Assembly (NCBI GenBank): GCA_030527585.1
Contig: JAUNAL010000001.1
Span: 1-40,395 of the forward strand
Reading direction: 5' to 3'
Length of the DNA: 40,395 nt
Origin: Candidatus Saccharimonadota bacterium
GTDB lineage: Bacteria; Patescibacteriota; Saccharimonadia; Saccharimonadales; Saccharimonadaceae
In this document: piece after piece, positions 1 to 40,395 of the stretch
How positions within the stretch are numbered: position 1 is the stretch's first letter
Layout of the letters: every line of letters starts with the position of its first letter
Notes under the pieces: model-generated
The model's database searches: none
Told to the model about the DNA's origin: nothing
Seen by the model: only the letters and a program-made list of their open reading frames with translations
Position numbers and translations under genes: made by a program

Positions 1-1
1 A

Positions 2-604
2 CAAAAAATTCTTATCGGCATCAAAGACCGTGTCTTTGAAAAAGAACTCTCCATTACTGACCTGGTTAGTCTCGCCTCAACCCTCGGTGATAACCTCCGC
101 ACCAACTTCAGTGTTTCCGAATTAAAATCCGCCGCCCATCTAACCGCTTCTTTTGATTTTGAATCTATGCGCCAAGTTTCTCTCTGGCCAGATTATATGA
201 CTACCAGCAACATTAATGGTATTTCCTATGTCATTCCTCGTGCTGGCGCTAATAATTACGGTAAAATCCAAACCTATGTCGACACTATGCTCTCAAATAA
301 CCCTCGCGTCTATGAAGAACCGACTGTCCTCGTTCTTAATGCAACCGAGACTTATGGCTTAGCTGGCACGGAACAAACTAAACTGATCGAGGAAGGCTAT
401 CAAAACGTCACCGCGGATAACGCCCCAGTAGGAGAATATAACCAAGGCTACACTATTTACGCCACCACCGAAGCCAAACCAGGCACCAGGGCCCTTCTCG
501 AATCTTATTATAACGTCACTGCCGAAACCAACATCCCAGACAATATCTCTAAAAACTACGACTTCATCATCATCCTCAACCCACTAGTCGGAACTGAAGA
601 GTAA
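2..604 (+). CDS. LCP-family (LytR-CpsA-Psr) wall protein, C-terminal part
   Basis: Partial gene: the reading frame is open from base 2 and its start lies before the window. The visible 200 residues hold the end of an LCP catalytic domain (QKILIGIKDRVF, then SLASTLGDNLRTNFS, then SFDFESMRQVSL). A LytR_C-type domain follows (VLVLNATETYGLAGTE, then a G-Y-Q-N-V repeat unit). LCP enzymes move undecaprenyl-linked glycopolymers onto peptidoglycan outside the membrane; the LytR_C domain is a common C-terminal partner. The catalytic Asp and Arg residues and the membrane anchor would be upstream and cannot be checked. The gene converges on jag, with a structured repeat between them. Family assignment comes from motif recognition only. 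Confidence 0.8.
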   Translation, partial: QKILIGIKDRVFEKELSITDLVSLASTLGDNLRTNFSVSELKSAAHLTASFDFESMRQVSLWPDYMTTSNINGISYVIPRAGANNYGKIQTYVDTMLSNNPRVYEEPTVLVLNATETYGLAGTEQTKLIEEGYQNVTADNAPVGEYNQGYTIYATTEAKPGTRALLESYYNVTAETNIPDNISKNYDFIIILNPLVGTEE

Positions 605-644
605 AAAACTAACGTAAGTAAAAGTTTGATAAGAGAACGCATTT

Positions 645-749
645 GTTTAACTTTCTAAGCGAAACATAAAGAAAACGCCAAGCTGGCGTTTTCAGAGCGG
701 ACACCCGTAAAGACGGGCTGTCCGCGGGTTTCGCGTGAAAGTTAAACTA
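645..749. repeat. 103-bp structured three-way-junction repeat, copy 1
   Basis: An outer stem joins 645-655 to 737-747 and 659-665 to 728-734. It closes two hairpins. Hairpin 1 is a 9-bp stem, 671-679 with 685-693, loop AAGCT. Hairpin 2 pairs 697-708 with 713-725, with loop AAAG and one bulged C at 718. Flanks 631-644 and 748-761 are still partly complementary. Bases 647-749 match 29891-29993 except at four positions, which form two compensatory pair changes in hairpin 1. It sits between convergent genes and overlaps the jag stop codon, so it may also act as a bidirectional terminator. Confidence 0.9.
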
Positions 750-1208
750 AAGTGCTCTCTTCTTAATAATCAACTTCCGTTCTCTTCCCTCCCCCTCCGA
801 ATACGTTTCCACATCCGAATACTCATCCGCCAACTTATGCACCACTCGCCGATCCGCCGCATTCAAATTAATCGTCATCGGTTCCCCAGTTTCGCGAACT
901 TTTGCAATCCACCCTTCAGCCTTCTCTGCAATCCGATCAGCTCTCTGTCTCTTATAATTCGCCACGTCAACATTCACCCGCGTTACTTCCGCCTCACGCG
1001 AAGCTAGTGCCATCGACACAATATGTTGCAAAGCCCTCAAATTATCCGCATTACGCCCAATTAAAAGCGAATTTAAAGACGTCGACGGAATCGAAAGCTG
1101 AATTACCTCATCATCGATTGTCGAATAAATCGCCACATTAATCCCGAAGAAACTTAGTAAATCCTCCAAATACTTCGCTGCAAATCTGATTGATTCATCC
1201 TTATTCAT
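747..1208 (-). CDS. jag: Jag/KhpB (EloR) KH-R3H RNA-binding protein
   Basis: 153 aa. The middle resembles a KH domain (IPSTSLNSLLIGRNADNLRALQ, with GRNADN in the place of the GxxG loop). The C-terminal half resembles an R3H domain (MTINLNAADRRVVHKLA, then the R-K-L-I-I-K end). The N-terminal Jag_N domain of Firmicutes homologues is missing, as is common in short versions. The family binds RNA and affects cell elongation and division in Gram-positives. It is the last gene of the conserved rpmH-rnpA-yidC-jag block, two bases after the yidC stop. Its own stop lies inside the 103-bp structured repeat. A purine-rich GAGATAA stretch precedes the ATG. Confidence 0.9.
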   Translation of the reverse strand: MNKDESIRFAAKYLEDLLSFFGINVAIYSTIDDEVIQLSIPSTSLNSLLIGRNADNLRALQHIVSMALASREAEVTRVNVDVANYKRQRADRIAEKAEGWIAKVRETGEPMTINLNAADRRVVHKLADEYSDVETYSEGEGRERKLIIKKRAL

Positions 1209-1210
1209 TA

Positions 1211-2320
1211 TTATCTCCTTTTCTTTTTATTATCTTTTGCGGAGATACGCGTAATTTTTGTTCCTGTTTTTTTGTTTTTAACCACTTCGGCTTCTTGTAT
1301 CTTATTAAGTTCACGGATCGTCGCTTTATCTGTCGCGTCGTCCATATCATCCCTAACATGTTTATAAATCACTTTTTGCTGGAAAATTGTCAAAACATTG
1401 CTTAAGAAATAATAGAAAGCTAACGCCCCATGGAGGTTAATCATGATAATAAACATCATGACCGGCATCATCTTCGACATCTGCCCAGTCGTTAAATTAT
1501 TGATATCCGAATTATCAATTTCTTTCCCATCCTGTGCCTCTTTCAAGAGCTCACGGAATTTTTTCTTCTTTTCAGATTTTCCAGACGGCATCTGCTGTTT
1601 CGTCATCCAGTATTGCGCCACCGATGCAAAAATCGCAATCATGAGCATAAATACCGCACTCCACGAAAACTTATTCGCTGACAATACATCGCTCGCTTTC
1701 GCACCCATATCAATCACCCCAAACAATTGTGGATAGAAATCATATTCCGCCTTTTCCTCTGCTGGGATCTCTGCATTCTGTAAATCCTCAAGATAAACCT
1801 TTTGTTTATCTTCTAGAACCTTAATCTCAGAGCCCTCATACGCCACAATCGAATATGCCCGGTTCATTAAATTATCTGTTGGCATCGGTGTTGCAATTAC
1901 TTTAATCGCCGAGAAAATCGCAATAAAGACTGGCAACTGAATAAATAATGTCAAAATCGATGCAAACGGCTTAATATTATACCGTTTATAAAGATCCATC
2001 GTCTGAAGCGATTCTAATTGTTTATTACCATTGCAATTTTTACGAATCTTCACTAACTCTGGCTGAATCTTTTGTATCAACCTTGTCTGTTTTAATTGTT
2101 TCTTAGTTAACGGCCATGTCAAAAGTTTTACTAAAACCGTAAAAATAATAATCGCTAGCCCAAAATCTTTAACTAAATTAAAGATCACAAACAAAATATT
2201 CACAATCGGGCGCACAATAATAAAATCAATTACACCAAACGGCCCACCCATATAAAATGAAGCCACAACAAACGCTAATATCAACCCCCAAGTTATATAT
2301 TTTTTCACACTCTTATTCAT
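1211..2320 (-). CDS. yidC: YidC/Oxa1/Alb3 membrane protein insertase
   Basis: 369 aa. YidC inserts and folds membrane proteins, alone or with SecYEG. There is one hydrophobic segment near residues 8-24, then the conserved core: a segment at about 45-65 and a cytoplasmic basic hairpin (LTWPLTKKQLKQTRLIQKIQPEL, quoted here as two joined blocks LTWPLTKKQLK and QTRLIQKIQPEL). Further membrane segments are near 115-135, 215-235 and 280-305. LTWPLTKKQ is a typical family motif. No lipobox cysteine is present at the N terminus, unlike Bacillus SpoIIIJ. A long charged extracytoplasmic loop (about 140-205) and a lysine-rich tail (KDNKKKRR) are present; such tails bind ribosomes in several bacteria. 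The start overlaps the rnpA end by 8 bases, so translation is probably coupled. Confidence 0.95.
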   Translation of the reverse strand: MNKSVKKYITWGLILAFVVASFYMGGPFGVIDFIIVRPIVNILFVIFNLVKDFGLAIIIFTVLVKLLTWPLTKKQLKQTRLIQKIQPELVKIRKNCNGNKQLESLQTMDLYKRYNIKPFASILTLFIQLPVFIAIFSAIKVIATPMPTDNLMNRAYSIVAYEGSEIKVLEDKQKVYLEDLQNAEIPAEEKAEYDFYPQLFGVIDMGAKASDVLSANKFSWSAVFMLMIAIFASVAQYWMTKQQMPSGKSEKKKKFRELLKEAQDGKEIDNSDINNLTTGQMSKMMPVMMFIIMINLHGALAFYYFLSNVLTIFQQKVIYKHVRDDMDDATDKATIRELNKIQEAEVVKNKKTGTKITRISAKDNKKKRR

Positions 2321-2672
2321 TAGATTCAGTATAGCACACTTTACTCTCCATGACTAGCTCACCGAGAACCTTTTCCAATTCAGAATTCGGCATTCGTCCC
2401 ACATCTTTCGAAAAAATCACAAAAATATAATCTCGCCCTTTCGGAATCAATTCGAAATTCTTCCGAACCACTTCATAAACCCTTCGCCGAATCCGGTTCC
2501 GCCCCACCGCCGTTTTTAGTACCTTTTTTGAAACCACCACCGCAACCCGCGTCAAACCCCTCGTATTATCAGCAAAAACTAAAGACGCCTTGACCCGGCG
2601 AACCGTCTTCCCATTTTTATAAACATATCTCACCCCACCCCGCGAGTGAAACCGGTATTTTTTATTCAACAT
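2313..2672 (-). CDS. rnpA: Ribonuclease P protein component
   Basis: 119 aa, the usual length. The protein subunit helps RNase P RNA remove 5' leaders from tRNA precursors. The family signature is clear: VAVVVSKKVLKTAVGRNRIRR, in which the GRNRIRR block is the RNA-binding RNR helix, with FVIFSKDV near the C terminus. The N terminus keeps the aromatic/basic start (KKYRFHSRGGVRYVY). Start choice: an ATG 7 nt after a TATAAT box on the minus strand (2680-2685), so the transcript would be nearly leaderless. The C terminus overlaps the yidC start. The gene for the RNase P RNA was not recognised in this window. Confidence 0.95.
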   Translation of the reverse strand: MLNKKYRFHSRGGVRYVYKNGKTVRRVKASLVFADNTRGLTRVAVVVSKKVLKTAVGRNRIRRRVYEVVRKNFELIPKGRDYIFVIFSKDVGRMPNSELEKVLGELVMESKVCYTESNE

Positions 2673-2679
2673 AATATAT

Positions 2680-2685
2680 ATTATA
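2680..2685 (-). promoter_or_regulatory. -10 box of rnpA (near-leaderless)
   Basis: TATAAT on the minus strand lies 7 nt before the rnpA ATG, so transcription would start at or next to the start codon. The surrounding A/T run makes other registers possible. Confidence 0.5.
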
Positions 2686-2695
2686 TACCAAATAA

Positions 2696-2709
2696 GCCCC
2701 TTGCGGGGC
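2696..2709 (-). terminator. Short hairpin between rpmH and rnpA
   Basis: A GCCCC-GCAA-GGGGC hairpin on the minus strand, followed by TTATTT, lies just after the rpmH stop. It could end or attenuate rpmH transcription before the rnpA promoter. The T tract is weak, so read-through is likely. Confidence 0.5.
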
Positions 2710-2719
2710 CTATCTTTTC

Positions 2720-2857
2720 TTAAGCCGTTAGCCTTGCGCGACCCTTAAGTCGGCGACGAGCTAATACCTTTCGGCCAGTCTTCGACGCATTTCGTTTCAT
2801 AAAACCATGTTCAGCTTTACGTTGGCGTTTATGCGGCTGATAAGTTCGTTTTGGCAT
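2720..2857 (-). CDS. rpmH: 50S ribosomal protein L34
   Basis: 45 aa; begins [19 protein letters not shown] and ends GRARLTA. L34 is a basic protein of the large ribosomal subunit. The TYQP-x-x-R start, HGFMKR centre and [13 protein letters not shown] block are diagnostic. An extra Pro follows the initiator Met (MPKRT rather than MKRT), a variant found in several deep-branching bacteria. The ATG has AAGGAA 7 nt upstream. It starts the minus-strand operon and is divergent from dnaA, the standard origin arrangement. Confidence 0.96.
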
Positions 2858-2897
2858 ATTATTCCTTAAAATTTAATTTTTCACAAATATTTGTTAT

Positions 2898-2926
2898 AGT
2901 ATACCTCATTTTTCCACAATTTTCAA
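2898..2926 (-). promoter_or_regulatory. rpmH promoter
   Basis: On the minus strand, TTGAAA (2921-2926) is 17 bases from TATACT (2898-2903), upstream of rpmH. A TTTTCCACA-type DnaA box (2910-2918) lies in the spacer, so DnaA could repress this promoter. Confidence 0.55.
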
Positions 2927-3060
2927 GAAGTTTTCCACATTCTTTTTAGAGATACCTTTCCCATCTGTGGAAAAACCACCTCTATAAACCTTAAAAACAT
3001 ATTACAAAACATTTTTCATCCCAAAAACCTGTGGAAAACTTTCCGATTCCCTGCTATAAT
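2910..3060 (+). promoter_or_regulatory. dnaA promoter with DnaA-box cluster
   Basis: TATAAT at 3055-3060 precedes dnaA. The -35 place (3032-3037, TGGAAA) lies inside a DnaA-box-like TGTGGAAAA (3030-3038). Four copies of TTTTCCACA in either orientation are present: 2910-2918, 2931-2939, 2966-2974 and 3030-3038. This arrangement suggests DnaA autoregulation. Unlike most genes here, dnaA has a leader and a full AAAGGAGG site at 3068-3075. Confidence 0.65.
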
Positions 3061-3085
3061 ACTCTTAAAAGGAGGTTAAAACATA

Positions 3086-4447
3086 ATGCATAACATTTGG
3101 GAAAATGTTTTAGCGGAAATTGAACAAAAAATTTCTGCTGCAAATTTCTCAACCTGGTTCCAGGACACATCCCTTATTTCCTCCGAAAACGGCGAGGTTA
3201 TTATTGGTGTTAAAAACTCTTTCTTTATCAAACAACTACAATCTAAATTTATTAATTATATCACCGATGCCCTCAAAAATAGCGGCGTTCCGGTCGAGAA
3301 TATTACTTTTGAAGTCCAAACTAAAAATAAATCAAAAATCCGCCCCCGCGAAATTACCGCCGACTCCACTCTTCTCAAAAACCACACTAAGCTAGCTTCT
3401 AATTATAAAAATCCATCCAATAACTTAAATAACGGCCTAAATTCTAAATATACTCTTGATAACTTTATTATTGGCTCAAACAATGATCTCGCCTCTTCGG
3501 CCGCCAAAAGTATCGTTGATAACCCAGGTGCTACCTATAACCCTTTTTTCCTCTATGGCGGACCAGGCCTTGGTAAAACCCACTTAGTCCAAGCCATCGG
3601 CAATGAATTATTACGCCGTAATCCAAACTATAAAATCCTCTACACCCCAATCTCAAATTTCTATGCCGACTTTATTGATTCCGTCCGTAAGGGTAAAGGT
3701 AAAGATTTCAGTCAAAAGTTCCTCGGTCTCGATTGTTTAATTATTGACGATTTCCAGTTTATCGTCGGTAAAGAAAAAAGTCAGGAAGAATTCTTTAATA
3801 TCTTTAATTCCCTTTACCAACTCAATAAACAGATCATCGTCACTAGCGATCGTCTCCCTAGCCAAATCAAATCCGTCGACGAACGATTAGCCTCTCGTTT
3901 AACCTGGGCTGGCGCTTTCGACCTTCAGCTACCTAAATTCGAAGACAAGTGTGCAATTCTCCGCGCCAAAGCCGACCTCACCGGTGCAGAAATCGAAAAT
4001 GAAGCCATTGAATATATTGCTGAAAACGTCAATACGAATATCCGCGATCTCGAAGGAGAACTCTCCACCCTCCTCCTCATGTCCGATGTTCGTGGTCTCA
4101 CCCCCCTTGAACTTATCCAAAAGGGCGCGGTCAACGTCTCACACACCTCGAAGCTCCGCCCAACCTCACCAAAACAAGTCATCGATAAAGTAGCCAAATA
4201 TTACCAAATCACCACTAAAGAAATGTGTGGCAAATCTCGCGTAACCAACATTAAAACCGCCCGCCAAGTCGCCATGTTTATCCTTAAAAAAGAATTATCT
4301 CTCAGTACTACTAAAATCGCCGCCGAGGTTGGCGTTAAAGATCATACTACGGTTATGCACGGCATTAAAAAAATTGAACAGGATTTAAAACTCGATTTTA
4401 CTCTCCGTGACCAGATTGAAGAAATTAAAGGAAAAATCTATGGATAA
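3086..4447 (+). CDS. dnaA: Chromosomal replication initiator DnaA
   Basis: 453 aa, normal length. Domain I is at about residues 1-80 (IWENVLAEIEQKISAANFSTW). A low-complexity linker full of Asn and Lys follows. Domain III (AAA+) begins near 127 (TLDNFIIGSNNDLASSAAKS), with Walker A GGPGLGKTH near 158 and Walker B LIIDDFQF near 215. Domain IV has the DNA-binding signature KDHTTVMHGIKKIE near 415-430, which reads DnaA boxes. DnaA opens the origin and recruits the helicase. Boxes upstream and between dnaA and dnaN are its likely targets. The start follows a strong AAAGGAGG ribosome site. The next gene, dnaN, follows after 254 bases. Confidence 0.98.
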   Translation: MHNIWENVLAEIEQKISAANFSTWFQDTSLISSENGEVIIGVKNSFFIKQLQSKFINYITDALKNSGVPVENITFEVQTKNKSKIRPREITADSTLLKNHTKLASNYKNPSNNLNNGLNSKYTLDNFIIGSNNDLASSAAKSIVDNPGATYNPFFLYGGPGLGKTHLVQAIGNELLRRNPNYKILYTPISNFYADFIDSVRKGKGKDFSQKFLGLDCLIIDDFQFIVGKEKSQEEFFNIFNSLYQLNKQIIVTSDRLPSQIKSVDERLASRLTWAGAFDLQLPKFEDKCAILRAKADLTGAEIENEAIEYIAENVNTNIRDLEGELSTLLLMSDVRGLTPLELIQKGAVNVSHTSKLRPTSPKQVIDKVAKYYQITTKEMCGKSRVTNIKTARQVAMFILKKELSLSTTKIAAEVGVKDHTTVMHGIKKIEQDLKLDFTLRDQIEEIKGKIYG

Positions 4448-4701
4448 CCCTCTTCTTTATTTTGTGGAAAACCCGTGGAAATCCCTATGCAAATCTCCGT
4501 GTAAACCACCTGTAAAAAATGTGTACAAAAAATCACAAAACTACTCAAAACGTGTAAAACCCAAACTTACCCACAATCTTCCCCACAAAACCCCACAACT
4601 TTTCCCACAACTCTCCCCTCTCTATAAAACCCCAATCTTATCCACAATTCCACAACCCCTACTACAACAACTACTAAATATTAATAATAGAAAGGACTAA
4701 A
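4448..4701. other. Putative replication origin (oriC), dnaA-dnaN intergenic
   Basis: 254 bp without a gene and almost free of G on the plus strand. It holds one perfect DnaA box, TTATCCACA (4638-4646), and near matches: TGTGGAAAA (4463-4471), TTACCCACA (4567-4575) and TTTTCCCACA (about 4600-4609). Many extra CCACAA words lie between them. The dnaA-dnaN gap is a standard origin site. The C/A-rich strand asymmetry resembles unwinding-region design, but no clear DnaA-trio array was identified. Confidence 0.7.
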
Positions 4702-5805
4702 ATGGAAATCGAAGTTACACAAGAAAAACTCTCAAAAGCCCTAAATAATGTTAGTCGTATAGCTGTCGGAAAAGTGACCCTACCCGTATTAAATAATGTG
4801 CTCATTCGCGTAGATAACGGTAAAGTTTCTCTAACCACCACCAATCTAGACATGGCGACAGTCGTATTTTTGCCAGTCTCTAGTTCTAAAGACGGAGTGA
4901 TTACTGTCCCAGCTAAACTTTTGTCCGAGTTTGTCTCTACTCTGCCTAGAGGCGAAAAAATCAAATTAACCGCCAAAGACACCAAAATCACCATTTCGGC
5001 CGGCAAATATTCCTCAGTTATCAATGGTTCCCTTGCGGATGATTTTCCGGAACTTCCAGAAATCAACGAAAAAGAAGCCGTCACCTTTAAAATGGGGGTA
5101 GATGAATTTAAAAACGGTGTTGGTCAGGTTATTATTGCAAGCTCCAACGATTACACTCGCCCAGCTCTTACCGGTATCTATTTTAATACCCATGAAAAAA
5201 CTTTAGCTATTGCCTCAACCGATGGATATCGTTTAGCTGAAAAGAAATTAGTCAAAAATGTCCAAAGTGAGATTAATGTTATCGTCCCAGCTAGCTCTCT
5301 TCGTGAAGTCCTCTCCGCCATCAATGACGGGATGGATGAAATCGAGATTTCCTTCAACGAAGACCTCGCCCGTTTTCGGCTTGGTGAAGTTGAAGTTATT
5401 TCTAAACTTATCGACGCTAGTTATCCGGAATACCGCCGCCTCTTTCCTAAAGATTGCAATATCTCTCTTGATTTAGATCGTGAAGAATTTGTTCGCGTTG
5501 TTAAGCTTGCCGCCCTTTTTGCTCGCCGTAGTGCTGGGGGCGCAATCGTTTGTGAAGCTAAAAACCCAAATATCTTCTCAGTCAAAGCCGTTGCGAACGA
5601 ACTTGGCGAAAACGACTCAATCATTGAAACCGAAATTAAAGAAGAGGGTAAAATTACTCTTAATTCCCGTTTCCTTATTGATGCCTTAAACGCTTTAACT
5701 GAAAAACAAATTTCTATCGAATTTTCTAATCAAGTTAGCCCCCTAGTTTTGCGAGCTAAACAAAATAGCGATTATACTCACATCATAATGCCACTAAACT
5801 CATGA
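4702..5805 (+). CDS. dnaN: DNA polymerase III sliding clamp (beta)
   Basis: 367 aa, the usual length for three repeated clamp domains (about 1-120, 125-245, 246-367). The dimeric ring holds the polymerase on DNA. Family features: an N-terminal block EVTQEKLSKALNNVSRI, the central TDGYRLAEKKL block, and a C-terminal HIIMPLNS that replaces the usual P-M-R-L end. The ATG follows GAAAGGA. The stop TGA overlaps the recF ATG (ATGA), so the two genes are probably translationally coupled. Confidence 0.97.
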   Translation: MEIEVTQEKLSKALNNVSRIAVGKVTLPVLNNVLIRVDNGKVSLTTTNLDMATVVFLPVSSSKDGVITVPAKLLSEFVSTLPRGEKIKLTAKDTKITISAGKYSSVINGSLADDFPELPEINEKEAVTFKMGVDEFKNGVGQVIIASSNDYTRPALTGIYFNTHEKTLAIASTDGYRLAEKKLVKNVQSEINVIVPASSLREVLSAINDGMDEIEISFNEDLARFRLGEVEVISKLIDASYPEYRRLFPKDCNISLDLDREEFVRVVKLAALFARRSAGGAIVCEAKNPNIFSVKAVANELGENDSIIETEIKEEGKITLNSRFLIDALNALTEKQISIEFSNQVSPLVLRAKQNSDYTHIIMPLNS

Positions 5806-6803
5806 TTATAAAATCAATCAACCTCACCAATTTTCGGAACCACGAAATCTACCACCTAGACTGTAAACCGACCACTACCCTTATTCTTGGGAGTAATGGT
5901 AGTGGTAAAACCTCAGTTCTCGAGGCAATCTATATTTTAACTCGCGGTAAAAGTTTTCGTGCCACAGATCCGGAAATTTTAAAGCGGGATACGGATTTTT
6001 ATCGTATCGTTATCGAGTATGATAGTGGCGAAAAAATCATAGCAACATATGACGGTAGCCTTAAAACTTTTCTTGCTTCAGATAAAAAATCTCGTCGTCT
6101 CCCTAAAAAACATAAATACCCAGTCGTCTTTTTTGAACCGAAAGATTTGAATCTCATCAGTGGCTCCCCCTCTCGTCATCGCGAATATTTTGATCGCTTT
6201 TTTAGTCAACTTAGTGACGAATATGGGAATACCCTTTCCCGCTACGAAAAAGCCCTCAAACAAAGAAATGAGCTCCTAAAAACCGAATCCATCTCAAGGG
6301 CTGATTTGTTTTCTTGGAATCTTCTCCTCTCAAAACTCGGTACCAGTCTTTATAATCTAAGGTTGGAATTTGTCAGCGAAATCAATAAAAACCTCAATAA
6401 AATCTACCATTCTATCGCTGAAAACAATGACCAAATTAAACTGGAATATATTTCAGAAATCAATCACCCAACCGAAAATACCTATTTTAATACCCTCGAA
6501 CAAAACTTCGAAAAAGATTCATATCTCGGACACACTAGCTTCGGCATTCATCGTGATGACTTTCAATTTATTTTCAATTATCACCCTGCAGACGGTTCCG
6601 CCTCTCGTGGTGAAACTAGGTCGATTATCTTAGCTCTCAAATTTGTTGAGGCGGAAACTCTTTTCCGTAAACTTGGTAAAAAGCCTCTAGTCCTTCTTGA
6701 CGATGTTTTCTCCGAACTTGATGAAGCTAGGCGTAAGTGTCTTGTTAAAAACTTCCAAGATCACCAAGTTATTATCACTAGTGTTGAAAATATTACTGAT
6801 TAG
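5802..6803 (+). CDS. recF: DNA replication/repair protein RecF
   Basis: 333 aa, slightly short of the usual 360. It is an SMC-like ATPase that helps load RecA at gaps. N-terminal block INLTNFRNHE, Walker A GSNGSGKTS near residue 31, the RecF signature around SPSRHREYFDRFFSQL, an ABC-type SRGETRS (signature) and Walker B PLVLLDDVFSELDEARR near 300 are all visible. It overlaps dnaN by 4 bases and runs 11 bases into the convergent next gene. gyrB does not follow, unlike in many bacteria. Confidence 0.96.
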   Translation: MIIKSINLTNFRNHEIYHLDCKPTTTLILGSNGSGKTSVLEAIYILTRGKSFRATDPEILKRDTDFYRIVIEYDSGEKIIATYDGSLKTFLASDKKSRRLPKKHKYPVVFFEPKDLNLISGSPSRHREYFDRFFSQLSDEYGNTLSRYEKALKQRNELLKTESISRADLFSWNLLLSKLGTSLYNLRLEFVSEINKNLNKIYHSIAENNDQIKLEYISEINHPTENTYFNTLEQNFEKDSYLGHTSFGIHRDDFQFIFNYHPADGSASRGETRSIILALKFVEAETLFRKLGKKPLVLLDDVFSELDEARRKCLVKNFQDHQVIITSVENITD

Positions 6804-8985
6804 CTAAATAATAGTATTCATTTAGGAATGCAACGACCGGATTCTCGGTCCCTTCAAAATATTTCAAATTCATATACGCCGTCTCATCATCCGCATAAGC
6901 TCTGAGAGATTCGGTCGCTCGCGCCAACGAAACATACCTCTGCGCATATTTATATGTTTCCCAGTCCCCATTTGTACTTGAATTAACAAACGCCGCCCCG
7001 GAAGCCATTCTCTTCTCCCCCTCACTCGCACCAAGTAAATTTTGTACCATCGATAAAATATCAGAAACAAAGTATGACGACGACCCACTTTTAACCGAAG
7101 CTAAAATCCCACCATCCATCATCCCTGCTGGCGTCGAACGCTCATTATTATACTTAATATAATCCGCTAAAGCTGAATCCGGCTTAATCTTTCTCGTTCC
7201 ATTCGAGTCCAAAGTCGTATTTGCTTCCACAAATGCAACAAAACCAGGATCATTAAAAATATCATTCAGTGTCGAGGTGTCAAAAGTGACAATTTGTGCG
7301 CAAGTCGCCGATCCAACCGCCCCAACCGCCCCAATCGTCTTGCAGTCCCCAAAGTTCGCCAAATATCTTTCAGCTTCATCTTCGGCTGAAACTGCTGGCA
7401 AAATCCCACTTACCGCCGAACCCATTGCTCGGAAAATTGACGAGAACTGTGTCAAAGCCGACCCAGAAGATACTGAAATCGCCATATTATAAACAATTGA
7501 ACCCAGAAAAGTATTTTTCGAGGTAATGTCAAATGGACTCCGATTTAACCGATCGGCTTTCGCATCTAGCGCTAAGATCGAAGAAGTTAATCTTGCATAC
7601 TCTGTCACCGCCATCGCGTCGCCGAGCGATGCCCCACTCGCCTTGGCGAGCTCCGCCCCTACGCTTACCGCCCCCTCCACTAACATCTCCCCCCCAGCCA
7701 CCCCACCCATCGTTTCAAACGAATTCGAAACTAGTGACTTATCAATCGTCTGAGTTACTTTTGTTAAAACCTCACTCTCCGCGCTCATTCCACCACCAAC
7801 ATATCGCCCAATTGAACCCTTAACCCCCTTTTGACTCGAAACCACATTTCCCTGTATTAAACCATTCCCCGCCTGCGCCCCCAGCTGGTTTTCAACTGTC
7901 TTCAAAACCCGATCCGACGAGTAATTTGAAGTTTTCGCCGTGTCAACCCCCTCACCGGATAAAATCGCATATAAACTTGGTGACTCAAGCATCGATCCAG
8001 AAACCGTCACAACCTCCCCAGTTGACACATCAACTACTTCCGACTCCGTTTCCCTATATAAATAATTCATCGCCTCATTAATTTTCGATTCATTTCCCTC
8101 CCCTGCCTTCATCTTACTCACATTCTCCATAAAACCCACAAACAACCGCTCAGACCGCTGCTTTTTCGAAATCGAATCCGCCTTATTTAATTGATCAGCC
8201 GCATTCAAAGTCGCTTCCGCACTCGTCCCCGCCGTATTCTTCCCCGATACTGATGCAACCATCGTCGCCGCATCATTCGACTCTGCTGCCGCACCCACCG
8301 TCTCGTAAACATAATACTTCTCCCCCCGCTCATTTGTTTTTTGAACTAAAGTCACATTATTAATATCAATGTCGCTTCCCTCCCCCACAATTCGCCCCAT
8401 CACCTCGTCAAAATCCGAATCCGCCGTATAATTATTTCGGTTGGTGCCAATTTCCCGGAAAACCTGCTTTGCTGAATCGTCATAATAATAAGCCGCCCGC
8501 GAGTAAGTCGCCGCTGTAAATGCATTATAAAGCCCAGCATCCGCTTGAACCGCCGTCGCAAAATCGCCAGCCAAAACCACCTTATCTTTATAAAGTAGCG
8601 CCGACTCCCGCCCACTTTTATTATTCTCAATAAACTCCCCATTCTCAACATATCCAACCAATACCCCCTTCTCCTTTAAAATCCGGGTGGTATTATCCGG
8701 TATATCCCCCGAACTCAAAGCCTGCTGAAAAACCAAAATCTTACTCTGTACCGCATCCGCATATTGAACATCAGTCTCTTCAATCAGTCTCTCCGAAATT
8801 GCCGTCGGAATCATATTCCCCGAACTAAAAATAAACAAAAACACGACTAAAATAGCCGTAATAAAAAGCCCAGCCCCGAGACCCGTTTTTTTCTGATTTT
8901 TCGAGCGTTTACCAGAAACTCTCGATATAATCTGACCCTCGACCGCTGCTTTCTCATTTGCCCTAAGGACTTCTTCCGCAGACAT
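6793..8985 (-). CDS. Large single-pass membrane protein, function unknown
   Basis: 730 aa; family not recognised. A basic, cytoplasmic N terminus of about 35 residues (ISRVSGKRSKNQKK) is followed by one strong membrane segment at about 36-57 (GLFITAILVVFLFIF). A roughly 670-residue extracytoplasmic region rich in Ala, Ser, Gly, Asn and Val comes next. Two cysteines 16 apart (FGDCKTIG and SATCAQIV) could form a disulphide. The start is the ATG at 8985, exactly 6 nt after a TATAAT box; an upstream reading-frame extension to 9210 would cross that promoter and the divergent gene. It converges with recF. The layout suits a signal-anchored surface or secretion-apparatus component, but no function is assigned. 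Confidence 0.8.
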   Translation of the reverse strand: MSAEEVLRANEKAAVEGQIISRVSGKRSKNQKKTGLGAGLFITAILVVFLFIFSSGNMIPTAISERLIEETDVQYADAVQSKILVFQQALSSGDIPDNTTRILKEKGVLVGYVENGEFIENNKSGRESALLYKDKVVLAGDFATAVQADAGLYNAFTAATYSRAAYYYDDSAKQVFREIGTNRNNYTADSDFDEVMGRIVGEGSDIDINNVTLVQKTNERGEKYYVYETVGAAAESNDAATMVASVSGKNTAGTSAEATLNAADQLNKADSISKKQRSERLFVGFMENVSKMKAGEGNESKINEAMNYLYRETESEVVDVSTGEVVTVSGSMLESPSLYAILSGEGVDTAKTSNYSSDRVLKTVENQLGAQAGNGLIQGNVVSSQKGVKGSIGRYVGGGMSAESEVLTKVTQTIDKSLVSNSFETMGGVAGGEMLVEGAVSVGAELAKASGASLGDAMAVTEYARLTSSILALDAKADRLNRSPFDITSKNTFLGSIVYNMAISVSSGSALTQFSSIFRAMGSAVSGILPAVSAEDEAERYLANFGDCKTIGAVGAVGSATCAQIVTFDTSTLNDIFNDPGFVAFVEANTTLDSNGTRKIKPDSALADYIKYNNERSTPAGMMDGGILASVKSGSSSYFVSDILSMVQNLLGASEGEKRMASGAAFVNSSTNGDWETYKYAQRYVSLARATESLRAYADDETAYMNLKYFEGTENPVVAFLNEYYYLANQ

Positions 8986-8991
8986 ATGTAA

Positions 8992-8997
8992 ATTATA
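8992..8997 (-). promoter_or_regulatory. -10 box of the 730-aa membrane protein gene (leaderless)
   Basis: TATAAT on the minus strand, 6 nt before the ATG at 8985. It forms a compact divergent promoter pair with 9010-9015. Confidence 0.65.
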
Positions 8998-9009
8998 ACA
9001 TATTTTTGC

Positions 9010-9015
9010 TATAAT
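9010..9015 (+). promoter_or_regulatory. -10 box of the RNA methyltransferase gene
   Basis: TATAAT 7 nt before the ATG at 9023, so the transcript starts at or next to the ATG. Confidence 0.65.
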
Positions 9016-9022
9016 ATAAACC

Positions 9023-10173
9023 ATGTTAAAGATAGAAAAGATAATTCCGGGTGGCATGGGTCTCGCAACGGACGAGAATGGTAAAAAAATCTTCCTCTGG
9101 AACGCTCTCCCGGGCGAACTTGTTGAGAAATATAATACAACAAAAACCAAAGCCAACTTCAGTAAAGCGGTTGCGCTTAAAATTATAAACCCTTCCAAAC
9201 ACCGTGTCAATCCAAAAGATGAGTGCTACCTTTCTACCTCCCCTTGGCAAATTATGGATTTTAACTATGAACTAAAATTAAAACAAGAACTCGTAGTTGA
9301 AATCTTCAAAGAACATAAAATCGATCTCGAAACCCCAGAAATCTTAACCGATAATAATTCTTATCATTACCGCAATAAAATGGAATATTCTCTTTATTGG
9401 GATAATAAAGCCGAAAAAATCCAGCTCGCTTTCCATGCTCGTGGCTCTCATCGTAAAGTCCCAGTTCAACAGTCCTCAATCGAACGCCCTGAAATTTTTC
9501 AGACCGCTCAAAAAATCGTCGACGACCTGAACAAAGAACACGAAGAGGCTCGCAAGTATCAATCCCTCCTCCTTCGCGCCAATCAAAACGGCGAAGTTTC
9601 CGGCGGACTTTATGAGAATAAAAACCCCACCCAGTTTTTAAAAATCTAACCGACGAAATTCTCGGTAAAACCTACTCCTATTCCCCTAATGGTTTCTTCC
9701 AAATCAATCTCCCAGTTTACGAGCTTGCTTTAGCTGAAATGAAAAAACATATTCAAACCAACAAGGTTCTTGACCTCTATTCCGGCGTCGGCACAATTGG
9801 ACTTTCAGTTGCTGGCAATAAAGATTTAACCTTGGTTGAAGTTGATAAATCCGCCTATCAAGAACTCGAAAATAATGCCAAAAACTTTAAAAACGCCACT
9901 CCAGTTCTCGATAAATCCGAAAACGCCCTTAACTACATTGAGCCAGACCAGACCGTTATTCTTGATCCGCCTCGCGCCGGCTGTGATGATAAATTAATCC
10001 AAAAACTTCTCGAGGTTAAACCGGAAAAAATTATTTATCTCTCTTGCAACCCAGCCACTCAAGCTCGTGATATAAAAAAATTACTCGAAACTTATAAAAT
10101 CGATGACACTAAAATTTTCAATTTCTTCCCTCGTACTCCCCACATTGAAAATTTAATTGTGCTATCATTGTAG
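9023..10173 (+). CDS. RNA (uracil-5-)-methyltransferase, TrmA/RlmC/RlmD family, interrupted by a -1 frameshift
   Basis: Two reading frames make one protein of about 380 aa. The first part (9023-9649) carries a TRAM-like RNA-binding start (IEKIIPGGMGLA, LPGELVE) and the RNA-recognition domain (HYRNKMEYS). The second part (in frame from 9640, -1 relative) continues as KNLTDEILGKTY, then NGFFQIN, the SAM motif VLDLYSGVGTIGL, LDPPRAGC and the catalytic-cysteine motif YLSCNPAT. All are in family order with nothing missing. Zero frame stops at 9647-9649. A slippery T-TTA-AAA lies at the junction. Either programmed frameshifting, a mutation, or a sequencing error in the T5A5 run explains this. The exact target (tRNA U54 or 23S rRNA) cannot be told. 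Confidence 0.85.
9637..9666 (+). promoter_or_regulatory. Candidate -1 ribosomal frameshift site
   Basis: Slippery heptamer T-TTA-AAA (9637-9643), read TTA AAA in zero frame. After a gap of 5 nt comes a hairpin, ACCGA (9649-9653) with TCGGT (9662-9666), which covers the end of the zero-frame stop. Slip to -1 joins the methyltransferase halves exactly. The 5-bp stem is weak. Confidence 0.45.
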
Positions 10174-10234
10174 TATGAGAAAACCTCGCAACAATACTTT
10201 TTAATCTGATTAATTTTTCCAGCCTCTTAGCATA

Positions 10235-10263
10235 TTGTCGAAACCGCCGTTTTGCGTTAAAAT
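10235..10263 (+). promoter_or_regulatory. Promoter of tRNA-Ser(GGA)
   Basis: TTGTCG (10235-10240), 17-base spacer, TAAAAT (10258-10263). The tRNA starts 11 nt later. Confidence 0.55.
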
Positions 10264-10274
10264 AATGACAAGAC

Positions 10275-10365
10275 GGAAGTGTGTCCGAGTGGTTTAAGGA
10301 GCACGCTTGGAAAGCGTGTAAGGTCTTCACGGCCTTCACAGGTTCGAATCCTGCCACTTCCGCCA
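10275..10365 (+). tRNA. tRNA-Ser(GGA)
   Basis: 91 nt including the encoded CCA. Acceptor GGAAGTG pairs with CACTTCC. The anticodon stem CACGC/GCGTG holds loop TTGGAAA, so the anticodon is GGA (codons UCC/UCU). The long variable arm typical of serine tRNA and the GGTTCGAATCC T arm are present. The ABC ATPase gene begins only 9 nt after the CCA, so the two may be cut from one transcript. Confidence 0.97.
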
Positions 10366-10374
10366 CAAAGAAAT

Positions 10375-11139
10375 ATGAGTGAAAATACAGTAATAGAACT
10401 AAAAGGCCTCACCAAACGTTATGGTTATGGCGATACGGAATCTTTTGCTTTGAAGGATTTCGACCTTACCATTAAACGTGGTGAGTTTATTATGATTATG
10501 GGACCATCTGGTTGTGGGAAGACTACCCTTCTTAATATTATTGGTCTCCTCGACCGTCCAACTAGTGGCGACTACCAGCTAAATGGCGAAGATGTTTCTG
10601 GTATTTCCGCTGCTCGCCAGGCCCGCCTGCGTGCTAAAAAAATTGGCTTCATCTTTCAAAACTTCAACCTTATTGACGATCTTTCCGTGATTGAAAATGT
10701 CGCCCTCCCCCTCGTTTATGTTAATCAGCCAAAAACCGTTCGTCTAAAAAATGCTTCGGAAGCCTTGAAACGTTTTCATCTTGGTGAACGCGAATATTAT
10801 ATGCCAAGCCAGCTTTCCGGTGGCCAACAACAGCGTGTTGCAATCGCTCGCGCTATTGTTAGTGATCCGGAAATTATTCTCGCCGATGAGCCAACCGGAA
10901 ACCTTGATTCCCGCTCCTCTAGTATCGTAATGGAAGAATTAAAAGCCATCCATGAAGAAGGCAATACTATTATTATGGTCACCCATAACCCGGCTTTAAC
11001 CAATTATGCAACCCGTGTTATTAATATGTTGGATGGCCATATCGATACAGACATAAAAACTGTCGCCGACCGCAACCTTCCTCAGCCAATCGCCGTAAAG
11101 ATTAAAAAGAAAAAGCGCGGTGCTAGGAGGAAGAAATAA
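10375..11139 (+). CDS. ABC transporter ATPase, MacB/LolD type
   Basis: 254 aa. It powers a MacB/FtsX-like permease, coded next. Walker A GPSGCGKTT near residue 43, signature LSGGQQQRVAIARA near 145, Walker B IILADEPTGNLDS near 166 and the switch His in MVTHNP are all intact. A basic C-terminal tail (KIKKKKRGARRKK) follows. Start: ATG 10375. The open frame extends upstream only because it runs through the tRNA-Ser gene, so that extension is rejected. No Shine-Dalgarno site is visible. If the tRNA is processed from the same transcript, the mRNA keeps a 9-nt leader. The stop overlaps the permease start (TAATG). Confidence 0.95.
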   Translation: MSENTVIELKGLTKRYGYGDTESFALKDFDLTIKRGEFIMIMGPSGCGKTTLLNIIGLLDRPTSGDYQLNGEDVSGISAARQARLRAKKIGFIFQNFNLIDDLSVIENVALPLVYVNQPKTVRLKNASEALKRFHLGEREYYMPSQLSGGQQQRVAIARAIVSDPEIILADEPTGNLDSRSSSIVMEELKAIHEEGNTIIMVTHNPALTNYATRVINMLDGHIDTDIKTVADRNLPQPIAVKIKKKKRGARRKK

Positions 11140-12368
11140 TGGCTTTACTTTTAAAAACCCATCTTAAGCTTGCGCGCGCCTCAATTCGGGAAAATCGCAC
11201 CCGCTCTTTCCTGACTTGTCTTGGTATCGCAATCGGTATTGCTAGCATTATCCTGATTCTCTCCCTAACTGGCAGTATTTCTAATCTTGTAAAATCAGAA
11301 GTTGCCGAAATCGGCTCCGACCTTATCGTAGTCCGCCCAAGTTCTACCAAAGATTCTGTTACGAATATTATCGAAGAGTTAACCGCTTCAAGTTCTTTTG
11401 AACGCAGCAATCTTTCCTTAACCGACGTTTCTCTTATTACTGAAACCGATGGTGTTAAAAATGTTGCACCCCTCGCTATTTCTACTAACACTATTAAGAA
11501 TAATGAGAATCAGATTGCCAGTGCCACCGTGCTTGGAACTACCCCAGAATTCATCCAGATTGAGCCATTCGCTCTGCGCTACGGAACCTTCTTGAGCGAT
11601 AAAAATAAAGAAAATACGGTCGTTGTCGGTAACATGCTTTCCTTGCTCTTATTTAATACTTCAAATCCCGTCGGGAAAACTCTTGAATTCCAGGGCAAAC
11701 ATTTTATTGTCATCGGTGTTCTCGAGGAAATCGATAAAACCATCAACTTTGACAATATTGACTTTAATAATGCCTTAATCATGGATATTAATGTCCTAGA
11801 AGACTTAATCGGTTCCGTCCAAATTCAACAAATCAATATTAAAGCTGAAAATACGAGCCTTCTAGAAACAACGTCAAATGAAATTTATGGAAAACTTCTC
11901 GAAAGTAAATCCGGTGATACGAATTTCGCAGTAGCTTATGGTGACCAAATCACTCACCCATCTTCCACCCTGCTCGATATTATTTCCGGCATGTTGGCGC
12001 TCGTCGCTGGAATTTCACTTGTCGTTGGCGGCATCGGTGTTATGAATATTATGCTCGTCTCAGTCGCCGAACGCACCCACGAAATCGGCATTCGTAAAGC
12101 CGTCGGGGCGTCTAGCTATAATATTCTCATGCAGTTCATTTTCGAATCACTCATCCTTTCAATTCTCGGTGGTTTCCTCGGCATTATCCTCGGATATATC
12201 CTAGCCTTCCTTATCTCAATCATCACTCCATTCACGCCATATATTAGCCTCCAGATTTTAATTACAGTATTCTCCACGGCTATCCTGGTTGGTCTTGTTT
12301 TCGGCATCTATCCTGCCCTGAAAGCTGCCCGCAAGAACCCAATCGAATCGCTTAAACATTATCGTTAG
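11139..12368 (+). CDS. ABC transporter permease, MacB/FtsX type
   Basis: 409 aa, normal for the family. One membrane segment is near residues 24-46 (FLTCLGIAIGIASIILIL). A MacB_PCD-like extracytoplasmic domain spans about 47-280. Three C-terminal FtsX-type segments are near 285-310, 330-360 and 370-395, with the coupling block VAERTHEIGIRKAVGAS between them. Such pairs act by mechanotransmission, exporting peptides or lipoprotein-like substrates or driving wall hydrolases; the substrate is not known here. The gene is overlapped by the ATPase gene and precedes the MurE-like gene by 8 bases, so the three form one operon. Confidence 0.93.
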   Translation: MALLLKTHLKLARASIRENRTRSFLTCLGIAIGIASIILILSLTGSISNLVKSEVAEIGSDLIVVRPSSTKDSVTNIIEELTASSSFERSNLSLTDVSLITETDGVKNVAPLAISTNTIKNNENQIASATVLGTTPEFIQIEPFALRYGTFLSDKNKENTVVVGNMLSLLLFNTSNPVGKTLEFQGKHFIVIGVLEEIDKTINFDNIDFNNALIMDINVLEDLIGSVQIQQINIKAENTSLLETTSNEIYGKLLESKSGDTNFAVAYGDQITHPSSTLLDIISGMLALVAGISLVVGGIGVMNIMLVSVAERTHEIGIRKAVGASSYNILMQFIFESLILSILGGFLGIILGYILAFLISIITPFTPYISLQILITVFSTAILVGLVFGIYPALKAARKNPIESLKHYR

Positions 12369-12376
12369 GAGCTCCT

Positions 12377-13618
12377 ATGAAAAAATATCTTGAAAAAATC
12401 CCAGGTTATGACCAACTTGTTTTACCATACCATTTCACCCAGTCAGTTATAGCTAGCCTGAAATACAGCTTTCCCGCCAAAAAACTCCGCGTCATCGCCG
12501 TGACCGGCACTAACGGTAAAACAACGACCTGTTTCATGATTTGGCACATGCTAAACCAGGCCGGAATTAAGACTGGCCTCATGACGACTGTCGCTTGGGG
12601 TACTAAAAAACTCCACGATGAGCTTGGACATATGACCACCGTCGATGCTTTTACTCTTAATAATCGTATTTCTCAAATTAAAGACGATGGTGCCGAAGTT
12701 CTTGTTTTGGAAGCGACTTCTCACGCTCTTTCCCAATTCCGCACTTTTGGCGTTCCAATCGACATCGCCGTTTTCACCAACTTAACTCATGAGCATCTTG
12801 ATTATCATAAAACCATCACTAATTACCGCAACGCCAAGGGCAAACTTTTCCGACGTGCCAAACTTAGTATTCTTAACGCCGATGATAAGGCGACCACTTA
12901 TTATAAGACTATTGCAAAAAAATATATCACATATGGTATAAAAAATGGCGAAAATCGTGCAAAATCAATAAAATTAGGCGTTTCTGGCGTAAATTATTCG
13001 TATGGTGATATAAATATTGAAACAAATATCCCAGGCGAGTTCAATGTTTACAATTCTCTTGCCGCTGCTCTTGTTGGTCGTGAAATGGGATTATCAAACG
13101 AACAAATCGAGGACGGCATCAAAACTCTTGAAGCCGTCGAAGGTCGCATGAACATTATTGACGAAGGTCAACCTTTTACCGTCATTGTCGATTATGCTCA
13201 CGCTCCAGACGCTATTGAGAAAGTTTTTGACTCAGTTAAAGGTCATAAGGGCAGAATCATTTCCGTTCATGGTGGTGCCGGACGTCGCGATCCGTCGACT
13301 CGCCCAATTCGTGGTGCCATTCTTGCGAAATATTCCGATCTCGTTATTATTACCGAAGATGATTCTCGCGACGAGGATCCTGAGAAAATCGCCGCCGACT
13401 TCATTAAGGGCGCCGAAAAACAAGGTAAAGTCCTCGGAAAAGACCTACTAAAGGAACTCGATCGTAGAAAAGCTATTAAGCTCGCTTTTGATAAAGCTAA
13501 ACCAGGTGACCTTGTTCTTATCCTCGGCAAAGGTCACGAAAAAACCATCCTCCGCGCCGACGGCCCCCACGATTTTGAAGACATCAAGGTCGCTCGAGAC
13601 CTACTAAGAAAAATATAA
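12377..13618 (+). CDS. murE: MurE-like Mur ligase (UDP-N-acetylmuramyl-peptide synthetase family)
   Basis: 413 aa, shorter than typical MurE (about 480-500) because the N-terminal UDP-binding domain is nearly absent. The central ATPase domain has TGTNGKTTT near residue 43, the EATSHALSQ block and THEHLDYH. The C-terminal ligase domain has DYAHAPDAIE and VHGGAGRRDPSTRP. The residue block that reads D-N-P-R in meso-DAP enzymes is replaced by EDDSRDED, so the added amino acid cannot be predicted. MurE adds the third residue to the peptidoglycan stem peptide in the cytoplasm. GGAG lies 9 nt before the ATG. It is last in the ABC operon and converges, 3 bases apart, on another Mur-like gene. Confidence 0.85.
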   Translation: MKKYLEKIPGYDQLVLPYHFTQSVIASLKYSFPAKKLRVIAVTGTNGKTTTCFMIWHMLNQAGIKTGLMTTVAWGTKKLHDELGHMTTVDAFTLNNRISQIKDDGAEVLVLEATSHALSQFRTFGVPIDIAVFTNLTHEHLDYHKTITNYRNAKGKLFRRAKLSILNADDKATTYYKTIAKKYITYGIKNGENRAKSIKLGVSGVNYSYGDINIETNIPGEFNVYNSLAAALVGREMGLSNEQIEDGIKTLEAVEGRMNIIDEGQPFTVIVDYAHAPDAIEKVFDSVKGHKGRIISVHGGAGRRDPSTRPIRGAILAKYSDLVIITEDDSRDEDPEKIAADFIKGAEKQGKVLGKDLLKELDRRKAIKLAFDKAKPGDLVLILGKGHEKTILRADGPHDFEDIKVARDLLRKI

Positions 13619-13621
13619 CTT

Positions 13622-14368
13622 TTATTCTGGGTCGTATGCGGCAATCCCCTCAACGATTTTCTCGTTAGCGACCCCCATTGATGTCGTAATCGCTGCCGCA
13701 CATGCCATATATGAAACCGCCATTTCTCCCGGCACGAACGTTGCAACCGAGGTAATTTCCGATTTAATTGACAAAGTCGCCTCGGTTCCTTTCGGGTAAA
13801 GTTTAGAATTTAGAATCTTCACCATCGATGAGGTCTGCCCATAATCAATCGTCTCTTTCGAACCTTTAAATTCTTCAAAGACATTATAATTCACATCGTC
13901 ATGGTTCATCACCACAATTTCCGGCTTCATATCGAACAAAGTTTTCTCGTTTTCAAGATATTCTTCCGCTGTCATATCCGAGAGTCCTGCCGTCACAAAA
14001 TTCGTCATCGCCGCCACCGTTACCGGAAGCCCATAAAATACATTATCGCGTAACCCTTCCGCTGGCACAGTCACTACAACAACATTCGCTCCCGCTTTCC
14101 AGGCATCACTCAGAAACTTATGCAGCATTCCCACGCCAAACGGCTGGTCTGAGGCTAGAACCGCAACTTGCTCTCCAGCGGCCTTCAAAATTTCATGCAC
14201 ATAATGCGCAACCACGGTCTTCCCTGCTGCTCCCGTAATCGCAACAAGCTTCATATCTTTCATCGGATTTCCGTAATAAGACTTTAAAAGCCCAGCTTTA
14301 ATTTTTTGCGACTTCGCCTTTAATCCACCGTTTTTGTTTTGCCTCTTTTTTACCTCACTGCCTTCCAT
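13622..14368 (-). CDS. Truncated Mur-ligase-like P-loop protein
   Basis: 248 aa. A lysine-rich start is followed by a Mur-type nucleotide site, VAITGAAGKTVVAHYVHEIL (P-loop near residue 43). A central domain follows with TNFVTAGL and MNHDDVNYN, matching Mur positions THEHLD and N-x-D-D. The C-terminal ligase domain of Mur enzymes is absent: the protein ends at IAAYDPE, where the G-R linker begins in full-length enzymes (compare LEAVEGR in the neighbour). It may be a regulatory or degenerate paralogue of the convergent MurE-like gene. The catalytic lysine region is not clearly seen. A TATAAT box lies 9 nt before the ATG. Confidence 0.75.
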   Translation of the reverse strand: MEGSEVKKRQNKNGGLKAKSQKIKAGLLKSYYGNPMKDMKLVAITGAAGKTVVAHYVHEILKAAGEQVAVLASDQPFGVGMLHKFLSDAWKAGANVVVVTVPAEGLRDNVFYGLPVTVAAMTNFVTAGLSDMTAEEYLENEKTLFDMKPEIVVMNHDDVNYNVFEEFKGSKETIDYGQTSSMVKILNSKLYPKGTEATLSIKSEITSVATFVPGEMAVSYMACAAAITTSMGVANEKIVEGIAAYDPE

Positions 14369-14377
14369 AATACTTTA

Positions 14378-14383
14378 ATTATA
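14378..14383 (-). promoter_or_regulatory. -10 box of the Mur-like gene
   Basis: TATAAT on the minus strand, 9 nt before the ATG at 14368; a leader of at most a few nucleotides. Confidence 0.5.
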
Positions 14384-14418
14384 CCACAAAAAATCCGCCT
14401 AAGGGGCGAATCTTGACT

Positions 14419-14508
14419 TGGCGGAAGCGAGAGGATTCGAACCTCCGAGGCTATTGCTAGCCCACACGATTTCGAGTCGTGCGCCTTCAACCACTCGGCC
14501 ACGCTTCC
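14419..14508 (-). tRNA. tRNA-Ser(CGA)
   Basis: 90 nt with encoded CCA. Acceptor GGAAGCG/CGCTTCC. The anticodon stem CACGA/TCGTG closes loop CTCGAAA, giving anticodon CGA (codon UCG). A long variable arm (GGGCTAGCAATAGCCTC) confirms a serine tRNA. It is the second serine tRNA in the window. Confidence 0.97.
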
Positions 14509-14531
14509 GTCTCCTATCTTATCATATTTTT

Positions 14532-16241
14532 CTATCTTTGGCTACCCCGAAGCGTCTTCGCTTGCTGATACTCTTGAATTACCGGCACTCGGCTTAAATA
14601 ATTCTTCCACATTCCCTGATATTTCATCCTCATGTCCTCTGTATCACCATATCCATCCGCCTGTTGCGCATAATCATAGAGCGGCGTTGCTAAGTCCCCC
14701 GCTACCGCATATTCCCGTCGTAGCCCTGTCGAGGTAATCGGCGCTCGCGTCTCAACCCCGCCAACCCAGCTTCGCCCAGACTCATCGCTACACATCAAAT
14801 AATTTAACCGTCCATCCTGTGATCGGTAAACTTCCGTTTTAGTTTTCCCGACCAACGTCGAAACTCCCGCGTACTCCGCCACCTTTTGCGAAAAATCCGG
14901 CGTCGCTTCGGCCGTCAAGACTAAACTTTCCGGCGCTTGTTTTCTTCGCGACAAAGCCTCAAACAATCTCTCACTTGGCTGCGCCACCACTTCCTCGTAA
15001 TAGTCTCCCCGCATCGCCCCCGTCCGCATTTGCATTGCATAATCAGCCTTAGAATCATACTGTTTCGCCGTCCCCGCTAACAAAAAGTCCGCATTCACCC
15101 CCGAAAGCTCCCGAACACCAGTTTCCTGCTCAATCTGCGCCAGCCCCGCCTGGATTTCAAACGGCAAAGTCATTGCTTCTTCGTTTGACCCCTTTCCAAA
15201 CCACTCGATCCACGAACTTTCCCCAGACTTCACATAATCTGGCATATATCGCCAAGTCCCCTGAGAGTTACTCTTATAGTAACCTCGCACCTTCACCCCC
15301 CCCTCTACTGGAATGTATGCCAACACCGCGTCTCGCCCACTCGACAACTTAAACAAATCCGACACGCAAATCGTCTGTCCATCAATGACCATCTGCCGAT
15401 TTGGCTCCAGCCCCTCTCCTTTTAAGATCCCCGGCGTTAACCGAAACTCCTGCCCATTTTGCGTCCACGCATCCCCATCAATCTCCGCCCGCCGGAGCAG
15501 CTCTTCCCCAACCGCCTTCTCAAGCCCAAAAACTTCCACCGCTCCTGGCTTCTGTTCAAAATAACTAAGCCCTTCCCCGCCCGTCGGTCGTGGCGCACCT
15601 TTCTCTCGTGGCCCCAGCATCGCCGCCTCTTCTTTCAGCCCCTCAAACGCTCGGTAATATTCAAACCGCTTCCCATACAGCGTCTTCTCAAGCCCATCCA
15701 TCGCCTCTAGATATTTCTCCATCTGAGTTTCATTCGCCAAAGGTTTCAAATACTCAAAAATCTCCGCCCGCTTTTTCTCAAACCCAACCGGCGTTGCTAA
15801 ATCCCCTCCTTCGCTTGCCAAAAACTCCTTCACCGCTCCCCCACCCTGAGCCTCTTCCACTTCTCGCCCCATACAAAATGAAAACAACTGTTTCTGCCAT
15901 GGATCAGCCATAATTTTCCCGAACATTCGTTCTCCGCCCGCCCCACGTTCTGGAATATCAATCGGCCCTCGAATCTTCTCAAGCATTCCCCTCTCAGCGT
16001 CCTCACCAAACTCCCCCTCCGCCAAACTCTCCAAAAACTCCTCTCGCATTCCTTGCGAGATCGCCACGTCCGGCGCCACAAGTACTTGCGTATCTCCGCT
16101 CAACAAATATCCAATAATTTTCCGCTCTTGTCTCTCCGTAGAAAGCCGTTCCGCCGTCTCTGCCTGCACGGCATTCGCCATGTTTTCCCATGTCGAACCA
16201 TCTTGCTGCGCCGTGCTTTGAATTTCTCCCATCCGTTCCAT
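14532..16241 (-). CDS. Protein of unknown function (569 aa)
   Basis: Not recognised. 569 aa with no signal peptide and no membrane segment, so probably cytoplasmic or exported by a non-Sec route. The first 50 residues are polar and could be helical (AVQAETAERLSTERQERKI). The rest is acidic with many Glu, Gln and Gly. A WRYMPDYVKSGESSWIEWFG region and the block RPTGGEGLSYFEQ look like folded segments. An ATG at 16241 lies 8 nt after a TATAAT box; an in-frame ATG three codons later is an alternative start. The gene is divergent from tRNA-Arg, with a 19-base palindrome between them. Confidence 0.75.
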   Translation of the reverse strand: MERMGEIQSTAQQDGSTWENMANAVQAETAERLSTERQERKIIGYLLSGDTQVLVAPDVAISQGMREEFLESLAEGEFGEDAERGMLEKIRGPIDIPERGAGGERMFGKIMADPWQKQLFSFCMGREVEEAQGGGAVKEFLASEGGDLATPVGFEKKRAEIFEYLKPLANETQMEKYLEAMDGLEKTLYGKRFEYYRAFEGLKEEAAMLGPREKGAPRPTGGEGLSYFEQKPGAVEVFGLEKAVGEELLRRAEIDGDAWTQNGQEFRLTPGILKGEGLEPNRQMVIDGQTICVSDLFKLSSGRDAVLAYIPVEGGVKVRGYYKSNSQGTWRYMPDYVKSGESSWIEWFGKGSNEEAMTLPFEIQAGLAQIEQETGVRELSGVNADFLLAGTAKQYDSKADYAMQMRTGAMRGDYYEEVVAQPSERLFEALSRRKQAPESLVLTAEATPDFSQKVAEYAGVSTLVGKTKTEVYRSQDGRLNYLMCSDESGRSWVGGVETRAPITSTGLRREYAVAGDLATPLYDYAQQADGYGDTEDMRMKYQGMWKNYLSRVPVIQEYQQAKTLRGSQR

Positions 16242-16249
16242 TAAATCTC

Positions 16250-16255
16250 ATTATA
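16250..16255 (-). promoter_or_regulatory. -10 box of the 569-aa protein gene
   Basis: TATAAT on the minus strand, 8 nt before the ATG. Confidence 0.55.
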
Positions 16256-16276
16256 ACATGACCCAACAATTTCCAC

Positions 16277-16361
16277 CACATTTTTCAAAAATGTGTTATA
16301 ATAATAAAGTCACCTTCGGGTGATGCTCATTTAATTTCTAGGTGGATGGTAAAACATCCAC
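16277..16361 (+). promoter_or_regulatory. tRNA-Arg promoter and structured leader
   Basis: A perfect 9-1-9 palindrome (16277-16295, CACATTTTT-C-AAAAATGTG) touches TATAAT (16297-16302). The predicted leader then has two hairpins: TCACC-TTCG-GGTGA (16310-16323) and GTGGATG/CATCCAC (16342-16348 with 16355-16361). The tRNA begins 4 nt later. No good -35 is visible. Confidence 0.5.
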
Positions 16362-16365
16362 ATTT

Positions 16366-16442
16366 GCACCCGTAGCTCAGCTGGATAGAGCGTTGGCTTG
16401 CGGAGCCAAAGGTCGTAGGTTCGAATCCTGTCGGGTGTACCA
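16366..16442 (+). tRNA. tRNA-Arg(GCG)
   Basis: 77 nt with encoded CCA. Acceptor GCACCCG pairs with CGGGTGT (one G-U pair). Anticodon stem TTGGC/GCCAA closes loop TTGCGGA, so the anticodon is GCG, for CGC/CGU. D arm GCTC/GAGC has an A in the variable D-loop position typical of arginine tRNA. Most bacteria read these codons with an ACG tRNA modified to inosine; a GCG tRNA is unusual. The tRNA is followed by a terminator and then by the mobile region. Confidence 0.95.
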
Positions 16443-16488
16443 CAAAATGACGTGGACGTGGAGTGCACTGCGTCCATATCACCAATCG

Positions 16489-16518
16489 GAAAACTCCCCT
16501 GTTTCTAGGGGAGTTTTC
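16489..16518 (+). terminator. Terminator after tRNA-Arg
   Basis: An 11-bp stem, GAAAACTCCCC with GGGGAGTTTTC, loop TGTTTCTA, followed by a mixed T-rich stretch (ACGTTTTCTG). Confidence 0.7.
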
Positions 16519-16673
16519 ACGTTTTCTGTAAGTTTTTTGCGTCTTCATGTTGCTCACGACTAAAGACTATGGACCAATTTTTCTGAGGCGCCATTTTCGT
16601 TTTTGGTGCTGCTAAATGCTATCCGTGTCAAAAGTGGTGCATCTCGCAATTTAAGGGAAACGGATTTTGTTGG

Positions 16674-17314
16674 TTAGTCAGCATCCAAAGTGATAACCTT
16701 GCCATCTGTGGTCTGGATATCTATCCGCCTATTATCGTAAAATGTGACGGTCTCCCGTCTTCGCCTTTACGATAGCCCATAAAGTGACCATATGGCATAT
16801 AGACCAGCCCATTCCGCATACTTTTCTCTTTGTCCCAGCGGACATTCTCGGAAATAGAGCGGCTTTCCTCTTGGGCGAGAGAGCTCATAATAGTGAGGAG
16901 CACTTCGCATTTAGGATCAAAAGTGTGGATGTTTCCCTTTTCAAAATAAACATCGATCTGCAAGCGTTTAAGCTCGCGGATTGTCTCCAAGAGTGCTACG
17001 GTGTTCCGCGCAAAACGGGTGATGGACTTTGTGATGATGGGGTCTATTTTTCCGGCACGGCAATCCCTTAGCATCCTCTGGAACTCCGGGCGCTCTATCA
17101 CGGTGCCAGAGATAGCGTTGTCTGAATAAATCTCAGCCAGTATCCATTCTGGATGCGCGGCAACATATTTCTCATAATAGTCTGTTTGCGACCCCAGCGA
17201 GTGAAACGCCGCATCCTTATCTGCGGAAACACGGGCATAGGCCGCCACGCGAACCATTTCCGGCTTCTTCGGCACAGCCGGGACACGCTCAATTCTCATT
17301 TCTCTGCCTTGCAT
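16674..17314 (-). pseudogene. Large serine recombinase, decayed by internal deletion
   Basis: The intact stretch 16721-17314 encodes 197 aa: the catalytic N-terminal domain of a large serine recombinase. It includes the nucleophile region VAAYARVSADKD, SDNAISGTVIERPEFQ, SITRFARNTV and a SSLAQEESRSISENVRW block. The normal length is about 500 aa; here the recombinase and zinc-ribbon domains are gone. After codon GED the frame fails. A second frame from about 16755 to 16674 reads ETVTFYDNRRIDI then TTDGKVITLDAD, which looks like the C-terminal tail of such enzymes. The middle was therefore probably deleted. Start: ATG 17314 after AAGGAGG. It belongs to the mobile island beside tRNA-Arg. Confidence 0.8.
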
Positions 17315-17767
17315 CTTATGCCTCCTTCCTGCCTGCGGGTCTCCGAGGCAGTCCAAGCATAGCTCCAAAGCACGAAAAAATCCAGTCCTTTGCGAGGAAA
17401 AGTCGGACTTAATTTTAGGATTTATTACTGCGATATTTTATCTCCTTTTACGTGCGCGACATTATACCATGACTTCCCGTAGCGACAAAGCATAAACGAG
17501 CAAAAAACGCAAAAAATCTCTCAAAAAACTCCCACCACCCCTGTTAATTTTCATTTCGGCTATGCTTAAAAAGTGAGATTTCATCATAATTGCCTTCCTT
17601 AATCAAGCATTTACCCCTGTTATGACCTTTCGCTTCGCCCATCGTTTCGCTTCGAGTTTGAAAGCCGACAAACCCCGAGGAAAAGCCAGCCTTTCGCCAG
17701 CGAGGGATGTGGCTCTATCCCCTTACGGGGGATAGCTTTCTTTGTGGCGAGGGGCAGCATATTTATT
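17315..17767. other. Intergenic region between the two recombinase genes
   Basis: About 450 bp with no credible gene. One hairpin, CTATCCCC/GGGGATAG (17715-17735), is followed on the plus strand by a weak T-rich stretch. The segment is richer in G+C in its last 150 bases than nearby chromosomal spacers. No attachment core was recognised. Confidence 0.5.
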
Positions 17768-18715
17768 TTATAATAGGTCGTTCAGGAGATTCATGCATTT
17801 TGTTTTCTGCTGTAGGTTTGCGCTGCCGTACACATTCAAGGTGAAAGATACGTTCTTATGCCCGAGAATTTCAGAAAGAGATTTGACGTCAAACTCCGGG
17901 ATTTCTATCGCCCGGACAGCAAACGTGTGGCGGATCTCATGAAATTTGACTTTTTGCAGTTCATTCCGTTTCAGAAAACGGGTGAAAAACTGACTGTAGG
18001 TGCGCGGCTCTGTCGGTTTGGTCTTTCCGGTCAAAAAATAATGATTGGGGTTGTCTGTATAAAACTTCTGAATAATGTTCATTAAAAGCGACGGAACGGG
18101 AATCGTCCTTAGCGAGGTCTTTGTTTTCGGGAGACCGATGTGTAGATATGAGGTTTCTTTCTTCTTGTCGTAGATACGTTGAACTGTCTTATTTACTGAG
18201 ATAGTTTTGTCACTGAGCGAGATATCCTTCATCTGCAGGCCGCACAACTCCCCAATCCGCACGCCGGTAAACAGTGCGACAAGAATACCGGCGGTTTTTC
18301 TGTTCAAGTCCATATAGATGCACTGTATCAGGGCTTGTTCCTGATCCTTTGACAATGAGATTATCTTCTTGATCACCAGCTCCTTCGGGTATTCGATCAA
18401 ATCCCAGTTCAGCAGCGGGATCAGTCTTTCCTTATAGGCGTACTCCATGGATAGCCGAAGAACGAGGATCACATCGCGGATCGTTTTCACGGTCAGACCG
18501 CCAGATTTATCTAATCGCCCAGACTCGTGAAGATACAAGATGTAGCCTTGGATATCCGTTTCGGTAATACTGCTGATTTTTCGTTTGCCAAAATACGGAA
18601 TTAAATGATTTTCCGCAATCAGCGTAAAGCTGGCATGAGTTGAGGGAGTGATCATCGGTTTCTTATGATCCAGCCACTCGTTAACCAGTGTCTTAAATTG
18701 TGTATTATTTGTCAT
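17768..18715 (-). CDS. Tyrosine recombinase, probable hsdS invertase
   Basis: 315 aa. It has an N-terminal SAM-like core-binding domain (about 1-105) and a C-terminal catalytic domain. Catalytic residues in order: Arg in FTGVRIGELCGL, Lys in the LPKTKTSLRTIP region, HEIRHTFAVRAIE (H-x-x-R), His in LGHKNVSFTLNVYG, and the Tyr nucleophile in VYG. All appear intact. Its start (ATG after GGAGGT) is 54 bases from a 62-bp inverted repeat that bounds two oppositely oriented hsdS genes. In known phase-variable type I systems such a recombinase flips hsdS segments, so this is the inferred job. General integrase activity for the island cannot be excluded. Confidence 0.88.
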   Translation of the reverse strand: MTNNTQFKTLVNEWLDHKKPMITPSTHASFTLIAENHLIPYFGKRKISSITETDIQGYILYLHESGRLDKSGGLTVKTIRDVILVLRLSMEYAYKERLIPLLNWDLIEYPKELVIKKIISLSKDQEQALIQCIYMDLNRKTAGILVALFTGVRIGELCGLQMKDISLSDKTISVNKTVQRIYDKKKETSYLHIGLPKTKTSLRTIPVPSLLMNIIQKFYTDNPNHYFLTGKTKPTEPRTYSQFFTRFLKRNELQKVKFHEIRHTFAVRAIEIPEFDVKSLSEILGHKNVSFTLNVYGSANLQQKTKCMNLLNDLL

Positions 18716-18768
18716 TTTAAACACCTCCATAGACATTATCTAATGAAGGTGTTTAATCGGGAAATTTA

Positions 18769-18830
18769 ATCCTCAAGTAACGGTCTTGAGAAGCACCCGA
18801 AACTGAGGTTTCCGGGGTTCGAGGAGCCGT
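18769..18830 (+). repeat. Outer inverted repeat of the hsdS inversion, left copy
   Basis: 62 bp, perfect reverse complement of 21086-21147. It contains CTCAAG-TAACGGT-CTTGAG (18772-18790), arms of 6 bp around 7 bases, the shape of a tyrosine recombinase crossover site. In hsdS it codes for SSSNGLEKHPKLRFPGFEEP. Confidence 0.95.
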
Positions 18831-19933
18831 ACACACAATACCGTATTGGTGACATATATGCTGAAAGAAGTCAACGCGGAGCATCCGATATGGAACTGCT
18901 TTCAGTCACAATTAACGATGGTGTCATGCCGCGTTCTGAAATTGAAGGTAAAGACAACTCAAGCGAGGATAAAAGCAACTATAAGGTTGTCATGACGGGC
19001 GATATGGTCTACAACTCCATGAGAATGTGGCAAGGAGCAAACGGTATCTCTCCGTGTGACGGAATAGTAAGTCCAGCATACACTGTTCTTATGCCCAAAA
19101 TCTCGATCATCAATGGCTATTTTGCAGCTCTGTTCAAAAGCCCTAATTTGATCAATGAGTTCAGAAAAAACTCACAAGGTATGACTTCCGATACTTGGAA
19201 CTTGAAATATCCGCAGATTGAGACTATTAAAGTCAACATACCTGATATTCCTGAGCAAGAACGGATTGCCGCTTTGCTCGGCACTCTTGAGAAACGGATC
19301 GCTGCGCAAGCGCAGCTTGTTGATAGTCTCAAGAAGTATAAAAGAGGACTGCTTCATCGACTTCTTACTTATAAGAGAGCTAAGTGGAACCGAGTGAAAA
19401 TTGGTAGTATTTTCAAAGAAAGAATTGAACGAGCTTCTGGGAAAGAAGAATTACTGGCGGTGACTATTTCTTCTGGCGTGCAAAAAAGAGCCGAGGTCGA
19501 ATTAAAGGACAACTCAAGTGCGGACAAAAGCAATTATAAGCGCGTATACGCTGGGGACATTGCTTATAACACCATGCGAATGTGGCAAGGTGCAAGTGGA
19601 GTTTCTGAATACGAGGGTATAGTCAGTCCAGCATATACTGTGATTACACCGATTCATCCCGAAGAACAGAATGTTTTATTCTGGGCTTATTATCTTAAAT
19701 ATCCTGCACTTGTGCAAACATTCCAAAAATTTTCGCAAGGGCTTACCTCCGATACATGGAACTTAAAGTATCAACAGTTAAGCGAAATTGGTGTTTTGTG
19801 CCCACCTAAACATGAACAAGCCACAATTTCTCTGACACTGAAAACATTTGACAGAAAAATACATGACTCGGAAGTATGTCTCGAACAACTCTTTAGACTT
19901 CGTGCCGGTCTGTTGCAACAGCTCTTCATATAA
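18770..19933 (+). pseudogene. hsdS: Silent, start-less hsdS cassette (type I specificity subunit)
   Basis: 387 codons in an open frame with no start codon: a TAA lies just before SSSNGLEKHPK. The N-terminal block equals that of the expressed hsdS. Two target-recognition domains follow, TRD1 at about 20-150 and TRD2 at about 205-340, each with a conserved helical spacer (LVDSLKKYKRGLL, then LFRLRAGLLQQLFI). TRD1 and TRD2 are close relatives of one another: KDNSS-x-DKSNYK, MRMWQGA-x-G, GIVSPAYTV and TSDTWNLKY occur in both. There is no promoter. Inversion across the 62-bp repeats would give it the expressed start. It is therefore a storage cassette rather than a dead gene. Confidence 0.9.
19328..19347 (+). 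repeat. Inner inverted repeat in hsdS, left copy
   Basis: A 20-bp perfect inverted repeat with 20542-20561, coding for LKKYKRG in the central conserved spacer of both hsdS alleles. Recombination here would exchange only TRD2. Codon conservation of a needed motif is a simpler explanation for identity of this length. Confidence 0.75.
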
Positions 19934-19945
19934 AGAGCTGTTGCA
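19914..19945. terminator. Palindrome at the convergent hsdS ends
   Basis: 13-bp arms, TGCAACAGCTCTT and AAGAGCTGTTGCA, around CATATA. They arise because both alleles end in LQQLFI and overlap tail to tail by 8 bases. The palindrome may act as a bidirectional terminator and is a third stretch of inverted identity. Confidence 0.6.
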
Positions 19946-21158
19946 TGAGGGTATTTCTCAAATCAACAAGAAGACCGTGTTCTACTTGAGTTTCTCTCAG
20001 CCTTGCCTCAATCAGATCAAGCAACTTGGCAATTTTATTCTGTCTATCCTCTGAGGGAAATGCAACCGGAATACCCATAAGCAGATCATCTGTCATTGAT
20101 ACTCTGTCATGTCTCACACCCTGAGAGCCATTGTCATATATGTACCTATGCCATGCCGAGCTCTTGAAATACCACGAGAGGTAATTGGGGTTAATGTTGG
20201 CTTTGAGTACCAAGCAAGTGTATAGAGGGGATATTATGCCCTTATCTGGAAGTGTATATCTGTTAAAGGGACCGTATGGTGCCGTGTTAGACTTCCGAGG
20301 GTTGTAGACAAAATCGCCGGTTTCAATGATGTAATAGTTGGAAGTGTTCCCATCAACCGCAATGTCCTTGTCGAAAAAGTCTCGCTGAGGAATTAGCCCG
20401 TATTCAGCAGAATTAGTGACTACATTCTTGATTTCACCATTGGAGTTCCTGCGATTTACCTTCTTGAATATGTCGCGAAGATTCAGCGTTGTCCATTCAT
20501 CCGTTCCTTTGTCACATCCGTCAAATATGTGTTGCATGACACCTCTTTTATACTTCTTGAGGTTGTCTACCAAACGCTGTTGCGTCTCTATCCTACGTTC
20601 TGCGAGAGAAATAAACCGGGCTATCTTTTCCTGCTCATCCGCATTCTCTGTGAGGAAATGCTGCGTTTCAAAGAACTCATCTGTCGGCACATTAAGCAAT
20701 CCGTGATTTCTTGCTCCCTCTGCTGAGATCATGTAAATCTCTTTGTACCATTTAAGAGAGTCAAAATATGTGCGAATAAAATCTGAATTGTATTTTTTAA
20801 GGGCAAAGCAGATATACAGAGTGGACAATGCGCCCATAGAATAGCGATCCAGTCGTTTTATTGAGCCAAAGTCATAACCAACAGAATAGCTCTTATTGTA
20901 GGCAAACTCGCCATTCTTGAGCAGATAGTAGCCAGACATATCCTTGCTCGCAACCGTCTTATTGAAATAGCTTATCTGATCTACCAAGCCGTCTTTTGAT
21001 GAAATGGTGAGAGGTAAGTCTGTTTCATTGGCACTGTTTTTCCGAGTTACGCGATCTGCAAAATCTCGAAGTCTTGAAGTAGTCCACGGCTCCTCGAACC
21101 CCGGAAACCTCAGTTTCGGGTGCTTCTCAAGACCGTTACTTGAGGATACATTTGTCAT
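19926..21158 (-). CDS. hsdS: Type I restriction-modification specificity subunit HsdS (expressed allele)
   Basis: 410 aa. HsdS directs the HsdM2/HsdR2 complex to a two-part DNA sequence. N terminus MTNVSSSNGLEKHPKLRF, TRD1 at about 28-165, a central spacer coiled coil (RRIETQQRLVDNLKKYKRG) near 190, TRD2 at about 220-370 and a C-terminal spacer ending LRNTLMQQLFI. The two TRDs are different from each other and from those in the silent cassette. It starts 2 bases after the hsdM stop. Most of the 62-bp inverted repeat lies in codons 5-25, so inversion replaces everything after the N-terminal block. Confidence 0.95.
   Translation of the reverse strand: MTNVSSSNGLEKHPKLRFPGFEEPWTTSRLRDFADRVTRKNSANETDLPLTISSKDGLVDQISYFNKTVASKDMSGYYLLKNGEFAYNKSYSVGYDFGSIKRLDRYSMGALSTLYICFALKKYNSDFIRTYFDSLKWYKEIYMISAEGARNHGLLNVPTDEFFETQHFLTENADEQEKIARFISLAERRIETQQRLVDNLKKYKRGVMQHIFDGCDKGTDEWTTLNLRDIFKKVNRRNSNGEIKNVVTNSAEYGLIPQRDFFDKDIAVDGNTSNYYIIETGDFVYNPRKSNTAPYGPFNRYTLPDKGIISPLYTCLVLKANINPNYLSWYFKSSAWHRYIYDNGSQGVRHDRVSMTDDLLMGIPVAFPSEDRQNKIAKLLDLIEARLRETQVEHGLLVDLRNTLMQQLFI
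20542..20561 (-). repeat. Inner inverted repeat in hsdS, right copy
   Basis: Reverse complement of 19328-19347, in the central spacer of the expressed allele. Confidence 0.75.
21086..21147 (-). repeat. Outer inverted repeat of the hsdS inversion, right copy
   Basis: 62 bp, perfect reverse complement of 18769-18830, within the first codons of the expressed hsdS. Its outermost 11 bases (21137-21147) also occur as a direct repeat in the hsdR leader at 25521-25531. Confidence 0.95.
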
Positions 21159-21160
21159 AA

Positions 21161-22729
21161 TTATTCGCCCTCCACGCCAAACGGAAAGTCTAAGCCTAAC
21201 TCATCGAAAAACGGCTTCAATTCCGCATCAATGTCCTTTATTTCGGACTGTAGCTTACGGATCTCAGCGGCCACCGTATTCAGGTCAATTTCCTCTTCCG
21301 GCTCAAAGGTATCCACATAGCGCGGGATATTGAGATTGAACCCATTTTCCTCAATCTCTTCCATACTTGCGACATGGGCATATTTCTCAATGTCCTTGCG
21401 TTCTTCATACGCCTTAACAATCTTATCGATGTCGCTTTCCCTGAGAACATTCTGGTTTTTGCCCGCCTCAAAATCCTTAGACGCGTCAATGAACAGGACA
21501 TTATCCGAATTGCCGTTCCGCTCCCGTTTGAGGACAAGCACACAAACCGGAATCCCCGTACCGAAGAAAAGGTTGGCCGGCAGACCAATCACCGCATCCA
21601 GCACATTAAGTTTCTGGATTAAATATTTGCGAATTGTTTCTTCAGCGGCGCCACGGAACAAAACGCCATGCGGCAGCAACACCACTGCCCGTCCATCCTC
21701 GTCCATGTGATGTACCATGTGCTGGACAAAGGCGAAGTCGGCTTTACTCTTTGGCGCCAGTTTGCCATATTCGTTAAAACGCTCATCCTCCATAAATTTC
21801 GTATCCGCAGACCAATTCGCAGAATACGGCGGATTTGCCACCTGAACACGGAACTTCATATCGCCAAAATAATCGTGTTCCAACGTGTCGCCATTATAGA
21901 TATTGAAATTGCGGTAAGGGACGCCGCGCAGAATCATATTCATCCGGGCGAGGTTATACGTGGTCGAGGTCAATTCCTGCCCATAATAATTCCGTACATT
22001 CGCATAATTTTTAAGACGCAGAAGCAGTGAGCCAGAGCCGCACGTCGGGTCTGCCGCCGCTTTTACGTTGCTGAGCCCGAGACACGCCAGACGGCAAAGC
22101 AATTCAGCCGGACCGGACGGAGTATAGAACTCGCCCGCTTTCTTACCGGCGGTCGCGGCAAACTGACCGATCAAATATTCGTAGGCGTTGCCCAGCACAT
22201 CAATTTTCGTGTCCTCAACACCGAAATTGATTTCGTCCAGCGAGGCAATAATTTTCGCCATCACCGAACTCCGGTCTTTGACAGTATGGCCGAGTTTGGT
22301 GGAGTCGAGTTGCATATCAGAGAACAATCCATCAAAATCCTCCTGCGAATCATTCCCAATCGTAGACTCCATCAAGGCGTTAATGGCCTTTTGTAAAAAT
22401 TCAATATCAAAGGAACGATTTTCTACCATTCTGACCATCTGGCGGAAGAGATACTGCGGCTCAATGATATAGCCGAGATCTCGCAAGGCCTCTTCTATGA
22501 CGGCCTCCTTGTATTCTTCATCCTCCCACGCCGCTTCGTAGGTGATGCCATCATCTTTCAAAAGCCGCTCCATATATTTTTCAGTTTTGTCGGACAGATA
22601 GTAATAGAAAATCATGCCCAAGATATAGTTTTTGAACTCATACGCTTCCATGTTGCCGCGCAAAGCGTTTGCCATCGCCCACAATTTATTACAAAGTTCT
22701 TTTTGATGCGCCTGAATTGAATGCTCCAT
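21161..22729 (-). CDS. hsdM: Type I restriction-modification DNA methyltransferase HsdM
   Basis: 522 aa. It transfers methyl groups from SAM to adenine N6 in the sequence chosen by HsdS. The N-terminal HsdM domain (about 1-150) starts with LCNKLWAMANALRGNM. The N6-adenine methyltransferase domain has the FYTPSGPAELLCRL entry, the SAM motif ADPTCGSGSLLLRL near 225 and the catalytic NPPYSANW near 300. The C terminus (LQSEIKDIDAELKPFFDELG) is likely helical and docks HsdS. AAGGAG is 7 nt before the ATG. The gene lies 11 bases after hsdR and 2 before hsdS in one operon. Confidence 0.97.
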   Translation of the reverse strand: MEHSIQAHQKELCNKLWAMANALRGNMEAYEFKNYILGMIFYYYLSDKTEKYMERLLKDDGITYEAAWEDEEYKEAVIEEALRDLGYIIEPQYLFRQMVRMVENRSFDIEFLQKAINALMESTIGNDSQEDFDGLFSDMQLDSTKLGHTVKDRSSVMAKIIASLDEINFGVEDTKIDVLGNAYEYLIGQFAATAGKKAGEFYTPSGPAELLCRLACLGLSNVKAAADPTCGSGSLLLRLKNYANVRNYYGQELTSTTYNLARMNMILRGVPYRNFNIYNGDTLEHDYFGDMKFRVQVANPPYSANWSADTKFMEDERFNEYGKLAPKSKADFAFVQHMVHHMDEDGRAVVLLPHGVLFRGAAEETIRKYLIQKLNVLDAVIGLPANLFFGTGIPVCVLVLKRERNGNSDNVLFIDASKDFEAGKNQNVLRESDIDKIVKAYEERKDIEKYAHVASMEEIEENGFNLNIPRYVDTFEPEEEIDLNTVAAEIRKLQSEIKDIDAELKPFFDELGLDFPFGVEGE

Positions 22730-22740
22730 TTACTATCTCC

Positions 22741-25506
22741 TTATTGATATTTTTCACTATGTCTTCTGATAAAGTCAACAATGCGGCTTACGAGAGAACG
22801 TTTCTTGAGAAGAGGCATTGACTTTCCGATTCGGTCGCGGATATTTCCCGCATCCATCGTGCCGGAAAACTCATATTCAGAAATAATTTCGGTTAGCATT
22901 GTAGCATCAATATCTTCCTCGGTGGCGAATGCGACAATTTCTTTCTGTTTCTCAGAGTTCTCAAAATCGTTGTAGGCGGCATCGATCTCATCTGCACTGC
23001 TTAGGTTATTGACAACATTATCGAGAAACGACTGCAAAATCTCGACCTTGCGCAATAGCTGTGGGTTGTCCGTTCTATCCAATTCCTCTTTAATGTGCTT
23101 GATGTCATAGTCTTTCTGTTTCGCGTTATCAAAGCGGATGTTGCGGATTAGATTCATGATATAGGCGACGTTGATTCTGTCGCTCTCCATCAGCTCAATA
23201 CAGAAATCCACATCATTTAGAACAGAAACTACCTCGCGGTCCGCCTTATGCCGCGAATAAAGCATCAGGTACTTGCTCTTATAGTCCTGATATTCCTGTT
23301 CGGACATTATCAGGGCATCCTGATCAAAACTGAACTCAATGAAAGTCTGTAAGGACTGGAGGTACTTGGTCAACTCCCGGAAGGTCACCACAAAGAGTTT
23401 CTGGTCATCTTCGTTCTGCATGGTATCCATAGATTCAGGCGAAGGAGCGCTCTCTTTCAGCTTCAATACCATTTCGTTAAATTTCTCTACGAAAAACTGA
23501 TAATCCGGGACGACAATACCGCTGGTGTCATGGCTTTTTGAAAACAGAGTCAACGCATCATCCGTTTGTTTTTTCAGATTGCGATAACAAATGATAATGC
23601 CGAACGGCTTTGTCTCTTTTTCAACCCGGTTCGTGCGAGAGTAGGCCTGCAACAAGTCGTGGTATTTCAAATCTTTATCAACGTAGAGTACAGAAAGCTG
23701 CTTGCTATCAAAGCCGGTGAGGAACATATTCACCACCAGCAAAATATCCAGAGACTTTGTTTTTTTGCCCTTTACGCGGTCGGAAATATCTTTATGATAG
23801 GCGGAGAAAGTATCGGTCGAAAAACTTGTGCTATATGTCTTGTTGTAATCCGAGATAATCCGTTCCAGTGCGTCGCGGCTATGCTCGTCCTTGCCCTCCG
23901 CATCCTCATTTTGTCCAAACGTATAAATGCCGGAAATGTTCAAATCGTGCTTGATTTTCTTGAAAATATCATAATATTTAATAAGCGCTCCAATGGAAGA
24001 CACCGCAAAAATTGCGGTATATTGTCCGTTCCTCGTCTTGGCTTTGTGGTTCTGGACGATGTGGTTGGCAATTAAGGACATCCGTTCATTGGAATTATAA
24101 AGTTCCCCAACATCAATTCCCTCAGCCATAGTGGGATCATTCCAATCGAAGTCGCCCTCCATCGTTTTGATATATTCAACATGAAAACCAAGCACATTGT
24201 TGTCAAAAATAGCATCTTTGATAAGATAGTTATGTACACACTCCCCGAACAACATCTCCGTAGTCTGCGTAATCTTGCCTTCCGTCTTTCCGTTCACCTC
24301 AAAACGCGGTGTTCCAGTAAAGCCGAAAAACTGTGCCTTATTAAAGTGGCGCACTATATCCTTGTGCATATCACCAAATTGGCTGCGGTGGCACTCGTCG
24401 ATGATAAACACCACTTTTTCTTCTTTATAGGCGTCCATAATCTTAGCATACTGCGGACGCTTCACGGCATTTGCCATCTTCTGCATCGTTGTGACGATAA
24501 GTTGGCGATTTTTATCCTGCATTTGCTTTGCGAGAATGCCAGTATGGTCTGTCGCATCAACGGAACCGTTTTCAAATTTGTTAAATTCCTCAGTTGTTTG
24601 GGAATCCAAGTCCTTTCGGTCAACTAGAAAAACAACCTTTTTGATGTTTGGATTGGCTGCCAGAATCTGTGCCGTCTTAAAAGACGTCAGGGTTTTACCG
24701 GCTCCAGTGGTATGCCACACATAAGCATTCCGATTGGTTAGGGTTGCCTGCCGCACAAGCGCCTCTACCGCATATACCTGATAAGGCCGCATAACCATCA
24801 AGAGCTTGTCCGTATCGTTTAGAATCGTATAACGGGTCAGCATCTTAATGACGTGGTCGCGGGCTAGGAAAGCAATAGAAAACTCTTTCAGGTTCGTAAT
24901 TCGCACATTGTTAAAGTCCGTCCAGAAGAACGCAAGGCTATATAGCAGATCGCGATCCGAGTTGGCAAAATATTTCGTATCAACACCATTCGAGACTACA
25001 AATAACTGGATAAAATGATAAAGCCCATTATAAGAATGCTTTTTGTAACGCATTACCTGATTGACCGCTTCGCGGATATCGATCCCCCGGCGTTTAAGCT
25101 CTACTTGGATGAGCGGCAGACCATTAACAAGAATGGTAACGTCATAGCGATTGACATACTTCCCCACGACGGTCGTCTGGTTCGTCACTTGGAAAATGTT
25201 CTTAGTATGGTCGGGATCAAAAAAGGACAAATAGACCTTTGTCCCATCCTCACGTTCCAAGACAAACTTATCACGAAGCGTCTTTGCGCTCTGAAAAACA
25301 GATCTACCCATCATGTGGTTAAAAACCCGATCCCACTCTTTATTAGTCAGGGGCGTACCAAGCTTGGCGGCATTAAAATCTTCAAACTGAATCTTGAAAT
25401 TTGCCACCAAAGCATCGTAGTCAGGGATCGGAACGCTACCGTATCCCTGTTTATTTAATTGTTCAATGAGCTGCTGTTCGAGCGCGGCTTCGCTTTGATA
25501 CGCCAT
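22741..25506 (-). CDS. hsdR: Type I restriction enzyme HsdR
   Basis: 921 aa, usual length. It moves along and cuts unmethylated DNA. The N-terminal PD-(D/E)xK-like nuclease domain includes NRYDVTILVNGLPLIQVELK (Asp, then Q-x-E-x-K). Two RecA-like helicase domains follow: motif I WHTTGAGKTLTS near residue 265, DEAD-type box IIDECHRSQFG near 370, motif III FGFTGTPRF, and motif VI region LQAYSRTNRVEK near 615. A helical C-terminal domain binds the methyltransferase. It is the first gene of the operon with its own sigma-70-type promoter. No frame damage is seen, so the system appears functional. Confidence 0.97.
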   Translation of the reverse strand: MAYQSEAALEQQLIEQLNKQGYGSVPIPDYDALVANFKIQFEDFNAAKLGTPLTNKEWDRVFNHMMGRSVFQSAKTLRDKFVLEREDGTKVYLSFFDPDHTKNIFQVTNQTTVVGKYVNRYDVTILVNGLPLIQVELKRRGIDIREAVNQVMRYKKHSYNGLYHFIQLFVVSNGVDTKYFANSDRDLLYSLAFFWTDFNNVRITNLKEFSIAFLARDHVIKMLTRYTILNDTDKLLMVMRPYQVYAVEALVRQATLTNRNAYVWHTTGAGKTLTSFKTAQILAANPNIKKVVFLVDRKDLDSQTTEEFNKFENGSVDATDHTGILAKQMQDKNRQLIVTTMQKMANAVKRPQYAKIMDAYKEEKVVFIIDECHRSQFGDMHKDIVRHFNKAQFFGFTGTPRFEVNGKTEGKITQTTEMLFGECVHNYLIKDAIFDNNVLGFHVEYIKTMEGDFDWNDPTMAEGIDVGELYNSNERMSLIANHIVQNHKAKTRNGQYTAIFAVSSIGALIKYYDIFKKIKHDLNISGIYTFGQNEDAEGKDEHSRDALERIISDYNKTYSTSFSTDTFSAYHKDISDRVKGKKTKSLDILLVVNMFLTGFDSKQLSVLYVDKDLKYHDLLQAYSRTNRVEKETKPFGIIICYRNLKKQTDDALTLFSKSHDTSGIVVPDYQFFVEKFNEMVLKLKESAPSPESMDTMQNEDDQKLFVVTFRELTKYLQSLQTFIEFSFDQDALIMSEQEYQDYKSKYLMLYSRHKADREVVSVLNDVDFCIELMESDRINVAYIMNLIRNIRFDNAKQKDYDIKHIKEELDRTDNPQLLRKVEILQSFLDNVVNNLSSADEIDAAYNDFENSEKQKEIVAFATEEDIDATMLTEIISEYEFSGTMDAGNIRDRIGKSMPLLKKRSLVSRIVDFIRRHSEKYQ

Positions 25507-25568
25507 ATCTTCATCTCCAATACTTGAGGATTATTCTCAATCAGGATCTCCCTATTTTACTGTTTATA

Positions 25569-25597
25569 ATTATACCATAATCGTTCTCCGTTCTCAA
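25569..25597 (-). promoter_or_regulatory. Promoter of the hsdRMS operon
   Basis: On the minus strand, TTGAGA (25592-25597), 17-base spacer and TATAAT (25569-25574). The leader is about 55 nt and ends with GGAG upstream of hsdR. Unlike most neighbouring host genes, it is not leaderless. Confidence 0.75.
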
Positions 25598-25626
25598 CAA
25601 CATTCTAGCCCAGCCATCCCATCCCA

Positions 25627-25668
25627 CTCCCGTTAGGGGCTTTTCTACAAAAAAGCCCCTAACGGGAG
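25627..25668. terminator. Long perfect hairpin upstream of the hsd operon
   Basis: 18-bp arms, CTCCCGTTAGGGGCTTTT and its complement, around CTACAA. It has internal T runs in both directions, so it is probably a bidirectional terminator that insulates the hsd promoter from upstream genes. Confidence 0.65.
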
Positions 25669-25739
25669 AGATAGCGGGCGCATACAATGAAATCGTCCAC
25701 GCTCAATTATTGGGGTAGCCTCGGGACATTCACTCTTGG

Positions 25740-25826
25740 GCGAAACGATACCACCCCCGACACACTTTGCACCAAATTTTTACGAGGCGCTTTTTTGACG
25801 GCGTAAATCGGGTTTCGCGTGGAAGT
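25740..25826. repeat. Degenerate relic of the 103-bp structured repeat
   Basis: The right arm, CGGGTTTCGCGTGGAAGTTA (25809-25828), nearly matches the right arm of the complete copies. A GCGAAAC (25740-25746) lies where a left arm would pair with GTTTCGC (25812-25818). The two inner hairpins are missing. Confidence 0.35.
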
Positions 25827-25846
25827 TATAGCTATTTTTTTGCAGG

Positions 25847-25871
25847 AAAAAGCCCGCCACTTCGGGCGGGC
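25847..25871 (-). terminator. Terminator of the 118-aa unknown gene
   Basis: On the minus strand, GCCCGCC pairs with GGCGGGC around a six-base loop, followed by TTTTT. It lies 20 bases after the stop of the gene at 25893. Confidence 0.8.
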
Positions 25872-25892
25872 AAACTAAACATTACGGACTCT

Positions 25893-26249
25893 TTACGGAT
25901 TCTGAACATCGAAGATTACGCTATCAGACCAAGAAGAAATCCATCTTCCAGCCGCCCAGCAACCACTATCCAAGCGAATTATTATACGAAAATGGTGCTC
26001 CCTCTTGTATAACTTTTCCACTTTTCGACAAATTTTATATAGAAACATTTGTCGTTTTCCCCATGTTGGAATCCCCGGAATGATTTCGGCTGCATACTGC
26101 CATTTTTGACCCCATCGTCGGCACTCCATCGGCTGAATCGGAATATGCCCATCCTCACAGCCTAAATGTATCTTTCGTGGCGTCAAATTAATGTAGACAG
26201 TCGCTTGCTCATCGAAAAAAGTCGACTTATTTAGATTTGCGATTTTCAT
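25893..26249 (-). CDS. Small protein of unknown function
   Basis: 118 aa, not recognised. It begins MKIANLNKSTFFDEQATVYI and is rich in Trp (6) and basic residues, with four Cys (LGCEDG, MECRRWG, YKICRKV, DSGCWA). No membrane segment or signal peptide. A CHC-like metal site is possible but not typical. GGGGGAG precedes the ATG by 8 nt, and a strong terminator follows. Both support a real gene. It is at the right border of the mobile island, so it may belong to either side. Confidence 0.6.
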   Translation of the reverse strand: MKIANLNKSTFFDEQATVYINLTPRKIHLGCEDGHIPIQPMECRRWGQKWQYAAEIIPGIPTWGKRQMFLYKICRKVEKLYKREHHFRIIIRLDSGCWAAGRWISSWSDSVIFDVQNP

Positions 26250-26372
26250 TATAAATCTCCCCCTAACTATTGAATCTCGCTTGACTTTAAGGTGCTAATG
26301 TTATCTTCTAATTATATCACAAATCAACAAATAAATCAAGATAGGAATTAGGCACATAGGACAAAAATCATG

Positions 26373-26378
26373 TATAAT
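26373..26378 (+). promoter_or_regulatory. -10 box of the PAP2 gene (leaderless)
   Basis: TATAAT exactly 6 nt before the ATG at 26385. This favours that start over the ATG at 26370, which lies upstream of the box. Confidence 0.7.
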
Positions 26379-26384
26379 AGAGTT

Positions 26385-26858
26385 ATGAATTGGGATTTAG
26401 CGACCGACATCATCCTCTATGCAGCAATCGCCCTAGTTGGTTTTTTTGCCCTGCTTGGTTTTTGTGAGTGGATAAAACGAAAATCTTTTAAAAAAATCGA
26501 CCAACCTCTAAAAACCATGCCAATTCCCTTAATCCTTATGGTCGTTATCTATATCGTTTTCGATTATTTCTTAATTCTCGGCACCGCCCCGAACGACCCG
26601 ACCAAACCTTCCTTCCCTTCTACTCACGCCATGGTCGTAACAACGATTTTTGCTCTTACTGCTCTCGCTCTTCCACATTACCTCAAGACTAAAACCCTCC
26701 GTTTCGCCCTTTGTCTTATTATGCTTGCCCTCCTTGCTATAACAGCGTTTGGTCGCGTTATCTCAGGCAACCACTCTGAAATTGATGTTGCATGCGGCAT
26801 TGTTTTCGGCGTCATCCTCGGCACAATTTATTATCTAACCTTAAAGGAGAAAAAATGA
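26385..26858 (+). CDS. PAP2-superfamily membrane phosphatase
   Basis: 157 aa. It is a lipid phosphatase-like enzyme, possibly acting on undecaprenyl pyrophosphate or phosphatidic acid. Four to five membrane segments lie near 6-25, 46-64, 86-104, 108-125 and 134-152. PAP2 motif 2 is seen as FPSTHAM near residue 81, and motif 3 as GRVISGNHSEIDVACG near 123 (R-x5-H-x3-D). Motif 1 (K-x6-R-P) is weak or replaced by DPTKPS. Its stop overlaps the next start (ATGA), so it is coupled to the HIT gene. The gene opens a chromosomal block after the island. Confidence 0.85.
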   Translation: MNWDLATDIILYAAIALVGFFALLGFCEWIKRKSFKKIDQPLKTMPIPLILMVVIYIVFDYFLILGTAPNDPTKPSFPSTHAMVVTTIFALTALALPHYLKTKTLRFALCLIMLALLAITAFGRVISGNHSEIDVACGIVFGVILGTIYYLTLKEKK

Positions 26859-27232
26859 GTAGTATTTTTACCAAAATCATCAACGGCGAAATTCCATGCT
26901 ATAAGATCTATGAAGACGATAAAACCCTCGCTTTCCTCGACATCCACCCAGAATCTAAGGGGCACATTCTTGTTGTTCCAAAGACCGAAGTCGATAAAAT
27001 CTATGACCTTGAGGATGAAGATTACGACGCCCTAATGCAAACGGTTAAAAAACTTTCCAAGCACATGGAAGAAAAACTTGGCGCCCGCACGCTCTGGAAA
27101 GTTGTTGGGACCGACGTCCCCCACGCCCACGTCCACCTCATGCCTCTCGACGAGAATTGGACTTATGGCAAAACCCTTAATCTCGCGGAAGACGAATTCA
27201 AACAAATCCAAGAGACATTAAGTATGTTATAA
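26855..27232 (+). CDS. HIT-family nucleotide-binding protein
   Basis: 125 aa. The Hint branch of HIT hydrolases acts on nucleotide phosphoramidates. IFTKIINGEIPCYKIYED and GHILVVPKTE are typical of the N-terminal part. The catalytic triad motif PHAHVHLMPL (H-x-H-x-H) is intact near residue 100. Start: ATG 26855 with AAAGGAG 8 nt upstream; the longer frame upstream is only overlap with PAP2. The stop codon shares bases with the valS -10 box. Confidence 0.93.
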   Translation: MSSIFTKIINGEIPCYKIYEDDKTLAFLDIHPESKGHILVVPKTEVDKIYDLEDEDYDALMQTVKKLSKHMEEKLGARTLWKVVGTDVPHAHVHLMPLDENWTYGKTLNLAEDEFKQIQETLSML

Positions 27233-27233
27233 T
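27228..27233 (+). promoter_or_regulatory. -10 box of valS (leaderless)
   Basis: TATAAT exactly 6 nt before the valS ATG, overlapping the stop of the HIT gene. Confidence 0.7.
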
Positions 27234-27239
27234 TGTCTC

Positions 27240-29870
27240 ATGAAATTTGCGAGTAGTTACGAACCGGGGGACTTTGAAACAGATATTTACGCGGCTTGGG
27301 AGACCGCTGGCATTTTTGAGCCAAGCGAAACCACCTTGCCTGTCGATGATAATAACGATGGCGTAGATGATCGCACCGACGGCATAGATGACGCGAAGAC
27401 GTTTTCAATCGTCATGCCCCCGCCTAACGCCAACGGTAATCTTCACATCGGCCACGGCTTGACTATCGCTCTCGAAGATTCTCTCACTCGCTACTATCGG
27501 CTAAGGGGTCGCAGTTCTTGGTATATCCCAGGCGCCGACCACGCTGGTTTCGAAACCTGGGTCGTTTACGAACGCCACCTCGAATCAAAAGGTCATACTC
27601 GCTTCGAGTATGATCGTGATGAGCTCTACGCTCAGGTCTGGAACTTTGTCGCCGAACAACGTGGCAATATGGAAGTCCAGCTTCGCGCTCTCGGAGCTTC
27701 CTGCTCCTGGGGTGACCTAACTTTTACTCTTGACGAAAACGTGATCGACCGCGTCTATACAACTTTTGAAAAGATGTGGAATGATGGTTTAATCTATCGT
27801 GGCGAAAAACTAGTTAACTTCTGCCCGAAACACCAAACCGCCTTTGCCGACATTGAAGTAGAACACGTCGACGAAAAAGGCATCCTCTGGGATATTGCTT
27901 ATGAACTCGAAGACGGCAGCACAGAAATCATCGTTTCGACTACCCGCCCGGAAACTCTCTTCGGTGATGCCGCTGTTGCAGTCAGCCCTGAGGATGCTCG
28001 CTATAAAAACCTACTCGGCAAAAAAGTTAAACTTCCTCTAACCGACCGTGCGATTGAAATTATCGCCGATGAACACGCGGACCCAGAATTCGGCACTGGT
28101 GCCGTTAAAATTACCCCAGCCCACGATTTTAATGATTTCGAAGTTGGTGAACGCCACGGCCTTGAAAGAATTCAAGTTATCTCCGAAAACGGTAAAATGA
28201 TCAATGTTCCGGAAGAATATGAAGGCCTAACTACTGTCGAGTGCCGCAAAAAAGTCTTGGGGAGCCTCGAAAAAGCCGGCATCTTGCGTGGTGAAAAGAA
28301 AATCGAACACGCTGTTGCTCATTGCTATAAATGCGGAACGACTATCGAGCCGATGCTGAAAGAACAATGGTTTATTGATGTCGAAAAACTCGCCAAAACC
28401 GCAATCGAACACCTCGACAATAATGAAATTAAGTTCCATCCCGCAAATAAGCAAAAAATCCTGACTGATTACTTGAAAAATCTCAAAGATTGGAACATTT
28501 CCCGTCAAATCCCTTGGGGTATCGCTATTCCAATGTTCAAAAAAGTCGACGATCGTGCAACCGATGAACCGGATTGGATTTTTGACCGTCGCACCCATCT
28601 TAAAGAGATTGAAGTTGGCGGCGTAAAATACATTCGTGACGAAGACACCTTCGACACTTGGTTCTCTAGCGCCCACTGGCCAATTGTCTGCACGAACTGG
28701 ACTCTTGAAAATAAGAACCCATATTATCCGCTCAATGTCATGGAAACCGGTGCCGATATTCTCTTCGCTTGGGTTTCCCGCATGATTATGATGGGACTTT
28801 ACGTCACTGGCGAAGTTCCTTTCAAGGAAGTATATCTCCATGGTCTCGTTCTCGACGCCCACGGTAAGAAAATGTCGAAATCCAAGGGTAACGTTATCAA
28901 TCCAATGGACCTCGTCACAAAATACGGTTCCGACGCTTTCCGTCTCGGAATCTTAAGGGGTCGTTCCGCCGGTATGAACCAGGCTTTCTCAGAAAACTCC
29001 GTCGTTGCCGGTCGCAACCTCTGTAACAAACTCTGGAACATTTCTCGCTTAATTCAAGGCATTATCGACGAAGACGGCGATGTTAAAGGCGAAATCACAA
29101 CCGCCAACATGGGTGAGGATTGGATTTGCCGTGAAATAAACGACTGCCTGAGGCAAGTCGAACAAGATATGAAAAATTATCGCTTTGCCGAAGCTGTTGA
29201 GGCTCTCCACCAGACAATCTGGGAGAAATATGCCGGCTGGTTTATCGAAAGTCAAAAAATTTACCGTAATGTTCCCCTCCTAAAGAAAACTCTCGAAACG
29301 ATTTTGATTGCTTTCCACCCATTCGCCCCATTTGTTACTGAGGCAATTTGGCAGAACCTGAGCTGGACAGAAGACTTCATTATCACCGCAAAATGGCCGT
29401 GTGGGCTCAAATTTGACCCGATAACGGCCGAGCAGTTCGAAACCCTTATGGTTGTCGTGTCTGAAGTCAGAAGCACCTTACAGGCCCTAGGAGAGGCCTC
29501 AGGCGCAAAAAAATATCCACTCCTCTACGGTAACGACTCAATTATTGAAGACAATCTCCTCTTGATTCAAACTATGACCAAAGTTCCATCGATCAATAGC
29601 ACCGACGGTTCCCCGCGCGGGCTACGTCTTGCTTTGGCTAATCATGAACTCTACCTCGACGTTCCCGAGAAAGTCGTAGCAGATTATCGCAATGCCTTAA
29701 CGGAGAAGATTCTTGCGGTCGGTCGCGAGCTGGACGCTCTGAACGCCCGAATGATGAATCCGAATTATGTCGATCGCGCCCCAGCCCACCTTGTCAAGGA
29801 AACAACTGATTTGATCAAAGAAAAATCCACCCTCATCAACCGCTTAAAAGGCGAGCTGAATTATATTTAA
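27240..29870 (+). CDS. valS: Valine--tRNA ligase
   Basis: 876 aa, normal length. It charges tRNA-Val and edits threonine. HIGH motif HIGH at residues 69-72 (PPPNANGNLHIGHG), the editing domain with STTRPETLFGDAAVAV near 230, the KMSKS loop GKKMSKSKGNV near 543, the anticodon-binding domain (about 620-770), and a C-terminal coiled coil ending STLINRLKGELNYI are all visible. Between the N-terminal helix and the HIGH block is an Asp-rich insert (VDDNNDGVDD, RTDGIDD) that most homologues lack. Leaderless start as judged from the -10 box. Confidence 0.97.
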   Translation: MKFASSYEPGDFETDIYAAWETAGIFEPSETTLPVDDNNDGVDDRTDGIDDAKTFSIVMPPPNANGNLHIGHGLTIALEDSLTRYYRLRGRSSWYIPGADHAGFETWVVYERHLESKGHTRFEYDRDELYAQVWNFVAEQRGNMEVQLRALGASCSWGDLTFTLDENVIDRVYTTFEKMWNDGLIYRGEKLVNFCPKHQTAFADIEVEHVDEKGILWDIAYELEDGSTEIIVSTTRPETLFGDAAVAVSPEDARYKNLLGKKVKLPLTDRAIEIIADEHADPEFGTGAVKITPAHDFNDFEVGERHGLERIQVISENGKMINVPEEYEGLTTVECRKKVLGSLEKAGILRGEKKIEHAVAHCYKCGTTIEPMLKEQWFIDVEKLAKTAIEHLDNNEIKFHPANKQKILTDYLKNLKDWNISRQIPWGIAIPMFKKVDDRATDEPDWIFDRRTHLKEIEVGGVKYIRDEDTFDTWFSSAHWPIVCTNWTLENKNPYYPLNVMETGADILFAWVSRMIMMGLYVTGEVPFKEVYLHGLVLDAHGKKMSKSKGNVINPMDLVTKYGSDAFRLGILRGRSAGMNQAFSENSVVAGRNLCNKLWNISRLIQGIIDEDGDVKGEITTANMGEDWICREINDCLRQVEQDMKNYRFAEAVEALHQTIWEKYAGWFIESQKIYRNVPLLKKTLETILIAFHPFAPFVTEAIWQNLSWTEDFIITAKWPCGLKFDPITAEQFETLMVVVSEVRSTLQALGEASGAKKYPLLYGNDSIIEDNLLLIQTMTKVPSINSTDGSPRGLRLALANHELYLDVPEKVVADYRNALTEKILAVGRELDALNARMMNPNYVDRAPAHLVKETTDLIKEKSTLINRLKGELNYI

Positions 29871-29888
29871 TAGATAGAAACGCGCACA

Positions 29889-29993
29889 GGTTAACTTTCT
29901 AAGCGAAACATAAAGAAAATGCGAAGCTCGCATTTTCAGAGCGGACACCCGTAAAGACGGGCTGTCCGCGGGTTTCGCGTGAAAGTTAAACTA
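29889..29993. repeat. 103-bp structured three-way-junction repeat, copy 2
   Basis: Bases 29891-29993 match 647-749 except for 29920 and 29932 (T-A instead of C-G) and 29923 and 29929 (G-C instead of C-G). Those two pairs lie in hairpin 1 and both stay paired. As with copy 1, it sits between convergent genes (valS and the small gene at 30005). Confidence 0.9.
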
Positions 29994-30004
29994 GGAGTGC
30001 GTTT

Positions 30005-30217
30005 TTATTTTTTATCAAACCTAGATAAATCAAACATTGGCTTAGTTCCCCGCTCGCGCTCAATAATCTCGCGGGCTTTTTTCACAAGCTTTTCCACAGC
30101 CATTTCCGATTCCCCCGACCCCACGTGTACCGTCCGAACCACGCGATTCCCTTCTTTGTAGCAGACCTGCACCCCCGTCGCCCCCGAAGTCGTCTTGAAC
30201 TTTCTTATATAAGCCAT
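30005..30217 (-). CDS. Transposase N-terminus-like small protein
   Basis: 70 aa: MAYIRKFKTTSGATGVQV, then EGNRVVRTVHVGSG and an acidic/basic helix. This resembles the first 60 residues of IS1634/IS4-type transposases (SGA-x-x-VQ, HVGS). The catalytic DDE part is absent and the frame ends with FDLSRFDKK. A TACAAT box lies exactly 6 nt before the ATG, so it may still be expressed. It is either an IS remnant or a domesticated DNA-binding fragment. The 103-bp repeat follows its stop by 11 bases. Confidence 0.55.
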   Translation of the reverse strand: MAYIRKFKTTSGATGVQVCYKEGNRVVRTVHVGSGESEMAVEKLVKKAREIIERERGTKPMFDLSRFDKK

Positions 30218-30223
30218 AGGGTG

Positions 30224-30229
30224 ATTGTA
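30224..30229 (-). promoter_or_regulatory. -10 box of the transposase-like small gene (leaderless)
   Basis: TACAAT on the minus strand, 6 nt before the ATG. Confidence 0.5.
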
Positions 30230-30247
30230 TCATGAGGTTGGCGCAGA

Positions 30248-30353
30248 AGCAAAAGTTTGACAAGGGCGCCTTGAGCGGTTACGACCGCGAATAGAGCCGA
30301 AGTCCGCCCGTGACGACGGGACGGACGAGGCGCCGCCCGGTCGAACTTTTGCT
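30248..30353. repeat. Third structured three-way-junction element, divergent
   Basis: Outer stem: 30248-30261 with 30340-30353, 14 pairs with one G-U, continued by GGGCGCC with GGCGCC-G-CCC. Hairpin 1 is GCGGT-TACG-ACCGC (30275-30288). Hairpin 2 is GTCCGCCCGT (30302-30311) with ACGGG-A-CGGAC (30316-30326), loop GACG. The core CCCGT-N4-ACGGG and the single bulge after it match hairpin 2 of the 103-bp repeat. No protein frame explains it. Confidence 0.75.
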
Positions 30354-30642
30354 GTATTCCTACTTTTGCACAACTTAGCAGAAGCTTTTTCCATAATTTC
30401 CCTTATGGTTAGCAACCGTGTAACTTAGCAACCGCACTTGACAAACCAAACCGCTCGCGCTAAACTAAAAACAGCAACCGATGCGGAGGTTGTCAAAGTA
30501 CCTGTTTGAAATTAGCAACCGACTTAAAATTAAAAAGCCGGGCATTTTGCTTATGTTATAAAATAAAAAGCGTAAGCGGTCAAGAAAATCCATGTGAGAA
30601 AAGACCAAATAACAGGGAAAAATCCAAAAATTAAACCATGAA
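30354..30642. other. Gene-free region with AGCAACCG repeats
   Basis: No gene seen. AGCAACCG occurs four times in 111 bases (30411-30418, 30427-30434, 30473-30480, 30514-30521), three times as TTAGCAACCG. It might be a relic of a repeat array or binding sites. Spacing is irregular (16, 46 and 41 bases), so it is not a CRISPR. Confidence 0.5.
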
Positions 30643-30668
30643 AAAACCGAGCCCTAAGACTCGGTTTT
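30643..30668 (-). terminator. Terminator of the membrane-protein pair
   Basis: A 9-bp stem, AAAACCGAG with CTCGGTTTT, followed by T residues on the minus strand. The stop codon of the gene at 30654 lies in the loop. Confidence 0.8.
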
Positions 30669-31154
30669 AATCTGCTTCTTAAACACTTGCATCCGCACCC
30701 AACTGATCAGATAAACCGGCCAAAACGGTATTGTGAGAAGGATAAACATCTTTTTCCCAAACCCATCAATCCCGTCCGGAAAATCCGCGATGAAATATCT
30801 CACTGGCTGCCCATCTTGATACGCATCCACTAGGTGAACTATACCATTTTCGTCCTCCTTGTCCTCCAGATGACGAAACAGTATATAGATGAGAAAGAGT
30901 GTCCACGCATACACCAACATCGCAATCCAAAAGTATTGACAGGAGACGAAAAATTCAAGCATCTCCTTCGCCGCTAATAAGCGTTCGCTTCCAGACAACC
31001 GCCCGATAACCCAGCACAAAAGAAACGCCGCCATCACTCCGGCCGTCTCAATTAGAATCGATAAGAAACCCTTTACAATGGCACCCTCGTAATCAAACTC
31101 AGAATACCCGGCCTCACCTTTCTTCGGTCTTAATGCCATTTTCGCCTTCATCAA
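30654..31154 (-). CDS. Small membrane protein, paralogue of the next gene upstream
   Basis: 166 aa, function unknown. It shares a layout with its upstream neighbour: a basic start with KKGEAGYSEFDYEG, a membrane segment near 32-50, another near 75-98, an acidic stretch, YFIADFPDGIDG, then a terminal segment FILLTIPFWPVYLISWVRM and a basic tail. Three membrane segments are predicted. The ADFP-(D/E)-G plus WPVYL-(V/I)-SW-x-RM ending is the shared signature. The start overlaps the neighbour's stop (ATGA). Tandem duplication is the likely origin. Confidence 0.75.
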   Translation of the reverse strand: MMKAKMALRPKKGEAGYSEFDYEGAIVKGFLSILIETAGVMAAFLLCWVIGRLSGSERLLAAKEMLEFFVSCQYFWIAMLVYAWTLFLIYILFRHLEDKEDENGIVHLVDAYQDGQPVRYFIADFPDGIDGFGKKMFILLTIPFWPVYLISWVRMQVFKKQIKTES

Positions 31155-31762
31155 TAAATCCCCCCTTCTTCATAATCGTTCTGTTGTGCCTTGAACCTCT
31201 TCATCCTCGACCAGCTCACCAGATAAACCGGCCACAGCGGCACTGTTAATAGAATCAACAGCCACTTCTGCCACCCCTCTGGAAAATCTGCCAGGAAATA
31301 GCGGTTCTCACTGTCGTTCGCTATCGGGATTTCGACATAACTTATCGATCCTAGTTTTTTATCGGCCACTACGACGTCCCACATACAAGTGAATAGGTAA
31401 AGCGCCGATGCCGGAATCCAAATTGCCGCCATCACAATCCACCAAGCATTATTCTCCAGGAAAGTCATTGTCTTCCTCTCCGCTGAATTTTCGTCTCTTG
31501 GTGTCATGAACTTGTTCTCGTCCAGCTCGGCACTAAGGAACGGTTCCATGCTCGCTCTCTGTTCGAACGGCAAGCTATTAAAACTTTCCGCATTCTGCGA
31601 ACCTTTCATCGCTTTAATTTCCAGATTCACCGCCAGAATATAAGTCGCCATCAACACCGACAAGATAACAAGCGTTATCCAAAGCGTCTCCAGCCAAATA
31701 AAACTGTAGGCAAAACGCCGATACCCCGGTTCGCCCTTCTTTTTTCTTAAGATTCTCTTCAT
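31151..31762 (-). CDS. Small membrane protein, first of a paralogous pair
   Basis: 203 aa, function unknown. It starts MKRILRKKKGEPGYRRFAYS and has a membrane segment near 30-50, an extracytoplasmic loop (about 51-110) and a second segment near 110-130. It ends with YFLADFPEGWQKW and LTVPLWPVYLVSWSRMKRF, like its downstream neighbour. GGGGGG lies 7-9 nt before the ATG, and a textbook promoter lies further upstream, so this pair has a leader, unlike most genes nearby. Confidence 0.75.
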   Translation of the reverse strand: MKRILRKKKGEPGYRRFAYSFIWLETLWITLVILSVLMATYILAVNLEIKAMKGSQNAESFNSLPFEQRASMEPFLSAELDENKFMTPRDENSAERKTMTFLENNAWWIVMAAIWIPASALYLFTCMWDVVVADKKLGSISYVEIPIANDSENRYFLADFPEGWQKWLLILLTVPLWPVYLVSWSRMKRFKAQQNDYEEGGIY

Positions 31763-31818
31763 TTAAGAACCCCCCTTCAGATTTTTTAATATGCATGAGA
31801 AAACAATCCCACACCCTA

Positions 31819-31847
31819 ATTATATCACACTTACGCTAAAATGTCAA
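31819..31847 (-). promoter_or_regulatory. Promoter of the membrane-protein pair
   Basis: On the minus strand, perfect TTGACA (31842-31847), 17-base spacer, perfect TATAAT (31819-31824). The leader is about 50 nt with a GGGGGG ribosome site. Confidence 0.85.
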
Positions 31848-31873
31848 TCCTACCCCCTTCGTCCCAGAAGTGC

Positions 31874-31879
31874 TACAAT
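31874..31879 (+). promoter_or_regulatory. -10 box of the FemAB-like gene (leaderless)
   Basis: TACAAT exactly 6 nt before the ATG at 31886; this selects that start over the in-frame ATG at 31841. Confidence 0.6.
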
Positions 31880-31885
31880 AAACCT

Positions 31886-32854
31886 ATGATTCAGCATTTT
31901 CTTCAATCTACCGCCTGGGAAGCCTTCCAGAAAACCGAAAACCGCAAGACTTTTCGCAGGACGGGCGACGGGTTCGAATTCATGGCAGTTTTGGAGCCCA
32001 GTAAACTGGGGAACTATCTTTTCTGCCCATATGGACCAACCGTTAAAACCGAAAAAGACCTCGAAACCGCTCTGAAAGCTCTCAAAAAGCTCGCCAAACA
32101 GGAAAATGCTTTCTTTGTTCGTATCGAACCGACCCTCTCTCTGGACTTCAAAAACCAAAAAACAGCCTACGATTTCTCTCTCGAAAATCTAAACTCTCTC
32201 GGTTTGAAAAAGTCCCATGACCTAGACCCGAAAAACACCTGGGTCCTAAACCTCGACCAACCTGAAGAAGAAATCTTAAAAGGCATGGAAAAAGAGAAAG
32301 TCCGCCTCTTTAAAAGCAGCCCCAAGAAGGGAATTAGCTTCCGTAAAACTACCGATCCGGAAGAAATTAAAACCCTCATCAAATTCCTCGAGAGCGTCGG
32401 AGAACGAAACCATATTATCCCCCAAAAAGAAGACCGCCTCAAGAGACAACTCACCTCTGGCTTTGGGACTCTCTTTATCGCCGAAAAAACCGATGAAAAT
32501 GGAAAAGTTATCCCCCTCGCCGCCTCCCTTGTCTATGATTGGAACAAAGTCCGCTATACTGTCCATTCCGCGGCCGATAATAAACATAAAAAACTCGCTG
32601 CCGGCTCAAGCCTCCTCATTTATCGCATTCTTGACGCTAAAAAATCTGGCGCTAAAATCTTCGATTTCTGGGGAATCACTACCTCAGAAGACAAGAGCCA
32701 TCCCTGGTACGGCTTTACCAAATTCAAAAAGAGCTTCGGCGGTAACCAGGTCGACTATTCCGGAACCTGGGATCTTCCCCTAAAGCCAGCCCGCTATAAA
32801 CTTTATCAGGTTCTCCGTAAGCTAAATCGCTTGAAGCGCAGAGTCACCGCATAA
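31886..32854 (+). CDS. FemAB-family aminoacyltransferase (peptidoglycan branching)
   Basis: 322 aa. FemAB enzymes use aminoacyl-tRNA to add cross-bridge residues to lipid II at the inner membrane face. Two GNAT-like domains are visible. The first is SKLGNYLFCPYGPTVKTEKDL and FFVRIEPTL. The second is the block KHKKLAAGSSLLIYRILDAKK, split around DFWGITTSEDKSHPWYGFTKFKKSFGG (quoted here as DFWGITTSED and GFTKFKKSFGG). DFWG and GFTKFKK-x-FGG are the strongest family marks. No long coiled-coil arm is present. The gene follows its own leaderless promoter. It is beside a surface-protein gene that would need a bridged peptidoglycan for sortase anchoring. Confidence 0.9.
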   Translation: MIQHFLQSTAWEAFQKTENRKTFRRTGDGFEFMAVLEPSKLGNYLFCPYGPTVKTEKDLETALKALKKLAKQENAFFVRIEPTLSLDFKNQKTAYDFSLENLNSLGLKKSHDLDPKNTWVLNLDQPEEEILKGMEKEKVRLFKSSPKKGISFRKTTDPEEIKTLIKFLESVGERNHIIPQKEDRLKRQLTSGFGTLFIAEKTDENGKVIPLAASLVYDWNKVRYTVHSAADNKHKKLAAGSSLLIYRILDAKKSGAKIFDFWGITTSEDKSHPWYGFTKFKKSFGGNQVDYSGTWDLPLKPARYKLYQVLRKLNRLKRRVTA

Positions 32855-32874
32855 AGAAATAATAATTTCTTTAT
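32851..32874. promoter_or_regulatory. A/T palindrome between FemAB-like and ATPase genes
   Basis: Perfect 10-bp arms, ATAAAGAAAT and ATTTCTTTAT, around AATA. It overlaps the preceding stop codon and ends 2 bases before the next -10 box. It could be a weak terminator or an operator. Confidence 0.45.
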
Positions 32875-32876
32875 GC

Positions 32877-32882
32877 TATAAT
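32877..32882 (+). promoter_or_regulatory. -10 box of the P-type ATPase gene (leaderless)
   Basis: TATAAT exactly 6 nt before the ATG at 32889. Confidence 0.7.
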
Positions 32883-32888
32883 TGCTTC

Positions 32889-35111
32889 ATGTGGAAAATC
32901 ATCGCGCGAAACACCTTTACTCTTTTTAACCTCGTTAACCTTGTCCTCGCTCTCATGGTCTTTTTCGTCGGTAGCTATAAAAACATGCTCTTCCTCGGCG
33001 TCGTCATCGCAAATAGCCTTATCAGTATTATCAACGAAATTCGCGCCAAAAAAATCGTCGATAAAATGCGCCTAATTTCCGAACAAAAGCCAACTATCTT
33101 GAGAAACGGGCAAACCACTCAAATCTCCCCCGAGAAAGTCCAAAAAGGCGACCTGACCGTCCTCGCCCTCGGCGACCAAGTCCTCTTCGATAGCGAAGTC
33201 GTCTCCGGGACCGTCGAAGTCAACGAATCTTTCATTACCGGTGAACAAGACAACATTATTAAAAATCCAGGCGACGAACTTATCTCTGGGAGCTTCATTG
33301 TTTCTGGTCGAGCCGAAGCAAAAGTTAAACATATCGGCGACGAAAATTTCGTCAACAAACTCGAGCAGGACGCCAAAACCATCAAAACCGCCGATTCTAA
33401 ACTCTTTAAGCTCATGAACGACATCGTCAAATATATCTCCTGGACCCTAATTCCAGTCGGCGCACTTCTCCTCTGGAGCCGTTTCCGCGCCGAAGCTAAC
33501 GCCACCGAAGCTGTCACCAGTACCGTTGCCGCCCTCATCAATATGATCCCCGAGGGACTCATTCTTCTTACTTCTTCCGCCCTTGCCCTCTCAACTCTTC
33601 GGCTTAGTCGTAAAAAAGTCCTCGTCCAGGACCTCTACTCAATCGAAACTCTCGCTCGTGTCGATACGATCTGCCTCGATAAGACCGGGACCCTGACGAC
33701 CGGCAACATGTCCGTCAAAGACCTCGTCCCGGCTAAGGGAAGCTCCGCAAAGGCCCTCCAGGACGCACTAGAACTCATTTTAAGCCATCTTCCGGCCGAT
33801 AACGCCACAAGTCGCGCTTTGCATGCAAAGTTTGCGAGAGACCCCAAATTTGAAGCCACAAGCGAAATCGATGTTGAAGTTATCCCATTTTCGTCCGATC
33901 GCAAGTATTCCGGCGTTAAACTTAAAAACACCGAATATCTCCTCGGTGCCCTTGAATTTATCACCAAGAACAAGGATTACCAAAAACAAGAAAAAGCCCT
34001 TAAAGGAACCTATCGCATCCTCGCCGTCCTCAAGAAAACCGACAAAGCCGAAACTCTCCTCGGTTTCGTCCGTCTTGAAGACGAAATCCGCAAAGACGCT
34101 CCTGAAATCATCAATTATTTTTACGACAATCATATCGAACCAAAAATCATTTCTGGTGATGATCTTGAAACCGTCAAAAACATTACCGCTCTTGTTGGCG
34201 TAAAAGATTTGAACGGCATCGATCTCTCAAAAGTCGACCGCCCAAACTACAACAAGCTCGTCAAAGAATACTCAATTTTTACTCGCGTCAAACCGGCCGA
34301 GAAAAAAGCCCTCATCGAAGCTCTCCGAAAACAGGGAAAAACCGTCGCCATGACCGGCGACGGTGTAAACGATATTCTCGCCATGAAAGAAGCCGATTGC
34401 TCGATTGCTATCGGCGACGGATCTGATGCTGCCCGTCGCGCCGCAAAGCTTGTCCTCTTAAAATCCAATTTTTCCGCCGTCCCCTCAATTATCGACGAGG
34501 GCCGCCAAACTATCAATAACCTCGAGCGCTCCGCAACTCTCTTTCTCGCCAAAACCGTTTATGCCTCGATTCTCGCCGTCGTTTTTGTCATCCTCCCGTT
34601 CTCCTATCCATTCAGTCCAATCGAAATGTCCCTCCTCAATTTTGTCTGCATCGGTTTTCCGGGCGCCGTCCTTGCTCTCGAGCGAAACACCGACCGCGTC
34701 AAAGACCGCTTTATCACCAATATCGTCGAATATTCTTTCCCAATTGGTTTCACCGTCACCATCGCCATGCTTACTCTCTCTATTATTTCCGAGTTTAATA
34801 ATTTCTCTCGCTTCGAGCTAACAACTACCTCACTTTTCATCACATTTGCTATCGATCTCGTTTTGATTTATTGGGTTTCCCGTCCTCTCAATAAACTCCG
34901 CACCGCTTTGCTCTTCTTCGTTGTCGGTATTATGGCACTCGCCTTTGGCATCCCGTTCATTCGCGACTTTTTCGAGTTTACTTTCCTCACCAAAAACGGC
35001 CTCATTATCGTCAGCGCAACCATCGCCGCCGCTCTCGGCGTTTTCTTCCTAATGCACTGGCTAATGAGTCTCCTTGCCAAAAAGCTCCTTTTTCCACCAA
35101 AAAATTCTTGA
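32889..35111 (+). CDS. Cation-transporting P-type ATPase (CaxP-like)
   Basis: 740 aa. It is a membrane pump that exports or imports a cation, probably Ca2+ or another divalent ion by family. Membrane helices lie near 10-45, 205-245 and, as six C-terminal segments, about 555-735. The actuator domain TGE loop is seen as FITGEQDN near 116. TM4 has NMIPEGLILL, the P-E-G-L pattern of CaxP-like pumps. The phosphorylation site is CLDKTGTLTTG near 260, and the hinge is MTGDGVNDILAMKEADCSIA near 490. The stop TGA overlaps the -35 of the next gene. Confidence 0.93.
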   Translation: MWKIIARNTFTLFNLVNLVLALMVFFVGSYKNMLFLGVVIANSLISIINEIRAKKIVDKMRLISEQKPTILRNGQTTQISPEKVQKGDLTVLALGDQVLFDSEVVSGTVEVNESFITGEQDNIIKNPGDELISGSFIVSGRAEAKVKHIGDENFVNKLEQDAKTIKTADSKLFKLMNDIVKYISWTLIPVGALLLWSRFRAEANATEAVTSTVAALINMIPEGLILLTSSALALSTLRLSRKKVLVQDLYSIETLARVDTICLDKTGTLTTGNMSVKDLVPAKGSSAKALQDALELILSHLPADNATSRALHAKFARDPKFEATSEIDVEVIPFSSDRKYSGVKLKNTEYLLGALEFITKNKDYQKQEKALKGTYRILAVLKKTDKAETLLGFVRLEDEIRKDAPEIINYFYDNHIEPKIISGDDLETVKNITALVGVKDLNGIDLSKVDRPNYNKLVKEYSIFTRVKPAEKKALIEALRKQGKTVAMTGDGVNDILAMKEADCSIAIGDGSDAARRAAKLVLLKSNFSAVPSIIDEGRQTINNLERSATLFLAKTVYASILAVVFVILPFSYPFSPIEMSLLNFVCIGFPGAVLALERNTDRVKDRFITNIVEYSFPIGFTVTIAMLTLSIISEFNNFSRFELTTTSLFITFAIDLVLIYWVSRPLNKLRTALLFFVVGIMALAFGIPFIRDFFEFTFLTKNGLIIVSATIAAALGVFFLMHWLMSLLAKKLLFPPKNS

Positions 35112-35137
35112 CAAAAAGCGGGGGGGGGGGGTATTAT
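35108..35137 (+). promoter_or_regulatory. Poly-G promoter of the surface-protein gene
   Basis: Perfect TTGACA (35108-35113) and TATTAT (35132-35137) are 18 bases apart; 12 of those bases are one run of G (35120-35131). Loss of one G would give the ideal 17-base spacer. An alternative -10, TATAAA, overlaps at 35135-35140. AAGGAG (35158-35163) then precedes the GTG start by 10 nt. Confidence 0.85.
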
Positions 35138-35173
35138 AAAAACAAGAGTACTATAAAAAGGAGAATAATTATT

Positions 35174-36361
35174 GTGAAAAAAACAATCTTATTTGGTGCC
35201 GCTGCTGCAGTCGCAACTCTTGGTCTCGCCGGCTTTATGCCGACTAGCGTCAGTGCTGCCACCAATTATACTTATGACAGCTTCGTCACTAGCGGTGGTT
35301 ATGGTGTCAAGACCGAAATCAGCGACGCTATTATGAACCTAAACCGCGACAACGCTACTACTACCGGCGCTTTCTCAAAACTTGGCGAAACTCAAAAACT
35401 CTCTGATGGCATTGACGAGCGCGTCAATGTCGAAATCAACCCATCAGAAATGGCTCACGGAGAACTTTTTGAGGTTTCTTTAGCTCTCCGAAACGCAGCT
35501 AACGAATACGTCTCAGAATATGTCGTTATGGCTCAAAAAACCGCTGAAGGTGAAGTTACTGTTACTGGTAAAGATGATACTAAAATCAAAATCACCAAAG
35601 ACGGTGTCTATACTTTCAAATGGGAAATGTTCATCAAAGAGAAGAACACCTTCGTCAAATTCTCCGTTTTAGACGGTGAAACCGTCCTCGGTACTACTGG
35701 CGAAGATGACCTAGACGCCCTTTCTACTGCTGACACTAAAAACCCAATCGCCGAACAAGAGGGCGTTACCGTTAAATACCTCTGGTTCTGCAACATCCAG
35801 GTCGCCGAGGGCGTTAATGTCCACTTCTTAAATCAGGAATTCTCTAGCGACCTCGGTGAAGACGCGCCAGTCGCAACCGTCGCCGTTACTAGCGAAAAGA
35901 AACTCGAGGGCAAGCTAACTATCACCGAAGCAACCGAAACCCCTGTCTCCGCTGACACAGAAGAAGCTCTCTTCGCTTACGACATCAAATACACCGTAGG
36001 CGGAAAAGAAACCGAAATCACCGCCGAAGATGGTCACGAGTTCAAATTTACTATCGCGCTCCCAGAAGCAATGCAGGGTAAAGATAACTATTACCTTACT
36101 TTGCTCGAGGACGGGGAATTGACTGACGAAAAAATCGCCGGCGTAGTTAGCCAAGATGGCAAAAGCGTTACTTTTGTTCTTAATCACTTCTCGACCTGGG
36201 TCCTATCCGCCGCGACTATTGTCGAAGATGCGACCCCGCTCGCGCCAAAAACCGGCTCGGCGACCGTCGCAACCAACGCCGTCGCGACCACCACTCTTAC
36301 GGCAACCCTCGCTGCGGTTGTCGCAATGATTGGTATTGCTGTTTTCGCCAAGAAACACTAA
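35174..36361 (+). CDS. Sortase-anchored surface protein (LAPKTG)
   Basis: 395 aa. Signal peptide: MKKTILFGAAAAVATLGLAG with likely cleavage after SVSA near residue 28. A middle of two beta-rich regions follows, the second ending VTFVLNHFSTWVLSA, typical of repeat-type surface domains. The C terminus has the sorting signal LAPKTGSA, a hydrophobic segment and a KKH tail, so it is cut and linked to the wall by sortase. The motif is LAPKTG, not LPxTG. Start: GTG 35174 after AAGGAG; an earlier in-frame start would translate the poly-G tract as glycines and would place no signal peptide at the N terminus. Expression is probably phase-variable through the poly-G promoter. A terminator follows. Confidence 0.9.
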   Translation: MKKTILFGAAAAVATLGLAGFMPTSVSAATNYTYDSFVTSGGYGVKTEISDAIMNLNRDNATTTGAFSKLGETQKLSDGIDERVNVEINPSEMAHGELFEVSLALRNAANEYVSEYVVMAQKTAEGEVTVTGKDDTKIKITKDGVYTFKWEMFIKEKNTFVKFSVLDGETVLGTTGEDDLDALSTADTKNPIAEQEGVTVKYLWFCNIQVAEGVNVHFLNQEFSSDLGEDAPVATVAVTSEKKLEGKLTITEATETPVSADTEEALFAYDIKYTVGGKETEITAEDGHEFKFTIALPEAMQGKDNYYLTLLEDGELTDEKIAGVVSQDGKSVTFVLNHFSTWVLSAATIVEDATPLAPKTGSATVATNAVATTTLTATLAAVVAMIGIAVFAKKH

Positions 36362-36370
36362 GCCAAGCAA

Positions 36371-36397
36371 AAAAGAAGCCAGAGGGAGGCTTCTTTT
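36371..36397. terminator. Bidirectional terminator between surface protein and tsaD
   Basis: Ten-base arms, AAAAGAAGCC and GGCTTCTTTT, around AGAGGGA, with T runs on both strands. It serves both convergent genes. Confidence 0.9.
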
Positions 36398-36410
36398 TTG
36401 TCCCCGAGAA

Positions 36411-37463
36411 TTATTCCTCGACCGAAACTCTTGGATAAATATTCAATTTATACGGATCCATCGGCTGAACCCCCGCCAAAATCTCATAATACGCCGCCGC
36501 GGCCACCATTGCTCCGTTATCTCCCGACAATTTTGCTTCAGGGAAGAATACCGCCGGAATTTTGCCGGCCTCCGCCAACCCCGAAAAAATCTTTCGCAGT
36601 TCATCATTCGCACTCACGCCCCCCGCCACCACTACCGAGCGTACCTCTGGGAATTCTGAAACCCCCGCCTTAATTTTCTTCGTCAAAATCTCTATCGCCG
36701 TTTTCTGAAAACTCGCCGCAAAATCCGCCACCTGCTTCGCCGACAAAAAATTCTTCAAATCATAACTCGGATGCGAAATCGGCAGCCCCAACTCTTTCTG
36801 AACCGCCCGAAGAACTGCCGTCTTAAGCCCCGAAAACGAAAAATCTAAATCCGCCACCTTCGGATGTGGCAACTTATACTTTTCTACATCGCCAGATTCC
36901 GCCGCCTCCGCAATCGCTGGACCGCCAGGATATGGCAACCCCAAAATCTTCGCCACCTTATCAAAACACTCCCCAACCGCGTCATCATTCGTCGTCCCCA
37001 CGATCTCAAACTTATCATGCTCCGGCATATACAAAATTTGCGTATGTCCCCCTGAGACCACAAGTGCAAGCAGGGGGAAAGCAGGAAAATGTTTTAACTC
37101 AAGCCAGTTTGCATACACATGCGATTTCAAATGATGCACCGCATAAAGCGGCTTATCGTGCAAAATCGCCAACGTCCTCGCCGTCAAAGTTCCGATTAGG
37201 AGCGACCCAAGAAGTCCCGGCGCATGCGTTACCGCAATCGCATCAATTTCATCCCAAGAAGCCCTTGCCTCTAAAAGCGCTTTCTCGACTACCGGCATCA
37301 TCACCTCAAGATGTGATCTTGCCGCAACCTCTGGGATCACCCCACCATACTCCGCAAAAATATCAATCTGCGAAACCACCACATTCGATAAGATCTTTCG
37401 TCCGTCCTCTACGACTGCCGCCGCCGTTTCATCGCAACTTGTTTCAATTCCTAAAATCTTCAT
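36411..37463 (-). CDS. tsaD: tRNA N6-adenosine threonylcarbamoyltransferase TsaD
   Basis: 350 aa. TsaD transfers threonylcarbamoyl to A37 of tRNAs that read ANN codons, working with TsaB and TsaE. It begins MKILGIETSCDETAAAVVED. The metal site HHLKSHVYANW (H-x-x-x-H) near 115, the VVSGGHTQ block near 138, the FSGLKTAV block and VVVAGGVSANDELR near 270 are all intact. It is on its own leaderless promoter. TsaB and TsaE are not in the window. Confidence 0.97.
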   Translation of the reverse strand: MKILGIETSCDETAAAVVEDGRKILSNVVVSQIDIFAEYGGVIPEVAARSHLEVMMPVVEKALLEARASWDEIDAIAVTHAPGLLGSLLIGTLTARTLAILHDKPLYAVHHLKSHVYANWLELKHFPAFPLLALVVSGGHTQILYMPEHDKFEIVGTTNDDAVGECFDKVAKILGLPYPGGPAIAEAAESGDVEKYKLPHPKVADLDFSFSGLKTAVLRAVQKELGLPISHPSYDLKNFLSAKQVADFAASFQKTAIEILTKKIKAGVSEFPEVRSVVVAGGVSANDELRKIFSGLAEAGKIPAVFFPEAKLSGDNGAMVAAAAYYEILAGVQPMDPYKLNIYPRVSVEE

Positions 37464-37469
37464 ATCTTA

Positions 37470-37475
37470 ATTATA
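37470..37475 (-). promoter_or_regulatory. -10 box of tsaD (leaderless)
   Basis: TATAAT on the minus strand, exactly 6 nt before the ATG at 37463. Confidence 0.7.
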
Positions 37476-37482
37476 TCATGGG

Positions 37483-37498
37483 ACGAATAATTATTCGT
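37483..37498. promoter_or_regulatory. 16-bp palindrome upstream of tsaD
   Basis: ACGAATAATTATTCGT covers the end of rlmH and the expected -35 place of tsaD. It could be an operator or a chance A/T palindrome. Confidence 0.35.
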
Positions 37499-37922
37499 GA
37501 TGATATGGCCTTCCTTCCGCAATTTGGTTTGCTCGGTAAGTCTGCTCTGCCACAATCGCCCGCGCCAATCCGTGCGGGAACACTAACTTCGAAAAACTCC
37601 ATAAAAAATCTGCTTTTTCACGTACAAAATTTGAAAACCCGTAGGCTCCCCCAATCAAAATCACCACCTCTCGCGAGGCCGAAAACGCTCGCGACAACAT
37701 TTCAGAATATTCGCGTGATGATATATTTTTCCCACGCTCATCACAAACAATCACAAACTCTCTTCCCGAAAACGGCCACTCTGCCAAATACCCAGACAAG
37801 CGCTCCTCGCTCATAAACTGAAACGAAAAATCAAACGGTTTCCGCATCCTTTTCTGGTATTCCGAAACCGCCTCAAGAACCCACCCCTGATTTTTCTTCC
37901 CCCCAGCGATAATCTTAATCAT
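37491..37922 (-). CDS. rlmH: 23S rRNA pseudouridine1915 N3-methyltransferase RlmH
   Basis: 143 aa, near the usual 155. It is a SPOUT enzyme that methylates pseudouridine 1915 in helix 69 of the large subunit. MIKIIAGGKK at the start, LIGGAYGFS (SAM-binding) near 100 and the C-terminal FPHGLARAIVAEQTYRANQI with GRPYHHE are diagnostic. Start: ATG 37922. The frame continues upstream only through the tRNA-Gln gene, so longer starts are rejected. Confidence 0.95.
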   Translation of the reverse strand: MIKIIAGGKKNQGWVLEAVSEYQKRMRKPFDFSFQFMSEERLSGYLAEWPFSGREFVIVCDERGKNISSREYSEMLSRAFSASREVVILIGGAYGFSNFVREKADFLWSFSKLVFPHGLARAIVAEQTYRANQIAEGRPYHHE

Positions 37923-37941
37923 AAATAAAATCCTAAAAAAA

Positions 37942-38016
37942 TGGCTGGACCGGCAGGATTCGAACCTGCGAATGCTGGGACCAAAACCCAGTGCCTTACC
38001 GCTTGGCGACGGTCCA
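37942..38016 (-). tRNA. tRNA-Gln(TTG)
   Basis: 75 nt with encoded CCA. Acceptor TGGACCG/CGGTCCA. Anticodon stem CTGGG/CCCAG closes loop TTTTGGT, so the anticodon is TTG (codons CAA/CAG by wobble). It lies 19 bases upstream of rlmH on the same strand; a TATAAT box is 8-13 bases before it (38024-38029). Confidence 0.96.
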
Positions 38017-38122
38017 ATCTCCCTTATTATACCACATTCCCCGAAAATAAAAACCCCAACTCCAGAAGATGTAAAAATACCCCGGACAAAAGCTCGAGAG
38101 TATTTCATAAAGGTGTTACAGA

Positions 38123-38941
38123 CTAAAAGTTCTCCAGGAATTGCTCCCAGATGTCACCAGGCGTAATCAGGTCTAATCCGCGCAGAATGTCGACGATCGT
38201 CTCGAAGCTTCTTCGCCCGAGATTCTGAAGCGCAACCCCGGCGGTCTCGCCTCCCATCTCAATCTCCACCTTTCTTCTAATTTCGCGCCCCACTTCTTCT
38301 TGCTTCTCGATTTCTTCCGTCCAAACAGACTCACATTTTATGATTTTAAGTCTAGATGGATGGCGCAATTTACGAAGCGCTTTTTCCTCAACATGGCGAA
38401 CACGCTCACGTGTCAGGTTGAGTTCCTTCCCGACCTCCTCTAAAGTCATTGGCCTGCTTGTCGTTGCCCCAAACCTCATATGAACAATCTCGTGTTCTCT
38501 TGATGTCAAGGCCCTTCCCATCGCTATCTCAATATTTGCGTCAAGATACTTTGGAAATTCGACAACATACCGTTCTTTGATCAGGCGCTCGTACAAGCAT
38601 TCCGCCCAGGTCGGTCTACAAAGCGGAGATGTTCGGTAGACGTTCAGCATTCCAGCCAACGCAGGGCTAAGAGAGACCTGTAGCCCATTCCGGCATTCTG
38701 CGCTGTAAAAATCACGCTCCAGTTTTCTTGCATAGGTTTTGAAACCATCAACTCCTAGTTCAAGCATCTTTTTGTGACGCTTCATATATTCAAGTGAACC
38801 CTCAAAATTCCGCTCTATGCTCTGTTTCCGGCTACCAATCATCTCGGTGATTTTTTTGATATCCATTTCCGGATCCATCATCATTAGTACTATTTCTCGT
38901 GACGGGAGCTTCCGCTCTTTCCGAGCCAGCCCAATAAACAT
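38123..38941 (-). CDS. Sigma-70 region-4-type regulator with a helix-hairpin-helix-like tail
   Basis: 272 aa. The centre (about 145-205) is a sigma region 4: [14 protein letters not shown], then [20 protein letters not shown] and KALRKLR, which in housekeeping sigma factors binds the -35 box. Region 2 (-10 binding) is not recognised in the first 130 residues, so this is not a complete sigma factor. The C terminus ([21 protein letters not shown]) resembles the DNA-binding helix-hairpin-helix of the RNA polymerase alpha C-terminal domain. It could be a regulator using two polymerase-derived DNA-binding parts. The N terminus is uncertain: a longer frame upstream (start 39047) joins by a one-base shift. 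It is divergent from the gene at 39259. Confidence 0.7.
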
Positions 38942-39047
38942 TTTCCTCAACGATCTCGTATAGCTCGGCAGGATATGTATTTCCTTCTTTGGTTTCGCGA
39001 CCTAGAATTTTGTCACACAGTCTTTCTTCCAAACTAAATTCTCTCAT
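38832..39047 (-). CDS. Upstream overlapping frame, probable broken N-terminus of the sigma-like regulator
   Basis: 71 aa from an ATG with a strong GGAGGT 7 nt upstream. The first 35 residues ([18 protein letters not shown] through [11 protein letters not shown]) look natural. The last 30 (after about 38945) look out of frame, while the sigma-like frame carries the natural sequence there. Removing one A from the AAAA at about 38941-38944 would fuse the two into one protein of about 307 aa. Translational coupling of two real genes is the alternative. Confidence 0.5.
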
Positions 39048-39174
39048 TGCGTTAACCTCCAATAGAATAATAGTTGACACTTTCTAGGCCTGCTTAAAAT
39101 CATCCCTATCTGTAACTAACCTTTTAAAATGCCTATAATTGATATACAACATTTTAATTATAGCACAATTCTTC

Positions 39175-39227
39175 TTGACTTTTCATCGAGTTTGTGCTAT
39201 AATGTAAAACGTAGCTCGACCGAGCTA
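39175..39227 (+). promoter_or_regulatory. Promoter and 5' hairpin of the 124-aa unknown gene
   Basis: TTGACT (39175-39180), 17 bases, TATAAT (39198-39203). An inverted repeat TAGCTCG-AC-CGAGCTA (39212-39227) lies at the expected transcript start. It could be an operator or a 5' stabilising hairpin. A divergent box, also in the context TTGTGCTATAAT, lies on the minus strand at 39158-39163. Confidence 0.75.
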
Positions 39228-39258
39228 AGTATTTTAATCGTATCAAGGGGGGATACAG

Positions 39259-39633
39259 ATGGTTGAAAAAAGAGAGATTGCTTTCTTCGAAAATGTTTCC
39301 TTTGAAAGGGTCACAAAGCATGAGAATCGAATTTGGTTCAACACTGGAGTAGTCACAATTTCTAGAAAAAGAACCTACAATTTTCAGGGGACAGGATCGA
39401 TTTTAGACCGTCCAGAAATTGGACCTTTGAACATGCACGAAGCGCTCACTATGCTTCAGACGGAGCTGTTCGAGGCCAGTAAAGGTGTGGTATTGCTATC
39501 TGCCGATGAATTCGAATCTGGTATCGTACGGATTCTGACAAACCCGACAGTTCCGACTGGACAGTCGGCAGAGTTTTGGCTCAATCGAGCCACTGAAATT
39601 ACTATGGAGATCTTGAAGAGTTATGCAATCTAA
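39259..39633 (+). CDS. Protein of unknown function (124 aa)
   Basis: Not recognised. 124 aa, no signal peptide or membrane segment. It begins MVEKREIAFFENVSFERV; the middle has beta-like stretches (IWFNTGVVTISRKRTYNF) and the end is helical (AEFWLNRATEITMEILKSY). AGGGGGG is 7 nt before the ATG. It has a strong promoter with a 5' hairpin and a terminator after it, so it is a monocistronic gene. Its divergence from the sigma-like regulator suggests a regulator-target relation, which is only inference. Confidence 0.75.
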   Translation: MVEKREIAFFENVSFERVTKHENRIWFNTGVVTISRKRTYNFQGTGSILDRPEIGPLNMHEALTMLQTELFEASKGVVLLSADEFESGIVRILTNPTVPTGQSAEFWLNRATEITMEILKSYAI

Positions 39634-39636
39634 TTG

Positions 39637-39670
39637 AAGGCTCTGCGCTTGCGGGGCCTTTTTCCTTTTT
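39637..39670 (+). terminator. Terminator after the 124-aa gene
   Basis: A 10-bp stem, AAGGCTCTGC with GCGGGGCCTT (two G-U pairs), around GCTT, followed by TTTTTCCTTTTTT. Confidence 0.85.
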
Positions 39671-39705
39671 TATTGTGATATAATAAGAGCAATTAGGGAG
39701 GCTAT

Positions 39706-40395
39706 ATGGATAATGATAGAATGCGAATCGACCAACAAGGGCAACAAGGGGCTAAATGGCAAGGTTTAGCCGATATCCCTTTTCAAGGCGAATCTGTCGC
39801 GGCCGACGCCGAGAAAGTCTCATCAAATATTCCATATTCCGAATTGAAACCAAACAAAAATGACGCTTTTCTGAATATCTCATCCGTCCCCTTGAGCGAG
39901 TTCAACGATATCTATACCGAATCAGAGCTCAAGGCCGACAGAATATACGTCGAAAATACAAGAAGGAAATTTGGTGAAAAAGGGAGCGAACAAGAACGGA
40001 AGCGTTTGGATAAAGTCTTCGAAGAGATCTTCGTATCAGGAGTCCGCGAGGGCGGATGGTTAGGCGACTGGGACCAGGATAGAGAACGAGGCGGAGTGGT
40101 TAAATATTTTGATGTTGACGCACGGGCGGGGACTGAATTCGAAGATTATCGTCATAGGGTCGATGCCTTTTCTACACTCTATTTTAAAGAACCTGTCGGC
40201 GACGAATACGAGGGAATACTCTTAGACCGAGCGATTTTAGGGTTCGATGCGACAATCGGCTCTTTCCCATATAGCATTCAAGATAAATTCTTCCGAAGTT
40301 ATAATGACGACAAAGAGCTGCCATTTGGATTCTCGTCAATCAAATATTATTGCGATAATGAAACGCACGGCAAAACAGATCTTGTTCCACGTTAT
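39706..40395 (+). CDS. Protein of unknown function, cut by the window end
   Basis: 230 codons are visible and the frame is open at the window edge. It begins MDNDRMRIDQQGQQGAKWQG and has no signal peptide. It is acidic, with alternating charged stretches (EQERKRLDKVFEEIFVSG, then WLGDWDQDRERGG) and aromatic blocks (FSTLYFKEPVGDEYEG). No family recognised. The ribosome site AGGGAGG is 4 nt before the ATG and TATAAT lies at 39679-39684. Confidence 0.7.
   Translation, partial: MDNDRMRIDQQGQQGAKWQGLADIPFQGESVAADAEKVSSNIPYSELKPNKNDAFLNISSVPLSEFNDIYTESELKADRIYVENTRRKFGEKGSEQERKRLDKVFEEIFVSGVREGGWLGDWDQDRERGGVVKYFDVDARAGTEFEDYRHRVDAFSTLYFKEPVGDEYEGILLDRAILGFDATIGSFPYSIQDKFFRSYNDDKELPFGFSSIKYYCDNETHGKTDLVPRY

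Follow-up and report, generated by a model that had tools for sequence, protein, structure and literature searches.

A run of 12 G residues separates the -35 and -10 hexamers of a promoter that precedes a putative surface-protein gene in a Saccharibacteria genome. Based on the sequence of this promoter and on comparison with related genomes, we consider it highly probable that the tract is a spacer switch operating by slipped-strand phase variation, of the kind described for porA of Neisseria meningitidis and tp0126 of Treponema pallidum. The focal architecture is a real, non-random feature. It recurs before predicted membrane and surface proteins elsewhere in the genus, its tract length differs between nearly identical promoters, and ordinary promoters of the genus favor the spacing that loss of a single G would give.

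RESULTS

The focal promoter and its gene

In the window, that is, the whole stretch of 40,395 nucleotides that was analyzed, the initial annotation had described TTGACA and TATTAT boxes 18 bases apart with a G12 run between them, and this description is exact (Table 1). The G run accounts for 12 of the 18 spacer nucleotides and lies strictly between the two recognizable hexamers, the promoter scores 11/12 in the consensus scan, and the -10 box is 36 nt from the GTG start of the surface gene. The tract is the longest G run of the 598-kb genome (84% complete) and is located within a 128-kb contig. Since 12 G residues give a spacer of 18, the assembly probably caught a state of reduced expression; loss of one G (11 G) would move the spacer from 18 to 17, the native optimum.

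Table 1. Features of the focal locus (window coordinates) and related sites elsewhere
Feature	Position or locus	Strand	Basis or remark
-35 hexamer TTGACA	35108-35113	+	read from sequence; consensus scan
AAAAGC, part of spacer without G run	35114-35119	+	sequence
G12 tract, proposed slippage switch	35120-35131	+	sequence; class comparison
-10 hexamer TATTAT	35132-35137	+	sequence; consensus scan
AAGGAG, Shine-Dalgarno-like	35158-35163	+	inferred from sequence
395-aa secreted surface protein gene (putative)	35174-36361	+	GTG start, ORF, tail motif
P-type (E1-E2) cation ATPase gene	32889-35111	+	directly upstream of surface gene
tsaD	36411-37463	-	downstream neighbor of surface gene
Coding poly-G/poly-C tracts (9-11)	C26:4341 (L005), C30:67 (L007), C5:228 (L211), C12:8716 (L215), C37:5954 (L222)		
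W[DE]xL-type targets	L013, L014, L020, L031, L034, L065, L073, L088		

The TGA stop codon of the ATPase gene (35109-35111) overlaps the -35 hexamer, so that transcripts of the ATPase gene might run on into the surface gene. No clear terminator was seen between the two genes, and transcription continuing from the ATPase gene may supply a basal level of surface-gene transcript.

The 395-aa product has a signal-peptide-like N-terminus, an LAPKTG motif, a hydrophobic C-terminal membrane helix, and a KKH end, and the elements of a sorting signal are all present by eye (LAPKTG...AAVVAMIGIAVFAKKH). These features of the focal protein, together with the enrichment of membrane proteins among the targets of the promoter class described below, agree with the original proposal that the tract precedes a surface-protein gene. 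For the more specific proposal of wall anchoring, the evidence points both ways. Anchoring is favored by the signal peptide, the tail, and two matches to sortases (PF04203) in this genome, a family also present in 60/60 relatives. On the other side, the motif is APKTG instead of canonical LPxTG, and this departure from the strict motif was accompanied by the lack of a match to any Pfam or NCBIfam anchor model. A reading of APKTG as a sorting signal nevertheless gains support from the (A/V)PxTG sorting-like tails that recur in several other targets of poly-G promoters, and the protein is probably sortase-anchored. No family was obtained for it from Pfam, NCBIfam, or PDB, and an AlphaFold prediction made without an alignment gave a beta-rich fold plus a C-terminal helix at low confidence (mean pLDDT of 46).

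The gene order of ATPase and tsaD is conserved in relatives. Their ATPase-tsaD interval contains no comparable gene in many cases (e.g., L243, L244, L250, L251, L253, and L264), codes for a different, apparently membrane-type protein in L246, L258, L261, and L263, and has no poly-G at this position in any relative compared. Because the interval is thus empty or differently filled in relatives and is without poly-G, the focal promoter and its surface gene are, as judged from gene order, a lineage-specific insert. The search for orthologues of the 395-aa protein returned one weak match, to the C-terminal anchor, in one genome among those searched; with no surface-protein orthologue, there is no orthologous tract for comparison with the focal G12. 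Positions 35112-36410 of the window correspond to a variable site in the genus, which is empty or occupied by different genes (L243-L271).

A recurring class of poly-G promoters

A gapped pattern search for the -35/poly-G/-10 architecture found about 80 distinct poly-G-spacer sites in 49/174 congeneric genomes, compared with 3 matches for a reversed control pattern; these sites are partly related by descent and not phylogenetically independent, and therefore the p values given below for the class are optimistic. In nearly all cases, the G run lies on the non-template strand, directly next to the -10 box. A C run was also considered as an equally good spacer tract and was rejected, since the C-run version of the architecture was found at 3 loci in 170 genomes versus the approximately 80 G sites. 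Across the order, the architecture is patchy (8/257 genomes), and where present outside the genus, it occurs 2 to 6 times per genome (G080, G219, G253, and G355).

Two further observations concern the members of this class. The motif AAGGTCA was seen about 10 nt after the -10 box, near the expected transcription start (L023, L026, L038, L045, L056, L062, L064, and L070), and it is present within 60 nt in 14/80 poly-G promoters, with about 0.3 expected. Poly-G promoters in four MAGs (L084, L087, L086, and L076) stand before proteins of Firmicutes-like appearance, which points to contamination or transfer; the Firmicutes-like targets of G014, G040, G039, and G210 were few and were retained in the counts.

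Spacing between the -35 and -10 boxes

The ideal spacing of 17, reached with 11 G, had been put forward from the focal promoter, and the native spacing of the genus points to the same value. When 246 kb of genus DNA was scanned for TTGACW...TATAAT-like pairs without poly-G and with spacers of 14 to 22 nt, these ordinary promoters peaked at 17 nt (12 counts; next best, 3). Poly-G promoters, unlike ordinary ones, scatter over 14 to 22 nt (Fisher p = 0.0004). Within the class, G count and non-G spacer length are anti-correlated (rho = -0.36, p = 0.0009), and the variance of total spacer length is 5.2 versus 9.3 when shuffled. Such compensation between G count and non-G length is expected under selection on the total -35/-10 distance. 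The share of class spacers at 16 to 18 was no higher than among shuffled pairings. Furthermore, the promoter family of MSKxTK proteins has spacers of 18 to 21 in all assemblies, consistently above 17; either low states were captured in most of them, or the rule of spacing is too simple as it stands.

Other G tracts in the genome

A pattern search found only five tracts of at least 10 G in this genome, three of which fall between -35- and -10-like boxes. Four poly-G promoters were identified in total, consisting of G12 with spacer 18 and G9 with spacer 15 on C6, G10 with spacer 16 on C21, and G10 with spacer 17 on C31. Apart from the focal tract, one of them stands before the gene of a 617-aa VPNTG surface protein and the other two before genes of TM2-domain membrane proteins, the TM2 label having been assigned by sequence recognition without a library search. 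Promoters of the relatives of the TM2 genes are without poly-G in most other species, from which it follows that tracts come and go. The TM2-like genes' promoters are at C21:26424-26451 and C31:9422-9450 (L071 and L072), and the one on C21 comes after an apparent 5S rRNA gene and a hairpin.

Five more tracts of at least 9 G are located in open reading frames, largely those of putative surface or membrane proteins (Table 1), and translational phase variation at these coding poly-G/poly-C tracts is likely. The tract on C26, for example, reads as out of frame at 11 G and as open to the contig end at 10 G.

Targets of the promoter class

The products of genes downstream of poly-G promoters (74 distinct proteins) were compared with 82 neighboring proteins by means of a simple hydropathy rule, with no trained predictor. 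A signal-peptide-like or hydrophobic segment in the first 60 residues was present in 44/74 targets versus 18/82 neighbors (p = 2e-6), and any membrane-like segment was present in 55/74 versus 23/82 (p = 1e-8). A second class of targets was also noticed, with no signal peptide, a short polar start, and an N-terminal W[DE]xL-like motif (Table 1).

Tract variability and mismatch repair

Tract length ranges from 8 to 19 G across the class and, between both paralogues and species, changes faster than the flanks. Among promoter pairs with 86 to 94% identical flanks, G count differs in all five of the five independent homologous or paralogous pairs (16/17, 14/10, 11/10, 11/12, and 10/15). At 80 to 82% flank identity, some pairs differ (9/8 and 9/11) and two are equal (10/10 and 10/10). 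The G16 and G17 contigs of G123 were considered as a single locus split by tract length, and this was rejected, as other differences in their flanks suggest paralogues.

MutS was found in 0/30 Saccharibacteria and in 11/14 control genomes, and no genuine MutL was found in 20 relatives, where matches were short, fragmentary, and below the cutoff. An earlier study likewise found neither MutS nor MutL in Saccharibacteria (PMC8406219), and the small size of the focal genome, its sortases, and its lack of detectable MutS agree with placement in this group. In Neisseria without mismatch repair, switching of mononucleotide tracts rises 100- to 1,000-fold (PMC3639595).

Sites of the class lie within 500 bp of contig ends more often than expected (17 versus 4.2). 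Mixed tract lengths in the reads would cause such a pile-up and may account for it, as may repeated promoters.

DISCUSSION

We propose that G12 forms a hypermutable spacer in a promoter of the sigma-70 type. During replication, mispairing of slipped strands would add or remove G residues and so move the distance between the -35 and -10 boxes to either side of its optimum of 17 nt, and sister cells would consequently differ in the amount of surface protein that they make. Expression would be maximal at 11 G and weaker at 10 G or at 13 and more, and in cells lacking MutS and MutL, the G tracts should be especially unstable. At least four promoters of this type, the focal one included, are present in this genome, and the class extends through the genus; its promoter tracts and the coding poly-G tracts would together constitute a surface phasome.

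The initial annotation had likened the promoter to the porA switch, and this likeness is reinforced by the 17-nt optimum and the recurrence of poly-G spacers before surface genes, as well as by the different G counts of near-identical promoters and the lack of detectable mismatch repair. In porA of N. meningitidis, 11 G gives high expression, 10 G gives 2-fold-lower expression, and 9 G gives far lower expression (PMC3639595). Both systems have a G tract within the promoter spacer of a surface-protein gene. In the Saccharibacteria, by contrast, the product is a putative wall-anchored protein, such promoters occur several times per genome, and neither MutS nor MutL was detected; in addition, the effect on expression was measured for porA, whereas for the focal promoter it is predicted. 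The tp0126 promoter of T. pallidum also has a poly-G between -35 and -10, and its transcription is optimal at a total spacing of 17 (cited in PMC7864442). That system shares the position of the tract and the optimum with ours, but it has been studied experimentally, and its product is an OmpW-like outer-membrane protein of a spirochaete. Homopolymers in the opc promoter of N. meningitidis and the tprL promoter of T. pallidum also alter transcription (PMC7864442); their tracts, however, overlap the -35 or -10 region and act by a mechanism other than spacing, while the focal tract is strictly between the boxes.

Three other explanations were weighed. The poly-G could be a fixed structural or regulatory element whose length matters little, such as a regulator binding site or a G-quadruplex or A-form DNA in the non-template strand. 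The near-constant placement of the G run on the non-template strand next to the -10 box and the scarcity of C-run loci (3 versus about 80) speak for such an element, and regulators acting together with poly-G length have been discussed for the tpr promoters of T. pallidum (PMC7864442). A binding site would, however, keep its length, and the tracts vary from 8 to 19 G, differ between near-identical promoters, and are compensated by the non-G part of the spacer; we therefore regard a fixed element as unlikely.

Slightly less probable still is a neutral homopolymer, that is, a G run drifting longer without mismatch repair and placed in a promoter by chance, with no selected switching. Strong strand asymmetry and target bias speak against chance placement, as does the confinement of tracts of at least 9 G in this genome to promoter spacers and coding regions, largely those of putative surface or membrane proteins. 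Moreover, 125/174 congeners, which presumably lack mismatch repair as well, show no such promoter. In favor of drift are the failure to detect MutS or MutL and the restriction of the tract to the inserted gene of the focal lineage. An artefact of assembly or of two-color sequencing chemistry, finally, is scarcely credible. Poly-G artefacts do exist, and many class members are near contig ends, but the focal tract is inside its contig, flanked on both sides by unique sequence and by correct promoter boxes, and the pattern recurs across independent assemblies, including complete Treponema chromosomes.

If the focal tract is indeed a spacer switch, its kind is already known, and it is the setting, an episymbiont genus with no detectable MutS or MutL and many such promoters, that appears to be new. 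Searches covering part of the literature turned up no account of phase-variable promoters in Saccharibacteria or in any other candidate-phyla bacteria, making the present observation a lead rather than proof of priority. In Gracilibacteria BD1-5, likewise a candidate-phyla bacterium, a hypervariable repeat gene gives a predicted surface protein local variation driven by repeats (PMC6851277). There, however, the repeats are coding 9-mers with synonymous variation, and no promoter switch is involved.

It is plausible on balance, if far less secure than the switch itself, that this episymbiotic, MutS/MutL-less genus of Saccharibacteria carries a surface phasome built largely of poly-G spacers, with several surface-protein promoters switching independently in each cell, in which random surface profiles of individual cells could set which host is bound or allow escape from phage, host, or immunity. 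Predicted switches on surface genes that can be counted open to testing how Saccharibacteria choose, keep, or change their bacterial hosts, since metagenomes already available can supply the tract lengths for comparison with host or habitat. The known loss of mismatch repair in this group also gains a possible functional consequence.

Because the same architecture is present in numerous gut Clostridia, Bacilli, and Treponema, poly-G spacer switches may also be more frequent among host-associated bacteria than one would judge from the few pathogens studied. It is widespread in other phyla, and the matches listed there came from Clostridia, Bacilli, Treponema, Helicobacter, Moraxella, and further groups. 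Among the matches listed as L092-L210, TTGACW-polyG-TAnnAT was seen in many of these gut lineages and in termite-gut Nomurabacteria, sometimes more than once per genome.
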